A stretch of 64,000 bases of DNA from Streptococcus oralis (lineage in GTDB: Bacteria; Bacillota; Bacilli; Lactobacillales; Streptococcaceae), in contig NZ_CP029257.1 in the NCBI RefSeq assembly GCF_024399415.1, positions 1,201,501 through 1,265,500 of the forward strand, in the 5' to 3' direction. Both the position numbers and the translations under genes were made by a program. This document shows positions 1 to 64,000 of the stretch, piece after piece. Numbering within the stretch: the first letter of the stretch is position 1; every line of letters starts with the position of its first letter. The notes below the pieces were generated by a model. That model was not told where the DNA came from, searched no databases, and was given only the letters and a program-made list of their open reading frames with translations.

Positions 1-583
1 AGATGGAACGATTGGCTTTCAAGGTTCCTTGTAAGGTCCAATAAGTCGTCAGACTCGTAAAGACAACAGGCTCAGTGAAAAATTTATTTCCTTGAGTCAA
101 GCCTACGATCTTGTAACTCTCTTCGCTTCCATTGAGCTGAATGGCATCACCTAGCTTCATCCCATAGTTCTCAAAAGACTGATCCACGACAACCTCATCA
201 TCTCCTTCAGGATAACGCCCCTCCGTCAAACTTGGAGAGATAAATGCGTCCCAGTCTTGAGCAAAAATGGAAACATTGACCTTTTCACTACCATCGACTA
301 GATTGGTTACAGCGAACATATAGCCCAATGGAGCAGCCTCTTCAGAACTCTTATCCTTGTAGTCCTTTTCAGGAATAAAGGATGCCGTCAAATTATCATT
401 TGCGTAGTCAGATAAAACCACCCCCGTCGCTTGCCAATTATCAATAGCTGCTCGGTTGTTTCGCACAAGACCGAGAGCTAGACTAGTCATAAAAAAGACC
501 ATAAAAGCGATAAGAAAAATGGTCGTTAAGATCAAACTATATCGAAGTTTGTTTCGCAATATCTCTTTGATAGCAAGATACAT
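1..583 (-). CDS. ABC transporter permease, FtsX/MacB-like (partial, 3' end outside window)
   Basis: The reading frame starts at ATG 583 and stays open to the window edge, giving about 194 residues of the N-terminal part. The protein opens with a short amphipathic stretch (MYLAIKEILRNKLRYS) and one long transmembrane helix at about residues 16-38. A soluble extracellular domain of mixed alpha/beta character follows. This is the usual start of MacB/FtsX-type permeases, in which the periplasmic-type domain sits between helix 1 and helices 2-4. The missing C-terminal part should carry three more helices. An AAAGGAG site lies just before the start and overlaps the end of a 25-codon ORF, so translation may be coupled. 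The substrate cannot be told from this fragment. The ATPase partner is expected to the left of the window. Confidence 0.75.
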   Translation of the reverse strand, partial: MYLAIKEILRNKLRYSLILTTIFLIAFMVFFMTSLALGLVRNNRAAIDNWQATGVVLSDYANDNLTASFIPEKDYKDKSSEEAAPLGYMFAVTNLVDGSEKVNVSIFAQDWDAFISPSLTEGRYPEGDDEVVVDQSFENYGMKLGDAIQLNGSEESYKIVGLTQGNKFFTEPVVFTSLTTYWTLQGTLKANRSI

Positions 584-585
584 GC

Positions 586-663
586 TTATCTCCTTTTACT
601 TTTCCCAGAGGTAGCAAGAATGCCACCCAGTCCAATAGACAGAATCTCTGTCTTATCATCCAT
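586..663 (-). CDS. 25-residue small ORF in front of the ABC permease
   Basis: An ATG at 663 with a good AGGAG site eight bases upstream opens a 25-codon frame (starts MDDKTEIL, ends GKSKRR) that stops inside the ribosome-binding site of the permease gene. The product is a short acidic head, a glycine-rich hydrophobic middle and a basic tail. It could be a leader peptide that couples translation to the permease, a small membrane peptide of the transporter, or the remnant of a longer gene. I do not recognise it. The ribosome-binding site and its placement are the only support. Confidence 0.4.
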   Translation of the reverse strand: MDDKTEILSIGLGGILATSGKSKRR

Positions 664-957
664 TCAAAACAACTCCTACCAACACTCTTCAAAAGTATCC
701 AGGTAGCAACTTAACAAATCATCTTAGGAAAAAGCCTCAGCTTGCTATCAATTTATATAAGTTATCCTTTCCTTTCTTAGTATATTTATAATAGAGAAGG
801 TCAGGTCATCTGTTTTAAGTGTAACATCCATGCTATCATTTTCCCTTGTAGGTGTCAAGAGAGCGACTTAGAAGTTGATAAGAGACTTTAGTAGTTTTGT
901 AACAATTCTGTAATAATTCTCTGCATAAAAAATGATAAAATAGTTATGTACTGTTAA
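664..957. other. Intergenic region between divergent units
   Basis: This AT-rich stretch lies between the leftward permease unit and the rightward DUF3270 gene. It contains AT-rich hexamers that could serve as minus-strand promoter elements near 779-784, but no convincing -35 partner. I see no ORF with a ribosome-binding site and no strong hairpin. The only well-formed element is the DUF3270 promoter at its right end. Confidence 0.5.
933..941 (+). promoter_or_regulatory. Extended -10 promoter of the DUF3270 gene
   Basis: TG-A-TAAAAT is a perfect extended -10 layout, 26 bases upstream of the ATG. The matching -35 region is poor, which is common for extended -10 promoters in streptococci. An AAGGAGAGA ribosome-binding site follows at 956-964. 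Confidence 0.6.
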
Positions 958-967
958 GGAGAGAATC

Positions 968-1252
968 ATGTCCGCAAGAAAACTAGAAGCTTATGAGTTT
1001 GAACAAGCTCCCGAATCGAATCAAACTCCGCTTTACCAAGATTACACACCTGAAGCCCCAGTCGGCCCTAACCTAAAAGAGATTTTATTTTTTGTAAATA
1101 TCGCTTGTTTCTGTATTTTTATGGCACTGTTTAGTTTTATCTTTTTAGCCTTAAAATTGAACACAGCTTTATCCTTTATCGCTGCAATGGGTCTTAGTTT
1201 CGCCCTTTTACAACTTCAAAGAAAGATAATCAAACGAAAATTTTCAAAATAA
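968..1252 (+). CDS. DUF3270-type small membrane protein
   Basis: This is a 94-residue protein with a polar, proline-containing N-terminal third, then two adjacent transmembrane helices at about residues 38-60 and 65-82, and a strongly basic C-terminus (KIIKRKFSK). The layout matches the streptococcal DUF3270 family, which has no known function. The start is fixed by an AAGGAGAGAATC site. The gene is monocistronic, with its own promoter and a hairpin terminator. It converges on ciaH across a shared bidirectional terminator. It is present beside ciaRH in related streptococci as far as I recall, but that does not show a functional link. Confidence 0.7.
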   Translation: MSARKLEAYEFEQAPESNQTPLYQDYTPEAPVGPNLKEILFFVNIACFCIFMALFSFIFLALKLNTALSFIAAMGLSFALLQLQRKIIKRKFSK

Positions 1253-1279
1253 AGGTTGGTACTCCTACCAACCTCTTTT
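1253..1279 (+). terminator. Terminator of the DUF3270 gene
   Basis: An 8-9 bp stem (AGGTTGGTA/TACCAACCT) with a 3-4 base loop starts directly at the stop codon and is followed by CTTTTCT. Confidence 0.7.
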
Positions 1280-1288
1280 CTAGTTATC

Positions 1289-1320
1289 AAAAAAAGACAG
1301 TTATCTAACTGTCTTTTTTA
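1289..1320. terminator. Bidirectional terminator between DUF3270 gene and ciaH
   Basis: A perfect AAAAAAGACAGTTA/TAACTGTCTTTTTT hairpin has A- and T-tracts on both sides, so it can stop transcription from either direction. Its right end overlaps the ciaH stop codon. Confidence 0.85.
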
Positions 1321-2655
1321 TTTATTCTTACGTTTTGAAGGCGATTGAATAGCGATCTTAACTTCAAAAATTGTTCCTCTAGGTTTGTTATCTTTTACGC
1401 TAATCGTTCCTCTTAATGCATCTACGATCTGCTTGGCTAAAGATAGTCCAAGACCAAAGCCACCTTTCTGACGGGTTCTCGCCTTGTCCACACGGTAAAA
1501 TCGGTCAAAGATTTTCTTCTTGTCAGCAGCTGAGATTCCAATTCCGTTATCCGTTACTGTTAGATAGAGGTGGCGATCTGTAGCATGAACTACAAACTCA
1601 ATTTTCCCATCTTCTTCAGTATACTTGATGGCATTGTCAAATAAGATGGTCATGAGCTGTTTTAGGAGCAACTGATCGGTCATGAAGGGACGATAAATCC
1701 GATTTTCATACTCAAAAATACGATCATTTTCAGAAGCAATCAACTCATAGTTAGCAAAAGTCGTCTTAAAGAACTGTGGTGATACTTCTGCTATTTCTGG
1801 TTTGATTCCATCATCTCGACGTGCAAGGTTGAGAAGATTGGTCGTAAGGAAGCGCATGTTGCGAACTTCTTCAAGACTCGAAGCGATACTTTCGCTGGAT
1901 TCCATAATCGTTGCCTCTGGTTTTCGAAAGAGATTTTCTAAACGATTTTGTAAAACGGCCAAAGGCGTTCTCAGTTCGTGACTTGCATTTTCAACAAAGG
2001 ACTTCTGCTTTTGCATACTTTCCAGCAAGGGTTTGACACTGACACGTGCTAGGTAAACACTGGCAATTAAAGACAGGAGCCAGAAACTAGCCATGACTAC
2101 AACAATTAAATGCTCGTGATTTTGGCTGATTTGCTCGAGCTGGCTGGTATTGATTAAAACCGCCGCATACTTGACGTTACTTGATACCGAGGAAGAGTTG
2201 GTTTCCATCAAAATCATCCGATAGGTTTCTTCCTGACCGTAGCTATTGACAACTTGGATTTGGCGAATGTGATTCAACTCCTTTTTGTCCAGCTTGATCT
2301 TGTCCAAACCTAAAAAGCGATTCCCCAATAAGAGTTGGTTAAAATCCTTGTCAAAGAGCAAGACTTCCGTATTGGAGCTGACATTGGGCTTGATTTCAGC
2401 CTTGTTGGCATCCGCTGTTGCTGGTTGAATATCCTTGACCTCTTCAGTCGCCCGATTCAAGGCTAACTGGATAACCGCTTGGGGACTGCTACTAAGGGCT
2501 TGGAGTTTTTCATCTACAGAAGTATAGAGACTCGAGTGCATGACCTGGAGGATAATCAAGGTCATAGCAGAGAAGATCAGGGTGAACACTCCAAAGTTTC
2601 GAATGAAATAGCTGAAATCATCCGCATACCATGTTTTTTTTAGTTTATTGAACAT
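1318..2655 (-). CDS. ciaH: CiaH sensor histidine kinase
   Basis: This 445-residue membrane sensor kinase phosphorylates CiaR. In streptococci the pair controls competence, beta-lactam tolerance, envelope stress and small csRNAs. Helix 1 is at about residues 20-42. An extracytoplasmic domain of about 140 residues follows, then helix 2 at about 183-203. The H-box [10 protein letters not shown] places the phospho-accepting histidine at residue 226. The ATPase core shows an N-box, DNGIGIS and [10 protein letters not shown]. Length and architecture are those of full CiaH. The start overlaps the end of ciaR by 11 bases, so the two are translated together from the ciaR promoter. Nothing looks damaged. 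Confidence 0.96.
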
Positions 2656-3319
2656 CTTTTAAAATATACCCGACACTACGCAAGGTTTGAAGATTTTCAG
2701 CAAAGGCTGTTCCCTTCAATTTCTTACGAACTTTTGAGACATAGACTTCTACAACGGAAATCGTCGTATCGCTATCAAATCCCCATAGACGGTCAAAAAT
2801 TTGCGTCTTAGGAAGAATAACATTTTGATTTTGAAGGAAATAAACCAATAACTCAAACTCTTTTCCGAGTAGTTCCACAGGAGTATCTTCCACCTTCACT
2901 TCATTCGTTGAAAGGTTAACGACAATATCTCCATAGGTCAAGGTGTTTTCGTTAAACTTACCTGAACGTTTGAGAAGGGCTTGGATCCGCATTTTGAGTT
3001 CTTCAAGGTAGAAAGGTTTGGTGAGGTAGTCATCCGCTCCAAGCTCAAAACCGTGTCCCTTGTCATCCAAACTCTCTTTGGCAGTCATGATAAGGACTGG
3101 TGTCGTGATTCCTTTTTCACGCAATTCTTTCAGAACTTGGAAGCCATTTTTTTCAGGCAACATCAGGTCAAGCAAAATCAAGTCATAGACGCCACTTTCA
3201 GCTTCGTAAAGACCTTCTTCTCCATCAAAAACCTGCATGACATCTGCAAAATCATCCAAAAAGTCAAATACTGAGTTTGACAGGCCTAGGTCGTCTTCTA
3301 CTAATAAGATTTTTATCAT
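2645..3319 (-). CDS. ciaR: CiaR response regulator
   Basis: This 224-residue OmpR-family regulator has a receiver domain at residues 1-115 with the acidic pocket EDD at 8-10, phospho-acceptor D51 in LILLDLMLP and the conserved lysine in the LTKPF segment. The winged-helix DNA-binding domain is at about 125-222. CiaR is known to bind paired TTTAAG repeats. An AAGGAGGA ribosome-binding site lies upstream, and a TATAAT -10 sits about 25 bases before the start. It is the first gene of the ciaRH operon. It lies downstream of pepN, separated by a strong terminator. Confidence 0.97.
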
Positions 3320-3343
3320 CAGAAACTCCTCCTTGTTATGATT

Positions 3344-3349
3344 ATTATA
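3344..3349 (-). promoter_or_regulatory. -10 box of the ciaRH promoter
   Basis: TATAAT on the minus strand, 25 bases upstream of the ciaR start. The -35 partner is unclear because the region is occupied by the pepN terminator T-tract. A single TTTAAG hexamer lies just upstream on the same strand, but I do not see the two-hexamer CiaR site with five-base spacing. Confidence 0.5.
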
Positions 3350-3362
3350 CCAAAATTGCCTT

Positions 3363-3413
3363 AAAAAAAACTCAACTCTCTCTTCTTTTAAGATAGAAAG
3401 TTGAGTTTTTGTT
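3363..3413 (-). terminator. Terminator of pepN
   Basis: A long stem (AAAAACTCAACT pairing with AGTTGAGTTTTT) with a loop of about 20 bases is followed on the minus strand by eight T residues. It isolates pepN from ciaR. Confidence 0.8.
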
Positions 3414-3428
3414 TACATTTTGAACGAA

Positions 3429-5975
3429 TTAAGCCTTGCCATATTGGGCTACAACAGCTTCGACTGCTGCTTTCTCACGCTTAATCAAGTCAACACGCGC
3501 TGCGATATCCTTGATCCCCATGCGGATATTACGGCTAAGAGCTAGGTCAGAAAGTTGCGGTTCAAAGAATTCCTTATACTCAGCCAAGCGTTCTTCTGTT
3601 TTAAAGATGTGTGATGGGAAGATGACAAAGCTATCAAAGCTCATATCCCCACCAAGAGCTGCCTTGATCCAATCCCAGTTTTCACGCGCCCATACCCAAA
3701 CAGTTTCTTGAGTTGTTTGGTGTCCGAGGAATTGGAGGTACCATGAAGAAAGGTCTTGTGGTTTCACCACAAATTTGTCCTTCCATGAACGAATCAAGGT
3801 TTGGATATTGTCAGCATCTGTACTGTAGGCTAGAGCAGCTGCCAACTGGCGTTTGAAGACCGCATCCGTCGCATGAGTGTAGAGGTCCAGATAAGTTGCG
3901 ACCAAGTCCTTGGTCTCATAGTGTTTCATTTCATTGATAAGAACTTGTGCACGGATGGCTGCTGGAAGTCCTGCAAGGTTCTCCTTGTGAGCTGCAAAGA
4001 TTTGGCTAGCGACTTGACTAGCTTCTGCATCATTGGAGCGAATCATCATAGAAACGGCCAACTGACGAACCAATTCATCCTCATCTGATTCTCCGTCTTT
4101 GGCTTCAAAACCAAGACGGTCATAGTTATGACGAGCTAATTTAGCAACGAGTGTATTAAAGGCTTTCTCAGTCTCTGTTCCTTCATCGATAAAGCGCTCA
4201 AGGGCAGAAATCACTTGAGAAACAGCTGAAACCACAAGGTAAGACTCTTCCTTAGCAAGTTTATCAAGGACTGGGAGCAAGTCTGCATAAGAAATGTGCC
4301 CTGCTTCAGCCAACAAACGACGTTCTTGAACGATTTGCAGTTTGCTTGTGTTATCAAGTGTCTCTAACTCAGCAAGAACAGCTTCTAACAAGTCTCCTTG
4401 ATAGTCGGTAATATAGTGGGCAGTATTTTCAGTGTTGAGACGAAGAGCTCCTTCATTTTCAGCAAGAAGAGCGGCGTAGCCAGGAATTTCGATACTTTCA
4501 GTTTCAAGTGTATCTGGCAAGCCCTTCCAGTTGCTGTTCAGTGGTACAACCCAGAGACGGTTCTTGTCTTCGTGCTCACCGATAAAGAATTGTTTTTGTG
4601 AAATCTTCAAGACATCATTTTCAACTTTGACAGTGAGAACTGGATAACCAGGTTGCTCCAACCAAGAATCCATGAAAGCTGCAACATCTCGTCCTGATGC
4701 CTGACCAAGGGCATTCCAAAGGTCACGACCAATGGTGTTGCTGTACTGGTGCTTTTCAAAGTAAGCATGCAAGCCTTTAGCGAAATCAGCATCACCGAGC
4801 CAACGGCGAAGCATATGCATGAGACGGCTTCCTTTAGCATAGACGATAGCTCCATCAAAGAGGGTATTGATTTCGTCTGGGTGTTTAACTTCAACGTGAA
4901 CAGACTGAACGCCATCCGTCGCATCGCGTTTAAGCGCCGCTGGAACACCGCCTGTTTGGAAGTCTTCAAAGATATTCCAACTTGGCTCGATGGCATCCAC
5001 ACAGACGTATTCCATCATGTTAGCGAAGCTTTCATTAAGCCAAAGGTCATCCCACCATTTCATAGTCACGAGGTTCCCAAACCATTGGTGGGCCAACTCA
5101 TGTGCTACAACTAGGGCAACTTGTTGACGGCTAGCAAAGGTTGAGTTCTCATCTACAACCAAGTAAACTTCACGGTAGGTCACAAGACCCCAGTTTTCCA
5201 TAGCACCAGCTGAGAAGTCAGGCAGGGCGATGTGAAGTGATTGAGGAATTGGGTACTTAACTCCATAGTAATCTTCGTAAAACTCGATTGAGCGAACAGC
5301 GATGTCTAATGAGAAATCAAGGTTAGATAGTGGATGGGCTTTGGTTGAGTAAACACCTACGAGGGTACCGTTTTTAGTTTTAGCCGTTACCCCTTGCAAA
5401 TCACCTGCAACAAAAGCTAATAAGTAAGAAGACATGCGAGGTGTTGTCGCAAACTTCCAGATGCCTGATTCCTTGCGTTTTTCCACATCAATTTCTGGCA
5501 TGTTTGACAAGGCCACTTCACCTTCTGCCTGGTCAAAACGAAGGGCGAGGTCAAAAGTAGCCTTGGCTTCAGGCTCATCCACACATGGGAAGGCTTCACG
5601 CGCAAAATGGCTTTCAAACTGAGTAGACAAGACTTCCTTCTTGATACCATCAACTGTGTAGTAAGAAGGGTAAATCCCTGTCATATTGTCTGTGATTTTT
5701 CCTAAAAAGGCGATGACCAATTCAACTTGACCAGCCTCAGCCAATTCGATATGAAGGGCTTCATTGTCATGGTCAACTGTAAATGGACGAGCTTGACCTG
5801 CAACTTCTACAGAAGCGATTTCCAAGTCTTTTTGGTGGAGGGAAATACGGTCACTCTGCGCTTGACCAGTGATGGTCACCTTCCCAGAAAAGGTCTTGGT
5901 CTCACGACTCAAGTCTAAAAATAAATCATAGTGTTCAGGAACAAATTGGGTAATAAAATGTTCAACAGCTTGCAT
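3429..5975 (-). CDS. pepN: Aminopeptidase N, M1 family
   Basis: This 848-residue cytoplasmic zinc metallopeptidase removes N-terminal residues, preferring lysine and other basic or hydrophobic ones, in peptide nutrition. The exopeptidase signature GAMEN is at residues 257-261. The zinc site HELAH is at 292-296, with the third ligand E315 in the LNES segment. The rest is a beta-saddle N-terminal domain and a helical C-terminal domain of ERAP type. Length is normal for lactic acid bacteria PepN. A TAGGAGAAAACT ribosome-binding site fixes the start. The gene sits alone between its own terminator and the ASCH operon. Confidence 0.97.
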   Translation of the reverse strand: MQAVEHFITQFVPEHYDLFLDLSRETKTFSGKVTITGQAQSDRISLHQKDLEIASVEVAGQARPFTVDHDNEALHIELAEAGQVELVIAFLGKITDNMTGIYPSYYTVDGIKKEVLSTQFESHFAREAFPCVDEPEAKATFDLALRFDQAEGEVALSNMPEIDVEKRKESGIWKFATTPRMSSYLLAFVAGDLQGVTAKTKNGTLVGVYSTKAHPLSNLDFSLDIAVRSIEFYEDYYGVKYPIPQSLHIALPDFSAGAMENWGLVTYREVYLVVDENSTFASRQQVALVVAHELAHQWFGNLVTMKWWDDLWLNESFANMMEYVCVDAIEPSWNIFEDFQTGGVPAALKRDATDGVQSVHVEVKHPDEINTLFDGAIVYAKGSRLMHMLRRWLGDADFAKGLHAYFEKHQYSNTIGRDLWNALGQASGRDVAAFMDSWLEQPGYPVLTVKVENDVLKISQKQFFIGEHEDKNRLWVVPLNSNWKGLPDTLETESIEIPGYAALLAENEGALRLNTENTAHYITDYQGDLLEAVLAELETLDNTSKLQIVQERRLLAEAGHISYADLLPVLDKLAKEESYLVVSAVSQVISALERFIDEGTETEKAFNTLVAKLARHNYDRLGFEAKDGESDEDELVRQLAVSMMIRSNDAEASQVASQIFAAHKENLAGLPAAIRAQVLINEMKHYETKDLVATYLDLYTHATDAVFKRQLAAALAYSTDADNIQTLIRSWKDKFVVKPQDLSSWYLQFLGHQTTQETVWVWARENWDWIKAALGGDMSFDSFVIFPSHIFKTEERLAEYKEFFEPQLSDLALSRNIRMGIKDIAARVDLIKREKAAVEAVVAQYGKA

Positions 5976-6095
5976 AGTTTTCTCCTATTCTAAGTTTAAG
6001 AGTTTTACTCTTCTTCAAACAAACTTATTATATCATGTTTTGCTTTAGAAAAAAGGATTGGACGGTAATTTCCAAAACTTTCTTCCTTCTACAGT

Positions 6096-6536
6096 CTACA
6101 GTGGGTAGACCTTGCGAAATTCTTCTAGAACGACCTTGCTGTCAGGTGTAAAAGTCAGTCCTGCCTCTCTCAGCCACTCGGTGAAACAGTCTTCATGGAC
6201 CTGGCGCCAATAGTCCAAAGATTTATCCCCCTCACCTTCATTGTAGGCATGGTCAGCAGAAACTTGATGAAAAGTCTGAACGGAAACCTTGGTAATTTCG
6301 ACAATGCAGACAGCCTGATTTTGACTGTCTAAAATGACATCGAAGGTACCTTCTCGCGGAAGAGGTTCGTCCTCTATTGCGTAGAGGTCGTAGGCTGAGG
6401 CGGTTGCTGTCTTTTCGCCTTTTAAAACCAAATCTGCCAAGAGATCGGCTTCCACTCCAAAAGCCCAGGCATCTATCTCATCTCCAATCGAGGGGTTAAT
6501 TTGCTTATACGCATTCCACATTTCTTGCGGTGTCAT
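6096..6536 (-). CDS. ASCH domain protein
   Basis: This 146-residue protein has an ASCH (PUA-like) fold: the GEKTATAS segment at about residues 39-46, the PREGTFDVILD strand region and the VCIVEITKV strand are typical. ASCH proteins are thought to bind RNA or modified nucleotides, and some cleave nucleoside derivatives. The substrate of this one is unknown. The ATG overlaps the stop codon of the upstream PEP-utilising gene (ATGA), with an AAAGGAGC site inside that gene. It is therefore the last gene of the small operon running from DUF2829 through the dehydrogenase, Nudix and PEP-domain genes. Confidence 0.85.
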   Translation of the reverse strand: MTPQEMWNAYKQINPSIGDEIDAWAFGVEADLLADLVLKGEKTATASAYDLYAIEDEPLPREGTFDVILDSQNQAVCIVEITKVSVQTFHQVSADHAYNEGEGDKSLDYWRQVHEDCFTEWLREAGLTFTPDSKVVLEEFRKVYPL

Positions 6537-7384
6537 GGGTTGCTCCTTTGTAATTTTTTACTTACTTCTTTTACACGTTTGAGGTGGTCTGGATAATCAA
6601 TCTCTAAATCAAAAATCTCTGGGATAGAACTGTAGTGGATAATACACTTGATACCCATCTGATTCATTTTTTGTATGAAAGAAGCATTCAGATAGCCTGC
6701 TACAGCAAAGTCAATCTTTTTTATCCTTGCTTTATCCTGCATATCTCTTAGCATATCTAACATTATTGGACTTTCCATATCATGCCATTGACTGTTTCTC
6801 ACAGTCGCAAAAACAAAAGAAGTCAAATCATTCATTCCAACTATAATCTTTGAAATACCCGTTTCCAGTATCCTGTCCAAGTCAAAATAAGCTGACGGCA
6901 ATTCAATCATTGTGCCGACTTTTCCAGTAAAACCATGCTCACGCAATACTCTAATAGCTTGCTTTAACTGCTCAGAATTATTGACAAAAGGAAAAATAAC
7001 AGACAGATTGGGATTTGTTTGATAAACTTCTGTAACGACATGTGCCTCAGCCTGAAATTCATTCGGACACGCCAGCAAACGCCTTATCCCTCTATATCCA
7101 AACAAGGGATGATTTTCATCAAAATGCTCTTTAGTCCCCTCTAAACAATTAGCTTCTGTATTTGTTAACTCTGAAAAACGATACCAAACCTCTTCATCTG
7201 AGTACAAGGAGCAAATGGTATCTAGATAATCTTTTACAAATTGCTGACAACTTACTAATAGGATGTTTTGATTAAGCTCTCTAAGTAATTATTCTCCACG
7301 AATCATACCGACGTGGTGCAATAACTGAGGATAAACTTTTTCAACAATTTGTTCTCCACTAAGGACAAGTTGATTTTTCATCAT
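6533..7384 (-). pseudogene. PEP-utilising enzyme C-terminal (TIM-barrel) protein, interrupted by an in-frame TAA
   Basis: From ATG 7384 the frame encodes 32 residues ending MIRGE, then a TAA at 7289-7291. It then continues in the same frame with no other stop to 6533. Read through, the product is about 283 residues and resembles the C-terminal PEP-binding barrel of PEP synthase/PPDK. The arginine-x-glutamate motif (MIRGE) lies immediately before the stop, with GYRGIRR and the GTMIELPSA active-site strand after it. A TTG at 7207 could restart a 224-residue fragment, but that fragment would lack the first PEP-binding motif. The simplest reading is a recent nonsense change (TAT or TAC to TAA would restore GEYLL) or a sequencing error. 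The gene overlaps the Nudix gene by 26 bases. Standalone barrels of this type have no defined role. Confidence 0.8.
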
Positions 7385-7859
7385 TCACCTTCCAATTCAT
7401 ATACAAGGTCTTGTCCAACTCTGGAAATCCCAATAACTCTGCTTTGACCTTCAAGACTAATGGTGATGCATTTTCTGTAGTAATTTCTTCCAAATTCAAC
7501 CAAAGTGCATTTGCTGAATCATTACTTCCATCAAGAACCTCCTGAGGAATTGAATTTTGGGAGTGTTCAAAATCGAGTACTATATCATAAAATGCCATGA
7601 TATGGTGAACCATAAAATTTTTCAACTCTTCCCTGACGAAAACATCGTAGATTCGAGGATTTGAGTAGCTTCTAACAGTAAATTCTGTCTCTTCCATCAC
7701 TTCTCTAATCAGAGTTTCCGTCAATCCTTCACCAAGTTGCTGACTACCACCAGGTAGATCATAACGATGTTGATAAGGGCCTCTCGTTTTTTCAATGCAG
7801 AGTAACTTCCCATTTTCAAAGCAAACAGCATAGACTCCAAAGTGTTTTTTGATTTCCAT
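7359..7859 (-). CDS. Nudix hydrolase
   Basis: This 166-residue protein carries the complete Nudix box: GGSQQLGE, then seven residues, then REVMEET, at about residues 37-59. The family hydrolyses nucleoside diphosphates linked to another moiety, using Mg2+ or Mn2+ bound by the REVMEE glutamates. Neither the substrate nor a housecleaning versus metabolic role can be predicted from the sequence. It lies between the dehydrogenase gene (10-base gap) and the broken PEP-domain gene (26-base overlap), so it is in the middle of a five-gene operon. Confidence 0.88.
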   Translation of the reverse strand: MEIKKHFGVYAVCFENGKLLCIEKTRGPYQHRYDLPGGSQQLGEGLTETLIREVMEETEFTVRSYSNPRIYDVFVREELKNFMVHHIMAFYDIVLDFEHSQNSIPQEVLDGSNDSANALWLNLEEITTENASPLVLKVKAELLGFPELDKTLYMNWKVNDEKSTCP

Positions 7860-7869
7860 CCAACTCCTC

Positions 7870-8568
7870 CTACTTCAAAGACCAGCCACCATCTATTGTC
7901 AAGATTTGTCCTTGCATGGCGCTCGCTTTTCCACTTGCTAAGAAAAGGCTAATCTCTGCTACTTCCTCTGGCTCAATCCAGCGTTTGATGGGAGTTTCAC
8001 TAGCCACCCAGTTCGCCAATCCACCTGGTTCAAAGTCCGCAGCGGTCATAGCTGTCTTGACTGCCCCTGGAGCAATCCCAAAGACCTGAATACCAGTCTC
8101 AGCATAGTCTAGAGCCAACTGCTTGGTAAAGCCAGCTAAGGCGTGCTTAGACGAGGTATAGGCGTGACCACCTCCGCCAGCTAGACTTGAAGCAATCGAA
8201 CACATATTGATGATGATTCCTTTTTTATTTTCCAACATTTGTGTCAAATAATGCCGAGTCAACTCAACAGGAGTCACGTAGTTGATTTCAAAAATCTCTT
8301 GAATTTCCTGCGCTGATTGTTCCAATAAGGGTTTGTAAGCATCCAAAACTCCTGCAGTATTGCACAAAACATCCACATAAGGACACCAGTCAAAAATTGG
8401 CTCCAAGTCCAAGGTCAAATCTCTCTGTAAAAAGTGGAAATCACCCTGTAAGAGTGGATTTTCACCTTGGTCAACTCCATAAACTTGATAACCCTTCTCT
8501 AAAAAGAGTCGAGCTTGAGCCAGACCAATCCCTGAACTTACACCTGTAATCAATACACGTCTAGTCAT
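7870..8568 (-). CDS. Short-chain dehydrogenase/reductase (FabG-like)
   Basis: This 232-residue SDR has a nucleotide-binding TGVSSGIG motif at residues 8-15, the NTAGV motif near 90, and the catalytic tyrosine and lysine in YTSSK near 137-141. The C-terminal LTIDGG strand is the usual SDR ending. It is annotated as 3-oxoacyl-ACP reductase in many streptococci, but it is far from the fatty-acid synthesis cluster and is probably not the essential FabG. The substrate is unknown. The start overlaps the stop of the DUF2829 gene by eight bases (ATGACTAG), indicating coupled translation. Confidence 0.88.
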   Translation of the reverse strand: MTRRVLITGVSSGIGLAQARLFLEKGYQVYGVDQGENPLLQGDFHFLQRDLTLDLEPIFDWCPYVDVLCNTAGVLDAYKPLLEQSAQEIQEIFEINYVTPVELTRHYLTQMLENKKGIIINMCSIASSLAGGGGHAYTSSKHALAGFTKQLALDYAETGIQVFGIAPGAVKTAMTAADFEPGGLANWVASETPIKRWIEPEEVAEISLFLASGKASAMQGQILTIDGGWSLK

Positions 8569-8797
8569 GCACTTCTACCCAATCCGTCGCTAAAACATCA
8601 CAAGGTGTCGGGCTCCACATGGAAAAGCCTTCGCCATCTCCAGACACGTTGATGAGAAAATAAGGCGTCACTTCAAGTGCAACCCCGTTTTGTTCGATAG
8701 TGTCAAAGAGTTGGACATAGTTTTCAGCCCCTCCCCAACCAGCGCGTACATATTTTTTCTTAGCTTTTAATCCAGGCAGGATTTCTTCAAAAGTCAT
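8561..8797 (-). CDS. DUF2829 (Tad2-like) small protein
   Basis: This 78-residue protein starts at the ATG preceded by AAAGGAGAACATC. An in-frame TTG ten codons further upstream has no ribosome-binding site and is not used here. Residues MTFEEILPGLKAKKKYVRAGWGG followed by aromatic-rich strands and SPTPCDVLATDW match DUF2829. Phage members of this family (Tad2) are known to block Thoeris immunity by sequestering a cyclic-ADPR-type signal. Chromosomal copies such as this have no established role. It is the first gene of the operon with the dehydrogenase, Nudix, PEP-domain and ASCH genes, several of which suggest nucleotide chemistry. Confidence 0.82.
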   Translation of the reverse strand: MTFEEILPGLKAKKKYVRAGWGGAENYVQLFDTIEQNGVALEVTPYFLINVSGDGEGFSMWSPTPCDVLATDWVEVHD

Positions 8798-8838
8798 GAT
8801 GTTCTCCTTTAATTCTACATTCTTCAATTAATTATAAC

Positions 8839-8865
8839 AAAAAACCGTTTTCCAACGGCTTTTTG
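8839..8865 (-). terminator. Terminator of the coiled-coil protein gene
   Basis: Minus-strand AGCCGTTggaaAACGGTTTTTT hairpin with a T-tract, about 45 bases after the stop codon at 8911. Confidence 0.8.
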
Positions 8866-8910
8866 ACTGTATCTTAGTTCAATAAAACAAATAGCTATCC
8901 AATTCTTTAA

Positions 8911-9726
8911 TTATTTCAGTTCAATTAATTTATTGTAGATTTTCTCAGTCAGTTCTTTCTGTTGTGCTCCTGTTAAATGGTGCGAAGTGCGAATTAATAT
9001 GGTTCCATAAACATAGTGGGATCCTGGATTTAAAGCAGTTCCATCAAAAGCACTAATATAAGTATTGCGCTTTTCTGCATCTTCTTTTGTCTTATAAACC
9101 TCTATATTTCCTCCAACATCATTGCCTTTATGAACAATATCCGAGCCTTCTACAGATTCAGTCACTTGCTTGTCAACAAAATATACAGACGCTGTATATC
9201 CTCCTTGTTTATTTAATTTTTTATTAGGGTCATTATCCTCCGTAACAGATTGTACTCCAGTAATTGATTCTATTTCTTTAAGTCTTTCTTCAATAAAAGA
9301 ACTAGAAGGATTTGTAATTTGTTTTAATTGAAGAATGCTATTTTGATAGTGAGTCAATTTTTCAGACAAATTCTTTTTTGTTTCACTATAATCTAATGGT
9401 TGACTTAATTCTTCAATTTGCTTCTCAATCTTAGCAGTCGCTTTCTCCATTTCTGGTTCTTTACGAAGTGAATCTTTGCTATCCTTTATAGTTGATTTCA
9501 ATTCTTCCAATGTCTTAGAATCAAGAGGTTCTTCATTATTCTCAATAACCTTTTCAGCCTCAGCTATTTGATCTTCAACTTCTTTATTCTTTTCATTTAA
9601 ATCCTTTACTACATCTTCAAACTTAGTTACAGCAGCTTGATGAGGCGCATAGGATAAGAAATAGTATCCTGTTGCCAAACCTAAAGCAATAAAAGTAATA
9701 AGCCCAACAATCATTGATTTCTTCAT
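8911..9726 (-). CDS. Membrane-anchored coiled-coil protein of unknown function
   Basis: This 271-residue protein has an N-terminal transmembrane or signal-anchor helix at about residues 4-26 with no lipobox cysteine. A long glutamate/lysine-rich coiled coil runs from about 33 to 145. The globular C-terminal domain covers about 150-271 and contains the stretch GGNIEVYKTKEDAEKRN. It should sit outside the cell, tethered to the membrane. Streptococci carry several paralogues of this type, often labelled EbhA-like, but no function is established. It lies downstream of lytB in the same direction, separated by the lytB terminator, so it has its own promoter. Confidence 0.7.
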   Translation of the reverse strand: MKKSMIVGLITFIALGLATGYYFLSYAPHQAAVTKFEDVVKDLNEKNKEVEDQIAEAEKVIENNEEPLDSKTLEELKSTIKDSKDSLRKEPEMEKATAKIEKQIEELSQPLDYSETKKNLSEKLTHYQNSILQLKQITNPSSSFIEERLKEIESITGVQSVTEDNDPNKKLNKQGGYTASVYFVDKQVTESVEGSDIVHKGNDVGGNIEVYKTKEDAEKRNTYISAFDGTALNPGSHYVYGTILIRTSHHLTGAQQKELTEKIYNKLIELK

Positions 9727-9825
9727 TTTAAACTCCTCAATTTATAAATAACCTCCTCTATATTTTAATATATTGTTTTAAATATTTCAAGTGTAAAAAG
9801 CTATAGAATCAACTTATTGCCAGAT

Positions 9826-9862
9826 ATACAAAAACGATAACCACTTTTCAGTAGTTACCGTT
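9826..9862 (-). terminator. Terminator of lytB
   Basis: Minus-strand AACGGTAACTAC/GTGGTTATCGTT stem with a six-base loop, followed by a short T-tract, just after the lytB stop. Confidence 0.75.
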
Positions 9863-9874
9863 GATTTCTTTTGA

Positions 9875-12127
9875 TTAGTCTTTCCCACCAAGTTTGCTAT
9901 TGATGGTCATCATGATGCTGGCTATCTTCTCACCCCAGTATGGATCAGAAGCATAGCGAACATTCATTCCGGTTGCCTTGTTTCCAAGATGGTCTCTACC
10001 ATAGTCGATGTAATTCTCACGGATCCACTTGGCCGCTCCGAGAATTCCTTTGTCCACATTATCAAAGCTCTTGGCTGAGAGATATGGGCTAGTATCATAA
10101 GCAGCAATACCAAAGAAGTTGTTCTTATCTCTGGCAATTTGACTGCGTCCCCACGCACTTTCAAGAGCACTATGTGCCATCAAGTAAAGGGCATTGACGC
10201 CATAGCGTTCCTCAGCTTCTTTGAAAGTCGCTCCTTTACCTGCAAGAGGACTATCCTGCAAGTTCATCATCGAATACAGTTTATCCAATTCAGCTGCACT
10301 ATAATTACTTGGCTCTCTCAAGTTTTTATAGAGGAAAGGATTTTTAATGGTAAAGCCATCAAAATGCTCTCCATCAGTTGAGTAGTACTTCTTACCAATA
10401 ACCATAGCAGAAGTGTGTGGAGCTACTTTGATACTCGTATAAGGAGAGAGTTCATGGTAGAGGAATTTCCCATCACTAGTATAATGAGGGATAAACTCGC
10501 TTCCTTCATCCACTGCAGTCAAATCACTTTGATTCATATAGCCAGATAAGCCAGAAATCGAAACTGCAAGTCGGCCACCTTTTCGAGTCGAGCTATCCAG
10601 TGAGACAATGCTTCCTTGGTTAATGTAACTCAAGATTTCTCCAGATGCACTATAGACATAGGCAGTGATTGGTTTAACTTTGTAATATTTGGTTTTATCC
10701 GCAACATGCCATCTACCAGAAGCATCCAAGGTATGACCATCCACAGTTTCATTTTTTGCCATATAACCGCCTGATTTAAGGTAATACCATGATTGGTCGG
10801 ATGAATCGTAGATTAATTCTTTCTCAGCCATCTTTCCATTTGACTTGAGGTAGAACCAATTGTTCTTGTACCATACCCACTCACTCGCAGCCATATAACC
10901 ACCAGATTTGAGATAGTAGTAACCATTATCCCAGAGCCATTCTTTATTGGCATAATTTCCATCAGAGTTAATATAGAACCAAGAGTTATAATTCTTGTCA
11001 AAGAGCCACCCTTTGCCAGCTTTTGCACCACTGCTCGTCACATAACTGCGGTCAATCCAAGTTTCCGTAGAGAGGTAGCCGCCTGATTTGAAATGGTAAT
11101 CCTTGCCTTTGATGGTTTGCCAACCTTTTTCAGCATAGGTTCCGTCAGCTTTCAAGTAAAACCAAGAGTTATAATTCTTGTCAAAGAGCCATTCCGATTT
11201 CAGTTTGGCTCCACTTTTAGCAACATAGAAGCGGTCAATCCAGCGCTCGGTAGAAAGATAGCCGCCTGATTTGAAATGGTAATCTTTTTCTTTAATCGTT
11301 TCCCAGCCTTTTTCGGCATAGCTACCATCAGATTTCAAGTAAAACCAAGCATCATAATTCTTATCAAAGAGCCATTCCGATTTCAATTTAGCTCCACTCT
11401 TCGCAACATAGAAGCGATCAATCCAACGCTCAGTAGAAAGATAACCGCCTGATTTAAAATGGTAGTCCTTCCCATCTATAGTTAACCACCTATTTTCAGC
11501 ATAAGTACCGTCTTGTTGAAGGTAGAACCAACTGCTATAGTTGTCATCATAAATCCAGGCTTGTTTAACCTTATGACCATTTTCTGATATATAGTTCTTA
11601 CCAAGCCAAGCATTTTTCAGCATTTTACCTTGTGAATTGATGTAGTACTGGTTCTCCCCTTGAGTGATCCACTCATCTTTGGCCATTTTCCCGTCTGCTT
11701 TAAGGTAATATTTTTCCTGACCTTGTTGAATCCATTCTTTTTGAGCTTTCTGACCATCAGACTTGAGATAATACCAGGATTCTTGTTCCTGATTAAATAC
11801 CCACTGTTCCTTGGCTTTAGTACCACTTCCAGTCACATAGTACTGGCCAACCCACGTTTTCGTAGCTAATTTTCCAGCTTCGTTAAAATAGTAATCCTTA
11901 TCACCAACAGTCAACCAACCGTTCTCAGCACGGTTTCCATCAGCTGTTAAATAAAACCAGGCCTGTTGCGTTTGGTCATAGATCCATTGGTTGGTTGCTG
12001 GTTTCCCGTCTGCTTTGAGGTAGGTCTTTCCTTGCCAAGTTCCCTCTTCTGCTTTTGCTGTCTCCACTACAGTAAAAAAACACCCCAATAAGCCAGCACT
12101 TACTAGGGCCACTTTCCATCGTTTCAT
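9875..12127 (-). CDS. lytB: LytB, choline-binding endo-beta-N-acetylglucosaminidase
   Basis: This 750-residue secreted hydrolase separates daughter cells by cutting septal peptidoglycan. A signal peptide covers residues 1-26 (cleavage after AKA). About twenty choline-binding repeats (W-x-W/Y-Y-x-DG pattern) run from about 30 to 480 and hold the enzyme on choline-bearing teichoic acids. A linker/SH3-like region leads to the C-terminal GH73 glucosaminidase domain at about 600-745, with HSALESAWG and NNFFGI motifs. It is longer than the pneumococcal forms I know (about 650-700 residues) because of extra repeats. A TGGAGCATTTAA ribosome-binding site and an extended -10 (TG-T-TACAAT) lie upstream. 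Choline-bearing teichoic acid is implied for the host. Confidence 0.96.
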   Translation of the reverse strand: MKRWKVALVSAGLLGCFFTVVETAKAEEGTWQGKTYLKADGKPATNQWIYDQTQQAWFYLTADGNRAENGWLTVGDKDYYFNEAGKLATKTWVGQYYVTGSGTKAKEQWVFNQEQESWYYLKSDGQKAQKEWIQQGQEKYYLKADGKMAKDEWITQGENQYYINSQGKMLKNAWLGKNYISENGHKVKQAWIYDDNYSSWFYLQQDGTYAENRWLTIDGKDYHFKSGGYLSTERWIDRFYVAKSGAKLKSEWLFDKNYDAWFYLKSDGSYAEKGWETIKEKDYHFKSGGYLSTERWIDRFYVAKSGAKLKSEWLFDKNYNSWFYLKADGTYAEKGWQTIKGKDYHFKSGGYLSTETWIDRSYVTSSGAKAGKGWLFDKNYNSWFYINSDGNYANKEWLWDNGYYYLKSGGYMAASEWVWYKNNWFYLKSNGKMAEKELIYDSSDQSWYYLKSGGYMAKNETVDGHTLDASGRWHVADKTKYYKVKPITAYVYSASGEILSYINQGSIVSLDSSTRKGGRLAVSISGLSGYMNQSDLTAVDEGSEFIPHYTSDGKFLYHELSPYTSIKVAPHTSAMVIGKKYYSTDGEHFDGFTIKNPFLYKNLREPSNYSAAELDKLYSMMNLQDSPLAGKGATFKEAEERYGVNALYLMAHSALESAWGRSQIARDKNNFFGIAAYDTSPYLSAKSFDNVDKGILGAAKWIRENYIDYGRDHLGNKATGMNVRYASDPYWGEKIASIMMTINSKLGGKD
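10999..11547 (-). repeat. 183-bp tandem repeats inside lytB
   Basis: The segment beginning CAAAGAGCCA recurs at 10999, 11182 and 11365, a period of 183 bases, with a weaker fourth unit to the right. Each unit encodes 61 residues, equal to three choline-binding repeats. The near-identity of the two central units suggests recent duplication by slippage or recombination. Confidence 0.8.
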
Positions 12128-12237
12128 TTAAATGCTCCAATAACGTTTTCTAATCCCTATTGTAACATAGTTAATCGACGGAAATATTACAAATTGATGA
12201 AGATTCTATTTCTTGTTGACGATAAGGAAGACCTAGC

Positions 12238-13987
<1,750 letters not shown>

Positions 13988-14198
13988 GATTTTCCTCCTT
14001 AAATTTAAGGGGACCAGATAAAGAAAAGACCTTGCTAGTGCAAGGCCTCAGTTGGGTTAGGCTAGAACTCATGCGCACACTTAAAAAGTCTCCACAGAGA
14101 GTCCCCTATCCCTTTTATCTGACACCTTGTGAGTCTCTCTGGACTCCCCTTAAAGGTTAAATTTGTATTAGTATACTCTTTCAGAGAAAAAAAGTCAA
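13988..14198 (-). promoter_or_regulatory. pyrK-pyrDb promoter and PyrR attenuator leader
   Basis: The promoter is TTGACT (14193-14198), a 17-base spacer and TATACT (14170-14175). About 20 bases downstream the RNA forms a hairpin GAGUC-CAGAGAG-ACUC (near 14129-14149); its loop fits the PyrR consensus CNGNGAG. A terminator hairpin AGGCCTTGC/GCAAGGTCT with a T-rich tail lies at 14022-14049, before the pyrK ribosome-binding site. The arrangement predicts repression by PyrR with UMP. Confidence 0.85.
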
Positions 14199-14228
14199 GT
14201 AGAAAACGAACATTCTACTTGACTTTAC
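14184..14228 (-). terminator. Terminator of the glyoxalase gene, overlapping the pyrK promoter
   Basis: A 14-bp perfect stem (AAAGTCAAGTAGAA/TTCTACTTGACTTT) with an 8-base loop is followed by a T-tract on the minus strand. The pyrK -35 hexamer TTGACT lies inside its second arm. Confidence 0.85.
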
Positions 14229-14232
14229 TGGA

Positions 14233-14613
14233 TTATTTTTCACGAATGACTTCGACCTTGTAACCGTCAGGATCTTTGACAAAGTAATAGTTTGGTTGAG
14301 TTCCTGGAAGTCCGTTAGGCGCTGTCACCTCATAGCCCTTCTCGCTATGTTCTTGATGAAGCGCCTCAAGATCAGGTGTACTGAGGGCGATATGGGCAAA
14401 CCCATCTCCAACCACATAAGGGCCGTGATCATAGTTATAGGTCAATTCCAACTCGTAGTCATCACCATCAAGTCCTAGATAGACAATGGTGAAAGCATGA
14501 TCTGGAAAATCCCTGCGACGCAATTCTTTAAAACCAAAAGCATCTTGATAGAATGCGATTGATTTTTCAAGGTTTTCTACTCGTAAGCAAGTGTGTAGCA
14601 TTTTTGAAGCCAT
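14233..14613 (-). CDS. gloA: Glyoxalase/VOC family protein (lactoylglutathione lyase-like)
   Basis: This 126-residue VOC protein starts at MASKMLHTCLRV, behind GAGGTAATGAAA. A start six codons earlier is possible but has no good ribosome-binding site. The metal-binding residues of glyoxalase I are all present: histidine in MLHTCL, glutamate in YELELTYN, histidine in GFAHIAL and glutamate in YKVEVI. This supports real glyoxalase I activity on methylglyoxal hemithioacetal. The thiol cofactor in this organism is not shown by the sequence. It has its own terminator and a TATAAT -10 at 14644-14649. Confidence 0.88.
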   Translation of the reverse strand: MASKMLHTCLRVENLEKSIAFYQDAFGFKELRRRDFPDHAFTIVYLGLDGDDYELELTYNYDHGPYVVGDGFAHIALSTPDLEALHQEHSEKGYEVTAPNGLPGTQPNYYFVKDPDGYKVEVIREK

Positions 14614-14710
14614 TTTCATTACCTCTTTCATTTGAATAGTTCTATTATACCTTTATTCAGGAAAATTTACTAGAAACTTGAACTAGAGTCCTCTTCTCTA
14701 AGCTTTCATT

Positions 14711-17482
14711 CTAAGCAGAACTTTTACGATTTTCCTTGCGTATATTGCGAATAAGGAAAAGCATGATCAGGACAAAAAGTCCCTCGAGGAAGTAGAAAGC
14801 AAATTCGCTGTTCATGATTAGTAAGTCTCTGTAAAAATATTTATTATAGAAAACTGAATTTGGTGCGAATAGGATTCGGAACAGTCTTCTTAGGAAAATA
14901 AAGATCTGCAATCCATAAATCATAAAGACCTTCTTCACACCAATCATGAAGCCTTGATCCTTTGTAAAATAAGACAAGGCAACTCCATTTAACAAGAGGA
15001 TAACAGTTATAGCCAGTGTTTCATTTCGTAGAATAGTTGGATCAAAGATGTCTAAACGGATGTGAATGTAGGGCAACGTTTGAAAGAGTAAGATTCCCAA
15101 GATTGCTGGTATGAAAATTTTCTTCAGAGATGGTGGAAATCCAGGACTAAATCTTGTAAAAGATAAGCAAATCACAAGGATTGCAAAAATATGGAAGTAA
15201 GCTATTGCAACTCCTGAAATAGTCTGGCTTCGATTTACCAAAGCAGAAAGAAAACCAGCAGAAAGAAAGATACCGATAGGAATCAGCTTATCCAAAGAAT
15301 AATCCCACTTCAGTCCTTGACTCACTTGGAAACCATCGATGAAGCTGAAAAATGTAATAAACATAAGGGCACCAATGAGACCAAAAGGTAAGGATGGAAT
15401 GACGAGGGTCAATAGCAAGATTAGTAGGAACCATGGATGGGGGCTGTAGTAGAATTTCCGTTTTTCCCCCCTAGCAGTCACTCCTTCCTCAATCGGTGTT
15501 TTCCTTAATTTTAGCATATAGACGTAAAAGAGAGAAAACATACCCGCATGAACCCATGAATTATAACCCGGTCGCTCTATAATACTGAGTAGCAAACTTA
15601 CAATCGTAAAGAGACCAGAGAAAATCTGAAGAAACTTATTTTTAAAGACCTGTCTTTTTTTCCAATCCAAATAAGAGAGCTTGGCCTTTGGATGACTAAG
15701 TTCATAAGCATAAACTGTCATCTCTTCTAGTTTCTGGTCTGTCTCCTCCGTCATCATTTGGGGAGCCATTTTAGAAGTAGGAAAAGGAGATAAAACATAT
15801 CTCAGGAGCTCGCCGTCTGTAAACCGATGGTACTCCTTATAGATCTGTTGAAGTAAAATCGTTAGAATACGTGGTCTTCCTTTAAAGTAGCTTCTCCACT
15901 TTTCCCAATCATTGATATCTTCATCGTTCTTAGTGAGCTTATCTATATAAAGATAACCTTCATTGTACCAGTAATCAAAATTTTCTTTTTTGTTAAGTGC
16001 ATACTCCTCTACCACTGAAGGATAGGAATGGATACTCTTCCAGAAATGAAGTTTTTTCAGGTAAGGATTTGATTCCTCATCACTGTAACGCTCCACAAAT
16101 TGGAAAACAAGGGCTAACACTTTCGCATTGGTTAAAGGATAGACGTCCACCTTTTCTAACAAATCAAGTAGGAGCGTGTGATCTTTGACTGATTCAAAAA
16201 GGTATTGCCAATCACGTAACAGTTTGTACTCGTCTTCATAGTGAGCATGGAGCAACTCATAAAAGGCTGCCTCAACTTCATCCGGATTATCTAGAGTGTA
16301 ATGACTAAAGTCAACGTTTTCTCCCAGCTCCTCTTTTACTTCCTCTAAGTAATCAGCCAAGTCATTCAAGAGTGGATAATCCTCTTCAAATATGACTTGT
16401 CGGTTTTTTTCCAGGATATAGGTCAAAACGGGCACACTCTTGATTATCTGACGATTTTGATTTACTTGATCCAAGACCATAAAGCTCAGACAGGGGTGCT
16501 TGAAAAACTCTATCCAAGAGCTCAATTGATTTGCTTGGTTAGAATCTTGAAGAATTTCTTGGCAAAGTTGATAAGAATAATAGAATTCTTCAGTGGCTTC
16601 ATGTGCGCTTTCAAGCGAACTGCCTTCCTCTTCTGCTATAGCTCTTTTAACTTTCCAATACTTCAGCTTATAGTAATAGCCCCAGTACTTAAAGTCAGGT
16701 ATATAATCTTCCAGCAAGGGGATGAGGATAGAGAATTGCTCCGGTTTGTTAAAAATATAAACATCCATTTCCTCTAAAACGGATTGAACAATGTCCATAT
16801 CATACTGATACTGATGAAAGAACTGACGCCATAGATGCTCTTGTTCCTCTTGGTTATACCCGTCGTTTCCAACAATACTTTCAATCGCATTTTGGATCAG
16901 ATAGGTTCCTTCATTATAACCACTAAAGTCAAGAGTAGACCTTGTTGTTCCTTCTTGCCCTTGGTTCTCTTCGTCACCAAACGTTTCAAAGTTGAGGGTA
17001 TTCGTAGCTCTTTCTTCAGAATCTCCATTTAGCTGAACTTCCTCATCATAGTCACTAAAGTCAAGGGTGGACTTTTGCTTATCCTCTTCTGCTTTAAAGG
17101 TTTCAAAGTTAAAGGAATCGCTGAATTTATCAGTCGATTGCTGATAATCACTGAAATCAAGACTAGATCTTTCAGACTCTTCGTTCTCAGTATTCGTTTC
17201 TTCAGTCAAGTTTTCAAAGTGGAGACTAGAGTTAGGCTTTTCATTCGCCTCTTCTTCAAGTTCAGCAGCTTCTTGAGAGTCACTCGCTTTTCTTAGACTA
17301 TTTTCTGGTTTTGTATTTCTAGATCTCACATAAGTCAAGGCTTTTTGATAAGCTTCAACAATTTCTTGGTAAATTTCTGGTTGGTCTTCTGGGTGATAGA
17401 GCCGAACCAGTTCAGCATAACGCCTTCTAATAAGCTTGACGTCAGTCGTTGGCTCTATCCCTAAAGTTTCCCATATATTCAT
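14711..17482 (-). CDS. Large membrane-anchored J-domain protein
   Basis: This 923-residue protein has an N-terminal J domain (residues 1-55), then an acidic low-complexity region at about 60-200, a helical region at about 200-620, and eight or nine transmembrane helices from about 640 to 915. The J-domain signature is HPE, not the canonical HPD (LYHPEDQPE). The acidic region alternates two short motifs: LDFSDY-like (three copies) and NFETF-like (three copies). It follows the Hsp70 gene by 13 bases and is surely its partner. The layout recalls E. coli DjlB/DjlC with HscC, but the protein is much larger. It should hold the chaperone at the membrane. Its clients are unknown. Confidence 0.8.
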   Translation of the reverse strand: MNIWETLGIEPTTDVKLIRRRYAELVRLYHPEDQPEIYQEIVEAYQKALTYVRSRNTKPENSLRKASDSQEAAELEEEANEKPNSSLHFENLTEETNTENEESERSSLDFSDYQQSTDKFSDSFNFETFKAEEDKQKSTLDFSDYDEEVQLNGDSEERATNTLNFETFGDEENQGQEGTTRSTLDFSGYNEGTYLIQNAIESIVGNDGYNQEEQEHLWRQFFHQYQYDMDIVQSVLEEMDVYIFNKPEQFSILIPLLEDYIPDFKYWGYYYKLKYWKVKRAIAEEEGSSLESAHEATEEFYYSYQLCQEILQDSNQANQLSSWIEFFKHPCLSFMVLDQVNQNRQIIKSVPVLTYILEKNRQVIFEEDYPLLNDLADYLEEVKEELGENVDFSHYTLDNPDEVEAAFYELLHAHYEDEYKLLRDWQYLFESVKDHTLLLDLLEKVDVYPLTNAKVLALVFQFVERYSDEESNPYLKKLHFWKSIHSYPSVVEEYALNKKENFDYWYNEGYLYIDKLTKNDEDINDWEKWRSYFKGRPRILTILLQQIYKEYHRFTDGELLRYVLSPFPTSKMAPQMMTEETDQKLEEMTVYAYELSHPKAKLSYLDWKKRQVFKNKFLQIFSGLFTIVSLLLSIIERPGYNSWVHAGMFSLFYVYMLKLRKTPIEEGVTARGEKRKFYYSPHPWFLLILLLTLVIPSLPFGLIGALMFITFFSFIDGFQVSQGLKWDYSLDKLIPIGIFLSAGFLSALVNRSQTISGVAIAYFHIFAILVICLSFTRFSPGFPPSLKKIFIPAILGILLFQTLPYIHIRLDIFDPTILRNETLAITVILLLNGVALSYFTKDQGFMIGVKKVFMIYGLQIFIFLRRLFRILFAPNSVFYNKYFYRDLLIMNSEFAFYFLEGLFVLIMLFLIRNIRKENRKSSA

Positions 17483-17495
17483 AAGGTCTCCTCTT

Positions 17496-19160
17496 TTACA
17501 GTCCTCGCTCTAGGAAGTCTAAATAGTTTGAAAATGATTGATAAAGTTTTGGCAAATGATACACAGATGCTTGACTGACCTCTTCTTCAAATCGTCTAGT
17601 TTCAGCCATTAGCTCATCTCTTCTTCTCCCCAAGAGCATACTGTACACGCGATTCGCTTTTTCAATCAAGAAACGATAAACCTCTGTTTCTTGAGCATTA
17701 ATCTTATAGCGAGTCAACTCTGCTTGCTTAGCCTTGATTTCCTTTTCTGTCAGAGTAACACTATCTTGGAGAATAACATTGCTAAAGACTTCCTGTGTTG
17801 AATCAATTTTCACTTCGACATCCAAAATCCCATTTAAATCATAGGTAAAACGAACTGTGAAACTTTCATTTTCTCTAGTATTAACAGGGACGGGAACTTC
17901 TAATTCTCCTAGAAACAGGTTTTGTGATGCCTTCATCATCTCACCTTGATAGACCTTTATCTTGACTTGGCTCTGTCCCAATTCAGCCGTGTAGTACTGC
18001 TCAATGCGTGAAGCAGGTAGGGTAGAATTTCGCTCAATAATCGGTGAAAAACGGTCTCCAACTATCTCAATCCCCAGTGTAAAAGGACAAATATCAGACA
18101 GCAACAAATCTCGAATCTCACCCTGGCGTTCTTTGATTCCTGCTAGAAGGGCACAACCTCTCGCAATCATCCGATCAGGATCATCCGAAACCTGCACCAC
18201 TTGATTGATACAGTAGGATAAAAAGTCCTGAACCAAGCGGAGTTTCGAAGTCCCCCCAACAAGAACAAAGTTATCTGATGATACATAGCTATAGCGTGCA
18301 TCCATCAAGGCACGGTCCAAAACGGCCTTAACACGGGCTAGCAGAGGTTGACAAAGCTCATAAAAACGCTGGTAGCTCAAGTCTAAAGTGTATTCCTGTT
18401 CTTGGTCCAGAACTGTCATCTTCACTTCTTCTTTCTCATTGAGTTCTAGTTTAGTCTTTTCAGCCTGTACCAGAATTTTGCCATAAAATTCACGGGAAAT
18501 CGTATCCTTGGTTAATTTATTGGAGACTAAAAATTCCTCAGCAATTGCTGCAGTAAAATCCTCTCCTCCCAAACGATTGTCCCCTGCAATCGACACGATT
18601 TCAACAATATTATCAAACAACTCAACAACTGAGATATCTAGCGTACCCCCACCAAAATCGACTACAATAAAAGATTGATCTTCTTGGTTTACCATAGATC
18701 TTTTAGCAAGAGCCGCTGCGGAAGGTTCATTGATAATCCGATCAATCTGAACGCCTGCAAATTTCCCTGCTAGTTTGGTCGCATAGCGTTGAGCATCATT
18801 GAAATAGGCTGGAACACTGACAATCACTTCCTCGACCTTTTCTCCAAGATAGGTCTCTGCATCGTCTACCAACTTTCGAATGATAAAAGAGCTCAATTCT
18901 TCAGCCTTATATGCTCGATTTCCTAACGTCAACTCATGCTTAGTCCCCATAAAACGCTTGAACTGAGAAACCGTCTTATCTGGGTGGGTCACCAAGCGTT
19001 CCTTGGCAATTTTTCCAACAATAATCTCATCATTCTCATCTAAAGTCACAACAGAAGGAGTCAAATACTCACCAAAAGCATTGGGAATCAGCTTGACCTG
19101 GCCATCTTGGTATACCCCTACTAAAGAATTAGTCGTCCCTAAATCAATACCTACTATCAT
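17496..19160 (-). CDS. HscC-like Hsp70 chaperone
   Basis: This 554-residue protein is shorter than DnaK (about 610). It has an intact actin-type ATPase: GIDLGTTNS at residues 4-12, the VVDFGGGTLDISVVE phosphate loop near 167-181 and the VLVGGTSKL adenosine motif. The NEPSAAALA segment is present. A substrate-binding beta domain spans about 360-460 and a short helical lid follows. The EEVD-type tail of eukaryotic forms is absent, as expected. The general DnaK is encoded elsewhere; this is the accessory HscC class. A TATAAT -10 lies at 19195-19200, and the large J-protein gene follows directly. Confidence 0.85.
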   Translation of the reverse strand: MIVGIDLGTTNSLVGVYQDGQVKLIPNAFGEYLTPSVVTLDENDEIIVGKIAKERLVTHPDKTVSQFKRFMGTKHELTLGNRAYKAEELSSFIIRKLVDDAETYLGEKVEEVIVSVPAYFNDAQRYATKLAGKFAGVQIDRIINEPSAAALAKRSMVNQEDQSFIVVDFGGGTLDISVVELFDNIVEIVSIAGDNRLGGEDFTAAIAEEFLVSNKLTKDTISREFYGKILVQAEKTKLELNEKEEVKMTVLDQEQEYTLDLSYQRFYELCQPLLARVKAVLDRALMDARYSYVSSDNFVLVGGTSKLRLVQDFLSYCINQVVQVSDDPDRMIARGCALLAGIKERQGEIRDLLLSDICPFTLGIEIVGDRFSPIIERNSTLPASRIEQYYTAELGQSQVKIKVYQGEMMKASQNLFLGELEVPVPVNTRENESFTVRFTYDLNGILDVEVKIDSTQEVFSNVILQDSVTLTEKEIKAKQAELTRYKINAQETEVYRFLIEKANRVYSMLLGRRRDELMAETRRFEEEVSQASVYHLPKLYQSFSNYLDFLERGL

Positions 19161-19273
19161 CTTCTTCTAACTCCAAATCTTTTTAGATATTCCTATTATA
19201 CAAGAAATATCCTATTTTCTTTGAAAAAATCTGTTATTTACTCTCTAAAATAGAAAATCATTTATGGTAAATA

Positions 19274-19330
19274 AAAAAGTTTCATCCTACTCTTGCGGTA
19301 AAAACCACGAGAGTAAGAATGAAACAGTTG
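19274..19330 (-). terminator. Terminator of the infC-rpmI-rplT operon
   Basis: A long imperfect stem (GTTTCATTCTTACTCT pairing with AGAGTAGGATGAAAC) ends in six T residues on the minus strand, a few bases after the rplT stop. Confidence 0.85.
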
Positions 19331-19333
19331 TCA

Positions 19334-19693
19334 TTATTTACCAAGTTTTGCTTTAGCTGCATCTGCAAGAGCTGTGAAAGCTGCTGCATCGTTAACAGCC
19401 AAGTCAGCAAGCATTTTACGGTTAACTTCGATTTCAGCCAATTTCAAACCATGCATCAATTGTGAGTATGAAAGTCCGTTCAAACGAGCTGCCGCATTGA
19501 TACGAGTGATCCACAATTTACGGAAGTCACGTTTTTTCTGACGACGGTCACGGTATGCATAGTAGTAAGAGTTCATTACTTGTTCTTTTGCAGTACGGAA
19601 CAAGATGTGTTTAGCTCCATAGTAACCTTTTGCTAATTTAAGAATACGTTTACGACGTTTGCGTGATACAACGCCACCTTTAACACGTGCCAT
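19334..19693 (-). CDS. rplT: Ribosomal protein L20
   Basis: This 119-residue, very basic 50S protein is needed for early large-subunit assembly. The N-terminus [19 protein letters not shown] and the [21 protein letters not shown] segment are diagnostic. L20 is also the known autogenous repressor of the infC-rpmI-rplT operon in Firmicutes through the leader RNA. Last gene of the operon; the strong terminator lies just downstream. Confidence 0.98.
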
Positions 19694-19744
19694 GTTTTAT
19701 TTCCTCCAAATATTTCCTAGAATTGTTTACTTACTGTTAGGCTA

Positions 19745-19945
19745 TTATTTCAAGCGAGTAAGCATTGCTTTGATACGTTTGAAATCTCCTGAATGCACCA
19801 TAGATGCTTTACGAAGATGACGACGTTGTTTCTTAGTTTTTCCGTGGAAACGGTGAGAAGTGTAAGCACGGAAACGTTTAAGTCCACCAGAACCTGTACG
19901 TTTGAAACGTTTAGCTGATGCGCGGTGTGTTTTTTGTTTTGGCAT
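19745..19945 (-). CDS. rpmI: Ribosomal protein L35
   Basis: This 66-residue basic 50S protein begins [18 protein letters not shown], the conserved L35 N-terminus, and ends in the [11 protein letters not shown] helix. The AAAGGAG site upstream is strong. It lies between infC (32-base gap) and rplT (51-base gap), the universal order for this operon. Confidence 0.98.
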
Positions 19946-19977
19946 GATTTTTTCTCCTTTATTTAACTTTCTGACAA

Positions 19978-20499
19978 TTATTTTTTGTCAGTTGCTGGCG
20001 CCAACTGCATGAACATTTGGCGTCCATCCATCTTAGCTCGTTGTTCGATGATCGCAATATCTTGTGTTGCTTCAGCAAACTCGGCTAAAACTTTTGCACC
20101 AATCTCTTTATGGGTGATCATACGCCCTTTAAAGCGAATGGATACCTTAACTTTATTTCCTTTTTCAAGGAACTTGCGTGCATTGCGAAGTTTTGTGTCA
20201 AAGTCACCCTTGTCAATAGTTGGACTCAGACGAACTTCTTTCACAGTAACAACACTTTGTTTTTTACGTTGTTCTTTTTGCTTTTTCTGGTACTCGAATT
20301 TGAACTTACCGTAGTCCATAATTTTAGCAACAGGCGGTTTTGCTTGGGGTTGAATCAATACTAAGTCAACATTTGCACTATCAGCCAATGCTTGCGCTTC
20401 ACTGAGTGGCTTGATGCCTAGCTGTTCTCCCTCAAGACCGATCAAGCGAACTTCACGTACACGAATTTCATCATTGATGAATAAGTCTTGCTTTGCTAT
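19978..20499 (-). CDS. infC: Translation initiation factor IF-3, probable AUA start
   Basis: IF-3 binds the 30S subunit and rejects non-standard start codons. Residues [14 protein letters not shown] and the C-terminal [10 protein letters not shown] and MDGRQMFM segments are diagnostic. No ATG is available at the right place. The best-placed start is ATA at 20497-20499, eight bases after GAGG within a strong AGAGGTGA site, giving a 173-residue protein beginning (M)AKQDLFIND. Other candidates are GTG three codons upstream, with a poor site, and TTG at 20535, which would give 185 residues but lies in the T-tract of the attenuator hairpin. A rare start codon is the known basis of IF-3 autocontrol in other bacteria (AUU in E. 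coli). Confidence 0.9.
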
Positions 20500-20692
20500 G
20501 GTTTTCACCTCTTTTTTATTATTAGAGAAAAACAATAGCGGACTCGTAATAATACAAGCCCGCACGTTATGATAGCGTTTCTTAGAAACTTTTCATCCGT
20601 AGGGCCAGGCAACTTGATGTCACAAGGCGAGAAGCTCTCACTTCTGCTTTTCTCAACTTTTATATGATACCAAGTTTTCTATCCCTTGTCAA
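20500..20692 (-). promoter_or_regulatory. infC promoter and L20-type leader with attenuator
   Basis: The promoter is TTGACA (20687-20692), a 17-base spacer and TATCAT (20664-20669) with an extended TG. About 160 bases of leader follow. It contains a structured region with the pattern expected for the Firmicute L20 leader (GAGAGCTTCTCGCC and CCTGGCCCTACGG). It ends in the hairpin GCGGGCTTGT/ACGAGTCCGC followed by TATTGTTTTTC at about 20527-20563. This fits transcription attenuation by L20. The leader class is assigned by position and pattern, not by an alignment. Confidence 0.75.
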
Positions 20693-20727
20693 GATAAAAA
20701 GTCAATTTTTCGAAAAGTTTGTCTATT

Positions 20728-22968
20728 TTATCGAACCGTTTCAATTCTCCAACTATTCCATCCTTTAAAGCGGATAGCCCCTTGCTGGTCAGTTCGGTAA
20801 ATCTTACTCTTGATACTTTCCATTCGTGTCAAGGTTTCCTGATGGGGGAGTTTCGTACGATTGCTCTTTCCGACTGAAATGAGAGTAATCGCTGGTTTGA
20901 GCTGTTCTAGGAAAACTGGATTTGATGAGGTTTTAGCACCATGTTGGCCTGCTTTCAAGACATCCACCTCTAGGTCAGGATAATGCTTCATCAAGTCCTT
21001 CTCTCCCTTCTCTTTCAAATTTCCAGTAAAGAAAAAGTGCTTATCCAAAAGTTTTCCATAAAGAACCAGAGAATCATCACGATTCCCATCTCGAATCTGC
21101 CTTGGAGATAGAACTTCTAAGTAACTGCCAAAAATCGGGAAATACTCCCCAGCTGTCACACTACGTACCTTGTTTTGACTTGCTTCTAGTTCCGCTACAA
21201 ATTCCTTCTGTGTCAGACTTCCTTTTGATACTAAAATCTCCCCCACATGGAAAGCCTTGGTCACCTCCAGCAAATCGCCAACATGCTCCTTGTCTGTATT
21301 GGTCAAAATCAGCTGGTCAATCTTGTCTACTCCTCGACTTTTTAGATAGGGAATCAAGGTACGCTGGGCATTGCTGGTCGTCGACTTTTCTTGCCAAGCC
21401 TCGATTTTCTTATCAGATTCTGCCTTACCACCTACATCTATGAGAATAGTTTTCCCAGTCACATCCCGTAGGAAAATACTTTCACCTTGCCCCACATCCA
21501 GCATGGTGATTTCATTTTCCAGTGGATGCTTGGTCAAGAAAAAGAGCCCCACAATAAAGAGACTGAATCCTGCTAGTCTTTTAATGTTTTTCCTCATATC
21601 ATATAGCAAGGCTAATGAAACTAAGAGGAGAATCAAAAGCCATGTGGTGGGTTGACCAAGGACCAGGGGCCTACTTGCCAGCTGCGATACCAAGCGAATG
21701 ATGTTCTCCAACCACTCAAAAACAAAGTTAAACTGAGTGACTGAGTAAATAAAAGACAGAATGAATAAGATGGACAAAAGCGGCAAGAAGACCACATCAA
21801 ACAGAAAGGAAAAGACAAAGGTCAAAAGGATAGACCAAGGCTGAAATTCTGCAAAATAGAAGGATAGAATAGGCAATATTCCCAAAGAAATGACCAGACT
21901 TTCTCTGGCAACAGCCTTGATCCCATCGCCTTCTTTGCTAGTCATAGTCAAGATAAAAGCATAAGCGCAGGACAAGACCCCTCCAGCTGTCAAGAAAAAG
22001 TTGGGCATGATGATAAAGAGGACAAGGATCGTCAAGGCAAAATTATCCAAACCTTTAACACCATGTTGGGCCAGTAACTTTTGTAAGAGACTGCGAATGA
22101 CAGATGCTGAAAATCCTGTCAGACCTGCATAGATAAGAGAAAATGGATAAGTTAGCCACTTCAACTTCTCTTGAGTCAAGCCCAATCGCAAGAGGAGTTT
22201 CTTAAAGGCCTCCATAAAGAAGCCCACCTGCATACCCGACAAGGCAAAGAGATGGATAATTCCAAGACTGGAATAGAGTTCATTCATCTCCTCAAAGTCC
22301 GTGTCCAAATGTCCCAGCAAGAGCCCCGTCATATAGTTGCGCATAGGGTCTGGAAAGTGCGCCTTGATCCAAACTACAGCCTTTCGACGTAAAGCCGACA
22401 AATTTTCACCTATATCCCAACTGCTAACCTGTTTAAGTGACTGGATGCTCTTGATAGTCAGTGTCTGGTAAATTCCCTGAGTCTTCAGATAGGCTCGGTA
22501 GTCAAATCCACCAAAATTTCTCTGCCCTTCAGGCTCAGAAAGTTTTCCTTCTAGCTCTATCTCGTGAAGGTCTGTTAAGGCCTGAAAGAGCTCTTTCTCT
22601 TCCTCGGACTGGAGTTTATAATAAACTTGGAAGGTGCGGCCCTCAGCCTTGCCCCGAAAGGACAGACTGTCTCCATTGACTTTGATGGTATCTGGTAAAA
22701 TCCGTACCCTTTCAACAGAATCCACTAGGTTCTGACTAGCTTGTGTCTGTTGCCAGTTTTGAAACAAAAACCAAATTCCAAAAACTCCACAAATCGCTAG
22801 AACTTTACCAGCCGATTTCCAAGGAAATTGGAAAAAGAGGCAGACCAGCAAAAAAACAAAACCTAGCAGTGCGAGATAGGACGCTCCTAAAATGACAAAG
22901 TAAAGCCAGAGTAACAGAAAACTCAGATAGATTAAGGGGATAGGGAAATTCTTAATCCGCTGTGACAT
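20728..22968 (-). CDS. comEC: ComEC competence DNA channel
   Basis: This 746-residue polytopic membrane protein carries transforming single-stranded DNA across the membrane. Two or three N-terminal helices are followed by an extracellular OB-type domain (about 70-190), then the Competence-domain helices (about 210-480, with the LFALSGMQVG segment), and a C-terminal metallo-beta-lactamase-like domain (about 490-746, LDVGQGES and KAGQHGAKTS). The metal motif is degenerate: TNTDKEH in place of HxHxDH. The start overlaps the end of comEA by 17 bases, so both belong to one late-competence operon. Confidence 0.94.
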   Translation of the reverse strand: MSQRIKNFPIPLIYLSFLLLWLYFVILGASYLALLGFVFLLVCLFFQFPWKSAGKVLAICGVFGIWFLFQNWQQTQASQNLVDSVERVRILPDTIKVNGDSLSFRGKAEGRTFQVYYKLQSEEEKELFQALTDLHEIELEGKLSEPEGQRNFGGFDYRAYLKTQGIYQTLTIKSIQSLKQVSSWDIGENLSALRRKAVVWIKAHFPDPMRNYMTGLLLGHLDTDFEEMNELYSSLGIIHLFALSGMQVGFFMEAFKKLLLRLGLTQEKLKWLTYPFSLIYAGLTGFSASVIRSLLQKLLAQHGVKGLDNFALTILVLFIIMPNFFLTAGGVLSCAYAFILTMTSKEGDGIKAVARESLVISLGILPILSFYFAEFQPWSILLTFVFSFLFDVVFLPLLSILFILSFIYSVTQFNFVFEWLENIIRLVSQLASRPLVLGQPTTWLLILLLVSLALLYDMRKNIKRLAGFSLFIVGLFFLTKHPLENEITMLDVGQGESIFLRDVTGKTILIDVGGKAESDKKIEAWQEKSTTSNAQRTLIPYLKSRGVDKIDQLILTNTDKEHVGDLLEVTKAFHVGEILVSKGSLTQKEFVAELEASQNKVRSVTAGEYFPIFGSYLEVLSPRQIRDGNRDDSLVLYGKLLDKHFFFTGNLKEKGEKDLMKHYPDLEVDVLKAGQHGAKTSSNPVFLEQLKPAITLISVGKSNRTKLPHQETLTRMESIKSKIYRTDQQGAIRFKGWNSWRIETVR

Positions 22969-23602
22969 AATCTTTTAGCTTTTCTATGGTCTTAGCGCCA
23001 ATACCAGAGACCTTCTTTAATTCATCAACCGACTTGAATTTGCCATTTGCCTCACGATGGTCGATAATATCCTGGGCTCGTTTTCCTCCCAAGCCTTTGA
23101 CCTGCTTTAGTTCTTCCAGACTAGCTTTATTGAGGTTGACTTTCTTTTCTTTACTTGTCGAAGGAGTCGTTCCAGAGGCAGCCTGCTGACTAGCTGCTTC
23201 TTCTCCCTTAGTTGGAACATAGACAAGAGCCTCGTCACTGACTTTCTGTGCTAGATTGAGCGACTTGCTATCTGCCTCATCTGTCAAGCCACCTGCCTTC
23301 TGAACGGCATCATGAACACGACTCCCTACTGGTAAATCATAAATTCCTGGCGATTTAACAGCACCTTTGACATCTACTGTGATTAGATCTTGTTCAGCAG
23401 ACTCATCCTTTTCTTCCTTCTTGATTTCCTTTTCAGATGATGAATCCTTTGAAACAGCTGCAACTTCAGCCTGCAAGTTTGTTTCTTTCACAGATGTTTG
23501 TGAAGTTGGCTTTAGTAGGAAAAATCCGCCCAAGGCCAAACCCAAACAAGCACAGATGACAATGATTTTATACTCTTTTATTTTCTCGATAATTGCTTCC
23601 AT
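22952..23602 (-). CDS. comEA: ComEA competence DNA receptor
   Basis: This 216-residue protein has an N-terminal membrane anchor at about residues 11-31, a lysine/glutamate/serine-rich spacer, an SLBB domain at about 75-130 (VDVKGAVKSPGIYDLP), and a paired helix-hairpin-helix DNA-binding domain at the C-terminus (VNLNKASLEELKQVKGLG and ELKKVSGIGAKT). ComEA binds double-stranded DNA at the surface and feeds it to ComEC. A combox sits 20 bases upstream of the start, so the operon belongs to the SigX late-competence regulon. RBS GAGGAGAAAAT. Confidence 0.95.
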   Translation of the reverse strand: MEAIIEKIKEYKIIVICACLGLALGGFFLLKPTSQTSVKETNLQAEVAAVSKDSSSEKEIKKEEKDESAEQDLITVDVKGAVKSPGIYDLPVGSRVHDAVQKAGGLTDEADSKSLNLAQKVSDEALVYVPTKGEEAASQQAASGTTPSTSKEKKVNLNKASLEELKQVKGLGGKRAQDIIDHREANGKFKSVDELKKVSGIGAKTIEKLKDYVTAD

Positions 23603-23621
23603 ATTTTCTCCTCTCTTAAGT

Positions 23622-23629
23622 TATTCGCA
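23622..23629 (-). promoter_or_regulatory. Combox (SigX promoter) of comEA-comEC
   Basis: TGCGAATA on the minus strand matches seven of eight bases of the streptococcal combox TACGAATA. A run of T residues lies about 8-15 bases upstream, as is usual for SigX promoters. Confidence 0.8.
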
Positions 23630-23668
23630 AGAGAAAGAAAAAAACAGCTGAAATATCTTTTCAACTGC

Positions 23669-24238
23669 TTATTTATTTGCAAAATAGTCTTCCTTAGTCA
23701 AGACATAATAAACTCTTGTGATCATTCGACCTGGTTCTTTATTATCCATTCTGGCATAGGGTTCTTCGTAGGAAAAACGCATACCTGATTTCTCCATGAC
23801 CTTTCCTGATGCGGGGTTGTCTTTATCGTGAAGAGCGGTCAACTTGTTCATTCCAATCTTCTCAAAAGCCAGTTCAATCACGGCACGATTGGCTTCTGTC
23901 GTCAATCCTTGATTCCAATACTTTTGGTTAATAATGTAACCAATAGCTGCTTTTTTGAGAATAGGGTCAATCTTGTGCAAATCAATAGTTCCGATAAACT
24001 GACCATTGCTTTTTAGTTCGATTCCCCACCGTCCCAAGGGATTGGTTAAGTAGAACTGAGCGATGTTGTTCTTGGTTTCTTCTAAGCTTTGATTTGTTGG
24101 AAAAGTGTAGCGTGTATTTTCTCTGTCTGAGGCATACTCAAACATAGCTTCCGCATCATCCAAGGTTACAGGTCGGAGCAATAAACGCTTCGTTTCTATA
24201 GATGGATACTGGGCAAATTTCACAAATATTGATTCCAT
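23669..24238 (-). CDS. GNAT acetyltransferase (RimJ/RimL-like)
   Basis: This 189-residue protein has the layout of the RimJ/RimL N-acetyltransferase group: IETKRLLLRPVTLDDAEAMFEYASD at the start, the IGYIINQKYWNQGLTTEA acetyl-CoA-binding region near residues 92-109 and the NPASGKVMEKSGM strand near 140. Related enzymes acetylate N-termini of ribosomal proteins or small amines; the target here is unknown. A GGAGGGAAAG site precedes the ATG. It is divergent from ald and sits upstream of comEA in the same direction but is not part of the competence operon. Confidence 0.88.
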   Translation of the reverse strand: MESIFVKFAQYPSIETKRLLLRPVTLDDAEAMFEYASDRENTRYTFPTNQSLEETKNNIAQFYLTNPLGRWGIELKSNGQFIGTIDLHKIDPILKKAAIGYIINQKYWNQGLTTEANRAVIELAFEKIGMNKLTALHDKDNPASGKVMEKSGMRFSYEEPYARMDNKEPGRMITRVYYVLTKEDYFANK

Positions 24239-24305
24239 ACTTTCCCTCCATTAGATCTTGATTCTAACTAGTCTAGCATAAATAAATTTGGGTGACAAGT
24301 TTTTC

Positions 24306-24334
24306 TTGATTTTTGAAGCGGTTTCATATACAAT
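24306..24334 (+). promoter_or_regulatory. Promoter of ald
   Basis: TTGATT (24306-24311), a 17-base spacer and TACAAT (24329-24334). This leaves a 5' untranslated region of about 70 bases before the ald ATG. Confidence 0.75.
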
Positions 24335-24413
24335 AAAACCATCACATTTTTGATTTATGAACTGAAATGTGACAACTAAAACAATCCCGTCAATTGAAAG
24401 GTAGGTTATCTCT

Positions 24414-25526
24414 ATGTTAATCGGAATCCCAAAAGAAATTAAAAATAACGAAAACCGCGTTGCCCTAACTCCTGCTGGCGTCCATAGTTTAGTCAGCCGT
24501 GGACATCGTGTCCTCATCGAAACAAATGCTGGTCTCGGTTCAGGATTTACTGATGCTGACTATCAAAAGCAAGGAGCTGAGATTGTCGCTACTGCTGGTG
24601 AAGCCTGGGCTGCCGAGTTAGTCGTGAAAGTAAAAGAACCACTAACTTCTGAATACGGTTATTTGCGCGATGATCTTCTCCTCTTCACCTACTTGCACAT
24701 GGCCGCTGCGCCAGAATTAGCAGATGCCATGCTAGCAGCCAAAACAACAGGAATTGCCTATGAAACTGTTCGTGATAATCAAGGACAACTACCGCTCCTC
24801 GTTCCTATGAGTGAGGTTGCAGGTCGTATGGCTGTTCAAATCGGAGCTCACTTCCTTACTAAGCAAGCTGGTGGTTCTGGTGTCCTACTAGGTGGTGTAC
24901 CAGGTGTTCCAAAAGGAAAAGTAACCATCATCGGTGGTGGTGTCGTCGGTACACATGCTGCCCGCATTGCCCTTGGTCTTGGTGCTCAAGTGACTATTTT
25001 AGATATCAGCGCTAAGCGTCTCTCAGTTCTAGAAGAAGTCTTTGGAAACCAAATCCAAACTCTTATGTCTAATTCATTCAACATCGAAGCAAGTGTGAGA
25101 GATGCTGATGTGGTGATTGGTGCAGTTCTCATCCCTGGTGCCAAAGCACCGAAATTGGTGACAGATGAGATGGTCAAACAAATGCGTCCAGGCTCTGTCA
25201 TTGTTGACGTTGCCGTTGACCAAGGTGGCGTTATCGAGACAGCTGACCGTGTGACAACACACGATGAACCTGTCTATGAAAAATACGGTGTTCTCCACTA
25301 TGCCGTTGCCAATATCCCTGGTGCGGTCGCCCGTACTTCTACTATCGCCCTAACCAATGTCACTCTTCCTTATATCGAGGCATTGGCTGGCAAAGGATTT
25401 ACACAAGCAATTGCTGAAGATGAAGGCTTGCGTCAAGGTGTGACCACTTATAAAGGTTACTTAACTAGCCTCCCAGTTGCTCAAGGCCTCGCTAAAGAGC
25501 ACACGTCTATCGACGAACTTGTTTAA
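24414..25526 (+). CDS. ald: Alanine dehydrogenase, full length
   Basis: This 370-residue NAD-dependent enzyme interconverts L-alanine and pyruvate plus ammonia. The N-terminal substrate domain ([20 protein letters not shown]) has the catalytic lysine in VKVKEP near residue 74 and the histidine in YLHMAAAPE near 95. The Rossmann motif [10 protein letters not shown] is at about 174-183. The frame is continuous and has the normal family length. In some pneumococcal genomes this gene is reported as frameshifted, so an intact copy is of some diagnostic value. Monocistronic, with its own promoter and a bidirectional terminator. Confidence 0.95.
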
Positions 25527-25541
25527 AGCTAGACACTCATT

Positions 25542-25576
25542 AAAAAAAAGCAGTTCACATCTGAACTGCTTTTTTG
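25542..25576. terminator. Bidirectional terminator between ald and phoH
   Basis: AAAAAAAGCAGTTCA/TGAACTGCTTTTTT hairpin serving two convergent genes. Confidence 0.85.
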
Positions 25577-26563
25577 CTATTCTGTTTCTTCCTTCTTTTC
25601 TTCATTTTTAACTGAAGCTGGTTCATAAGCTCGGATAATCTGAGCGACAACTGGATGGCGAACCACATCCTTGGCTGAAAAATGAACAAAGTCGATTTGG
25701 TGAATGTTCTTGAGCTTTTCTTGGGCATCAATCAAACCGGACTTGACGTTACGTGGCAGGTCAATCTGACTGATATCTCCATTGACAATCATCTTCGAAT
25801 TAAATCCTAAACGAGTCAAGAACATCTTCATCTGCATGATGGTCGTATTTTGTGCTTCATCGAGAATGACAAAGGCATCATCCAAGGTCCGCCCACGCAT
25901 GTAGGCAAGAGGCGCTATTTCGATAATTTCACGCTCCATAAGACGAGTCGTTTGGTCTTTGCCGAGAATCTGATACAAGGCATCATAAACTGGTCGAAGA
26001 TAAGGATCCACCTTCTCCTTAAGATCACCCGGAAGAAATCCTAGACTCTCACCTGCTTCCACTGCTGGACGAGTAAGGATAATCCGCTTGACTTGCCCAC
26101 GTTTAAGAGCTGTCACTGCCAAGGTCACTGCAAGAAAGGTCTTCCCTGTCCCTGCAGGTCCGATTCCAAAGGTCACATCATGCTGTTTGACACTGTCCAC
26201 ATAAAGCTTTTGACCCAAGGTTTTGACACGGATCGGTTTCCCAGTATTGTCTTTGATAATTTCTTCTTCGTAAAGGGCGACAAACTTGTCGATTTCATCG
26301 TTTTTGACCATGCTAATCGCAGTCACCACATCTGGCGTGCCAACGGTCATTCCTCGATTTACCAAGACCATCAAAGCCTGGATAACCTGACGGGCTTCCT
26401 CACAGGCAGTCTCTTCTCCCAAAACCTGCACAATCTCCGTACGAGCATGAATCACCACATCGAGCTCTTCTTCCATCAAACGAAGATGGCGCTCATTGGA
26501 ACCAAAAAGATGGAACAAGTCATCTGGATGACTCAGTTGAATGTCTATTGAATGTTCCTTCAA
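25577..26563 (-). CDS. phoH: PhoH-like ATPase
   Basis: This 328-residue protein has an N-terminal KH-like region and a PhoH P-loop ATPase core: GPAGTGKTFLAV near residue 139, the LDEAQNTT Walker B segment near 235 and a sensor region NGDISQIDLP. PhoH family proteins are thought to act in RNA metabolism, usually beside ybeY; ybeY is not next to it here. The start is a TTG with an AGAGAGG site eight bases upstream; there is no ATG in range. The C-terminus is a charged EKKEETE tail. Confidence 0.9.
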   Translation of the reverse strand: MKEHSIDIQLSHPDDLFHLFGSNERHLRLMEEELDVVIHARTEIVQVLGEETACEEARQVIQALMVLVNRGMTVGTPDVVTAISMVKNDEIDKFVALYEEEIIKDNTGKPIRVKTLGQKLYVDSVKQHDVTFGIGPAGTGKTFLAVTLAVTALKRGQVKRIILTRPAVEAGESLGFLPGDLKEKVDPYLRPVYDALYQILGKDQTTRLMEREIIEIAPLAYMRGRTLDDAFVILDEAQNTTIMQMKMFLTRLGFNSKMIVNGDISQIDLPRNVKSGLIDAQEKLKNIHQIDFVHFSAKDVVRHPVVAQIIRAYEPASVKNEEKKEETE

Positions 26564-26643
26564 ATAAAGAACCTCTCTAATCCGTTTATTTCTTTTTATT
26601 ATAGCAAAGAGAACAATAAAATACTAGCCTCATCTCATTGTCT

Positions 26644-26859
26644 CTAGTGTTCTAAGTATTCTTGCCAGATGGCGTCAAAGTCTCCTAGGTTAAAAGAGAA
26701 GCTGGCATGCTCCTCCAAAAAGCGACTCACCTCATCAAAATCATCTGTATGTTTTGGAAAAGCTGACTCTTCAAAAGCGAGGTCTGCCAAGATGGCTTTA
26801 GGGCTATTACTTTTAGGATTGCGCTCGGTCATGAGCCAAGTGTAAAATGATTTTCTCAA
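26644..26859 (-). CDS. yozE: YozE/UPF0346 family small protein
   Basis: This 71-residue acidic protein ([15 protein letters not shown], then [18 protein letters not shown]) is the YozE SAM-like family, a four-helix fold of unknown function conserved in Bacilli. The start is TTG, overlapping the stop codon of the upstream gene (TTGA) with an AGGAGAAAGAA site, so the two are coupled. Confidence 0.88.
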
Positions 26860-27461
26860 TTCTTTCTCCTATCAAGAGTTTTTTGATGACACTTTTCTGA
26901 TTCTTGAAAATTACTGGACTTAGCCTCTGAAACGTAGTGGTTTATAAAATCTGTTTTCGCATCTGTATAGCCGTCTCGATTGTGTTCAAATTTTTTCCAC
27001 AAACTTAGTTTTAATTCCTGATACGCTTGGGCAATATCTGGATGCTGGCAGAGATAATCTCTAAAATAAATCTCGTCATGATCTCCCGTCATTCGCAAAT
27101 GTAGATGAAAAACTTTCTTAGCAAATCCCTGATCTGTATATCCTTTATTTAGCGAAATCCTGTTAGGACTCTCCGACATCACTAGCCACCCATTCTTCAC
27201 CAATAAATCCCTAACTCTTGCTAAATCCTCTATTTTACCTACTTCTAGCAGAATATCAACGATATTTTTGGCCCAAATATTAGGGATAGCAGTGCTACCG
27301 ATATGTTCTATTCTTTTAATAACATTTGCACCCAATATTTTTTTCAGATTTGCTTTTTCCGATTCATACCAGTCTTTCCACTCTGGCTTGTGCTCTACTA
27401 AAAAAATCGGAAAAAGTTGCCAGAGTTCCTCTAAACTCATTTCTTCAAGTTTCTTTATCAT
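26856..27461 (-). CDS. GrpB/UPF0157 nucleotidyltransferase-fold protein
   Basis: This 201-residue protein has the GrpB signature: an [23 protein letters not shown] segment near residues 55-77, with the GS and D-x-D-like core of a nucleotidyltransferase fold. The [19 protein letters not shown] helical region follows. Known members include fusions to dephospho-CoA kinase, but the activity is not established. The last residues overlap the yozE start by four bases. It lies eleven bases after cvfB in the same direction. The start has only a weak ribosome-binding site, so the ATG at residue 8 is an alternative. Confidence 0.82.
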
Positions 27462-27472
27462 GTCTATAAGGC

Positions 27473-28327
27473 CTAAATCAACTCTGTCCCAAACTGATCT
27501 TGCTTGATTTTGCCAGCCTTCATCAAGCCACCGAGTGCTTTCTTGAACTGACCTTTAGAAATACCAAAGGTTGCTTTGATATCATCAGGAGATGACTTAT
27601 CATTTAAAGTCATGAAACCGCCATTGCTTTCCAAGTAGGTCAAAATCATCTGAGCATCATTTTCCAACATTTCAAAGGAACGTGGTTTGAGCGATAGATT
27701 CAACGTGCGGTCCACTTCACGGAAACCGATGACCCGCGCATCTAAAACTTGACCCAGTCGTGGCTCTGCGTAGCGCTCGCTAGGATGGATAAAACCAAGC
27801 ATGTTATTCTCTGGCAGATAGACAAAGGTCCCTGACAGCTTGAGGCGGTAAACAATGGCTGGCCAGTTTTGGTTCTGCATGTTGTTGTAAGCAGGACGAG
27901 CCAGGCGTTGGAAATCTTCCTGATAAGCCAAAAGTCCCCAGATTCGGTCTTTCTTGTCCACTTCAAGACGGATGTAGAGTTTGTCACCTTTCTTAGGCCA
28001 GAGTTCCTTGAGCTCAGGGAGGATATCGAGTGACACAACGATTTCTTTATCAGGTAGACCGGTATCGACAAAGACACCCAAGTCCTTACGAACTTCTGTT
28101 ACGGTTCCCCAGCCAAATTGGTCCTGAGTGGCAGTCACTTCTAGAGTGGTCAAGCGGAGTTTTTGCTTCATATCCGTGTAGGCAAAACCTTTGACCGAAT
28201 CCCCTACCGTATGCTGACCTTCTTCCTTGGCAAGAGCATAGGTCTGACCATCCTTTTGCACAAAGTAAAAACGGTCATTTTCATCGATGATGAGTCCAAC
28301 GATAAAACTTGCAAGATTTGTATTCAT
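27473..28327 (-). CDS. cvfB: CvfB S1-domain RNA-binding protein
   Basis: This 284-residue protein is made of S1-type RNA-binding domains and a C-terminal winged helix (SPDDIKATFGISKGQFKKALGGLMKAGKI). The start is MNTNLASFIVG behind AGAAGGAAAT; an upstream start thirteen codons earlier is not supported. CvfB affects virulence gene expression in staphylococci and binds RNA, and the pneumococcal protein has a solved structure. Transcribed after frr but separated from it by a terminator. Confidence 0.93.
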   Translation of the reverse strand: MNTNLASFIVGLIIDENDRFYFVQKDGQTYALAKEEGQHTVGDSVKGFAYTDMKQKLRLTTLEVTATQDQFGWGTVTEVRKDLGVFVDTGLPDKEIVVSLDILPELKELWPKKGDKLYIRLEVDKKDRIWGLLAYQEDFQRLARPAYNNMQNQNWPAIVYRLKLSGTFVYLPENNMLGFIHPSERYAEPRLGQVLDARVIGFREVDRTLNLSLKPRSFEMLENDAQMILTYLESNGGFMTLNDKSSPDDIKATFGISKGQFKKALGGLMKAGKIKQDQFGTELI

Positions 28328-28344
28328 ATTTCCTTCTTTCGAAT

Positions 28345-28376
28345 AAAACTCAGCCAGCAATGCCAACTGAGTTTTT
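28345..28376 (-). terminator. Terminator after frr
   Basis: AAAACTCAGTTGGC/GCTGGCTGAGTTTT stem with a three-base loop between frr and cvfB. It lies about ten bases after the frr stop and before the cvfB ribosome-binding site, so cvfB transcription may depend partly on read-through. Confidence 0.75.
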
Positions 28377-28386
28377 CTGTTTATTT

Positions 28387-28944
28387 TTAGACTTCCAAGA
28401 TTTCTTTTTCTTTATTGGCAGTCATGTCGTCGATGTGTTTCACAGCATCGTCTGTTACTTTTTGAATATCTTTTTCAAGAGTCTTCAATTCGTCTTCAGT
28501 GATTTCTTTTGCTTTTTCTTGTTTTTTAGCTTCATCCATAGCATCACGGCGGATATTGCGGACAGCCACTTTAGCATTTTCACCGACCTTCTTCACTTCT
28601 TTAGCAAGGTCACGACGAGTCTCTTCTGTAAGAGCTGGGATAACCAAGCGGATCACAGAACCGTCATTAGCTGGTGTAATACCAAGATCAGAAGCGTTCA
28701 AGGCACGTTCGATGTCTTTCAATGAAGACTTGTCAAATGGTGTTACCAACAAAACACGCGCTTCTGGAATAGTAATTGAAGCGATTTGGTTAAGAGGAGT
28801 TTCGACTCCATAGTATTCTACATGGATACGGTCTAGCAAGCTTGCGTTGGCACGACCGGCACGGATACCACCAAATTCACGAGCAAGTGATTGGTGAGAC
28901 TGGGTCATTCTTTCTTTAGCTTTTTCTACAATTGCATTAGCCAT
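28387..28944 (-). CDS. frr: Ribosome recycling factor
   Basis: This 185-residue protein starts at [13 protein letters not shown] behind AAGGAATAAG. Longer frames run into pyrH. The core motifs [14 protein letters not shown] near residue 25 and [20 protein letters not shown] near 100 are typical. RRF works with EF-G to split post-termination ribosomes. It follows pyrH by seven bases, the usual Firmicute pair. Confidence 0.98.
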
Positions 28945-28951
28945 AATTTTC

Positions 28952-29689
28952 TTATTCCTTTTCTTCGATATTGTTTGAAACTGTTGTTCCGATATTTTCA
29001 CCAAATACGACACGTTTGATGTTGCCTGGTTGGTTCATGTTAAAGACAACCAAGTCAATGTCGTTGTCCATAGAGAGGGTTGAAGCAGTTGAGTCCATGA
29101 TACGAAGACCTTTATTGATAACATCACGGTGGGTCAATTCTTCAAACTTAACGGCAGTTTTGTCTTTCTTAGGATCGGCATTGTAAACACCGTCTACACC
29201 ATTTTTAGCCATAAGGATGGCATCCGCTTCGATTTCAGCTGCACGAAGGGCTGCTGTTGTATCTGTTGAGAAGTAAGGTGAACCAATCCCAGCACCAAAG
29301 ATAACGATACGACCCTTTTCAAGGTGGCGAAGGGCACGTCCACGTACATAAGGTTCTGCCACTTGTTGCATCGCAATGGCAGTTTGCACACGCGTATCGA
29401 CACCAACTTGTTGCAATGAATCTGCCATCACAAGAGCATTCATCACGGTCCCAAGCATTCCAGTGTAATCTGCCTGAACACGGTCCATTCCTGCTTCTGC
29501 AGCAGGTTCCCCACGCCAGAGATTTCCTCCACCAATAACAAGGGCAATTTCGATACCTAAGCTATGAACTTCTTGAATCTCTTTTGCGATTGTTTGAACT
29601 GTCTGGATATCAATCCCTACGCCACGTTCACCGGCAAGGGCTTCACCTGATAACTTGATTAAAATACGTTTATACTTGGGATTCGCCAT
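28952..29689 (-). CDS. pyrH: UMP kinase
   Basis: This 245-residue amino-acid-kinase-fold enzyme phosphorylates UMP to [17 protein letters not shown] at the N-terminus, the [10 protein letters not shown] phosphate loop near residue 52 and the [16 protein letters not shown] segment near 142 are all present. An AAAGGAGAG site precedes the ATG. It leads the pyrH-frr unit, with a possible extended -10 (TG-A-TAAAAT) about 30 bases upstream. Confidence 0.97.
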
Positions 29690-29772
29690 TTTTACTCTCC
29701 TTTTTTTATCCTACCTATTTTATCACAATTTCTAAGATTTTTATAGTGCCATGAGCAATTCTTTCAAAAAAA

Positions 29773-31107
29773 TTAGACAGTTAAAAATTCCTCTAAGTCC
29801 TGAAGAGCACGTTCTGCAATTTTTTCATAACGAGCCTTCTTATCACGGATACGCTCGCCTTCCAACTCCTTGATAATGCCAAAGTTGACATTCATGGGTT
29901 GGAAATGTTTGCTATCAGCGTGAGTGATGTAATGAGCTAGACTTCCGATCGCTGTGGTCTCTGGGAAGATAGCTTCACTTTCACCCTTGAAGAGTCGAGC
30001 CGCGTTAATACCTGCAACCAAGCCTGAGGCTGCTGACTCAACATAGCCTTCCACACCCGTCATTTGACCAGCAAAGAAGAGGTTGGGTTGTTTCTTAGAA
30101 CGGTAAGTCTGTTCAAGAAGATTTGGTGAATCCATGTAAGAATTGCGGTGCATGACCCCATAACGGACAAACTCAGCATTTTCAAGACCTGGAATCATTT
30201 GGAAAACACGCTTTTGCTCCCCCCATTTGAGGTGGGTTTGGAAACCAACGATATTGTAGAGGCTACCAGCCGCATTGTCCTGACGAAGCTGGACAACTGC
30301 ATACGGTGTTTTGAACTCCCCGTCACGAGGGCCTGTATAATCGTCTGGATACTCTAAACCGACTGGTTTCATCGGACCATAAAGCATGGTTTTAATGCCA
30401 CGCTTAGCCATGACTTCGATAGGCATACAACCTTCAAAGTACTTTTCTTTTTCAAACGAATTGAGCGGGGCTTCTTCCGCATTGACCAATGCTTCATGGA
30501 AATCCATAAATTCTTGCTTGGTCATAGGGGCATTGAGGTAGGCTGCTTCTCCCTTGTCATAACGAGACTTGAGATAGACCTTGCTCATATCGATGGTATT
30601 GACATCGATAATCGGCGCCGCCGCATCGTAGAAATAGAATCCATCCCCATCATTAAGGGCATGAATCTTTTCAGCTAAGGCATCACTAGTCAAAGGACCA
30701 GTAGCGACAACTGTAATTACATCAGTCGGCAATTCTGTAATTTCATCACGAACCACCTCAATCAAGGGGTGGTTGGCTACTTTTTCGGTCACCATTTGAG
30801 AGAAACCATCGCGGTCCACCGCAAGCGCACCACCTGCAGGAACACGTGTAGCCTCGGCAGATTCCAAGATGACCGAACCCAAGCGACGCATTTCTTCCTT
30901 GAGGAGACCCACTGCATTTGTCAGAGCATCGCCACGAAGAGAATTGGAACAAACCAACTCCGCAAAATTATCTGTTTTATGCTGAGGTGTTGACTTGACA
31001 CCACGCATTTCATAGAGTTTAACTGGAATACCACGTTCTGCGATTTGGTAGGCTGCTTCAGAACCTGCTAAACCTGCTCCGATAACATTGATATAAGATT
31101 GAGACAC
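29773..31107 (-). CDS. trmFO: TrmFO tRNA U54 methyltransferase
   Basis: This 444-residue FAD- and folate-dependent enzyme makes ribothymidine at position 54 of tRNA in Gram-positive bacteria. The start is GTG ([15 protein letters not shown]), nine bases after AGAGGT; an in-frame upstream extension has no site. The FAD motif [10 protein letters not shown] is at about 10-19, the catalytic cysteine lies in the [10 protein letters not shown] segment near 50, and the C-terminal [17 protein letters not shown] block is typical of the family. It was formerly called Gid. Confidence 0.96.
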
Positions 31108-31210
31108 GACACTAATACCTCTTTGGGTGGAAACTAAGTCCAAATAAAAACAAGCTACTAGACTATTTGACACCCACAAATCTTTCTAAATTTTCTTTTA
31201 CTAGTATAAC

Positions 31211-31238
31211 AAAAAAAGGGAAGAAGGCAAACTTCCCT
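31211..31238 (-). terminator. Terminator of rsmI
   Basis: GGGAAG/CTTCCC stem with an 8-base loop and seven T residues on the minus strand, directly after the rsmI stop. Confidence 0.75.
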
Positions 31239-31240
31239 GT

Positions 31241-32119
31241 TTAGTCATTTTCTTGATTTTCTTCCCAATCGTGGTAGGCAGCGTAAAGCTGGCTTTTATT
31301 CCACTGATATATCTTTGCGACTTCCTTAATAGCTTGATTTTTCTTCATGCCTTGCTGGATACGAGATTGGATTTCTGAAAACAAGTCCTCCTCGTCCTTT
31401 TCCTCCACATCCTGACTGTCACCTTCAACGATGAGAAGGCATTCGCCCTTGAGTGGCGTTTCAGCGATGCTTTCTAGCAGCTCTGAAATCTTTCCTCGTT
31501 GGTATTCTTCATAGATTTTAGTCAATTCCCTGACCAAGACTACCGAGCGATCGCCGTATACTGCTAGCATATTTTCCAATGTATCTGATACACGGTGGGG
31601 TGATTCATAGAAAATCTGAGTTTCTTGATAGGCTTTTTTGGCTTGAAAAAATTGCTTTTGCTGGCCTGATTTTCTCGGTAAGAAACCGTAAAAGATATGT
31701 GGCTGTGGCGCTAGGCCACTGGCAATCAAGGCAGAAATTCCTGCAGAGGCACCCGGAACTGTAACAACTGCGATTTCTTCCTCAATAGCTGCCTTGACCA
31801 AATCATGACCAGGGTCCGAGATACTAGGCAGACCCGCATCAGAAACCTGAGCAATACTTTGTCCTGCTTTCAAGAAACCAATCAAATCAGGAATTTTTTC
31901 CTTGGCATTGTGCTCGTGAAAACTAATCTGCTTAGTAGAAATGTCAAAATGCTTGAGTAAAAGCCCTGTATTGCGCGTGTCCTCAGCAGCAATCCAGTCC
32001 ACCTCTTTCAAGGTCTGAATGGCACGAAAAGTCATATCATCTAGATTGCCAATCGGCGTTGCTACTAGGTAAAGCTTGCCATAGGGAGATTGTCCCTTAA
32101 AACTTTTTTGAATCTGCAT
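31241..32119 (-). CDS. rsmI: 16S rRNA (cytidine-1402-2'-O)-methyltransferase
   Basis: This 292-residue tetrapyrrole-methylase-fold enzyme uses SAM to methylate C1402 in the ribosomal P site. LYLVATPIGNLDDMTFRA near residues 16-33, the EDTRNTGLLL segment, SDAGLPSISDPG near 93 and VPGASAGISAL near 118 are diagnostic. The C-terminal helical domain is complete. It follows yabA with two bases between them, in the tmk-holB-yabA-rsmI order seen in Firmicutes. Confidence 0.95.
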   Translation of the reverse strand: MQIQKSFKGQSPYGKLYLVATPIGNLDDMTFRAIQTLKEVDWIAAEDTRNTGLLLKHFDISTKQISFHEHNAKEKIPDLIGFLKAGQSIAQVSDAGLPSISDPGHDLVKAAIEEEIAVVTVPGASAGISALIASGLAPQPHIFYGFLPRKSGQQKQFFQAKKAYQETQIFYESPHRVSDTLENMLAVYGDRSVVLVRELTKIYEEYQRGKISELLESIAETPLKGECLLIVEGDSQDVEEKDEEDLFSEIQSRIQQGMKKNQAIKEVAKIYQWNKSQLYAAYHDWEENQEND

Positions 32120-32121
32120 GC

Positions 32122-32439
32122 TTACTCCCTATATAACAACTCATCACAGAACATACATTCCTCGTCCTGCTCTCGGCGCTGTCCATAAAAATCATTACAT
32201 ACGTGAAACCCATCTTTATAGATTCGGCGGACGCTTTCACGAACGTGCTTGGCCTTAACAGGTGTATCTGCTTCCACCTCGCCTAAGCGTTCGCGCAACT
32301 TACTATTTTCCAATCGAAGAGCTGTATTTTCCTCTACCAGGCTCTTGAGATTTTTCTTGATGGCTTCCACATCGGCCAAGGTCACCAATAACTGTTGGGA
32401 AAAATCGTCCAGTGCATCAAATAATTCTTTTTTGTCCAT
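32122..32439 (-). CDS. yabA: YabA, negative regulator of replication initiation
   Basis: This 105-residue protein has an N-terminal leucine-zipper coiled coil (about 1-55, [13 protein letters not shown]) and a C-terminal zinc-binding domain with HVCNDFYG and CMFCDELL. YabA bridges DnaA and the sliding clamp DnaN and limits initiation. All four zinc ligands (H, C, C, C) are present. It lies between holB and rsmI, the conserved position. Confidence 0.94.
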
Positions 32440-32475
32440 AAACCAGCCCTTTCCTTTCTTTATCCTTCATTGAGT

Positions 32476-33366
32476 TTATATTTCTTTCAAGACCAGATAT
32501 TCCATGGCATTTTGAAAGCTAACATTGGCTTGCCACATTTTTCTAGCTTCTAGCAAATCTTGTAAAATCTGTCGCATCCTTGCTTGTAAGAGATCCTGTC
32601 CACAGAGCACTTCGAGGATCCGCAAAACTTGATCTTGTTTTTCCTTGTCATCTGCCAGGCTAACTAATTTGGCTACCTGCAAATAACTCTCTCTCTTCTT
32701 GGCTAATAACCAAGTCAGTAGGCGCTCACTTTCATCCACCAAGGTCCAAAAACTAGCCTGATTGACCAACTTTTCAGCTTCAGCTCGTGATTGACAAAAC
32801 TGGGCTAAGAGAATCGCTTTTTTCTTGACCAGACCTGCTTGTTCTAATTGAAGAATGAGCTTTTCTTCTTGCTTTTTAAAATGGAAAATCTGCGTCCGAC
32901 TACGGATGGTCGGCAAGATCTTTTCCTCATCGCTGGTTAAGAAGAAAATGTAAGCTTCACTCTGGGGTTCTTCGATGACCTTGAGCAAAGAATTGGCTGC
33001 GTTGGGATGCATTTTATCCGCCTGCTCGATAATAAAAACCTGTTGCTGGCTTTCAATCCCTGCTTGGGAAAACTGTCCCACTAATTCTCGAATCCGTTCT
33101 GTCTTGATGACCTGATTGACTGGCTTGATTAAAGTAACATCGGGAAATTCTTCCTGTTCAATCAGCTTGCAGTTTCGGCATTTCTCACATGGTAAAACGC
33201 CTACTTTATCCGTACAAAAGAGGCTCTTAGCCAAAAACTGCGCCATTTCCAAGCTTCCAAAGAATCCCGAAAAGAGATAGGCGTGATTGAGCTGGTCTTG
33301 TTCTAGGATACGGACAAAGCGGTCAAACTGCTCTGGCTGCCAAGCCTTTAGTTGATCTTGTTTCAT
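32476..33366 (-). CDS. holB: DNA polymerase III delta-prime subunit
   Basis: This 296-residue clamp-loader subunit has an N-terminal RecA-like AAA+ domain with the zinc module cysteines in [12 protein letters not shown] near residues 58-69. It has the [15 protein letters not shown] sensor/SRC-adjacent region near 115, and C-terminal helical domains. Delta-prime is a non-ATPase member, and the P-loop here is indeed not intact. Its ATG overlaps the tmk stop by four bases. Confidence 0.94.
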
Positions 33367-34001
33367 TTAGCCAAGCCCATTCTGTCAAATAAGACAGCCT
33401 TGGTCGTTTCCACAACTTGCTCCAAAGGAAGACTCGCATCAATCTTGACCATGCGATTTCCTTCTTTGTCCAGAAGAGAAAGATAGCCTTGACGGACTTT
33501 TTTGTGCAAGTCTAAGCCTTCCATGTCCAAACGATTGACCTCGCGGTCACTATTAGCAGCAATGCGAGCCAGCCCTTCTTCCACCTCAATGTCAAAATAG
33601 AGGGTCAAATCGGGTTTGAGGCCATCTGTCGCAAAGTGATTGAGCCAATCAATGGCATCAATATCCAAGCCACGTCCAAATCCCTGATAAGCAACGGAAC
33701 TATCGATGAAGCGGTCCATAATGACCAACTTACCAGTTTCAAGTGCAGGCAGAACTTTTTCTACCAAATGCTGTCTGCGACTGGCAATATAGAGAAGGAG
33801 TTCTGTTTTAGGATCCATCTGAGTATGACTTGGATCTAAAATCACTTCCCGAATCTTCTCTCCAATCAAGACTCCACCTGGCTCACGGGTCGTCAGTACC
33901 TCTACTCCTTTTTCCTCTAAAATTGGGAGCAGAGCCTCTAAAACACTGGTCTTTCCTGCTCCCTCTGGTCCCTCAAGAGAGACTAAAAATCCTTTTGACA
34001 T
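33363..34001 (-). CDS. tmk: Thymidylate kinase
   Basis: This 212-residue enzyme phosphorylates dTMP to dTDP. The P-loop [10 protein letters not shown] is at residues 10-19, the DRF motif ([17 protein letters not shown]) near 95-110, and the lid region is of the Gram-positive type. It leads the tmk-holB-yabA-rsmI run. The start follows a modest ribosome-binding site in AAGAAATGAG. Confidence 0.96.
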
Positions 34002-34093
34002 GTCTAACTCATTTCTTTTTTACTACTTCTATTCTATCAAAAAAATGAGGGTTTGTGACAATCTTTTTGTGTCTTCTCCATTCAATCGACCAT

Positions 34094-34125
34094 AAAAGAG
34101 GCTGGGAGTCATCCAACCTCTTATT
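34094..34125 (-). terminator. Terminator of proBAC
   Basis: AAGAGGTTGG/CCAGCCTCTT stem with a 6-7 base loop and a short T-tract, overlapping the proC stop. Confidence 0.75.
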
Positions 34126-34918
34126 TACCTAGTTCTTGTGTTCGTTTATAGGCTTGATGAACTGCGTCCATGACGGTGCCTCTAAAGGCATGTTCTTCCA
34201 GACTTGCTACGCCAGCGATAGTCGAACCTCCTGGGCTACAAACTTGGTCTTTCAATACTCCAGGATGTTGCTGACTTTCGAGAACCATTTGTCCAGCGCC
34301 AACTACTGTCTGGGCTGCCATTTTCAAAGCCATTTCTCGTGGCAATCCTGTCTGTACACCCGCATCTGCCAAAGCCTCGATAAAGAGATAGACAAAGGCC
34401 GGTCCACAACCTGCGAGACCTGTCGCCGCATCGATTAAGCCATCCCCAAGTTCAACCAAAAGACCAGCCTTGGCTAATAATTGACAAAAGAGTTCACTGT
34501 CCTCAGCACGACAGTTTTCTGACATGGCATAACTAATCACTCCTTGCCCGATAGCCACTGGAGTATTGGGCATGATGCGAATGATTCGGTGGTAACTTGG
34601 AAGAAGTCTAGCCAGTTTTTCCAAAGTCAATCCAGCTGCCATGGAAATCAAAAGAAGACTCTCTCTTTTTTCAAGGATAGTCTGGTATTGAGCAAGCAGT
34701 TCAGAAAACTGAGCTGGCTTTACTCCTAGAAAAATCACATCTGCTTCTGCAAAAATTTCTTCATTGCTGGAAGCCTGACCGCCAAAGTTGGCGATGAAAG
34801 CATCTACTTTTGCTTGACTACGATTGGCAAGGAGAATCTGTTGATCCGTCTTGGCCTGCAAGACAGCCTTGGCCAAGCTAGCTCCCATATTTCCCAAGCC
34901 GATAAATCCAATCTTCAT
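34121..34918 (-). CDS. proC: Pyrroline-5-carboxylate reductase
   Basis: This 265-residue NADPH enzyme performs the last step of proline synthesis. The Rossmann motif GFIGLGNMGASLA is at residues 3-15, MPNTPVAIGQG near 117 and the GCGPAFVYLFIEALADAGV helix near 162-180. It follows proA by three bases and completes a proBAC operon. Confidence 0.96.
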   Translation of the reverse strand: MKIGFIGLGNMGASLAKAVLQAKTDQQILLANRSQAKVDAFIANFGGQASSNEEIFAEADVIFLGVKPAQFSELLAQYQTILEKRESLLLISMAAGLTLEKLARLLPSYHRIIRIMPNTPVAIGQGVISYAMSENCRAEDSELFCQLLAKAGLLVELGDGLIDAATGLAGCGPAFVYLFIEALADAGVQTGLPREMALKMAAQTVVGAGQMVLESQQHPGVLKDQVCSPGGSTIAGVASLEEHAFRGTVMDAVHQAYKRTQELGK

Positions 34919-34921
34919 CTC

Positions 34922-36184
34922 TTACTCCCTTACCTGTCCGTCACCAGTAACCACATACTTGTAGCTTGTCAACTCTTTCAAGCCCATTGGCCCACGCGCA
35001 TGCAATTTTTGAGTAGAAATTCCCATTTCACATCCAAGACCAAATTGCCCACCATCAGTAAAACGAGTCGAGGCATTGACATAAACCGCGGCAGAGTCCA
35101 CTTGATCTGTAAAGTAAGCTGCAGCTTCAGCATTTTCTGTCACAATGGCATCCGAATGATGGGTACTATGGCCTTCAATATGCGCAACCGCTTCTTCTAA
35201 ACTACTCACAACCTTAACCGCTAGGACATAGTCTAAAAACTCAGTGTCAAAGTCTTGAGCCTCAGCTTCTCGACCTGAAACATACTGACTTGCTTTGCTA
35301 TCCAAACGAAATTGAATTGGTTCTAGTCCAGCTTCCTTACGCTCTGCAACCAGCACTTGTTCCAATCGAGGAAGAAAGCTTGCTGCCTTGGCTTCATGAA
35401 CCAGCAAGACCTCCATGGCATTGCAGACAGAAGGACGACTGGTTTTAGCATTGTTGATGATGGCTAGAGCCTTGTCTTCATCGGCATCCTTATCTACATA
35501 GACATGGACAATCCCAGTTCCTGTCTCAATAACAGGCACGATAGCATTTTCAACAACAGCATTGATCAAGCCAGCGCCTCCACGAGGAATGAGAAGGTCT
35601 AGATAGCCCTTGGCCTTCATCATATCATAGCTACTTTCACGGCTAGTATCTTCCACCAGTTGAATCACATCTGGATGGATTGTGGTCGTCTCCAAGCCCT
35701 TCTTCAAAGCTGTGACAATAGCATGAGCAGTTTGGTAGGCATCCTTACCACTACGAAGAACGACCGCATTGCCACTTTTGAGAGCCAAAGCAGCCGCGTC
35801 AGACGTCACATTTGGACGGCTTTCATAGATAATACCGATAACCCCCATGGCCACACGCTTCTTAGTAATAACCAAGCCATTTTCAAGCTGACTTGTTTCT
35901 AGGACTTCACCAATAGGATCTGGTAAAGCAACCACTTCACGAATCCCTCTTGCCATCGCTTCTATACGTCCCTCATCCAAATAAAGACGGTCTAGCATGA
36001 CATCTGAGATTTTCCCCTTGGCCGCTGCCATATCGAGGGCATTGGCCTCTAGAATCTCCTCAGTAGCTGCCAATAACTGATCAGCCATGGCTAGCAAGGC
36101 TTGGTTTTTCACTACTTCACTAGCAGTATTGATTGATTTCTTAACAGCCTGTACCTGTTCGAATTGTTCTTGTGTACTTACCAT
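34922..36184 (-). CDS. proA: Gamma-glutamyl phosphate reductase
   Basis: This 420-residue aldehyde-dehydrogenase-fold enzyme reduces gamma-glutamyl phosphate to the semialdehyde. The catalytic cysteine lies in [15 protein letters not shown] near residue 257, and the family-specific [19 protein letters not shown] block is near 370-390. It follows proB by nine bases. Confidence 0.96.
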
Positions 36185-36193
36185 CGTTCACCT

Positions 36194-37303
36194 CTAAAAT
36201 TCTGTAAAGAGCAGCTGGATTTCAGGAGTGATGGAAATCCAGTCATCACGGTGAATCAAGACTCCCTTAGCTTTTTGAGAACGGAGCATATCTTCTAGAG
36301 CTGAGACGCCAAATTGGACACGTCCCTTTCCAAGAGATTGACCTGTTTCTTTATCTGCTACTGTTACAATATCGTTGTAAGAGAAGTTTCCTTCCACTTC
36401 TACCACACCCGATAAAAGGAGACTTTTCCCGTTTTTTGAAAGTGCCTCTGCAGCTCCACCATCTACCCAAATCGTTCCCTGACTTTGAGCATAGAAGGCC
36501 AGCCATTGTTTCTGGGTACGAAGTCCCTTCTCTTGCGCAACAAAGAAGGAACCATCCCTAGTTTCTTCAGCTGCCTCAATCAAGGCATCTGATTTCAAGG
36601 AGGAGCAAATATAGACTGGCACACCTGACTCCGTCGCAATAGTTGCAGCTTTGATTTTTGTCAGCATGCCCCCAGTACCGTTTGACGAACCTGCTCCACC
36701 AGCCATATCAATAATCTCACGATTGATAGTCTCGATTTTCTCAAGACGTTTAGCTCTTGGATCTGAGTTGGGATTTCCAGTATAGAGACCGTCCACATCA
36801 GTCAAGAGAACCAAAAGATCCGCTTGAACCATCGCTGCTACCTGGGCACTCAGAGTGTCATTATCACCTACCTTGAGCTCATCAATAACGACACTGTCAT
36901 TCTCGTTGATGATGGGGATTGCACCACGATGAAGCAATACAGACAAGGCCTGGTGGGCATTCTTATAGCGACGTTTATCTACAAAATCATCCTGTGTCAG
37001 CAAGATTTGTGCAGAAACGATCTGGCGCATGAGGAGGTTGGTTGTGTACTCTTCTAGCAGCAATCCTTGGCCTACTGCAGCCGAGGCCTGCTTATCTGCA
37101 ATCTTGGTCGGACGTTTTTTAAAACCCAAAGCTCCAAATCCAGCGGCAACTGCCCCAGATGACACTAAAATCAACTCATGTCCAGCCTCATGCAGCATAG
37201 CCAATTGCTGGGTAATTGCCTTTACTTTACTTCTTGATAAACTCCCGTCTTCATTTGTTAAGGAGGAGGTCCCTACCTTAAAGACGATTCGTTTGTACTT
37301 CAT
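36194..37303 (-). CDS. proB: Glutamate 5-kinase
   Basis: This 369-residue enzyme performs the first, proline-inhibited step. The start is [15 protein letters not shown] behind GGAGTGAGAAT; a start seven codons earlier is less likely. The kinase domain covers about 1-260 ([29 protein letters not shown]) and a C-terminal PUA domain covers about 275-365. First gene of proBAC. Confidence 0.95.
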
Positions 37304-37373
37304 ATTCTCACTCCGATTCTTCATATTTATCCATTATAACATGAATACTTTAAAATAGAAAAGACTTGAAATG

Positions 37374-37407
37374 AAAAAGGTTGAGACAAGGCATCTCAAC
37401 TCTTTTA
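37374..37407 (-). terminator. Terminator of rluD
   Basis: GTTGAGA/TCTCAAC stem with an inner 7-base loop and five T residues, overlapping the rluD stop codon. Confidence 0.75.
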
Positions 37408-38304
37408 TCTATTCTCAGTTTTACGCAATCTTTCCAGCGTTTCTTTAAAAATCTCTGGAATATCTGCTGTGAACTCCAAGGTTTCACCTGTTCTCGGATG
37501 GGTAAAACCTAGAGTCTTGGCATGGAGAAACTGTCCATGTCCTTTCAAAGTCTTACGAGGACCATAGACTTCATCACCAGCGACTGGATGGCCAATATAA
37601 GCCATATGAACACGGATTTGGTGAGTACGCCCTGTTTCCAGTTGCAACTCTAGCAAACTATAATCTCCAAAGCGTTCCAAGACGTGAAAACGAGTCACTG
37701 CTGGCTTCCCTTTAGCAGTCACAGCCTGTTTCTTACGGTCTTTTTCACTACGACCAATCGGGGCTTCAATGACACCACGATCATTTGGCAGATTACCGTG
37801 AACAATTGCCCAGTATTTACGTAGAGACTTCTTATCTTTTAACTCTTGGGCAAGTGCCAAGTGGGCCTCATCATTTTTTGCAATCATAAGGAGGCCAGAC
37901 GTGTCCTTGTCAATGCGGTGAACGATACCCGGCCGGAGAACACCATTGATACCTGACAAGTCCTTGATATGGTACATGAGGGCATTGACCAAGGTTCCGC
38001 TAGTATGACCAGCACTCGGATGCACCACCATCCCCTGAGGTTTGTTAACAACGGCCACATCCTCATCTTGGTAGATGATATCTAGCGGAATATCTTCAGC
38101 CACATACTCTAAAACCTCTGGTTCTGGCACATGATAGGTGATGATATCCCCCTCTTGGACAGTGTATTTGGCTTTCTTGGCTTGCCCATTAACCAAAACT
38201 TGTCCAGCCTTGATTTGTTCATTCGCGAGACTGCGTGACAATTCTGTCAGATCTGACAGAGCCTTGTCTAGACGTTGCCCACCAGTTTCAATTTTTATTT
38301 CCAT
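37405..38304 (-). CDS. rluD: RluD-type rRNA pseudouridine synthase
   Basis: This 299-residue enzyme has an N-terminal S4 RNA-binding domain (about 10-70, [11 protein letters not shown]) and a RluA-family catalytic domain. The active-site aspartate is in [15 protein letters not shown] near residue 135. RluD-type enzymes modify helix 69 of 23S rRNA; the exact sites here are inferred. It overlaps lspA by 17 bases, the usual Firmicute pair. Confidence 0.93.
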
Positions 38305-38755
38305 TTACTTCCTCTTTAAGCATTGCAATCAATAAAACAATCACACCAACTGTCAAATAGCTGTCAGCCACATTGAAAATCGCAAAGTTGATAAAGTCTA
38401 GGTGAAACATATCCACCACAAAACCTTGACTCATTCTGTCGATAAAGTTGCCCAGACCTCCCGCTATTATCAGGGTCAGTCCAAAAACCAACCAGAGAGA
38501 ATCCTCCATGTGTTTATGTAGATACCAAATGGCACCTACCATGACGACCAGTGTAATGACAGCAAATAACCACTGCTGATCTTGCAGCATAGAGAAGGCT
38601 GCTCCTCTATTTTGCAGGTAGGTCAAGCTAACGAGATTGGGGATCCACGAACGCACTTCACCTAGTGGAATCTGCTGGACAACATAATTTTTGACCAACT
38701 GATCCAGCCCAATCAAAAGCAGTGCAATGACTGCTACTATTCCTCTTTTTTTCAT
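38288..38755 (-). CDS. lspA: Lipoprotein signal peptidase
   Basis: This 155-residue aspartic protease with four transmembrane helices cuts the signal peptide of prolipoproteins. The two catalytic aspartates are in GNFIDRM near residue 113 and FNVADSYL near 132-139, the conserved pair of signal peptidase II. The start overlaps the stop of the LysR gene by four bases, so the three genes lysR-lspA-rluD are transcribed together. Confidence 0.95.
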
Positions 38756-39660
38756 GATTTCCTCTTTTGATCAAAATATTCTTGCATGACTTCTACGAAA
38801 AGAGTCCCAGCTTGGCTAAGCTCCACTTCTTCCCGTTTGACATAGACCATGCGGTTATCTAGATTATCCTTGAGACGAATGACTGTGATGCCATTAACAC
38901 TGTCACTATCTAAAAACCCAGATCCAGTTGCATAAGCATCCGTCCGCTCCAAAATACCATTCAAAGTAGCACGGTCCGTCACATTAAACATCTGCGAGCT
39001 CGCGCTGGTGTCGACAAAGTTCTCTGAATAGTATAGATACTCATCCTTTTCCTGAGTGAAACGAACCGTTGGCAGATCCGCTAGATCCTCCATGACCAAT
39101 TCCTCTTTCTGTGCTAAAGGATGCCCTTCACGAAGATAAATGTGAGTCTGGAAAGGAATTAGTTCAATAACTTCTAAACCAAGTTTTTCAACCCGTTGCA
39201 TGATTCCCTTTTTATTTTGGTTGTTGAGGTAGATAATCCCAATCTCACTGTGTCCTTGGGCCACTTCATCTAAGATTTGAACTGTAGTAGACTCAAAAAT
39301 ACGAAAGTTCTTATAATCAGGATAACGTTCTGAAAAGGCCGTAATGGTTGGTGGCAAGAAGTCATAGTGTTGACTGGCAATGGAAAATTCATCCTTTTCT
39401 TCCTCAGGATTGGCATACTGATTTTGAAAAACATCAAAGCCTTTGACCAATTCTTGCGCTTTCTCATAAAATTCCATTCCACGACGAGTCAAAAATGTTC
39501 CCGAACTTGTTCGACGGAAAATCTTAAAACCCAACTCTTTTTCCAAATCGCGCACAGAAATAGACAGACTCGGCTGACTAACATACATCTTTTCAGCAGC
39601 TTCACGGAAAGTACCACTATTGGCAATGGCCACAACATAGCGTAATTGTTGAATGTTCAT
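38752..39660 (-). CDS. LysR-family transcriptional regulator
   Basis: This 302-residue protein has an N-terminal winged helix-turn-helix ([44 protein letters not shown]) and a periplasmic-binding-like co-inducer domain from about 90 to 295. The ligand and target genes cannot be told from sequence. It is coupled to lspA by a four-base overlap, which is conserved in mitis-group streptococci as far as I recall. Confidence 0.92.
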
Positions 39661-39785
39661 CTTTTACCCCCAACTTCTCTATCTGTTCATTATACCATAT
39701 TTCAGAATTTTTCCAAAAAAGAAAAAAGTGTCCATCAAAAGTTTAAATCTAACTACTCTCTATTAAATTAAATATAGATATCAAA

Positions 39786-39823
39786 ACAAAAAAACAGGCT
39801 CTCCGAAAACTCGGAAAGCCTTA
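39786..39823 (-). terminator. Second terminator after rpmA
   Basis: AGGCTTTCCGA/TCGGAGAGCCT stem with a TTTT loop and a T7 run on the minus strand, about 70 bases past the rpmA stop. Confidence 0.75.
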
Positions 39824-39872
39824 TTTTATGCTAGTTCTAGCTTCCTCGCCTTTTCATTTCAAGGCTCGGGAT

Positions 39873-39897
39873 AAAAAGGTTCACTGAACCTTTTTAT
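39873..39897. terminator. First terminator at the rpmA stop
   Basis: AAAAAGGTTCA/TGAACCTTTTT hairpin overlapping the rpmA stop codon. Two terminators in series after a ribosomal operon suggest strong transcription. Confidence 0.7.
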
Positions 39898-40187
39898 TTT
39901 GCGATTGGGTAAACAGAAACTTGTTTCTTATCGCGACCTTTACGTTCAAAGCGTACTACGCCTTCAACTTTAGCGAACAAAGTATCGTCTCCACCACGTC
40001 CAACGTTTACACCTGGGTAGATGTGTGTACCACGTTGACGGTAAAGGATTGATCCACCTGTTACAGTTTGTCCGTCAGCTGCTTTAGCTCCAAGACGTTT
40101 CGCTTGTGAATCACGTCCGTTTGATGTAGAACCTCCACCTTTTTTGTGGGCGAAAAGTTGCAAGTTGTTAAGAGTCATTTTTAACAT
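39894..40187 (-). CDS. rpmA: Ribosomal protein L27 with cleavable N-terminus
   Basis: This 97-residue 50S protein contacts the peptidyl transferase centre. It begins with the Firmicute-specific extension [12 protein letters not shown] before [12 protein letters not shown]. The extension must be removed after the phenylalanine, by Prp, for L27 to work. The prp gene lies directly upstream in the same operon. Confidence 0.98.
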
Positions 40188-40203
40188 AATGTTTTCCTCC
40201 GTG

Positions 40204-40557
<354 letters not shown>

Positions 40558-40563
40558 TTAAAA

Positions 40564-40878
40564 TTAAGCGTTGATCGCGTTGATGACAACTTTTGTATAT
40601 GGTTGACGGTGACCTTGTTTACGGTGGCTACCTTTTTTAGGTTTGTACTTGTAAGTAACAACTTTCTTTTGTTTTCCTTGTTTTTCAACAGTTCCAACTA
40701 CAGTAGCTCCAGCAACAAGTGGAGTCCCGACAACAGTGTTTTCACCACCAACAAGAACAACTTCGTTAAAAGTAACTTCTTGACCAGCTTCAACGTTCAA
40801 TTTTTCAACGTAAACTGCTTGACCAACTTCAACTTTAACTTGTTTTCCGCCAGTTTTGATAATTGCGTATGTGCTCAT
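40564..40878 (-). CDS. rplU: Ribosomal protein L21
   Basis: This 104-residue 50S protein ([20 protein letters not shown], then [20 protein letters not shown]) binds 23S rRNA. An AGGAGGTGC site precedes the ATG. It is the first gene of the operon, behind a structured leader of about 140 bases. Confidence 0.98.
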
Positions 40879-41049
40879 TATGCACCTCCTATGATTTTTA
40901 GGGTTTCCCCGTATTTTTGTGAAGACTCGCCTAGCATCGTGGGACGAACCACTTTATACTCACTATGTGAGCAACGATGTTCGTGCGGTTGCACAGGATT
41001 GTGCATAGTCAACTCTTCAAGTATAGCATATCTTCTTTTTTCTTACAAG
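40879..41049 (-). promoter_or_regulatory. rplU promoter and L21-type leader
   Basis: The promoter is TTGTAA (41044-41049), a 17-base spacer and TATACT (41021-41026), with an extended TG. The transcribed leader forms nested hairpins, including TGCACAATCCTGTGCA and a long arm with CACATAGTGAG. The position and length fit the Firmicute L21 leader class; this was not aligned to a model. Confidence 0.7.
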
Positions 41050-41064
41050 CGAAATCAATCAAAT

Positions 41065-41769
41065 TTAAGCTTTTTCTTTCCCTTTTTTTCTCCAAGAAGC
41101 AAAAAGCATACTGAAGTAAAAGATACTCATCATAAGAGGAACACCTAGAATTGTCTTCTCCTGATAATAAATCGTCAAATAAGCTGAAAAAACAACTCCA
41201 AAGACAAAACTGCTAAGCAAGCTAACAAAAATCAAGCCCTCTCGTAGGAAAGGCGTATGCTTGGTCCGGAAATAATCTCCAAAAGCCAACATGGTTCGTT
41301 TGATATTCCCTGTCATAAAAGCATTATTATAGGCAATACCTGACACTTCTCCAAAAGCAGTTGTCACCAATCCCATACAAAAGGCCAAGGGCGGTACGAG
41401 ATAGATATTATTAACCGTTTGCGGTACAAAGCCTATAATTAGGGACAGGACTGCAAGAGGAATCAAGGACAAAATCGGCTTTTTAACAATTCGTAGTTTT
41501 TCCTTATACAATGTCAGAAAAAAGACACCCATCATAAAGGAAAACAAGGTCATTACTTTAGCACTAGCATCCGAGACATTCTGCTGAATGAGTCCTACAG
41601 AAAGAAAGACGACATTCCCTGTTTGTCCAGCCACAAGGGTGTTCCCTCGCACGATAAAGGTATAGGCATCGACATATCCTGCGCAAAAAGTCAAAAAAAG
41701 CGCTAGTCTCTTAGACTGACGTGATATTCTCCTTATTGGTAATAATCTCATTTTCTCCCCCCTTCTCAT
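41065..41769 (-). CDS. DUF1275 (YoaK) membrane protein
   Basis: This 234-residue protein has six predicted transmembrane helices and the DUF1275 signature: an FCAGYVDAYTFI segment near residue 28, then NTLVAGQTGNVVFLS, and MTGNIKRTMLAFGD near 150. The family is common in bacteria and has no established function; some annotations suggest transport. It lies alone between the rplU promoter and the divergent oxidoreductase gene. Confidence 0.85.
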   Translation of the reverse strand: MRRGEKMRLLPIRRISRQSKRLALFLTFCAGYVDAYTFIVRGNTLVAGQTGNVVFLSVGLIQQNVSDASAKVMTLFSFMMGVFFLTLYKEKLRIVKKPILSLIPLAVLSLIIGFVPQTVNNIYLVPPLAFCMGLVTTAFGEVSGIAYNNAFMTGNIKRTMLAFGDYFRTKHTPFLREGLIFVSLLSSFVFGVVFSAYLTIYYQEKTILGVPLMMSIFYFSMLFASWRKKGKEKA

Positions 41770-41843
41770 TTCATCTACTTATCTAAATATTGTACCACTT
41801 TATCCAAGAAATTCGTAGCCCATTTGAAAATTTTTACCATCTG

Positions 41844-41873
41844 TTGGATAGTCCTTCTTTTCTATGTTATAAT
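41844..41873 (+). promoter_or_regulatory. Promoter of the oxidoreductase-helicase unit
   Basis: TTGGAT (41844-41849), an 18-base spacer and TATAAT (41868-41873) with an extended TG-T. The ATG at 41908 lies about 34 bases downstream. Confidence 0.75.
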
Positions 41874-41907
41874 GAAGGAAGGATTTGAAGTCGGAAAAGG
41901 AGTATTT

Positions 41908-42885
41908 ATGCTTAAATTAGGTATCATCGGAACAGGGGCTATTAGCCATCATTTCATAGAAGCAGCCCATGCTAGCGGAGAATACCAGCTGGTTGCAGTC
42001 TATTCTAGAAAACGAGAAACTGCCGCAACCTTTGCTTCTTGCTATGAAAATATCCAACTCTTTGATCAATTAGAAGACTTCTTTAAGTCTTCCTTTGATG
42101 TGGTCTATATCGCCAGTCCAAACTCCTTGCATTTTGTTCAAGCCAAGGCTGCCTTGTCTGCTGGTAAGCACGTCATTCTTGAAAAGCCAGCTGTCACTCA
42201 GCCACAAGAATGGCTGAATTTGAGACAGACAGCTGAGAAAAATCACTGTTTTATCTTTGAAGCGGCTCGTAATTACCACGAGGAAGCTTTTACTACTATT
42301 AAGGTTTTTTTGGCAGACAAGCAAATTTGGGGAGCAGATTTCAACTATGCCAAGTATTCTTCCAAGATGCCTGACTTATTGGCTGGACAGACGCCAAATG
42401 TCTTTTCAGATCGTTTTGCTGGTGGAGCCCTTATGGATTTGGGGATTTATCCTCTCTATGCTGCTATTCGCCTCTTTGGAAAGGCTCAGGACGCGACCTA
42501 TCAGGCTAAACAGCTTAACAATAGCATTGACCTAAATGGAGACGGTATCCTCTTCTACCCTGACTTTCAAGTTCATATCAAAGCTGGGAAAAACATCACT
42601 TCCAATCTTCCTTGTGAGATTTACACAGCAGATGGAACCTTGACCCTCAACACGATTGAGCATGTCCGCTCAGCTATTTTTACCAACCACCAAGGAAATC
42701 AAGTTCAACTCCCTATCCAACAGGCTCCTCATACGATGACTGAGGAAGTTGCTGCATTTGCACACATGATCCAGCAACCAGACCAGAAACTTTATCAGAA
42801 CTGGCTGGATGATGCAGGTTCTATTCATGAGCTACTATATACTATGCGCCAGACTGCTGGCATTAGATTTGAGGCAGAAAAATGA
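41908..42885 (+). CDS. Gfo/Idh/MocA family oxidoreductase
   Basis: This 325-residue NAD(P)-dependent dehydrogenase starts at MLKLGIIGTGAISHHF behind AAAAGGAGTATTT; the longer upstream frame is not translated from a usable site and contains the promoter. The GxGxxS-type Rossmann motif, the EKPAVTQPQEW segment near 90 (catalytic lysine context) and the DLGIYPLY segment near 170 are typical. The substrate is unknown, probably a sugar or inositol derivative. Its stop overlaps the next ATG by four bases. Confidence 0.9.
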   Translation: MLKLGIIGTGAISHHFIEAAHASGEYQLVAVYSRKRETAATFASCYENIQLFDQLEDFFKSSFDVVYIASPNSLHFVQAKAALSAGKHVILEKPAVTQPQEWLNLRQTAEKNHCFIFEAARNYHEEAFTTIKVFLADKQIWGADFNYAKYSSKMPDLLAGQTPNVFSDRFAGGALMDLGIYPLYAAIRLFGKAQDATYQAKQLNNSIDLNGDGILFYPDFQVHIKAGKNITSNLPCEIYTADGTLTLNTIEHVRSAIFTNHQGNQVQLPIQQAPHTMTEEVAAFAHMIQQPDQKLYQNWLDDAGSIHELLYTMRQTAGIRFEAEK

Positions 42886-43964
42886 AAACCAAACTACCTA
42901 CTGAATGGCAAGAACTGAGCGACCAACTCGGTTTCCAAGACTTCACTCCCATTCAGACTCAACTTTTTGAACCTATAACAGAAGGGGAAAATATTCTTGG
43001 AGTCAGTCCCACTGGTACAGGGAAGACTTTAGCCTATCTCCTACCTAGTCTTCTCAAACTGCAAAAGAAAAAAGCCCAACAACTCTTGATCCTAGCACCA
43101 AATACAGAACTAGCTGGACAGATTTTTGAAGTCACTAAAACTTGGGGTGAGGCCACTGGCTTAACTGCTCAGCTATTTCTATCAGGTTCGAGCCAAAAAC
43201 GCCAAATTGAGCGTCTGAAAAAGGGACCAGAAATTCTGATTGGAACACCTGGCCGTATCTTTGAGTTGATTAAATTGAAAAAAATCAAGATGATGAATGT
43301 GGAAACCATCATCCTGGATGAATTTGATCAATTGCTCGATGATTCTCAAATTCACTTTGTCGAGAAAATCACCCACTACGCACCTCGTGACCACCAACTC
43401 ATCTACATGAGTGCGACGACCAAGTTTGACCAAAAAAAGATTGCACCAAACACGCGCACCATTGATCTCTCAGATCAAAAACTGGACAACATCCAACACT
43501 TCTACATGCAGGTAGACCAACGTCACCGAGTAGACATGCTACGAAAGCTGGCTCATGTTGAGGATTTCCGCGGACTAGTTTTCTTTAATAGCCTATCAGA
43601 TCTTGGAAGTGCAGAAGAAAAATTACAGTATCGTGATGTCTTGGCTGTCTCCCTCGCTAGTGATGTCAATGTTAAATTTCGAAAAGTCATATTAGAAAAA
43701 TTTAAGAACAAACAGCTAACCCTGCTCCTTGCAACTGACCTTTTGGCACGTGGAATTGATATCGATAGTCTAGAATGTGTCGTAAACTTCGACGTCCCTA
43801 GAGATATGGAAACCTATACCCACCGTGCTGGCCGTACAGGTCGCATGGGCAAAGAGGGCTATGTTATCACTCTCGTAACCCATCCTGAAGAACTGAAAAA
43901 ACTCAAGAAATTCGCAAGTGTTCGTGAAATTGTCCTAAAAAATCAAGAACTCTATATCAAATAA
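42882..43964 (+). CDS. DEAD-box RNA helicase (short form)
   Basis: This 360-residue protein carries the helicase core only. The Q motif (FTPIQTQ), SPTGTGKT, GTPGRI, motif II as DEFD instead of DEAD, SAT, and the second-domain blocks RGIDIDSLECVVNFD and HRAGRTGRMG are all present. There is no C-terminal RNA-binding extension. Probably acts in cold-related RNA or ribosome remodelling, by family resemblance. Coupled to the oxidoreductase gene by an ATGA overlap. Confidence 0.93.
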   Translation: MKTKLPTEWQELSDQLGFQDFTPIQTQLFEPITEGENILGVSPTGTGKTLAYLLPSLLKLQKKKAQQLLILAPNTELAGQIFEVTKTWGEATGLTAQLFLSGSSQKRQIERLKKGPEILIGTPGRIFELIKLKKIKMMNVETIILDEFDQLLDDSQIHFVEKITHYAPRDHQLIYMSATTKFDQKKIAPNTRTIDLSDQKLDNIQHFYMQVDQRHRVDMLRKLAHVEDFRGLVFFNSLSDLGSAEEKLQYRDVLAVSLASDVNVKFRKVILEKFKNKQLTLLLATDLLARGIDIDSLECVVNFDVPRDMETYTHRAGRTGRMGKEGYVITLVTHPEELKKLKKFASVREIVLKNQELYIK

Positions 43965-43989
43965 GGTTGGCATTCGCCAACCTTTTTCT
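43963..43989 (+). terminator. Terminator after the helicase gene
   Basis: AAGGTTGGC/GCCAACCTT hairpin with an ATTC loop and five T residues. Confidence 0.85.
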
Positions 43990-44366
43990 TATCCCCAAGT
44001 AATTTCTAATTGATAGCTGGCAAAGGGGTGTCCCTCTTGGTTTTGCAGTTGATAGGCGAGTTCAATCTTTTGCCCATCCAGTTGATAACGATTCGTTTGA
44101 ATGATAAATTCCTGCATCCCCATTGGAGTCGGAATATAGGCTAAACTATCACTATCCTTTAGAAATCTCATAATAGTCTTCGGATTGGAAAAACGGGTCA
44201 TCACCAGTTCTTGACCATGAAACTTGAGAACCACTTTTTCTTTTTCCTCATTATAAAAAAGCAGATAGCTATAATCCCCTTTTTCACACACTTCCACGTC
44301 ATAAAGCTGGTCAATCACTTCCAACTGTTCATCAAACTGAATCCTATTTCGCATCCGAATCTTCAC
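43989..44366 (-). CDS. DUF1934 family protein
   Basis: This 125-residue protein resembles the DUF1934 family: a calycin-like beta barrel (MKIRMRNRIQFDEQLEVID at the start and YQLDGQKIELAYQLQN near the end). B. subtilis YwiB is a member, of unknown function. It converges on the helicase gene and is divergent from the HD-domain gene, with about 70 bases between starts. Confidence 0.75.
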   Translation of the reverse strand: MKIRMRNRIQFDEQLEVIDQLYDVEVCEKGDYSYLLFYNEEKEKVVLKFHGQELVMTRFSNPKTIMRFLKDSDSLAYIPTPMGMQEFIIQTNRYQLDGQKIELAYQLQNQEGHPFASYQLEITWG

Positions 44367-44425
44367 ATCAGGTCCTCTTTCTTCTCTCTTGTCCTACTAT
44401 TTTACCAAAAAGAGCAGGATTTTGC

Positions 44426-44431
44426 TATAAT
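44426..44431 (+). promoter_or_regulatory. Extended -10 box right before the HD-domain gene
   Basis: TG-C-TATAAT ends six bases before the ATG at 44438. With normal -10 to start-site spacing, transcription would begin at or within a base or two of the ATG. No ribosome-binding site is present in the interval. Confidence 0.65.
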
Positions 44432-44437
44432 GGTCAT

Positions 44438-45745
44438 ATGAACGAAAAAGTATTCCGTGACCCAGTTCACAACTACATCCATGTCAATAATCAAGTCATC
44501 TATGACTTGATCAATACAAAAGAATTTCAACGTCTGCGTCGTATCAAACAGCTAGGGACTTCCAGCTATACCTTCCATGGTGGCGAGCACAGTCGCTTTT
44601 CCCACTGTCTAGGAGTCTATGAGATTGCACGACGCATCACAGAGATTTTTGAAGAAAAATATCCTGAAGAATGGGATCCTGCTGAGTCTCTCTTGACCAT
44701 GACCGCTGCGCTCCTTCATGACCTCGGGCATGGTGCCTACTCTCATACTTTTGAACATCTCTTTGATACAGATCATGAAGCCATTACCCAGGAAATCATC
44801 CAAAGTCCTGAGACAGAGATTCACCAAGTCCTGCTACAAGTAGCGCCTGATTTCCCCAAAAAGGTAGCCAGTGTCATTGACCATACCTACCCTAACAAGC
44901 AGGTCGTACAGCTCATTTCCAGTCAGATTGATGCAGACCGCATGGACTATCTCTTGCGCGACTCTTATTTTACAGGAGCATCTTATGGGGAATTTGACCT
45001 GACTCGCATCCTCCGAGTCATTCGTCCTGTCGAAAATGGCATCGCCTTTCAGCGCAATGGCATGCATGCCATCGAAGATTATGTCCTCAGTCGTTACCAG
45101 ATGTATATGCAGGTTTATTTCCACCCAGCAACACGCGCCATGGAAGTTCTCCTACAGAATCTCCTCAAACGCGCCAAGGAACTCTATCCTGAAGACAAGG
45201 ATTTCTTTGCACGCACTTCTCCACATCTCCTCCCTTTCTTTGAAAAAAATGTGACCTTGTCTGATTATCTAGGTCTTGATGATGGCGTGATGAATACCTA
45301 CTTCCAACTCTGGATGACCAGTCCTGACAAGATTCTCGCAGACTTGTCGCAACGCTTTGTCAACCGCAAGGTCTTTAAATCCATCACCTTTTCACAAGAA
45401 GACCAAGACCAACTCGCAACCATGAGACAACTGGTTGAAGAAATCGGTTTTGATCCCGACTACTATACAGCCATTCATAAGAACTTTGACCTCCCTTATG
45501 ATATCTATCGTCCCGAATCTGAAAATCCACGGACACAGATTGAAATTTTACAAAAAAATGGTGAATTGGCAGAACTCTCTAGCCTGTCCCCTATCGTCCA
45601 ATCCCTTGCTGGCAGTCGCCATGGAGATAATCGTTTCTATTTCCCAAAAGAAATGTTGGACCAAAACAGCATCTTCGCAAGCATCACCCAGCAATTTTTA
45701 CACTTGATTGAGAACGATCATTTTACCCCAAATAAGAACGAATAG
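44438..45745 (+). CDS. HD-domain phosphohydrolase (dGTPase-like)
   Basis: This 435-residue protein has an N-terminal HD domain: HSRFSHCLGVYEIA near residues 50-63 and LLHDLGHGAYSHTFE near 90-104 supply the metal-binding H and HD pairs, and D in SSQIDADRMDYL near 165 the last ligand. This is the YwfO/EF1143-type dNTP triphosphohydrolase group. The enzyme could remove dNTPs; the activity is inferred. The message appears to be leaderless. It is followed by the Cof phosphatase gene at nine bases and probably co-transcribed with it. Confidence 0.9.
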   Translation: MNEKVFRDPVHNYIHVNNQVIYDLINTKEFQRLRRIKQLGTSSYTFHGGEHSRFSHCLGVYEIARRITEIFEEKYPEEWDPAESLLTMTAALLHDLGHGAYSHTFEHLFDTDHEAITQEIIQSPETEIHQVLLQVAPDFPKKVASVIDHTYPNKQVVQLISSQIDADRMDYLLRDSYFTGASYGEFDLTRILRVIRPVENGIAFQRNGMHAIEDYVLSRYQMYMQVYFHPATRAMEVLLQNLLKRAKELYPEDKDFFARTSPHLLPFFEKNVTLSDYLGLDDGVMNTYFQLWMTSPDKILADLSQRFVNRKVFKSITFSQEDQDQLATMRQLVEEIGFDPDYYTAIHKNFDLPYDIYRPESENPRTQIEILQKNGELAELSSLSPIVQSLAGSRHGDNRFYFPKEMLDQNSIFASITQQFLHLIENDHFTPNKNE

Positions 45746-45754
45746 AGGAAATTT

Positions 45755-46561
45755 ATGAGTATTAAACTAATCGCCGTCGATATAGATGGTACCCTGGTTA
45801 ACAGTAAAAAAGAAATCACTCCGGAAGTCTTTTCTGCCATCCAAGATGCCAAACAAGCTGGCGTCAAGGTCGTGATTGCAACGGGTCGTCCTATCGCAGG
45901 CGTTGCCAAACTTCTGGACGATTTGCAATTGAGAGATGAGGGTGACTATGTTGTAACCTTCAACGGTGCCCTTGTTCAAGAAACTGCTACTGCCCATGAG
46001 ATTATCAGCGAATCCTTGACCTATGTGGACTATCTGGATATGGAATTTCTCAGTCGCAAACTTGGTGTCCACATGCACGCCATTACCAAGGACGGTATCT
46101 ACACGGCCAATCGCAATATCGGAAAATACACGGTGCACGAATCAACCCTCGTCAGCATGCCCATCTTCTACCGCACCCCTGAAGAAATGGCTGGCAAGGA
46201 AATCGTCAAGTGTATGTTTATCGATGAACCGGAAATTCTCGACGCTGCGATTGAAAAGATACCAGCAGAATTTTACGAACGCTACTCCATCAACAAATCT
46301 GCTCCTTTCTACCTCGAACTCCTTAAAAAGAATGTAGACAAGGGTTCAGCTATTACCCATCTAGCTGAAAAACTCGGATTGACCACAGATGAAACCATGG
46401 CGATCGGGGACGAAGAAAATGACCGTGCCATGCTGGAAGTCGTTGGAAATCCCGTTGTTATGGAAAATGGAAATGCAGAACTCAAAAAAATCGCCAAATA
46501 CATCACCAAAACAAATGATGAATCCGGCGTAGCCCATGCCATCCGAACGTGGGTATTGTAA
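45755..46561 (+). CDS. Cof-type HAD-IIB phosphatase (YidA-like)
   Basis: This 268-residue HAD phosphatase has motif I DIDGTLVNS at residues 9-17, motif II (VIATGRP) near 40, the lysine in LLKKNVDKGSA near 190 and motif IV GDEENDRAML near 215. The type IIB cap is between motifs II and III. Substrates in this group include sugar phosphates and flavin nucleotides; the substrate here is unknown. RBS GAGGAAATTT. A hairpin terminator follows, and the island boundary lies 56 bases past the stop. Confidence 0.93.
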   Translation: MSIKLIAVDIDGTLVNSKKEITPEVFSAIQDAKQAGVKVVIATGRPIAGVAKLLDDLQLRDEGDYVVTFNGALVQETATAHEIISESLTYVDYLDMEFLSRKLGVHMHAITKDGIYTANRNIGKYTVHESTLVSMPIFYRTPEEMAGKEIVKCMFIDEPEILDAAIEKIPAEFYERYSINKSAPFYLELLKKNVDKGSAITHLAEKLGLTTDETMAIGDEENDRAMLEVVGNPVVMENGNAELKKIAKYITKTNDESGVAHAIRTWVL

Positions 46562-46578
46562 AAAGGCAAGAATAGACG

Positions 46579-46604
46579 AAAACCGCTCAGGAGAGCGGTT
46601 TTTC
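46579..46604 (+). terminator. Terminator of the HD-Cof unit
   Basis: AAAACCGCTC/GAGCGGTTTTT hairpin with a four-base loop. Confidence 0.85.
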
Positions 46605-46616
46605 ATATCTAATTAC

Positions 46617-46635
46617 TGCCCCCTGCAGGAATCGA
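46617..46635. repeat. Left att-like copy of the tRNA-Arg 3' end
   Basis: Nineteen bases (TGCCCCCTGCAGGAATCGA) identical to the tRNA 3' end at 51320-51338. Identity stops abruptly on both sides. Confidence 0.85.
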
Positions 46636-46636
46636 T

Positions 46637-46694
46637 AAATAGGAAAAATCTTATTTTAAGGCTTTTCCTATTTAAAGGACGAAATTTGTCCTTT
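46637..46694. repeat. Two adjacent inverted repeats next to the left att copy
   Basis: AAATAGGAAAA (46637-46647) pairs perfectly with TTTTCCTATTT (46663-46673). Directly after it, AAAGGAC (46674-46680) pairs with GTCCTTT (46688-46694). Neither has a clear T-tract role for a gene. They could be integrase-related structure, tandem terminators or remnants of a small repeat element. Confidence 0.6.
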
Positions 46695-46790
46695 CTCGAG
46701 CTTAGCTTTTCTTCAACCCACTACAGTTGACAAAGAGCCCTTTATTCTATATTCATTGAGTGAAAATTATTCCTGAGTATTTATCATACA

Positions 46791-46961
46791 CTATCTACAC
46801 TTTTTACACCACGACTGCACTCTAATAGTACCACCACCCATATTTCTATAACCAAAATTACTTAACGGTTTCTCAATTCCACAATTTGGACATATCCTAG
46901 TCGGTTCACTTCCATTATAACCACTAGATTGAATAATAACTTCTTGATCATTTCCAAACAT
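46791..46961 (-). CDS. Small zinc-ribbon protein of the restriction-modification unit
   Basis: This 56-residue ORF starts at ATG 46961, nine bases after AAGGAGC. It contains CPNCG at residues 24-28 and CKKC at 52-55, spaced by about 25 residues with an aromatic/glycine-rich middle (NFGYRNMGGG). This is a four-cysteine zinc ribbon, like the N-terminal part of some HNH nucleases, but with no HNH residues after it. It follows the restriction gene by 18 bases on the same strand. It may be a controller, a DNA-binding accessory, or the remnant of an HNH protein. Confidence 0.7.
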   Translation of the reverse strand: MFGNDQEVIIQSSGYNGSEPTRICPNCGIEKPLSNFGYRNMGGGTIRVQSWCKKCR

Positions 46962-46979
46962 AATCAACGCTCCTTATTT

Positions 46980-48290
46980 TTATATATTTACTAAATTAAA
47001 AATCCAGTTTAGCCAACTTATAACAGAAGTCGCTCTCCTTGAAGCTACATCTATACTACATACATTATATTCCAATTCAAGTTCAACTACTCTACCTTTA
47101 TCTGGGATCATACCTGTTTCTATAATTTCTCTAAATAATTCTCTAAAAATTCTATGAGATAAAATTAACTTGACTAATTCTAACTGTCTTTCTTTATAAC
47201 TCTTTTTATAAACAGCCACACCAACATTAGTCAAGCCGTATTTTGTAACTTTATCTTCTTTTATTCTTTGAAATAGACCTAAATATTTACCAGCATTAAA
47301 ATAATATTCTTTTTGGCGAATTGTAAACTTCATCAATTCAATAATTTCTTCACTTGTCATTGGATTGTCATACATATTTTCTAACAAAGAAACTATTCTT
47401 TCAAAGTTATCAGCCTGTATAAATGGAACACTACTTTCACCATTCATATTATCACTAATAACTTCAATATCCTCAATGCTATCATAGACATCTTTTATTT
47501 CATCTAACGTAATAGAAGTATCTTCTAAAGAATAGTTTTTAGTTCCAACTAATTCTATTGAAGAATAATTCCCTTTATCTTTAAAACGATACTCCATTAA
47601 ACGAAAAATTTTATTTGTATAAATTGAAAATATCAAACGTATAGGTTTATCAACTTTACTTTCCCAAGTTCTATACGGATAATAAAGTTGACGAATATGA
47701 AAATCCTCATGCAGTACATTTTTTGCCTCTAGGATCACAACCCAATGGTTCGATTCAAAACCACCATCAATTTCTATTTGCGCTCTATCTACATTTACTC
47801 CTAGTTGAATCTGTCCTACTGTATCAACTTTAAAATCAAATTCCCCTGATGACATTCTACCATTAAAAGTTCCATATAAAACATCATCTGAATCCAGTTC
47901 AAGAAAATCTTCTAGTATTCCTGAAATCTGTAATACATTTATGGCATTTGCTTTAGAAGTAATATTATCTACATCAATGGTTTGTAAGTCAGGTAATTCA
48001 ACTGTTGCCATATTTTTTACATGTTCTACTACTTTAGGCAGTTTTTGATACAACAAGAAATCACTTAAAATATACGAACTTCTGCTATCAGGTAGAATAC
48101 TAATCTCATTCTTTTTTAGACTACTTGGCAACTGTTCTGAACTATCCCACTTTGCCATCAATCTAGGTTCTTTTACTTCCTTTATCTGCGAAGCAGAAAT
48201 CTTAAAAAAACCATTATTAGATATTTCTGTTAAAATATCATACTTATCAATTAACACTTGCCAAGCGTCTGAAACGTTTATTTTTCCCAT
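46980..48290 (-). CDS. Type II restriction endonuclease-like protein, PD-(D/E)XK
   Basis: This 436-residue protein has a likely nuclease core around D175 in EIDGGFE and E188-A-K190 in VVILEAKN, the layout of a PD-(D/E)XK active site. A winged-helix-like C-terminal part starts near 310 (NPMTSEEIIELMKFT). It follows the methyltransferase gene by three bases, so it is the partner nuclease of that enzyme. It is not similar in any way I can see to DpnI or DpnII. The recognition sequence is not predictable from the protein. The codons are AT-rich compared with flanking genes. Confidence 0.8.
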   Translation of the reverse strand: MGKINVSDAWQVLIDKYDILTEISNNGFFKISASQIKEVKEPRLMAKWDSSEQLPSSLKKNEISILPDSRSSYILSDFLLYQKLPKVVEHVKNMATVELPDLQTIDVDNITSKANAINVLQISGILEDFLELDSDDVLYGTFNGRMSSGEFDFKVDTVGQIQLGVNVDRAQIEIDGGFESNHWVVILEAKNVLHEDFHIRQLYYPYRTWESKVDKPIRLIFSIYTNKIFRLMEYRFKDKGNYSSIELVGTKNYSLEDTSITLDEIKDVYDSIEDIEVISDNMNGESSVPFIQADNFERIVSLLENMYDNPMTSEEIIELMKFTIRQKEYYFNAGKYLGLFQRIKEDKVTKYGLTNVGVAVYKKSYKERQLELVKLILSHRIFRELFREIIETGMIPDKGRVVELELEYNVCSIDVASRRATSVISWLNWIFNLVNI

Positions 48291-48293
48291 AAC

Positions 48294-49148
48294 CTACTCT
48301 TTTTCGTAATTATAAATTAAAACCTCAGCAATTTCTCCTCTTTTATCTGACTGACTATTTACACTTCGTCTTGCTTGCACAATTTCAATATTAAACACAT
48401 CTTTATCAGCATACAATTCTAAAATTTCAGGAGAATAAGAATTAGATTGTAAAAATTTAACCCCTCTTTTATGGAGTTTTAAACACTCATCTCTAAGTTC
48501 TACTTGTTTGTCATAGTCAAAACCATGTTCTGTATACCCAGTAAAACTAGAAGAAGTTGAAATAGGCATATAAGGGGGATCAAAATAAACAAATGCACCC
48601 CTTCTTAACCTTTTTAACGCTTCTTTATAATCACCAGTTAAAAATTTAACATTCGCTGAATTAAAATAATTTGAAATAGCTTTAATAGTCACTTCATTCA
48701 CAATAGAAGGATTCTTATACTTTCCATAAGGTGTATTAAAGAAACCTGCTCTATTAACTCTAAACAAACCATTATAACAAGTTTTATTTAAATAAATAAT
48801 TCGTCCAGCTTTTTCTACATTTGAAAATTTTTCATAATCCTCACTACGATCTAAAGAGCGAATTTCATAAAAATATTCTTCAGAGTGTAATTCTTTATGC
48901 CTTTTTAAAACATCTATTAAACCATCAGGATCATCTTTTATCACCTGATAAACATTCATCAATTCTTGATTGTAATCATTGATAATTGCCTTCTTTGGTT
49001 GTTGATGAAACAATACTGCACCCCCACCAACAAAAGGCTCAACATAAGTAGAAATCCTTCTAGGAATTAAAGGTTCAATTTCTGAAATTAGTTGTCGTTT
49101 TCCACCTACCCATTTAAGAACAGGTGCAACAAGTATATTTTTCTTCAT
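48294..49148 (-). CDS. D12-class adenine-N6 DNA methyltransferase
   Basis: This 284-residue enzyme has the Dam/DpnM architecture: KWVGGKRQL (SAM loop region) at residues 12-20, the VEPFVGGGAVLF motif I near 36-47, and catalytic DPPY at 190-193. Methylation protects host DNA from the adjacent nuclease. Dam-type enzymes often recognise GATC, but class members also recognise other sites such as GATATC, so the target stays open. Its own promoter must lie in the 144-base gap after the DGQHR terminator. Confidence 0.92.
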   Translation of the reverse strand: MKKNILVAPVLKWVGGKRQLISEIEPLIPRRISTYVEPFVGGGAVLFHQQPKKAIINDYNQELMNVYQVIKDDPDGLIDVLKRHKELHSEEYFYEIRSLDRSEDYEKFSNVEKAGRIIYLNKTCYNGLFRVNRAGFFNTPYGKYKNPSIVNEVTIKAISNYFNSANVKFLTGDYKEALKRLRRGAFVYFDPPYMPISTSSSFTGYTEHGFDYDKQVELRDECLKLHKRGVKFLQSNSYSPEILELYADKDVFNIEIVQARRSVNSQSDKRGEIAEVLIYNYEKE

Positions 49149-49244
49149 TTTTTTATATGACCTCGTATCTTTTAATTATATCATATTTCACTTAAATCTT
49201 TCATTCAGCGAACTCTAAAAATGCTGAAAAAACTAAAGTAACAA

Positions 49245-49284
49245 ATACAAAACAAAATAGACCAGCTTCCTGATCCATTTTATT
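49245..49284. terminator. Hairpin terminator after the DGQHR gene, repeated at 51123
   Basis: AAAATAGACCAG-CTTC-CTGATCCATTTT is an imperfect hairpin with A- and T-rich flanks, just after the DGQHR stop. The same 40-base unit occurs at 51123-51162 with two mismatches, so it flanks the two-gene cassette. Confidence 0.7.
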
Positions 49285-49292
49285 TATCTATT

Positions 49293-50366
49293 TTAAAATT
49301 CTGAGTTTGAAATTTGCATGAGTGCATCCTCAAACTCACCTTTCAAACGATTTTGGCCTACTCCACCAGCTTGAAATTCTTCAGAAATAAGTTGAATATG
49401 TTTACGTTCAAAAATATCTTTTATCTTCTTAAAAATGTTTACAAAAAACTCCTCATCTAATCTTCCTTGTTCCATACCAAAATTATAAAATTTTTCAAAA
49501 GCCTTGATTAACGCTAAATATCCAGTTGTTTTGGTCAAAATATAGTCATTTGAATACCACTCTTTTTCAAAAACTACACTCACAGCAGTAAAATAATTTT
49601 TAAGGATTTTCAAAATTATATCATCATTCTCATTTATAAAGAAATTTCGTAGTGGTAATTTCTCATCTGGCAATAATTTATCGCCATTTTTTATACGAAT
49701 CATATCTTCCTGAGGATTTTTTGAAATTAGTTCAACTAATCCTTTTACAAAAGTCCCTTGAGATAAAGTGTTTGATCCGCGTTCTCTTTTACCTAACATC
49801 TTCAACCTCTGATAAAAAGGATATGTGTGTTTTGAATTCATAATTCTAGCTATATAGTGACAAGTTTTTAATGGACTTCTTTTTGTACTCAGTTCAAATA
49901 AATCATAGATTAAAGATTTATCAACTTTTGCTTGATTACTATTTATTGTAGAAAATACATATGCTTTCTCCTCTTCAGTTAGATCAAACATTAATACAAC
50001 AAGTAATTCACATCTGAATCCTGAACTACTGCTTGCTCGGCTAATTCCCTCTACTCGATGTTGTCCATCAATTATCTCGAAAATGCAATTGTCATCATTA
50101 TACTCGATAAGAGTACCACCATTCTTCAATTTACAAAATGAAGAATCAACTGATAATATTATTGGTGTAGGGAAAGTAGCATCAGGATCCTTGCAATATG
50201 ATTCGATTTCCATTACCCTTTTATCAGATCTGTCTCTTTGAATTCCTTCATTGTCTCTTCTAGGACGTACATAAGAACCTTTTATCAAATCACTAGAATC
50301 AATTTTTCCAAGGTAAAATGTTCCTATAGGTTGTGTAATTTCTATTACTTTTATTTCTTTTTGCAT
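49293..50366 (-). CDS. DGQHR-domain (DndB-like) protein
   Basis: This 357-residue protein contains the family signature IDGQHRVEG, with DGQHR at residues 100-104. An LLVVLMFDLTEEEKAYVFSTINSNQAKVDKSL segment follows near 119-150, as in DndB/DptB and ParB-like DGQHR proteins. DndB acts as a regulator in phosphorothioation clusters; here there are no dndACDE genes, so that role does not transfer. The rest of the protein is helical. The ATG overlaps the stop of the membrane-protein gene (TAATG), which indicates a dedicated partnership. Function unknown. Confidence 0.85.
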   Translation of the reverse strand: MQKEIKVIEITQPIGTFYLGKIDSSDLIKGSYVRPRRDNEGIQRDRSDKRVMEIESYCKDPDATFPTPIILSVDSSFCKLKNGGTLIEYNDDNCIFEIIDGQHRVEGISRASSSSGFRCELLVVLMFDLTEEEKAYVFSTINSNQAKVDKSLIYDLFELSTKRSPLKTCHYIARIMNSKHTYPFYQRLKMLGKRERGSNTLSQGTFVKGLVELISKNPQEDMIRIKNGDKLLPDEKLPLRNFFINENDDIILKILKNYFTAVSVVFEKEWYSNDYILTKTTGYLALIKAFEKFYNFGMEQGRLDEEFFVNIFKKIKDIFERKHIQLISEEFQAGGVGQNRLKGEFEDALMQISNSEF

Positions 50367-50974
50367 TATACACTCACATCCTTCCCTGTATCATCCTTAA
50401 AGCTTTTAATTTCTTCATTATTCTTATCTAATTTTTCCATTTCTTTATTTTCCATTTCCAAATAATCTTCAAAATTTTGAGGGTATTGTATAAGTCTATT
50501 TAAACAATAATAAAAGAAAGTACCATATATTGAAATTACAGCAATCAAAATTTGAATCCAATAATCAGTTCTGTATATACCTGAATATAACAGTAAAGAT
50601 GTAATAAGCATTACAAATATAAAAACTATTATAACATAAAGATAACTAGTTATTGATGTCTTGCCTATAACAGGTAACAATTTATCATTTTCAATATTTG
50701 TTTCACTCAGTTTTCTATTTGCCTCTGATTTCTTCTCTTCTGATAACAGATATATAATTGCATCAGAAAGAACTGTAATTAACAATGTAATCGAAAAAAT
50801 ATAGATATTTCCTTGTTTAAATGAATCCTCAATAGTTTCTCCACGCAATAATTGTGAAAAATTTGTAAAAAAACCTGCTAATAGAGTAGTTACAATCCAA
50901 AGCAGTACAATTCTATCTTTTTTTAAAATTTTAAAAGGAAATAGAAAAAAATTATTTTGCTTCTTTTCATTCAT
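50366..50974 (-). CDS. Four-helix membrane protein, partner of the DGQHR protein
   Basis: This 202-residue protein has four predicted transmembrane helices at about residues 22-39, 54-75, 107-129 and 134-155. A charged cytoplasmic loop of about 30 residues lies between helices 2 and 3, and a 45-residue acidic C-terminal tail (NKEMEKLDKNNEEIKSFKDD) follows. I recognise no family. It is the first gene of a two-gene unit with the DGQHR protein, one base overlapping. Small multi-helix membrane proteins in such pairs are often effectors in phage defence; that is inference only. Confidence 0.75.
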   Translation of the reverse strand: MNEKKQNNFFLFPFKILKKDRIVLLWIVTTLLAGFFTNFSQLLRGETIEDSFKQGNIYIFSITLLITVLSDAIIYLLSEEKKSEANRKLSETNIENDKLLPVIGKTSITSYLYVIIVFIFVMLITSLLLYSGIYRTDYWIQILIAVISIYGTFFYYCLNRLIQYPQNFEDYLEMENKEMEKLDKNNEEIKSFKDDTGKDVSV

Positions 50975-51319
50975 AATTAATCTTTCTCCCTAACTAAATT
51001 TAATACTACATAGTTTATTAAAATTCTACACTTAATCAATATTTATATTAGCTACTATTATAGCAAAAAATGTAGAAACTTTAAAGAATAATATTATTAT
51101 ATTTTTAAAGACTAAATATAGAATACAAAATAAAATAGACCAGCTTCCTGATCCACTTTATTCTATATTTATTAAGTGAAAAATATTTTTGGTCAAATTT
51201 TGGTCATGGTTTGGTCAAAAAAACTCAAAATACTAACCTATTTAAAAAAACAAAATTGTGATGATTGCCTTTAAACTAACACTTTGAATATTCTTTATTC
51301 TTCTTTACTTTACTAAAAA
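50975..51319. other. Right arm of the island: promoter region, repeat, possible integrase remnant
   Basis: This 345-base AT-rich stretch has no complete gene. It includes the likely promoter region of the membrane/DGQHR unit, the second terminator-like repeat (51123-51162), and a segment at 51158-51186 that resembles 46739-46767 near the left end. An open frame on the plus strand (51139-51261) encodes LSEKYFWSNFGHGLVKK, which looks like the tail of a phage integrase. TTTGGTCA occurs three times in a row at about 51187-51217, resembling integrase arm sites. Confidence 0.55.
51123..51162. repeat. Second copy of the 40-base hairpin repeat
   Basis: Matches 49245-49284 at 38 of 40 positions, with weaker similarity extending some 20 bases further left. 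Together the copies bracket the membrane/DGQHR gene pair. Confidence 0.8.
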
Positions 51320-51338
51320 TGCCCCCTGCAGGAATCGA
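51320..51338. repeat. Right att-like copy (3' end of tRNA-Arg)
   Basis: Part of the intact tRNA gene and identical to 46617-46635. Confidence 0.85.
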
Positions 51339-51391
51339 ACCTGCAACTACTCCTTAGGAGGGAGTTGTTATATCCATTGAACTAAGGGAGC
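51320..51391 (-). tRNA. tRNA-Arg(CCU)
   Basis: This 72-base gene folds into a full cloverleaf: acceptor GCTCCCT/AGGGGGC, anticodon stem ACTCC/GGAGT with loop CTCCTAA (anticodon CCT, reading AGG), and T arm GCAGG-TTCGATT-CCTGC. CCA is not encoded. It lies just downstream of rplS, and its 3' end is the integration site of the island. Confidence 0.96.
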
Positions 51392-51395
51392 TAGA

Positions 51396-51428
51396 GAAAA
51401 ACCCTGCTGGGTAAGCAGAGTTTTTTTG
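51396..51428 (-). terminator. Terminator of rplS
   Basis: CTCTGCT/AGCAGGG stem with five T residues on the minus strand, between rplS and tRNA-Arg. Confidence 0.75.
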
Positions 51429-51433
51429 TCGAA

Positions 51434-51781
51434 TTAACGACGGATTTCTTTGATACGAGCTGCTTTACCTTGAAGAGCACGCAAGTAGTACAATTTCGCA
51501 CGACGTACTTTACCGTAACGAACAACTTCGATCTTTTCAACACGTGGAGTGTGGATTGGGAAGATACGCTCAACACCTACACCGTTAGAGATTTTACGAA
51601 CTGTGTAGTTTTCTGAGATGCCAGCACCTTTACGTGCGATAACAACACCTTCAAAAATCTGGATACGTTCACGGTTTCCTTCGACAACTTTCGCGTGTAC
51701 ACGAACAGTGTCACCAGGACGGAATGATGGGATATCTGTACGAAGTTGACCTTCAGTCAAGCTTTGGATTAATGGATTCAT
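51434..51781 (-). CDS. rplS: Ribosomal protein L19
   Basis: This 115-residue 50S protein ([35 protein letters not shown], then [21 protein letters not shown]) sits at the subunit interface. An AGGAGAATAAA site precedes the ATG. Monocistronic, with a leader, followed by its terminator and then the tRNA-Arg gene. Confidence 0.98.
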
Positions 51782-51894
51782 TTTATTCTCCTATCTTTGT
51801 CAATCTTGAGGAATCCTCCTCAGCGGATAAACTGTATTTTTGTGCGTCCATTACACACAAGAGACAGTTTACCATATTTCCACCTAAAAGTAAA
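51782..51894 (-). promoter_or_regulatory. rplS promoter and L19-type leader
   Basis: The promoter is TTTACT (51889-51894), a 17-base spacer and TAAACT (51866-51871) with an extended TG. The short leader contains AACTGTCTC pairing toward GTATTTTTGTGCG-flanked arms and a GAGGAGGATTCCTC hairpin before the ribosome-binding site. Placement fits the known Firmicute L19 leader; this was not aligned to a model. Confidence 0.6.
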
Positions 51895-51899
51895 GGAAT

Positions 51900-52229
51900 T
51901 TATAGCAGAATTCCTAAAAAAATCGCTAGAAACCCGCCTATGTAAGTTAAGAGGAAATAGCTATAAAATACCTTCTTGTCACTTAACAGTTTTTGCAGCT
52001 CGTCATTCAGAGTTGAAAAGGTCGTCAACCCTCCACAAAAACCTGTCGCTAGGATAGCATAGACTTCCTTGGACTCCACATGATTGTAAAGTAGGCCAAT
52101 TAAAAAACATCCTAGAAGATTGGCAATGAGAGTTCCTAGTGGCAATTTAGAAGCTTGATTATAGCGGGAAAAGAAATAACGCACCAGGGCTCCGAACCCG
52201 CAGGCGATTGCAAGATAAACGATTACCAT
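51900..52229 (-). CDS. crcB: Fluoride channel subunit CrcB/FluC (second copy)
   Basis: This 109-residue protein has four transmembrane helices and the Fluc motifs GTLIANLLGCFLIG near residue 32 and GFCGGLTTFSTL near 68. Fluc proteins form dual-topology dimers that let fluoride out of the cell. Two adjacent genes encode the two subunits here, as in many Gram-positive bacteria. The start overlaps the upstream crcB gene by seven bases. Confidence 0.94.
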   Translation of the reverse strand: MVIVYLAIACGFGALVRYFFSRYNQASKLPLGTLIANLLGCFLIGLLYNHVESKEVYAILATGFCGGLTTFSTLNDELQKLLSDKKVFYSYFLLTYIGGFLAIFLGILL

Positions 52230-52597
52230 TTCTTCCTCCCTAGAACATAAGCCAAGAGTAGACCTCCACCAATACTAAAAATCAAATACAGGACTAAACT
52301 AAGATAACGCCCAGTATCGAGCAATTTCACAGCATCAAGCATTAGGCTAGAAAAGGTTGTCAGGCCACCACAAAATCCCGTCCCCAGCGCTAAAACCAAG
52401 CCTTTACTAGTTCCCTTATGGGCCAGATAGCCTTTTACCAGATAGACCAGGCAGAATATTCCCAGATAATTGACGAGAAGGGTTCCCCAAGGAAAGTCTG
52501 GGCTAGCTGGTAACCAAGTGGAAATGAGATAGCGGATAAGGCCTCCCACCATTGCAGCCAGAAAAATTCCTAGCGGATAAAATTGTTCTTTTTTCAT
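52223..52597 (-). CDS. crcB: Fluoride channel subunit CrcB/FluC (first copy)
   Basis: This 124-residue paired subunit has GTLLVNYLGIFCLVYL near residue 38 and GFCGGLTTFSSLMLD near 74, with four helices. It overlaps the chorismate mutase gene by four bases and the second crcB by seven. No fluoride riboswitch is apparent upstream of the unit, though only about 75 bases separate the chorismate mutase start from the flavodoxin terminator region. Confidence 0.94.
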   Translation of the reverse strand: MKKEQFYPLGIFLAAMVGGLIRYLISTWLPASPDFPWGTLLVNYLGIFCLVYLVKGYLAHKGTSKGLVLALGTGFCGGLTTFSSLMLDAVKLLDTGRYLSLVLYLIFSIGGGLLLAYVLGRKKW

Positions 52598-52860
52598 TTG
52601 ATGTTTTGATCCTGATAATCACGCGAACGTTTGAGAATGTCTGAAAAAGTAGCAACAATGGTCTCCTGATAGCGCTTATCTTCTACTCTATTTCTGACTT
52701 TTTCAAAAATGATTTCTTCTCTCTTAGTATCTAAAATAGGTTTTCCTGAGGCTTTCTTATAGGCAACTACTCCCTCAACCAAATGCATCCGTTCTTCTAG
52801 GAGCTTTACGATTTGGTCATCGATTTGATCAATTTCTTGCCGAATACTATCTAAATCCAT
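52594..52860 (-). CDS. Chorismate mutase, AroQ type
   Basis: This 88-residue all-helical protein (MDLDSIRQEIDQIDDQIVKLLEERMHLVEGVVAYKKASGKPILD) converts chorismate to prephenate. The active-site arginine in the first helix region (R at 7), the VxxYK lysine segment near residue 35 and the DxxRE segment (DTKREE) are present. It leads the unit with the two crcB genes. An AAGGAGGAG site and a TG-A-TACAAT extended -10 lie upstream. Confidence 0.9.
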   Translation of the reverse strand: MDLDSIRQEIDQIDDQIVKLLEERMHLVEGVVAYKKASGKPILDTKREEIIFEKVRNRVEDKRYQETIVATFSDILKRSRDYQDQNIK

Positions 52861-52934
52861 AGTATCTCCTCCTTTATTTGAATTATTGTATCAAAAAGCC
52901 TCTAAATAGGCTAGTAAAATCCCAAAATAACTAA

Positions 52935-52971
52935 TAAAAAACTGCACCGACTTATTCCAGCCAGCGCAGTT
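52935..52971 (-). terminator. Terminator of the flavodoxin gene
   Basis: AACTGC/GCAGTT stem with an imperfect inner arm and six T residues on the minus strand. Confidence 0.65.
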
Positions 52972-52977
52972 CGCTTC

Positions 52978-53421
52978 TTATCCTACTTTTGCAGCCAATT
53001 CTTCTGCGAATTGTTCCAAACGCTCGATGTCTTCTTCTTCGGCAGAGAGGTCCACTTTAACACACTCTGAACCTTTTTCTGCTCCTGTCGCGACAAATAC
53101 ACGATCAAAGTCATCGACAGCCTTACAGAATTCGTCGTAGAAGGTATCACCTGAACCGACCACTCCATAGATTTTGCCATTCAAGTTGAGATCTGCTAGG
53201 TCTTCGTAGAAGTCCATCATCTCATCTGGCAATTCTCCGTCTCCATAAGTATAAGTCGCAACGATTGCGATGTCTGCCTCCAAGAAGTCTGAAGCGTCAA
53301 CAGTCGTACATTCATCCACATCGACATCCAAGCCCAAGTCACGCAATTTATCTGCTACAATATCTGCAATTTCTTCGGTATTACCGGTCATACTGGCAAA
53401 TACAATTTTTGCTAATGCCAT
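52978..53421 (-). CDS. fld: Flavodoxin
   Basis: This 147-residue FMN electron carrier has the phosphate loop SMTGNTEEIAD at residues 10-20, the aromatic FMN-stacking region TYTYGDGELPDE near 56-67, and GSGDTFYDEFCKAVD near 91. It is strongly acidic. GAGGAGGACGATAT precedes the ATG. Its redox partners are not shown by context. Monocistronic. Confidence 0.95.
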   Translation of the reverse strand: MALAKIVFASMTGNTEEIADIVADKLRDLGLDVDVDECTTVDASDFLEADIAIVATYTYGDGELPDEMMDFYEDLADLNLNGKIYGVVGSGDTFYDEFCKAVDDFDRVFVATGAEKGSECVKVDLSAEEEDIERLEQFAEELAAKVG

Positions 53422-53524
53422 ATCGTCCTCCTCAATTTATCTTTCTCCATTATATCATATCTTTTTCATTTTAAAAATAAAAATTCTTGTGCTACAATGA
53501 AATGAGAAAGAATTGAGGTTATTT

Positions 53525-54469
53525 ATGGAAATTTGCCAGCAAATTTTAGAGAAAATCAAAGAATACGATACCATTATCATTCATCGTCATATGAAACCAG
53601 ATCCTGATGCTTTAGGGAGTCAAGTGGGCTTGAAAGCTCTTCTCACACACCATTTTCCAGAAAAGACCATCAAAGCAGTCGGTTATAACGAACCAACTTT
53701 GACCTGGATGGCGGAAATGGATACTGTCCAAGACAGTGACTACCAAGGAGCTCTTGCTATTATTTGTGATACAGCGAATCGTCCTCGTATCGATGATAAA
53801 CGCTACGAACAAGCTGCTTTCACCATCAAAATCGATCACCATCCAAATGATGATATCTACGGTGACCTATCTTGGGTGGATACAAGTTCAAGCAGTGCCA
53901 GTGAGATGATTGCATTATTTGCTCAAGAAAATCAGCTAGCTTTGTCTAGTAAAGCGGCACGACTTCTCTATGCAGGAATTGTAGGGGACACTGGGCGTTT
54001 TCTCTACCCGTCAACTAGTGCCCGTACCTTTAGAATAGCTGCCCAGCTCCGAGAAGTTGATTTTGACTTTGCTGGATTGTCTCGTCAAATGGATACCATG
54101 AGCTTCAAGATTGCAAAATTGCAAGGGTATGTTTATGATCATTTAGAAGTTGATGAGAATGGAGCTGCACGCGTTTTACTTACTCAAGACATCTTGAAAA
54201 ATTATAAGGTTACGGATGCTGAAACGGCTGCGATTGTCGGAGCACCTGGTCGAATTGATACCGTTAAGGCTTGGGCTATCTTTGTTGAGCAAGCTGATGG
54301 TCACTTCCGTGTGCGTATGCGCAGTAAAATCACCTCTATCAATGAGATTGCCAAACGACACGACGGGGGAGGGCATCCATTAGCCAGTGGCGCCAATTCC
54401 TATAGTCTAGAAGAAAACGAACAAATATACAAAGAGCTGAAAGAGGCTCTACAGATGCACCAAGGCTAA
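53525..54469 (+). CDS. pde2: DHH/DHHA1 phosphodiesterase Pde2 (c-di-AMP/pApA turnover)
   Basis: This 314-residue cytoplasmic enzyme starts at MEICQQILEKIKEYD behind TGAGGTTATTT; a start four codons upstream is less likely. The DHH domain has HRHMKPDPDALGS near 22-34, a DTAN motif near 80 and DHHPND near 100. The DHHA1 domain ends in GGGHPLASGA near 282. In S. pneumoniae the orthologous Pde2 degrades pApA and c-di-AMP to AMP. Position after flavodoxin and before rpmE2 agrees with that genome. Confidence 0.93.
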   Translation: MEICQQILEKIKEYDTIIIHRHMKPDPDALGSQVGLKALLTHHFPEKTIKAVGYNEPTLTWMAEMDTVQDSDYQGALAIICDTANRPRIDDKRYEQAAFTIKIDHHPNDDIYGDLSWVDTSSSSASEMIALFAQENQLALSSKAARLLYAGIVGDTGRFLYPSTSARTFRIAAQLREVDFDFAGLSRQMDTMSFKIAKLQGYVYDHLEVDENGAARVLLTQDILKNYKVTDAETAAIVGAPGRIDTVKAWAIFVEQADGHFRVRMRSKITSINEIAKRHDGGGHPLASGANSYSLEENEQIYKELKEALQMHQG

Positions 54470-54490
54470 GAAAGAATTTTCTTGGCCTTT
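54462..54490 (+). terminator. Terminator of pde2
   Basis: AAGGC-AAGAA/TTCTT-GCCTT stem overlapping the stop codon, followed by TTTTAT. Confidence 0.6.
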
Positions 54491-54537
54491 TATATGCTAT
54501 ATTCTTAAAATATACGGTTTCTTTGTACCTCAGTTTA

Positions 54538-54546
54538 TGGTATAAT
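54538..54546 (+). promoter_or_regulatory. Extended -10 promoter of the acidic-tailed membrane protein gene
   Basis: TG-G-TATAAT lies about 30 bases before the ATG, with a weak -35 region. The ribosome-binding site is AAAAGGAGAC. Confidence 0.65.
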
Positions 54547-54576
54547 AAATCAAACTGAATAAAAGGAGACTTAATA

Positions 54577-55440
54577 ATGGAAAAAAATCGTTTGTATATT
54601 CTCATTTCTGCTGGAGTAGCCATCCTTGGTTCACTCTTGCCATGGGCTAGTTTAAATGCAGGTTCTTTTGGGTCCTATAGTGTGAATGGTTACCAAGGAG
54701 ATGGGTGGTTTGTCATTATCGCGGCTATTGTGTCTATTGTTCTTGCGTGCTTGAATAACATGAATAAAGCAATGCCTAAAGGGTTCTCAATTGGTGTCAT
54801 TGTTGCGGGTGCAATTGCAACTCTCGTTACACTAAATAGTCTCTTTAATGTAAATAAGTACATGTCTAACTTTGGTGGATATGGCATTTCAATCGGCTTT
54901 GGTTTGATTTTGGCTATTCTTGCTAGCATTGCACTAGTTGTAACTGGTCTCTTGGCAATGTCAGGTGGTAAAATTACAAAAGAATCATTTACTGAATTAG
55001 CTGAGTCTGGTAAAGATTTTGCTCAAACTGTCGGACGTGTAACAAGCTCTACCGTTAAAACTGCAGTCGAAGAAATCAAAAAAGAATCTCAAGAACGTAA
55101 AAAAGAAGAAACTACTGCTGAGAAAACAGAGACTGCTAAAGAGGAAACCGAGCAAACAGAAGAAGCTAAGGAACCAGCTAATGTGGAGGCTGAATCAGTA
55201 GCAGAAAACGCAGAACCAGTAAAAGAAGAAACTACAGAAGCTGAAACAAAAACAGAAGCTGAACCTGTAGCCGAACCAACTGAAACAGAGGCTGAAGCTG
55301 AAACTGTAACAGAATCAACAGAAACAGAACCTACTGAAACTGAAAAAGAGGCTAAATCAGCAGCAGAAAACACAGAACCAGTAAAAGAAACAGAAGTAAA
55401 AAATGAACAAGAAGAAAAAGCTCCAAATCAAGAGAACTAA
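54577..55440 (+). CDS. Four-helix membrane protein with long acidic repetitive tail
   Basis: This 287-residue protein has four transmembrane helices at about residues 7-24, 43-60, 68-88 and 105-130. A lysine/glutamate-rich linker follows, then an E/T/A-rich tail from about 185 to 287 built from short repeats such as AENAEPVKEET, EAEPVAEPTE and STETEPTETE. The tail is probably disordered. The repeats may vary in number between strains. I do not recognise a function. It has its own promoter and terminator. Related proteins are found in mitis-group streptococci. Confidence 0.7.
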   Translation: MEKNRLYILISAGVAILGSLLPWASLNAGSFGSYSVNGYQGDGWFVIIAAIVSIVLACLNNMNKAMPKGFSIGVIVAGAIATLVTLNSLFNVNKYMSNFGGYGISIGFGLILAILASIALVVTGLLAMSGGKITKESFTELAESGKDFAQTVGRVTSSTVKTAVEEIKKESQERKKEETTAEKTETAKEETEQTEEAKEPANVEAESVAENAEPVKEETTEAETKTEAEPVAEPTETEAEAETVTESTETEPTETEKEAKSAAENTEPVKETEVKNEQEEKAPNQEN

Positions 55441-55454
55441 TCATTCTTCTACCG

Positions 55455-55486
55455 TCACTCCAGTAAACACTGGAGTGATTTTTTAT
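55455..55486 (+). terminator. Terminator of the acidic-tailed membrane protein gene
   Basis: CACTCCAGT/ACTGGAGTG hairpin with an AAAC loop and a T-tract. Confidence 0.85.
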
Positions 55487-55516
55487 CAAGATTTTTAATA
55501 AAATCAAGGAAAAGAC

Positions 55517-55545
55517 TTGCCAAACTTATCAGAATCTGATAGACT
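55517..55545 (+). promoter_or_regulatory. rpmE2 promoter with palindrome in the spacer
   Basis: TTGCCA (55517-55522), a 17-base spacer and TAGACT (55540-55545). The spacer holds the perfect palindrome ATCAGAATCTGAT (55528-55540), a plausible operator for an unidentified repressor. Confidence 0.5.
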
Positions 55546-55603
55546 AGTATGGTAACAATCTATGGCTCGCAAAGAGACCATGGCAGAAAGGAAATATTGC
55601 AAA

Positions 55604-55846
55604 ATGAAAAAAGATATCCATCCAGAATATCGCCCAGTTGTCTTCATGGACACAACTACTGGTTACAAATTCCTTAGCGGTTCAACAAAACGCTCTAACG
55701 AAACTGTTGAGTTCGAAGGCGAAACTTACCCATTGATCCGTGTGGAAATTTCATCAGACTCACACCCATTCTACACTGGACGTCAAAAGTTCACTCAAGC
55801 AGATGGACGCGTGGATCGTTTCAACAAAAAATACGGTCTCAAATAA
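55604..55846 (+). CDS. rpmE2: Ribosomal protein L31, type B
   Basis: This 80-residue protein starts at [16 protein letters not shown]; a longer in-frame extension of 14 codons is not supported by family length. It lacks the zinc-binding CxxC of type A L31, so it is the zinc-independent form (YkhA/RpmE2 class). In many bacteria the two types swap with zinc supply; whether a type A copy exists here is not visible in the window. Confidence 0.95.
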
Positions 55847-55850
55847 TGAT

Positions 55851-55882
55851 AAAAAAGAACAGTTACCACTGTTCTTTTTTTG
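55851..55882. terminator. Terminator of rpmE2
   Basis: AAAAAAGAACAGT/ACTGTTCTTTTTTT hairpin, symmetric enough to work in both directions with the convergent mntH. Confidence 0.85.
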
Positions 55883-55962
55883 TACTTGTTTTTATGAATC
55901 AATCACTACTACTTTCTATTTGTCAACCTTCACGCTGACACTATGATTGATGTCAAACGAGT

Positions 55963-57297
55963 TTAAAAAATATCGAAAAGAAGCTTGATATTGAGAATGG
56001 TCAAGATGATTGAAACTGCGTAACCTAGGATTGTATTCCACTTGGCATTGGTAAATTCTCCCATCATTGACTTCTTAGAGGTCAGATAGATTAAGGGGAA
56101 GATTGAAAACGGAAGAGCAATTGACAGAAAGACCTGCGAATAGACCAATAACTGATCCAAGGTTTTTTCTTGATGTCCAAACAAGACGGCGACTATAATC
56201 ACAGGGAGCAAGGCAAAAATACGTGTCCCGATACGGATAATCCACTGAGGTAATCTTAGATGTAAGAAACCTTCCATGACAATCTGACCTGTCAAGGTGC
56301 CTGTGATGGTAGAATTCTGTCCACTTGCTAAGAGAGCCAGAGCAAATAAAGTTGACAGCGTTGAGCTAGCTATCGCTCCTGCTATTGTCGAATCCTGTAA
56401 AGCATTGTACATTTGAGAAAAGGCCGAAATTTCAGATGCATGACCAAAAAAGAGAGATGCCCCTAAAATAAGAAGCAAGGAATTGACAATAAAGGCTAGG
56501 GACAACTGAAGATTTGAATCCCAGGTCATAAAACGCACGGCTTTTCGAACATCCTTCTTATCTTTGTGATTGATTTTCCTTGTTTGGGATAGGGATGAAT
56601 GAAGATAGAGATTATGGGGCATGACTGTCGCTCCCACAATTCCTAGAGCCAAGGTCAATTGGCTTTCATGACCTGGTAACGGTGTTTCAAATAAAGTTGA
56701 AGTCGGTAAATAACCACCAAAAATACCCTGAATACTTGGACTGGATAAGGCCACCAGATAGGTAAAGATGGCTAATATGGTTAAAATAAGAGTCGTAACA
56801 ATGGCTTCAATTTTTTTGAAGCCAAATTTCATCAACAACAACAAAAGAAATACATCTAAAACGGTTAAGAGGATAGCGACCATAATCGGTATTTTAAATA
56901 AAAGATTTAAGGCAATCGCTGAACCTAGAACCTCGGCTAAGTCTGTCGCCATTAAAGCTAATTCTAAAATCACCCACAGACTATAGCGAAGCCACTTGGG
57001 AGCATGATGTGCTGTTGCCTGCGCTAGGTCCATCCTAGTCACGATACCGAGCTTTCCAGCCATCTGTTGTAACTGCATAGCAATGATGGATGAAATTAAA
57101 ATAACAAATAAAAGACTATATTTGTAGGAAGCACCACCAACCACACTGGTAATCCAGTTTCCAGGATCCATATAACCAACTGCTACAAGGGCTCCAGGTC
57201 CTAAGAATGCTTTTAGATTTTGCCAAAAATGATTGTTATTGGGAGTTTCAATAGATTGGTTGATCTCAGAAAGAGAGACTTTTTTGTAAGAAGACAT
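55963..57297 (-). CDS. mntH: Nramp-family metal transporter MntH
   Basis: This 444-residue proton-coupled Mn2+ (and Fe2+) importer has eleven predicted helices. The metal-site motifs are complete: MDPGNWITSV in helix 1 near residues 43-52 and MPHNLYLHSS in helix 6 near 225. The family insertion loops look normal. This importer would act beside the ABC system PsaBCA/MtsABC found elsewhere in streptococci. The ribosome-binding site is weak (AGAAAGTG with long spacing). A small palindrome overlaps its promoter. Confidence 0.93.
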   Translation of the reverse strand: MSSYKKVSLSEINQSIETPNNNHFWQNLKAFLGPGALVAVGYMDPGNWITSVVGGASYKYSLLFVILISSIIAMQLQQMAGKLGIVTRMDLAQATAHHAPKWLRYSLWVILELALMATDLAEVLGSAIALNLLFKIPIMVAILLTVLDVFLLLLLMKFGFKKIEAIVTTLILTILAIFTYLVALSSPSIQGIFGGYLPTSTLFETPLPGHESQLTLALGIVGATVMPHNLYLHSSLSQTRKINHKDKKDVRKAVRFMTWDSNLQLSLAFIVNSLLLILGASLFFGHASEISAFSQMYNALQDSTIAGAIASSTLSTLFALALLASGQNSTITGTLTGQIVMEGFLHLRLPQWIIRIGTRIFALLPVIIVAVLFGHQEKTLDQLLVYSQVFLSIALPFSIFPLIYLTSKKSMMGEFTNAKWNTILGYAVSIILTILNIKLLFDIF

Positions 57298-57392
57298 CGG
57301 AATTTTACACTTTCTAATCTGTCTTTACCTATTTTCTTAATGGGATTTTTGAAAATATCTTGAAAATAGTTTCCTATTTCCAATTCTCCCTT

Positions 57393-57421
57393 ATTATATC
57401 ACAATTTAGAATGATTCTTAA
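57393..57421 (-). promoter_or_regulatory. mntH promoter with candidate operator
   Basis: TATAAT (57393-57398) with an extended TG-A; the -35 position 17 bases upstream reads TTAAGA. The palindrome AGAATCATTCT (57408-57418) covers the spacer and part of the -35. A DtxR-type metal regulator would be the natural candidate, but the sequence is not a site I can assign. Confidence 0.5.
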
Positions 57422-57460
57422 GGAAAGAATGATAGTTCAAATAAGCAATATCTGTATTGC

Positions 57461-57492
57461 AAAAGCCAGCGTTTTCTGACGCTGGCTTTAAA
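57461..57492 (-). terminator. Terminator of the pyrR-pyrB-carA-carB operon
   Basis: AAAGCCAGCGT/ACGCTGGCTTTT stem with a six-base loop, just after the carB stop. Confidence 0.85.
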
Positions 57493-57514
57493 ACTGTGAA
57501 AAACTTTTTCTCAA

Positions 57515-60500
57515 CTAGATCGCTTCTGTGACAAAACTACGGCTTTCTAGCACCTTGAGCATGGCATTAGCTGTATCTAGAGCTGTAAAGAGTGGTACAC
57601 CGTGTTCAATGGCTGAACGACGGATTTGCTCACCATCTTCGTCAGCAGTTCGTTTGGTTCCGACAGTATTGATGATCGCTTGGATTTTCCCTTTGCGGAC
57701 AAAGCTTGGGATATCTTGTTCATCGTCACCAATCTTACCAACAGGTTGAGCTTGAAGTCCATGACTAGCAAAGAAGGCTGCTGTCCCTTCTGTCGCAAGG
57801 ATACCATAACCGATATTTTGGAAACGACGAGCCAAGTCCAAGGCTTCTTCTTTGGCATCATCAGCGATGGTAAATACAACATTTCCAAAGGTTGGCAAGT
57901 GTAGGTAGGAAGCTTCAAAAGCCTTGTAGAGAGCTTTTTCCAAAGTAGTATCAGAACCCATAACTTCCCCTGTTGACTTCATTTCAGGCCCGAGTAAGCT
58001 GTCTACTTTAGCTAGTTTCGTAAAGGAGAAGACAGGCGCCTTGATATGAACGCGAGTACTTTCTGGATAAAGTCCATCTTGGTAGCCAAGTTCTTCAAGA
58101 CTTTGACCAAGAATGAGCTTAGTTGCTACCTGAGCCATAGGGATATTGGTTACCTTAGAAAGGAATGGCACCGTACGGCTGGCACGTGGATTGACCTCAA
58201 TAACGTAGACTTTTTCATCCTTGATGACAAACTGGATGTTCATCATCCCAAGACAGTTAAGGCCAATTGCTAGACGTTTGGTGTAGTCTGCGATGGTTTC
58301 TTGCACCTTTTGCGACAAGGTTTGTGGTGGATAAACGGCCATTGAGTCACCTGAGTGGACACCAGCACGTTCGATATGTTCCATAATACCAGGGATGAGA
58401 ACATTTTCCCCATCTGAGATGGCATCAACTTCACACTCTTGCCCAACGATGTAAGAGTCAACAAGGACTGGGTGGTCTGGACTGGCCTTAACAGCGGTAC
58501 GCATGTAAGAACGAAGATCTTCTTCGTTTTCGACGATTTCCATAGCACGTCCACCCAAGACATAAGATGGGCGAACGAGGACTGGGAATCCAATCTTGCG
58601 AGCTGCAAGTACGGCTTCTTCTTCATTGGTAGCCGTTTGACCTGGTGGCTGTGGAATATCCAAGTCTTTAAGGGCTTGCTCGAAGAGGTCACGGTCTTCG
58701 GCACGGTCTAAGTCAGCTACTTGGGTACCAAGGATGGTCACACCTGCTTTTGCCAAAGGCTCGGCAAGGTTGATAGCTGTTTGACCACCGAACTGAACGA
58801 TAACGCCTTTTGGTTGCTCCAAATCGATAACATTCATGACATCTTCGAATGTTAATGGCTCAAAGTAAAGTTTGTCTGATACCGAGAAGTCGGTTGAAAC
58901 GGTCTCTGGATTTGAGTTCATGATGATAGCTTCATAGCCAGCTGCTTGGATAGCCTTAACAGAGTGAACAGTTGCATAGTCGAATTCAACCCCTTGTCCG
59001 ATACGGATTGGACCTGAACCTAGGACAAGTACAGATTCCTTGTCAGACTTGATAGACTCGTTTTCCCAACCATAGGTTGAATAGAAATATGGTGTTTCAG
59101 AGTCGAATTCTGCCGCACAGGTATCGACCATCTTATAGACTGGAACAATCTTGTTTTCCAAGCGAAGTTGGCGAACTTGGTCAGCTGTCATTTTCCAGAG
59201 TTCCGCAATCTTACGATCTGAGAAGCCATTGAGTTTGGCTGTTTTCAAGACTTCTAGATCTTGTGGATGGGCACCTAATTCTTGCTCAATTTCAAAGATG
59301 TGCAAGAGTTTATCCAGATAGAAGATATCAATCTTAGTCAATTCAGCAATTTCTTCTGGTGTATAACCACGGCGAATGGCCTCTGATACGTAGAAGAGAC
59401 GGTCATCTTGGGCTTTCACAACCTTTTCAATCAAGGCATCATCTGAAACAGTTGCCAGTTCAGGCATTTCATTGTGGTGAACTCCAATTTCAAGAGAGCG
59501 ACATGCCTTGAGAAGTGACTCCTCAATGTTACGACCAATAGCCATGACTTCTCCAGTCGCCTTCATTTGGGTCCCAAGACGACGCTCACCTTTTTCAAAC
59601 TTGTCAAATGGGAAACGTGGAATCTTAGCAACCACGTAGTCAAGAGCTGGCTCAAACATGGCATAAGTTGAACCTGTAACTGGGTTAATGACCTCATCCA
59701 GAGTCAAACCAACGGCAATCTTGGCAGCCAATTTGGCAATCGGATAACCCGTCGCCTTAGAAGCAAGGGCTGACGAACGCGATACACGAGGGTTTACTTC
59801 GATAACATAGTACTTGAAGCTATGCGGATCAAGGGCCAGCTGAACGTTACATCCACCTTCAATTTTGAGGGCACGAATGATGCTCAAGCTCGCATCACGT
59901 AGCATTTGGTTTTCATAGTCGGACATGGTTTGCGCAGGGGCAAATACAATGGAATCCCCTGTGTGAATCCCAACTGGGTCAAAGTTTTCCATGTTACAAA
60001 CAACCAAAGCATTATCAGCTGAATCGCGCATGACTTCGTACTCGATTTCCTTGAAACCTGCGATTGAACGTTCAATCAAACATTGGGTAACAGGTGACAG
60101 TTTCAACCCATTTTCAGCGATTTCACGAAGTTCTTCCTCGTTGGCACACATACCACCACCAGTACCACCAAGTGTGAAAGCTGGACGAACGATAACTGGG
60201 TAGCCGATTGATGCCGCAAAGGAAACTGCTTCTTCTACTGTGTTGACAATTTCAGATTCAGGGATCGGCTGCTCAAGCTCTTCCATCAATTGTTTAAAGA
60301 GGTCACGGTCCTCCGCTTGGTCGATGGCAGATAATTTAGTACCCAGAAGTTCGACACCCAATTCATCTAGAATACCATTTTTAGACAACTCCATGGCCAT
60401 ATTGAGTCCTGTTTGCCCACCAAGAGTTGGAAGCAAAGCATCTGGACGTTCCTTACGGAGAATACGTGTCACAAACTCAAGTGTAATCGGTTCAATATAA

Positions 60501-60691
60501 ACCTTGTCAGCAATTTCCTTATCCGTCATGATGGTTGCAGGATTTGAGTTCACTAAGACAACTTCATAACCTTCCTCTTTCAAAGACAAACAGGCCTGGG
60601 TCCCAGCGTAGTCAAACTCAGCAGCCTGACCAATAATAATCGGACCAGAACCAATCACCATAATTTTTTGAATATCAGTACGTTTAGGCAT
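57515..60691 (-). CDS. carB: Carbamoyl-phosphate synthase large subunit
   Basis: This 1058-residue enzyme makes carbamoyl phosphate from bicarbonate, ammonia and two ATP. It contains two homologous ATP-grasp halves, each starting with a GSGPIxIGQ block (near residues 13 and 560), then an oligomerisation domain between them and a C-terminal MGS-like regulatory domain (about 930-1058). The GGTGGGM and GGRAMEIV loops of the two ATP sites are intact. Last gene of the pyr operon. Unusually it is separated from carA by 311 bases that hold a PyrR-like hairpin. Confidence 0.98.
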
Positions 60692-61002
60692 AGTTTATGA
60701 TACAAAGCCCGTAAAGAACACAGTGAAAATAGGAAACTCGGTGCAGACGCCTTTAGCGTCAAGACGATGTTTTTCTTTTTCACACAGTTCTTAGGGCGTG
60801 TTCACTTCCGCGAACAATGTATCTTCTCCTTTCTATTCGTCGCCTCACAGAGCGACATTAAATAAGATACAAAGGACGAATAGAAAGCGATTGAATTTTA
60901 GGAAACCAAGGAAGGATTGACAATCCAAGTTGGTTTCTCTAAATTCCGAGCTTTCCGTCCGTGTTCAGTTACATAAATTCTCCGACGAGCTTTTACTCGT
61001 TC
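60692..61002 (-). promoter_or_regulatory. Long carA-carB spacer with PyrR-like hairpin and inverted repeats
   Basis: The RNA read from the minus strand forms GUCGC-U-CUGUGAG-GCGAC (60839-60856); the loop fits the PyrR consensus CNGNGAG seen in the two other pyr leaders. A perfect 13-bp inverted repeat (60829-60841 and 60875-60887) overlaps one arm of it, so the two structures compete. A second strong hairpin (GAAACCAA/TTGGTTTC, inner GGATTG/CAATCC) lies near 60902-60940, and GACGC/GCGTC near 60754-60768. No clear terminator T-tract was found. No ORF. Confidence 0.6.
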
Positions 61003-62082
61003 TTAGTTTGCTTGTTTAAAAGCTTCCATCATCTCGATAAATTCATCAAATAGGTAACTTGCGTCGTGTGGACCAGGAGCTGCATCTGGGTGGAATTGTA
61101 CAGAAAAACCTGGTTGGTATCTGTGGCGAACTCCTTCAACTGACTTGTCATTGATTTCTTCGTGGGTAATGATCAAATGCTCTGGCAAGTCCTCACGGCT
61201 GACTGCATAACCATGGTTTTGGCTGGTAAAGTCTACGCGTCCTGTTGCAATCTCACGTACCGCGTGGTTAAATCCACGGTGACCAAACTTCATCTTATAT
61301 GTCTTAGCCCCGTTTGCCATGGCAAAGAGTTGGTGTCCCATACAAATTCCGAAGATTGGAATTTTTCCTTGCACACCACGAATCATGTCCAGTGCTTCTG
61401 GAACGTCTTCTGGGTTACCTGGGCCATTTGACAACATAACTCCATCAGGATTGAGGTGGAGAATTTCTTCTGCTGTTGTTGAATAAGGAACAACCGTAAC
61501 GTTACAGTTGCGCTTAGAAAGTTCACGTAGGATTGAGTGCTTGAGCCCAAAGTCTACTAAGACCACACTCAAACCAACTCCAGGAGCTGGGTAGGAAGTT
61601 TTAGTAGAAACCTGCTTGATATTGTCTGTCGGCAAGACTGTTGCTTGGAGCTGATCCGTCACATGGTCCATGCTGTCCCCAACGTGAGTCAAGGTTGCAC
61701 GCATAGTACCGTGCTTACGGATAATCTTGGTAAGGGCACGCGTATCAATCCCTGAAATACCTGGAATTTTCTTAGCTTTCAAAAATTCATCTAAGGTCAT
61801 TTGGTTGCGCCAGTTGCTAGCTCGACGCGCTTCTTCGAAAACGACAACTCCCTTACAAGTTGGAATGATGGATTCGTAATCATCACGGTTAATTCCATAA
61901 TTTCCCACCAAAGGATAAGTGAAGGTCAAGATTTGTCCATTATAAGACTGATCTGTAATGGATTCTTGGTAACCAGTCATCCCTGTGTTAAAGACGATTT
62001 CGCCTGTTACATCAATGTCTGCTCCGAAGGCCTTGCCTTCAAAAACTGTGCCATCTTCTAATACTAGAAGTCTTTTTGTCAT
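61003..62082 (-). CDS. carA: Carbamoyl-phosphate synthase small subunit
   Basis: This 359-residue glutaminase subunit supplies ammonia to CarB. The class I amidotransferase domain has the nucleophile in FGICMGHQL near residue 240, with histidine and glutamate in the [14 protein letters not shown] block near 330-345. The N-terminal CPSase domain begins [18 protein letters not shown]. It follows pyrB by 49 bases and is co-transcribed with it. Confidence 0.97.
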
Positions 62083-62131
62083 ATTTTCACCTCTCGTGGA
62101 CGCTCTCTGGCGTCTTTTAACGTCTTGTGTT

Positions 62132-63055
62132 TTAGTTGGCGTTTCTACTCGCCAATACGAATTCTAAGATTGCCATCCGAACAAAGAGACCATTGGTCAT
62201 TTGTTGGACAATGCGTGATTTTGGCGCTTCAACCAAGTGGTCAGCAATTTCCACATCTCGATTCACTGGGGCCGGATGCATAATGATTGCTGTTTCTTTT
62301 AAGCGATTATAGCGTTCTTGGTTCAAACCGTGTTGAGCATGGTAGTCTTCTTTTGAAAAGACCGCTCCACTTTCGTGGCGTTCATGTTGAACTCGGAGTA
62401 ACATCAAAACATCCACCTGATCAACAATCTCATCAATAGTTACAAACTGTCCATAGTCCGCAAACTCTTGACTTCTCCATTCCTCAGGTCCTGCAAAGAA
62501 CAGTTCAGCTCCCAAGCGTTTCAAAATCTGCATATTTGATTTGGCAACGCGTGAGTGGTCCAAGTCGCCTGCAATAGCAACCTTAAGACCCTCAAAGTGC
62601 CCAAATTCCTCATAAATAGTCATCAAATCAAGCAAGCTCTGGCTAGGATGTTGTCCCGAGCCATCACCACCATTGATAATAGAAGTTGTAATCGACGGAC
62701 TCGCAATCAACTCTCTGTAATAGTCGACCTCTGGGTGGCGAATCACACAGACATCCACTCCTAGAGCAGATAGGGTCAAGATGGTATCATACAATGTCTC
62801 ACCCTTATTGACCGAACTAGTCTTCACATCAAAGTCAAGTCGTTCCAGCCCCAGCTTAATCTCTGCCACTTCAAAGGACTTATGTGTCCGTGTAGAATCT
62901 TCAAAGAAGAGATTCGATACGATAGGTTTGTTCTCGTAGGGAAGTTGGGCTCCGTTTTTAAACTCGATTCCTCGTTTGATCAATTTCATCACTTGATCGA
63001 CAGTGAGGTCTTCCATGGAAACCACATGGTTCAGTGCTTGTTGATTTTCTGACAT
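62132..63055 (-). CDS. pyrB: Aspartate carbamoyltransferase
   Basis: This 307-residue catalytic subunit makes carbamoyl aspartate, the first committed pyrimidine step. The carbamoyl-phosphate loop [12 protein letters not shown] is at about 50-61, HPSQSLLD near 136 and LLRVQHER near 220. There is no pyrI regulatory subunit, as in other Firmicutes. It follows pyrR by 18 bases. Confidence 0.97.
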
Positions 63056-63073
63056 GGCTACTCCTTCAGCTTT

Positions 63074-63595
63074 CTAAGCTTCTTCAGTAATCAGAACTCT
63101 GTCTTGGCCATCAAGTTCTGTCATCTCTACGATGATTTCTTCAGAACGGCTAGTTGGGATATTTTTCCCAACGTAATCTGGACGGATAGGCAATTCTCTA
63201 TGTCCACGGTCAACTAGCACCGCAAGACTCACGCGCGCAGGACGACCATGGCCGACAATGTTATCAATAGCGGCGCGGATGGTACGGCCTGTATAGAGTA
63301 CATCATCCACCAAGATAACTTCACGGTCTGTCACATCAACAGAAATCAAAGAAGTATCTTCTCCGCTTTTAACATCATCACGGAAAGGCTTGGTGTCCAG
63401 TTCCACAACAGGAACAGTGATATTTTCCAACTGCTCCAAGCGTTCTTTGATACGATGAGCGATGAAAACACCACGCGTTTTTATCCCAGCTAGGATAATT
63501 TTATTCAAATCCTTATTGCGCTCGATAATCTCATAAGTAATTCGCGTAATCGCTCGTTTGACAGTCAATTCGTCTACAACTTCTTTTGTCTTCAT
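63074..63595 (-). CDS. pyrR: PyrR, pyr attenuation regulator and uracil phosphoribosyltransferase
   Basis: This 173-residue phosphoribosyltransferase-fold protein has the PRPP motif [17 protein letters not shown] near residue 93-109 and the [11 protein letters not shown]-terminal helix. With UMP bound it stabilises an anti-antiterminator in pyr leaders. Two matching leaders are visible in this window (here and at pyrK), plus a third candidate hairpin before carB. A TTGGAGGTTTGTC site precedes the ATG. Confidence 0.96.
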
Positions 63596-63782
63596 GACAA
63601 ACCTCCAAAAAGAAAAGTCTCCTTACACAAGGAGACTTGAAATGTATAGCCAAGCGAGCCCTACTATAAACAGTATAGACTTCACCCTTCTACTTTATCG
63701 CGCTCCTTGCCTGCCTCACGGGACAGGTTTAAAGGACTATTTAGTCACCATTTACTATAGCACAAAGCACCCTTAAAATCAA
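63596..63782 (-). promoter_or_regulatory. pyrR operon promoter and PyrR attenuator leader
   Basis: The promoter is TTGATT (63777-63782), a 17-base spacer and TATAGT (63754-63759) with an extended TG-C. The PyrR hairpin CCUGUC-CCGUGAG-GCAGG lies at about 63708-63726, with loop CCGUGAG fitting CNGNGAG. The terminator hairpin AAGTCTCCTT/AAGGAGACTT with a T-rich tail is at 63613-63638, just before the ribosome-binding site. Confidence 0.88.
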
Positions 63783-63805
63783 GCAAAAACTTTTTCAGAG
63801 TCCCC

Positions 63806-64000
63806 TTAAACAATGCTAAAATCATATAACTGGGGATAGTGGTCACATTCTGGATTTTTGGGATGACAGATAGCTCGTCCAAAGTAAATCATGGCCTGGT
63901 GAGCTGCTAACCATTCTTCTGGTGGCAAGACATCCATAACACGTTTCTCTACTTCAAGTGGCGTAGCTGATTTTTTAACGATATCGTGATGTTTGCAAAT
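63806..64000 (-). CDS. nth: Endonuclease III (partial, C-terminal 64 residues)
   Basis: The frame ends at 63806 and runs off the right edge, covering the last 64 residues of a HhH-GPD DNA glycosylase/AP lyase that removes oxidised pyrimidines. The segment WLAAHQAMIYFGRAIC is typical of endonuclease III. The family's [4Fe-4S] site should read C-x6-C-x2-C-x5-C. Here the first two cysteines are present (CHPKNPEC), but the third and fourth positions are tyrosine and phenylalanine, so the cluster is probably lost. nth beside the pyr operon agrees with the pneumococcal map. Confidence 0.85.
   Translation of the reverse strand: MCKHHDIVKKSATPLEVEKRVMDVLPPEEWLAAHQAMIYFGRAICHPKNPECDHYPQLYDFSIV

Follow-up and report, generated by a model that had tools for sequence, protein, structure and literature searches.

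In the accessible text of the papers found, most mentions of DGQHR proteins concern DndB regulators or relatives of GmrS. GmrS/BrxU and SspE are nucleotide-switched restriction enzymes with a ParB/Srx fold, and Noc, a ParB protein switched by CTP, links DNA to the membrane, which it contacts by an amphipathic helix. As far as the available text of the sources goes, the best-studied member of the family, DndB, acts as a repressor that binds promoters (PMC4507180) and depends on ATP (PMC10853773), and a DGQHR domain protein goes with phosphorothioation genomes in 7/7 cases (PMC3226654). No description of a membrane partner of DGQHR proteins was found in the literature covered (mostly open papers, preprints and supplements aside); in the available part of PMC10853773 the word "transmembrane" occurs once, in a reference title. 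In Kiwa, according to the accessible text, injected DNA is bound by KwaB dimers, which are held by tetramers of KwaA (PMC12904381). Kiwa occurs in Streptococcus thermophilus (PMC11514479), and the available text of that report contains nothing on DGQHR.

The window analysed here (a stretch of 64,000 nucleotides from Streptococcus oralis) encodes a predicted small membrane protein followed directly by a DGQHR protein (Table 1). A preliminary description of this DNA had claimed that the two genes overlap by one base in the sequence TAATG, that the first encodes a four-helix membrane protein, that copies of a 40-base hairpin bracket the pair and that it lies in a tRNA island beside a restriction-modification set. 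These claims agree with the present analysis: both open reading frames were recovered and share the base at 50366, four hydrophobic helices are predicted in the first protein (AlphaFold model and a separate partition by eye), and the hairpins, 41 nt long rather than 40, are 95% identical to each other. The island is a 4.7-kb insertion in tRNA-Arg(CCT), with ends marked by an exact 19-bp direct repeat, which carries the pair, a Dam-family methylase and a type II restriction enzyme.

Table 1. Coordinates of the gene pair, its parts and its surroundings in the window.
Feature	Position	Strand	Basis or remark
Small membrane protein, 202 aa, four predicted transmembrane helices	50366..50974	-	ORF, AlphaFold model, alignment A2
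Conserved C-terminal tail (codons of the last eight residues), likely docking peptide	50369..50392	-	
TAATG junction, stop and start codons overlapping by one base	50364..50368	-	
DGQHR (DndB-superfamily) protein, 357 aa	49293..50366	-	
N-terminal domain, residues 17-147, predicted ParB/Srx fold	49926..50318	-	
DGQHR motif, residues 100-104	50055..50069	-	Invariant in 38 aligned sequences
Upstream hairpin copy, terminator-like	51122..51162	-	Repeat and folding
Downstream hairpin copy, terminator-like	49244..49284	-	Repeat and folding
tRNA-Arg(CCT), integration site	51320..51391	-	One 19-bp repeat copy at 51320-51338
Distal copy of the 19-bp repeat, left insertion end	46617..46635	.	
Neighbour outside the unit: Dam-family (D12) adenine methyltransferase	48294..49148	-	
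Neighbour outside the unit: type II restriction enzyme (DUF6996/6997/7226)	46980..48290	-	

On the minus strand the hairpins have folding z-scores of -6.0 and -6.5 (0 of 200 shuffles as good), and U-rich sequence lies 3' of the stem in both copies; on the plus strand the second copy folds no better than its shuffles (z -1.2). Strong folding on the coding strand together with the U-rich 3' side makes the hairpins terminator-like, and the pair therefore looks like a transcription unit of its own. When the 171 bases around the right-hand hairpin were searched against the own genome, they matched places in this island only.

The insertion site is empty in one genome of the same genus (G104), where the flank matches overlap by 21 bases, corresponding to one repeat copy. 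Four related genomes carry different cargo of about 3 to 14 kb at the same tRNA-Arg site, which can thus be classified as an integration hotspot. A 32-nt repeat near the left insertion end (46740-46771) matches 51156-51187, beside the right-hand hairpin, with 91% identity; this sequence likeness hints that the island may have grown by recombination between element ends. Beside the tRNA, the window contains TTTTGGTCA-type repeats (51185-51222), which resemble the arm sites of tyrosine integrases. A 58-aa open reading frame with a TTG start and two CxxC pairs (zinc ribbon-like) lies directly downstream of the restriction enzyme gene (46791-46967).

The DGQHR protein belongs to the DndB superfamily, exceeding the curated cut-offs of both TIGR03187 (E-value: 2e-45; 155.7 bits against 58.85) and PF14072 (DndB; E-value: 4.4e-10; 39.6 bits against 29.1). 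It falls short of the equivalog model TIGR04172 (DGQHR_dnd_1), for which the E-value is 2.4e-60 but the score of 204.5 bits is below the cut-off of 450. The QR pair, DGQHR and FxxxN motifs described for the family (PMC4619093, accessible text) are all invariant in the DGQHR alignment A1. The closest species-named relative of the DGQHR protein comes from Streptococcus infantis (85% identity), and DpdB is the only PADLOC family that it matches below an E-value of 0.001. The N-terminal domain is predicted to adopt a ParB/Srx fold like that of the Noc/ParB CTPases. In a profile comparison with ParB, DGQHR was aligned over the GERR box, though this alignment is not significant, and the DGQHR profile matched no solved chain up to an E-value of 1. 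We infer that the protein binds both NTP and DNA. It differs from GmrS/BrxU and SspE in having a membrane partner, and no nuclease domain was matched in it. Noc touches the membrane through its own amphipathic helix; for the DGQHR protein, the membrane would be reached through a separate partner.

In the membrane protein, the N-terminus and second loop are positively charged, and both termini are predicted to be cytoplasmic. In the family alignment (A2, 40 rows) the sole invariant column is one glutamine. The partners have a conserved C-terminal tail, frequently of the form D-x-K-G-x-K-L. The partners at the 33 loci of the DGQHR subfamily (L002-L034) all terminate in L, I, V or F (33/33), compared with 14/55 upstream genes of other overlapping pairs (p 2e-13). 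Protein searches listed 97 family members, including the window protein; among the 90 shorter than 250 aa, 85 end in L, V or I, at least two of which (P0014 and P0214) seem to be truncated ahead of the tail; of the five others, most look like fragments. The partners at L022 and L026 lie outside the membrane family cluster and keep the tail; at L022, a tail of this type is carried by a different protein, with two helices. Where the tail codons coincide with the ribosome-binding site of the gene that follows, glycine can be favoured, an effect that applies less to the last residue and to the aspartate. The ends differ in seven longer members and in the dnd-type partners, which counts against a universal docking peptide. 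The conserved tail is likely to dock to the DGQHR protein.

Against solved structures, the membrane model had no Foldseek match at an E-value of 0.001 or better, and a second look returned mostly helical bundles. Sequence profile matches to LMBD1 (E-value: 0.0011) and the mechanosensitive channel YnaI (E-value: about 0.2) were treated as composition noise.

The two genes form one conserved unit. A profile built from 38 DGQHR sequences, in which the membrane gene played no part, identified 43 genome loci, to which six plasmid or phage records were added. A same-strand open reading frame with at least two hydrophobic helices ends at the DGQHR start in 47 of these 49 loci; such an upstream helical frame precedes 24/272 other genes in the same loci, and a stricter count of background pairs gave 7/401. 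The two exceptions are a locus cut by the contig end (L014) and a phage record (L109). Recurrence as a unit, which the preliminary description had put forward as a check, is thus borne out, and the opposite case, homologues that are never adjacent, does not apply. The pair is found in Bacillota, Bacteroidota, Pseudomonadota and other phyla.

The membrane profile A2 was also run on 33 whole genomes, that of L026 being left out. It matched 29, in each case with its main match beside DGQHR; as 26 of the 29 partners are themselves rows of A2, these matches are mostly by construction, the new ones being L003, L014 and L030. The genomes of L022, L031, L033 and L035 gave no match. The other A2 hits were only a weak match with stops (G303) and the second piece of the broken L003 gene, and no convincing copy of the membrane family away from DGQHR was seen in the 33 genomes. 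Identities of the two proteins covary across 26 loci and the window (r 0.79; 0 of 2000 permutations as high), a correlation that omits 7 of the 33 loci and to which shared host ancestry contributes.

Within the genus, DGQHR matches occur in 8/284 genomes, namely the own genome and seven with distant or partial matches (27-39% identity). In a sample of 398 Bacillota genomes, for which the first-look candidates were partly scored, the DGQHR subfamily is strong in at least two (the second being the genome of L022) and weak in at least five more; the membrane family is strong in at least one and weak in at least two more. DGQHR matches were found in 25 plasmid records (best identity 36%), five of which were examined for neighbours. 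Two phage records match with 25.5% identity, and no membrane partner was found upstream of DGQHR in the one examined. Viral contigs gave at least 11 matches, 23-30% identical save for one 63-residue piece at 35%.

Genes for DNA modification and defence recur beside the pair. Besides the window, neighbour clusters contain a Dam-type methylase at six genome loci and DpnII-type enzymes at four. Among the five plasmid records examined, BglII/BstYI enzymes lie beside the pair in two and a Dam-type or DNA adenine methylase in two; dndD lies near the pair on one Rhizobium plasmid, and the E. coli record (L107) reads as a Dnd/Pbe-like cluster. The families represented among 140 proximal proteins include D12 methylase (4), N6/N4 methylase (4), DpnII (3), PAPS reductase (3), DndE (2) and FRG (2), with epimerases, integrases and tRNA synthetases also among those with most members; four of the 144 proximal proteins, two of them defence-like, were left out. 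None of these six families has two or more members among 107 distal control proteins. Because the distal set does hold AAA_21 (4) and TIR_2 (2), a mere bias of islands towards defence genes retains some plausibility. Further neighbours include AbiH, SIR2, a cyclase with PycTM, ABC-3C, a Schlafen-type domain and DUF4062. At 15 of the 33 loci L002-L034, a gene read as one for modification or defence lies within the stretch examined, a count without a control that draws on hand-picked single annotations (29 neighbours and two partners). The defence setting suggested in the preliminary description is supported by these neighbours, from whose sequences defence can be put forward as a candidate function of the pair.

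Several neighbourhoods have features of their own. At L021 (9079-10330), the genes directly downstream of the pair encode a cyclase-domain protein and then a PycTM protein, an arrangement like that of Pycsar. In three Acinetobacter species (L010, L011 and L034) the pair has a common location, next to a gene of the valyl-tRNA synthetase type, and no defence genes were recognised in the neighbour clusters there. A recurrent gene set lies beside the pair at L007:963-7429, L030:9091-13087 and beyond, L022:3827-7365 and L005:5298-7304. It includes a 670-680 aa protein with no Pfam match and, by reading, a radical-SAM-like cysteine motif (51% identity between L007 and L022), an HSP90-like ATPase, a SNF2 helicase and a protein with weak PD-Lambda-5_A matches. 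Gene order is permuted, and not all members are present in every locus. This set may represent an uncharacterised multi-gene DNA-modification or defence system.

The pair resembles Dnd loci in its DGQHR protein, with the superfamily scores and motifs given above, and differs from DndB of phosphorothioation systems in its dedicated membrane partner and in scoring far below the TIGR04172 cut-off. That dnd partners are absent, as had been claimed, holds for DndD, whose best match in the own genome scores 21.3 bits against a cut-off of 245.85, so that the genome does not qualify as a Dnd phosphorothioation genome on this score; a DndE search gave no match, its controls being equally silent. The association of DGQHR proteins with dnd clusters proved too narrow, as Dnd/Pbe-type genes are clustered at only three of the 33 subfamily loci (L022, L026 and L031). 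Such genes accompany divergent DGQHR loci (L036-L044 and L107), where a gene encoding three to five helices also lies directly upstream of DGQHR. The partners there fall outside this membrane family's cluster and have other tails, and the DGQHR proteins are only 28-35% identical. In one of these loci, from E. coli (L107:5467-7146), the Dnd/Pbe-like cluster includes a gene for four helices, and its DGQHR gene is interrupted in the record.

Kiwa is likewise a two-gene system with a small membrane protein and a partner acting on DNA, as is predicted here. The pair differs in its predicted ParB-type fold and matches no Kwa model in the PADLOC library, which we take to include them: none was found for the pair up to an E-value of 1 or for the 40 membrane rows up to 0.1, in searches where HMMER filters drop weak matches. 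By analogy, the pair can be called Kiwa-like in its logic, and it is not Kiwa by sequence.

The pair is likely to be a two-part defence unit, and its mode of action can tentatively be pictured as follows. The four-helix protein would anchor the DGQHR protein by its tail at the inner face of the cell membrane. The anchored protein, with its predicted ParB fold, would bind incoming foreign DNA and work by a nucleotide switch, such that phage or plasmid DNA is blocked at entry.

Small membrane proteins are common effectors, and the pair could instead act by abortive infection, the DGQHR protein sensing a nucleotide or DNA signal and the membrane protein opening or damaging the membrane so as to stop the cell. 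The window protein matches a CBASS 2TM effector model (E-value: 0.0068) and two family members match an RT-SLATT model (best E-value: 0.0016), but these matches are at noise level; no CBASS cyclase was matched among the four island proteins scanned, which places the locus outside CBASS. The Pycsar-like genes at L021 are in keeping with an abortive mechanism, whereas the sole invariant glutamine says little about a pore. The two partners that have another membrane module keep the cytoplasmic tail, a pattern better suited to an anchor than to a pore; the membrane anchor fits the tail at least as well as a sensor with a membrane effector, and the abortive reading appears somewhat unlikely.

It is unlikely, too, that the DGQHR protein is a DndB-like repressor of neighbouring modification operons, held and released by the membrane protein. 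The properties of DndB, the tracking of phosphorothioation genomes and the frequent proximity of modification genes would all accord with such a regulator. However, some loci (L010, L011, L029 and L034 among others) have no modification gene in their neighbour clusters, the two terminator-like hairpins part the pair from the restriction-modification genes in the window, and related restriction-modification sets in the genus occur without it.

Another reading makes the pair a fixed accessory of the adjacent restriction-modification system, whose restriction enzyme matched nothing convincing among solved chains. The two share one insertion, and genes for DpnII, BglII/BstYI or Dam-family enzymes turn up repeatedly next to the pair. 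Among 279 genomes of the genus searched, however, the two others with this restriction enzyme (71% and 57% protein identity) lack the pair beside it. The enzyme clusters with no neighbour at other pair loci, where the pair is instead accompanied by Dnd/Pbe, Pycsar-like or housekeeping genes. The restriction-modification genes are therefore separable from the pair, and its being a fixed part of one such system, a case foreseen in the preliminary description, is largely refuted and very unlikely. Least probable is a Noc- or ParB-like role at the membrane in positioning or partition of mobile elements, which the predicted fold and the presence of the pair on an insertion and on some plasmids would suit, but the copy in the window is inserted in the chromosome, no integrase or replication gene was seen among the open reading frames of the insertion, and many other copies sit on chromosomal contigs.

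The membrane-anchor model can be extended to a superfamily of membrane-tethered ParB-type switches, in which a tail-held DGQHR protein would read GATC-type modification and trap unmarked DNA as it enters. DpnII cuts GATC, and BglII/BstYI cut sites containing it. The Pbe-type phosphorothioate mark of haloarchaea is GpsATC (PMC6459918, available text). Reading of GATC-type sites would account for the recurrent Dam methylases, DpnII, BglII/BstYI and Dnd/Pbe genes; the extension is speculative and decidedly unlikely in this full form.

The pair can be filed, apart from Kiwa and Dnd, as a membrane-associated DNA defence of another make. If DGQHR proteins normally work with a membrane partner, the family would gain both a cellular location and a testable mechanism, and phage defence would gain another membrane-based system of DNA interception. 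With its near-fixed two-gene format, swappable membrane parts and kept tail, the pair would be a compact system to dissect.
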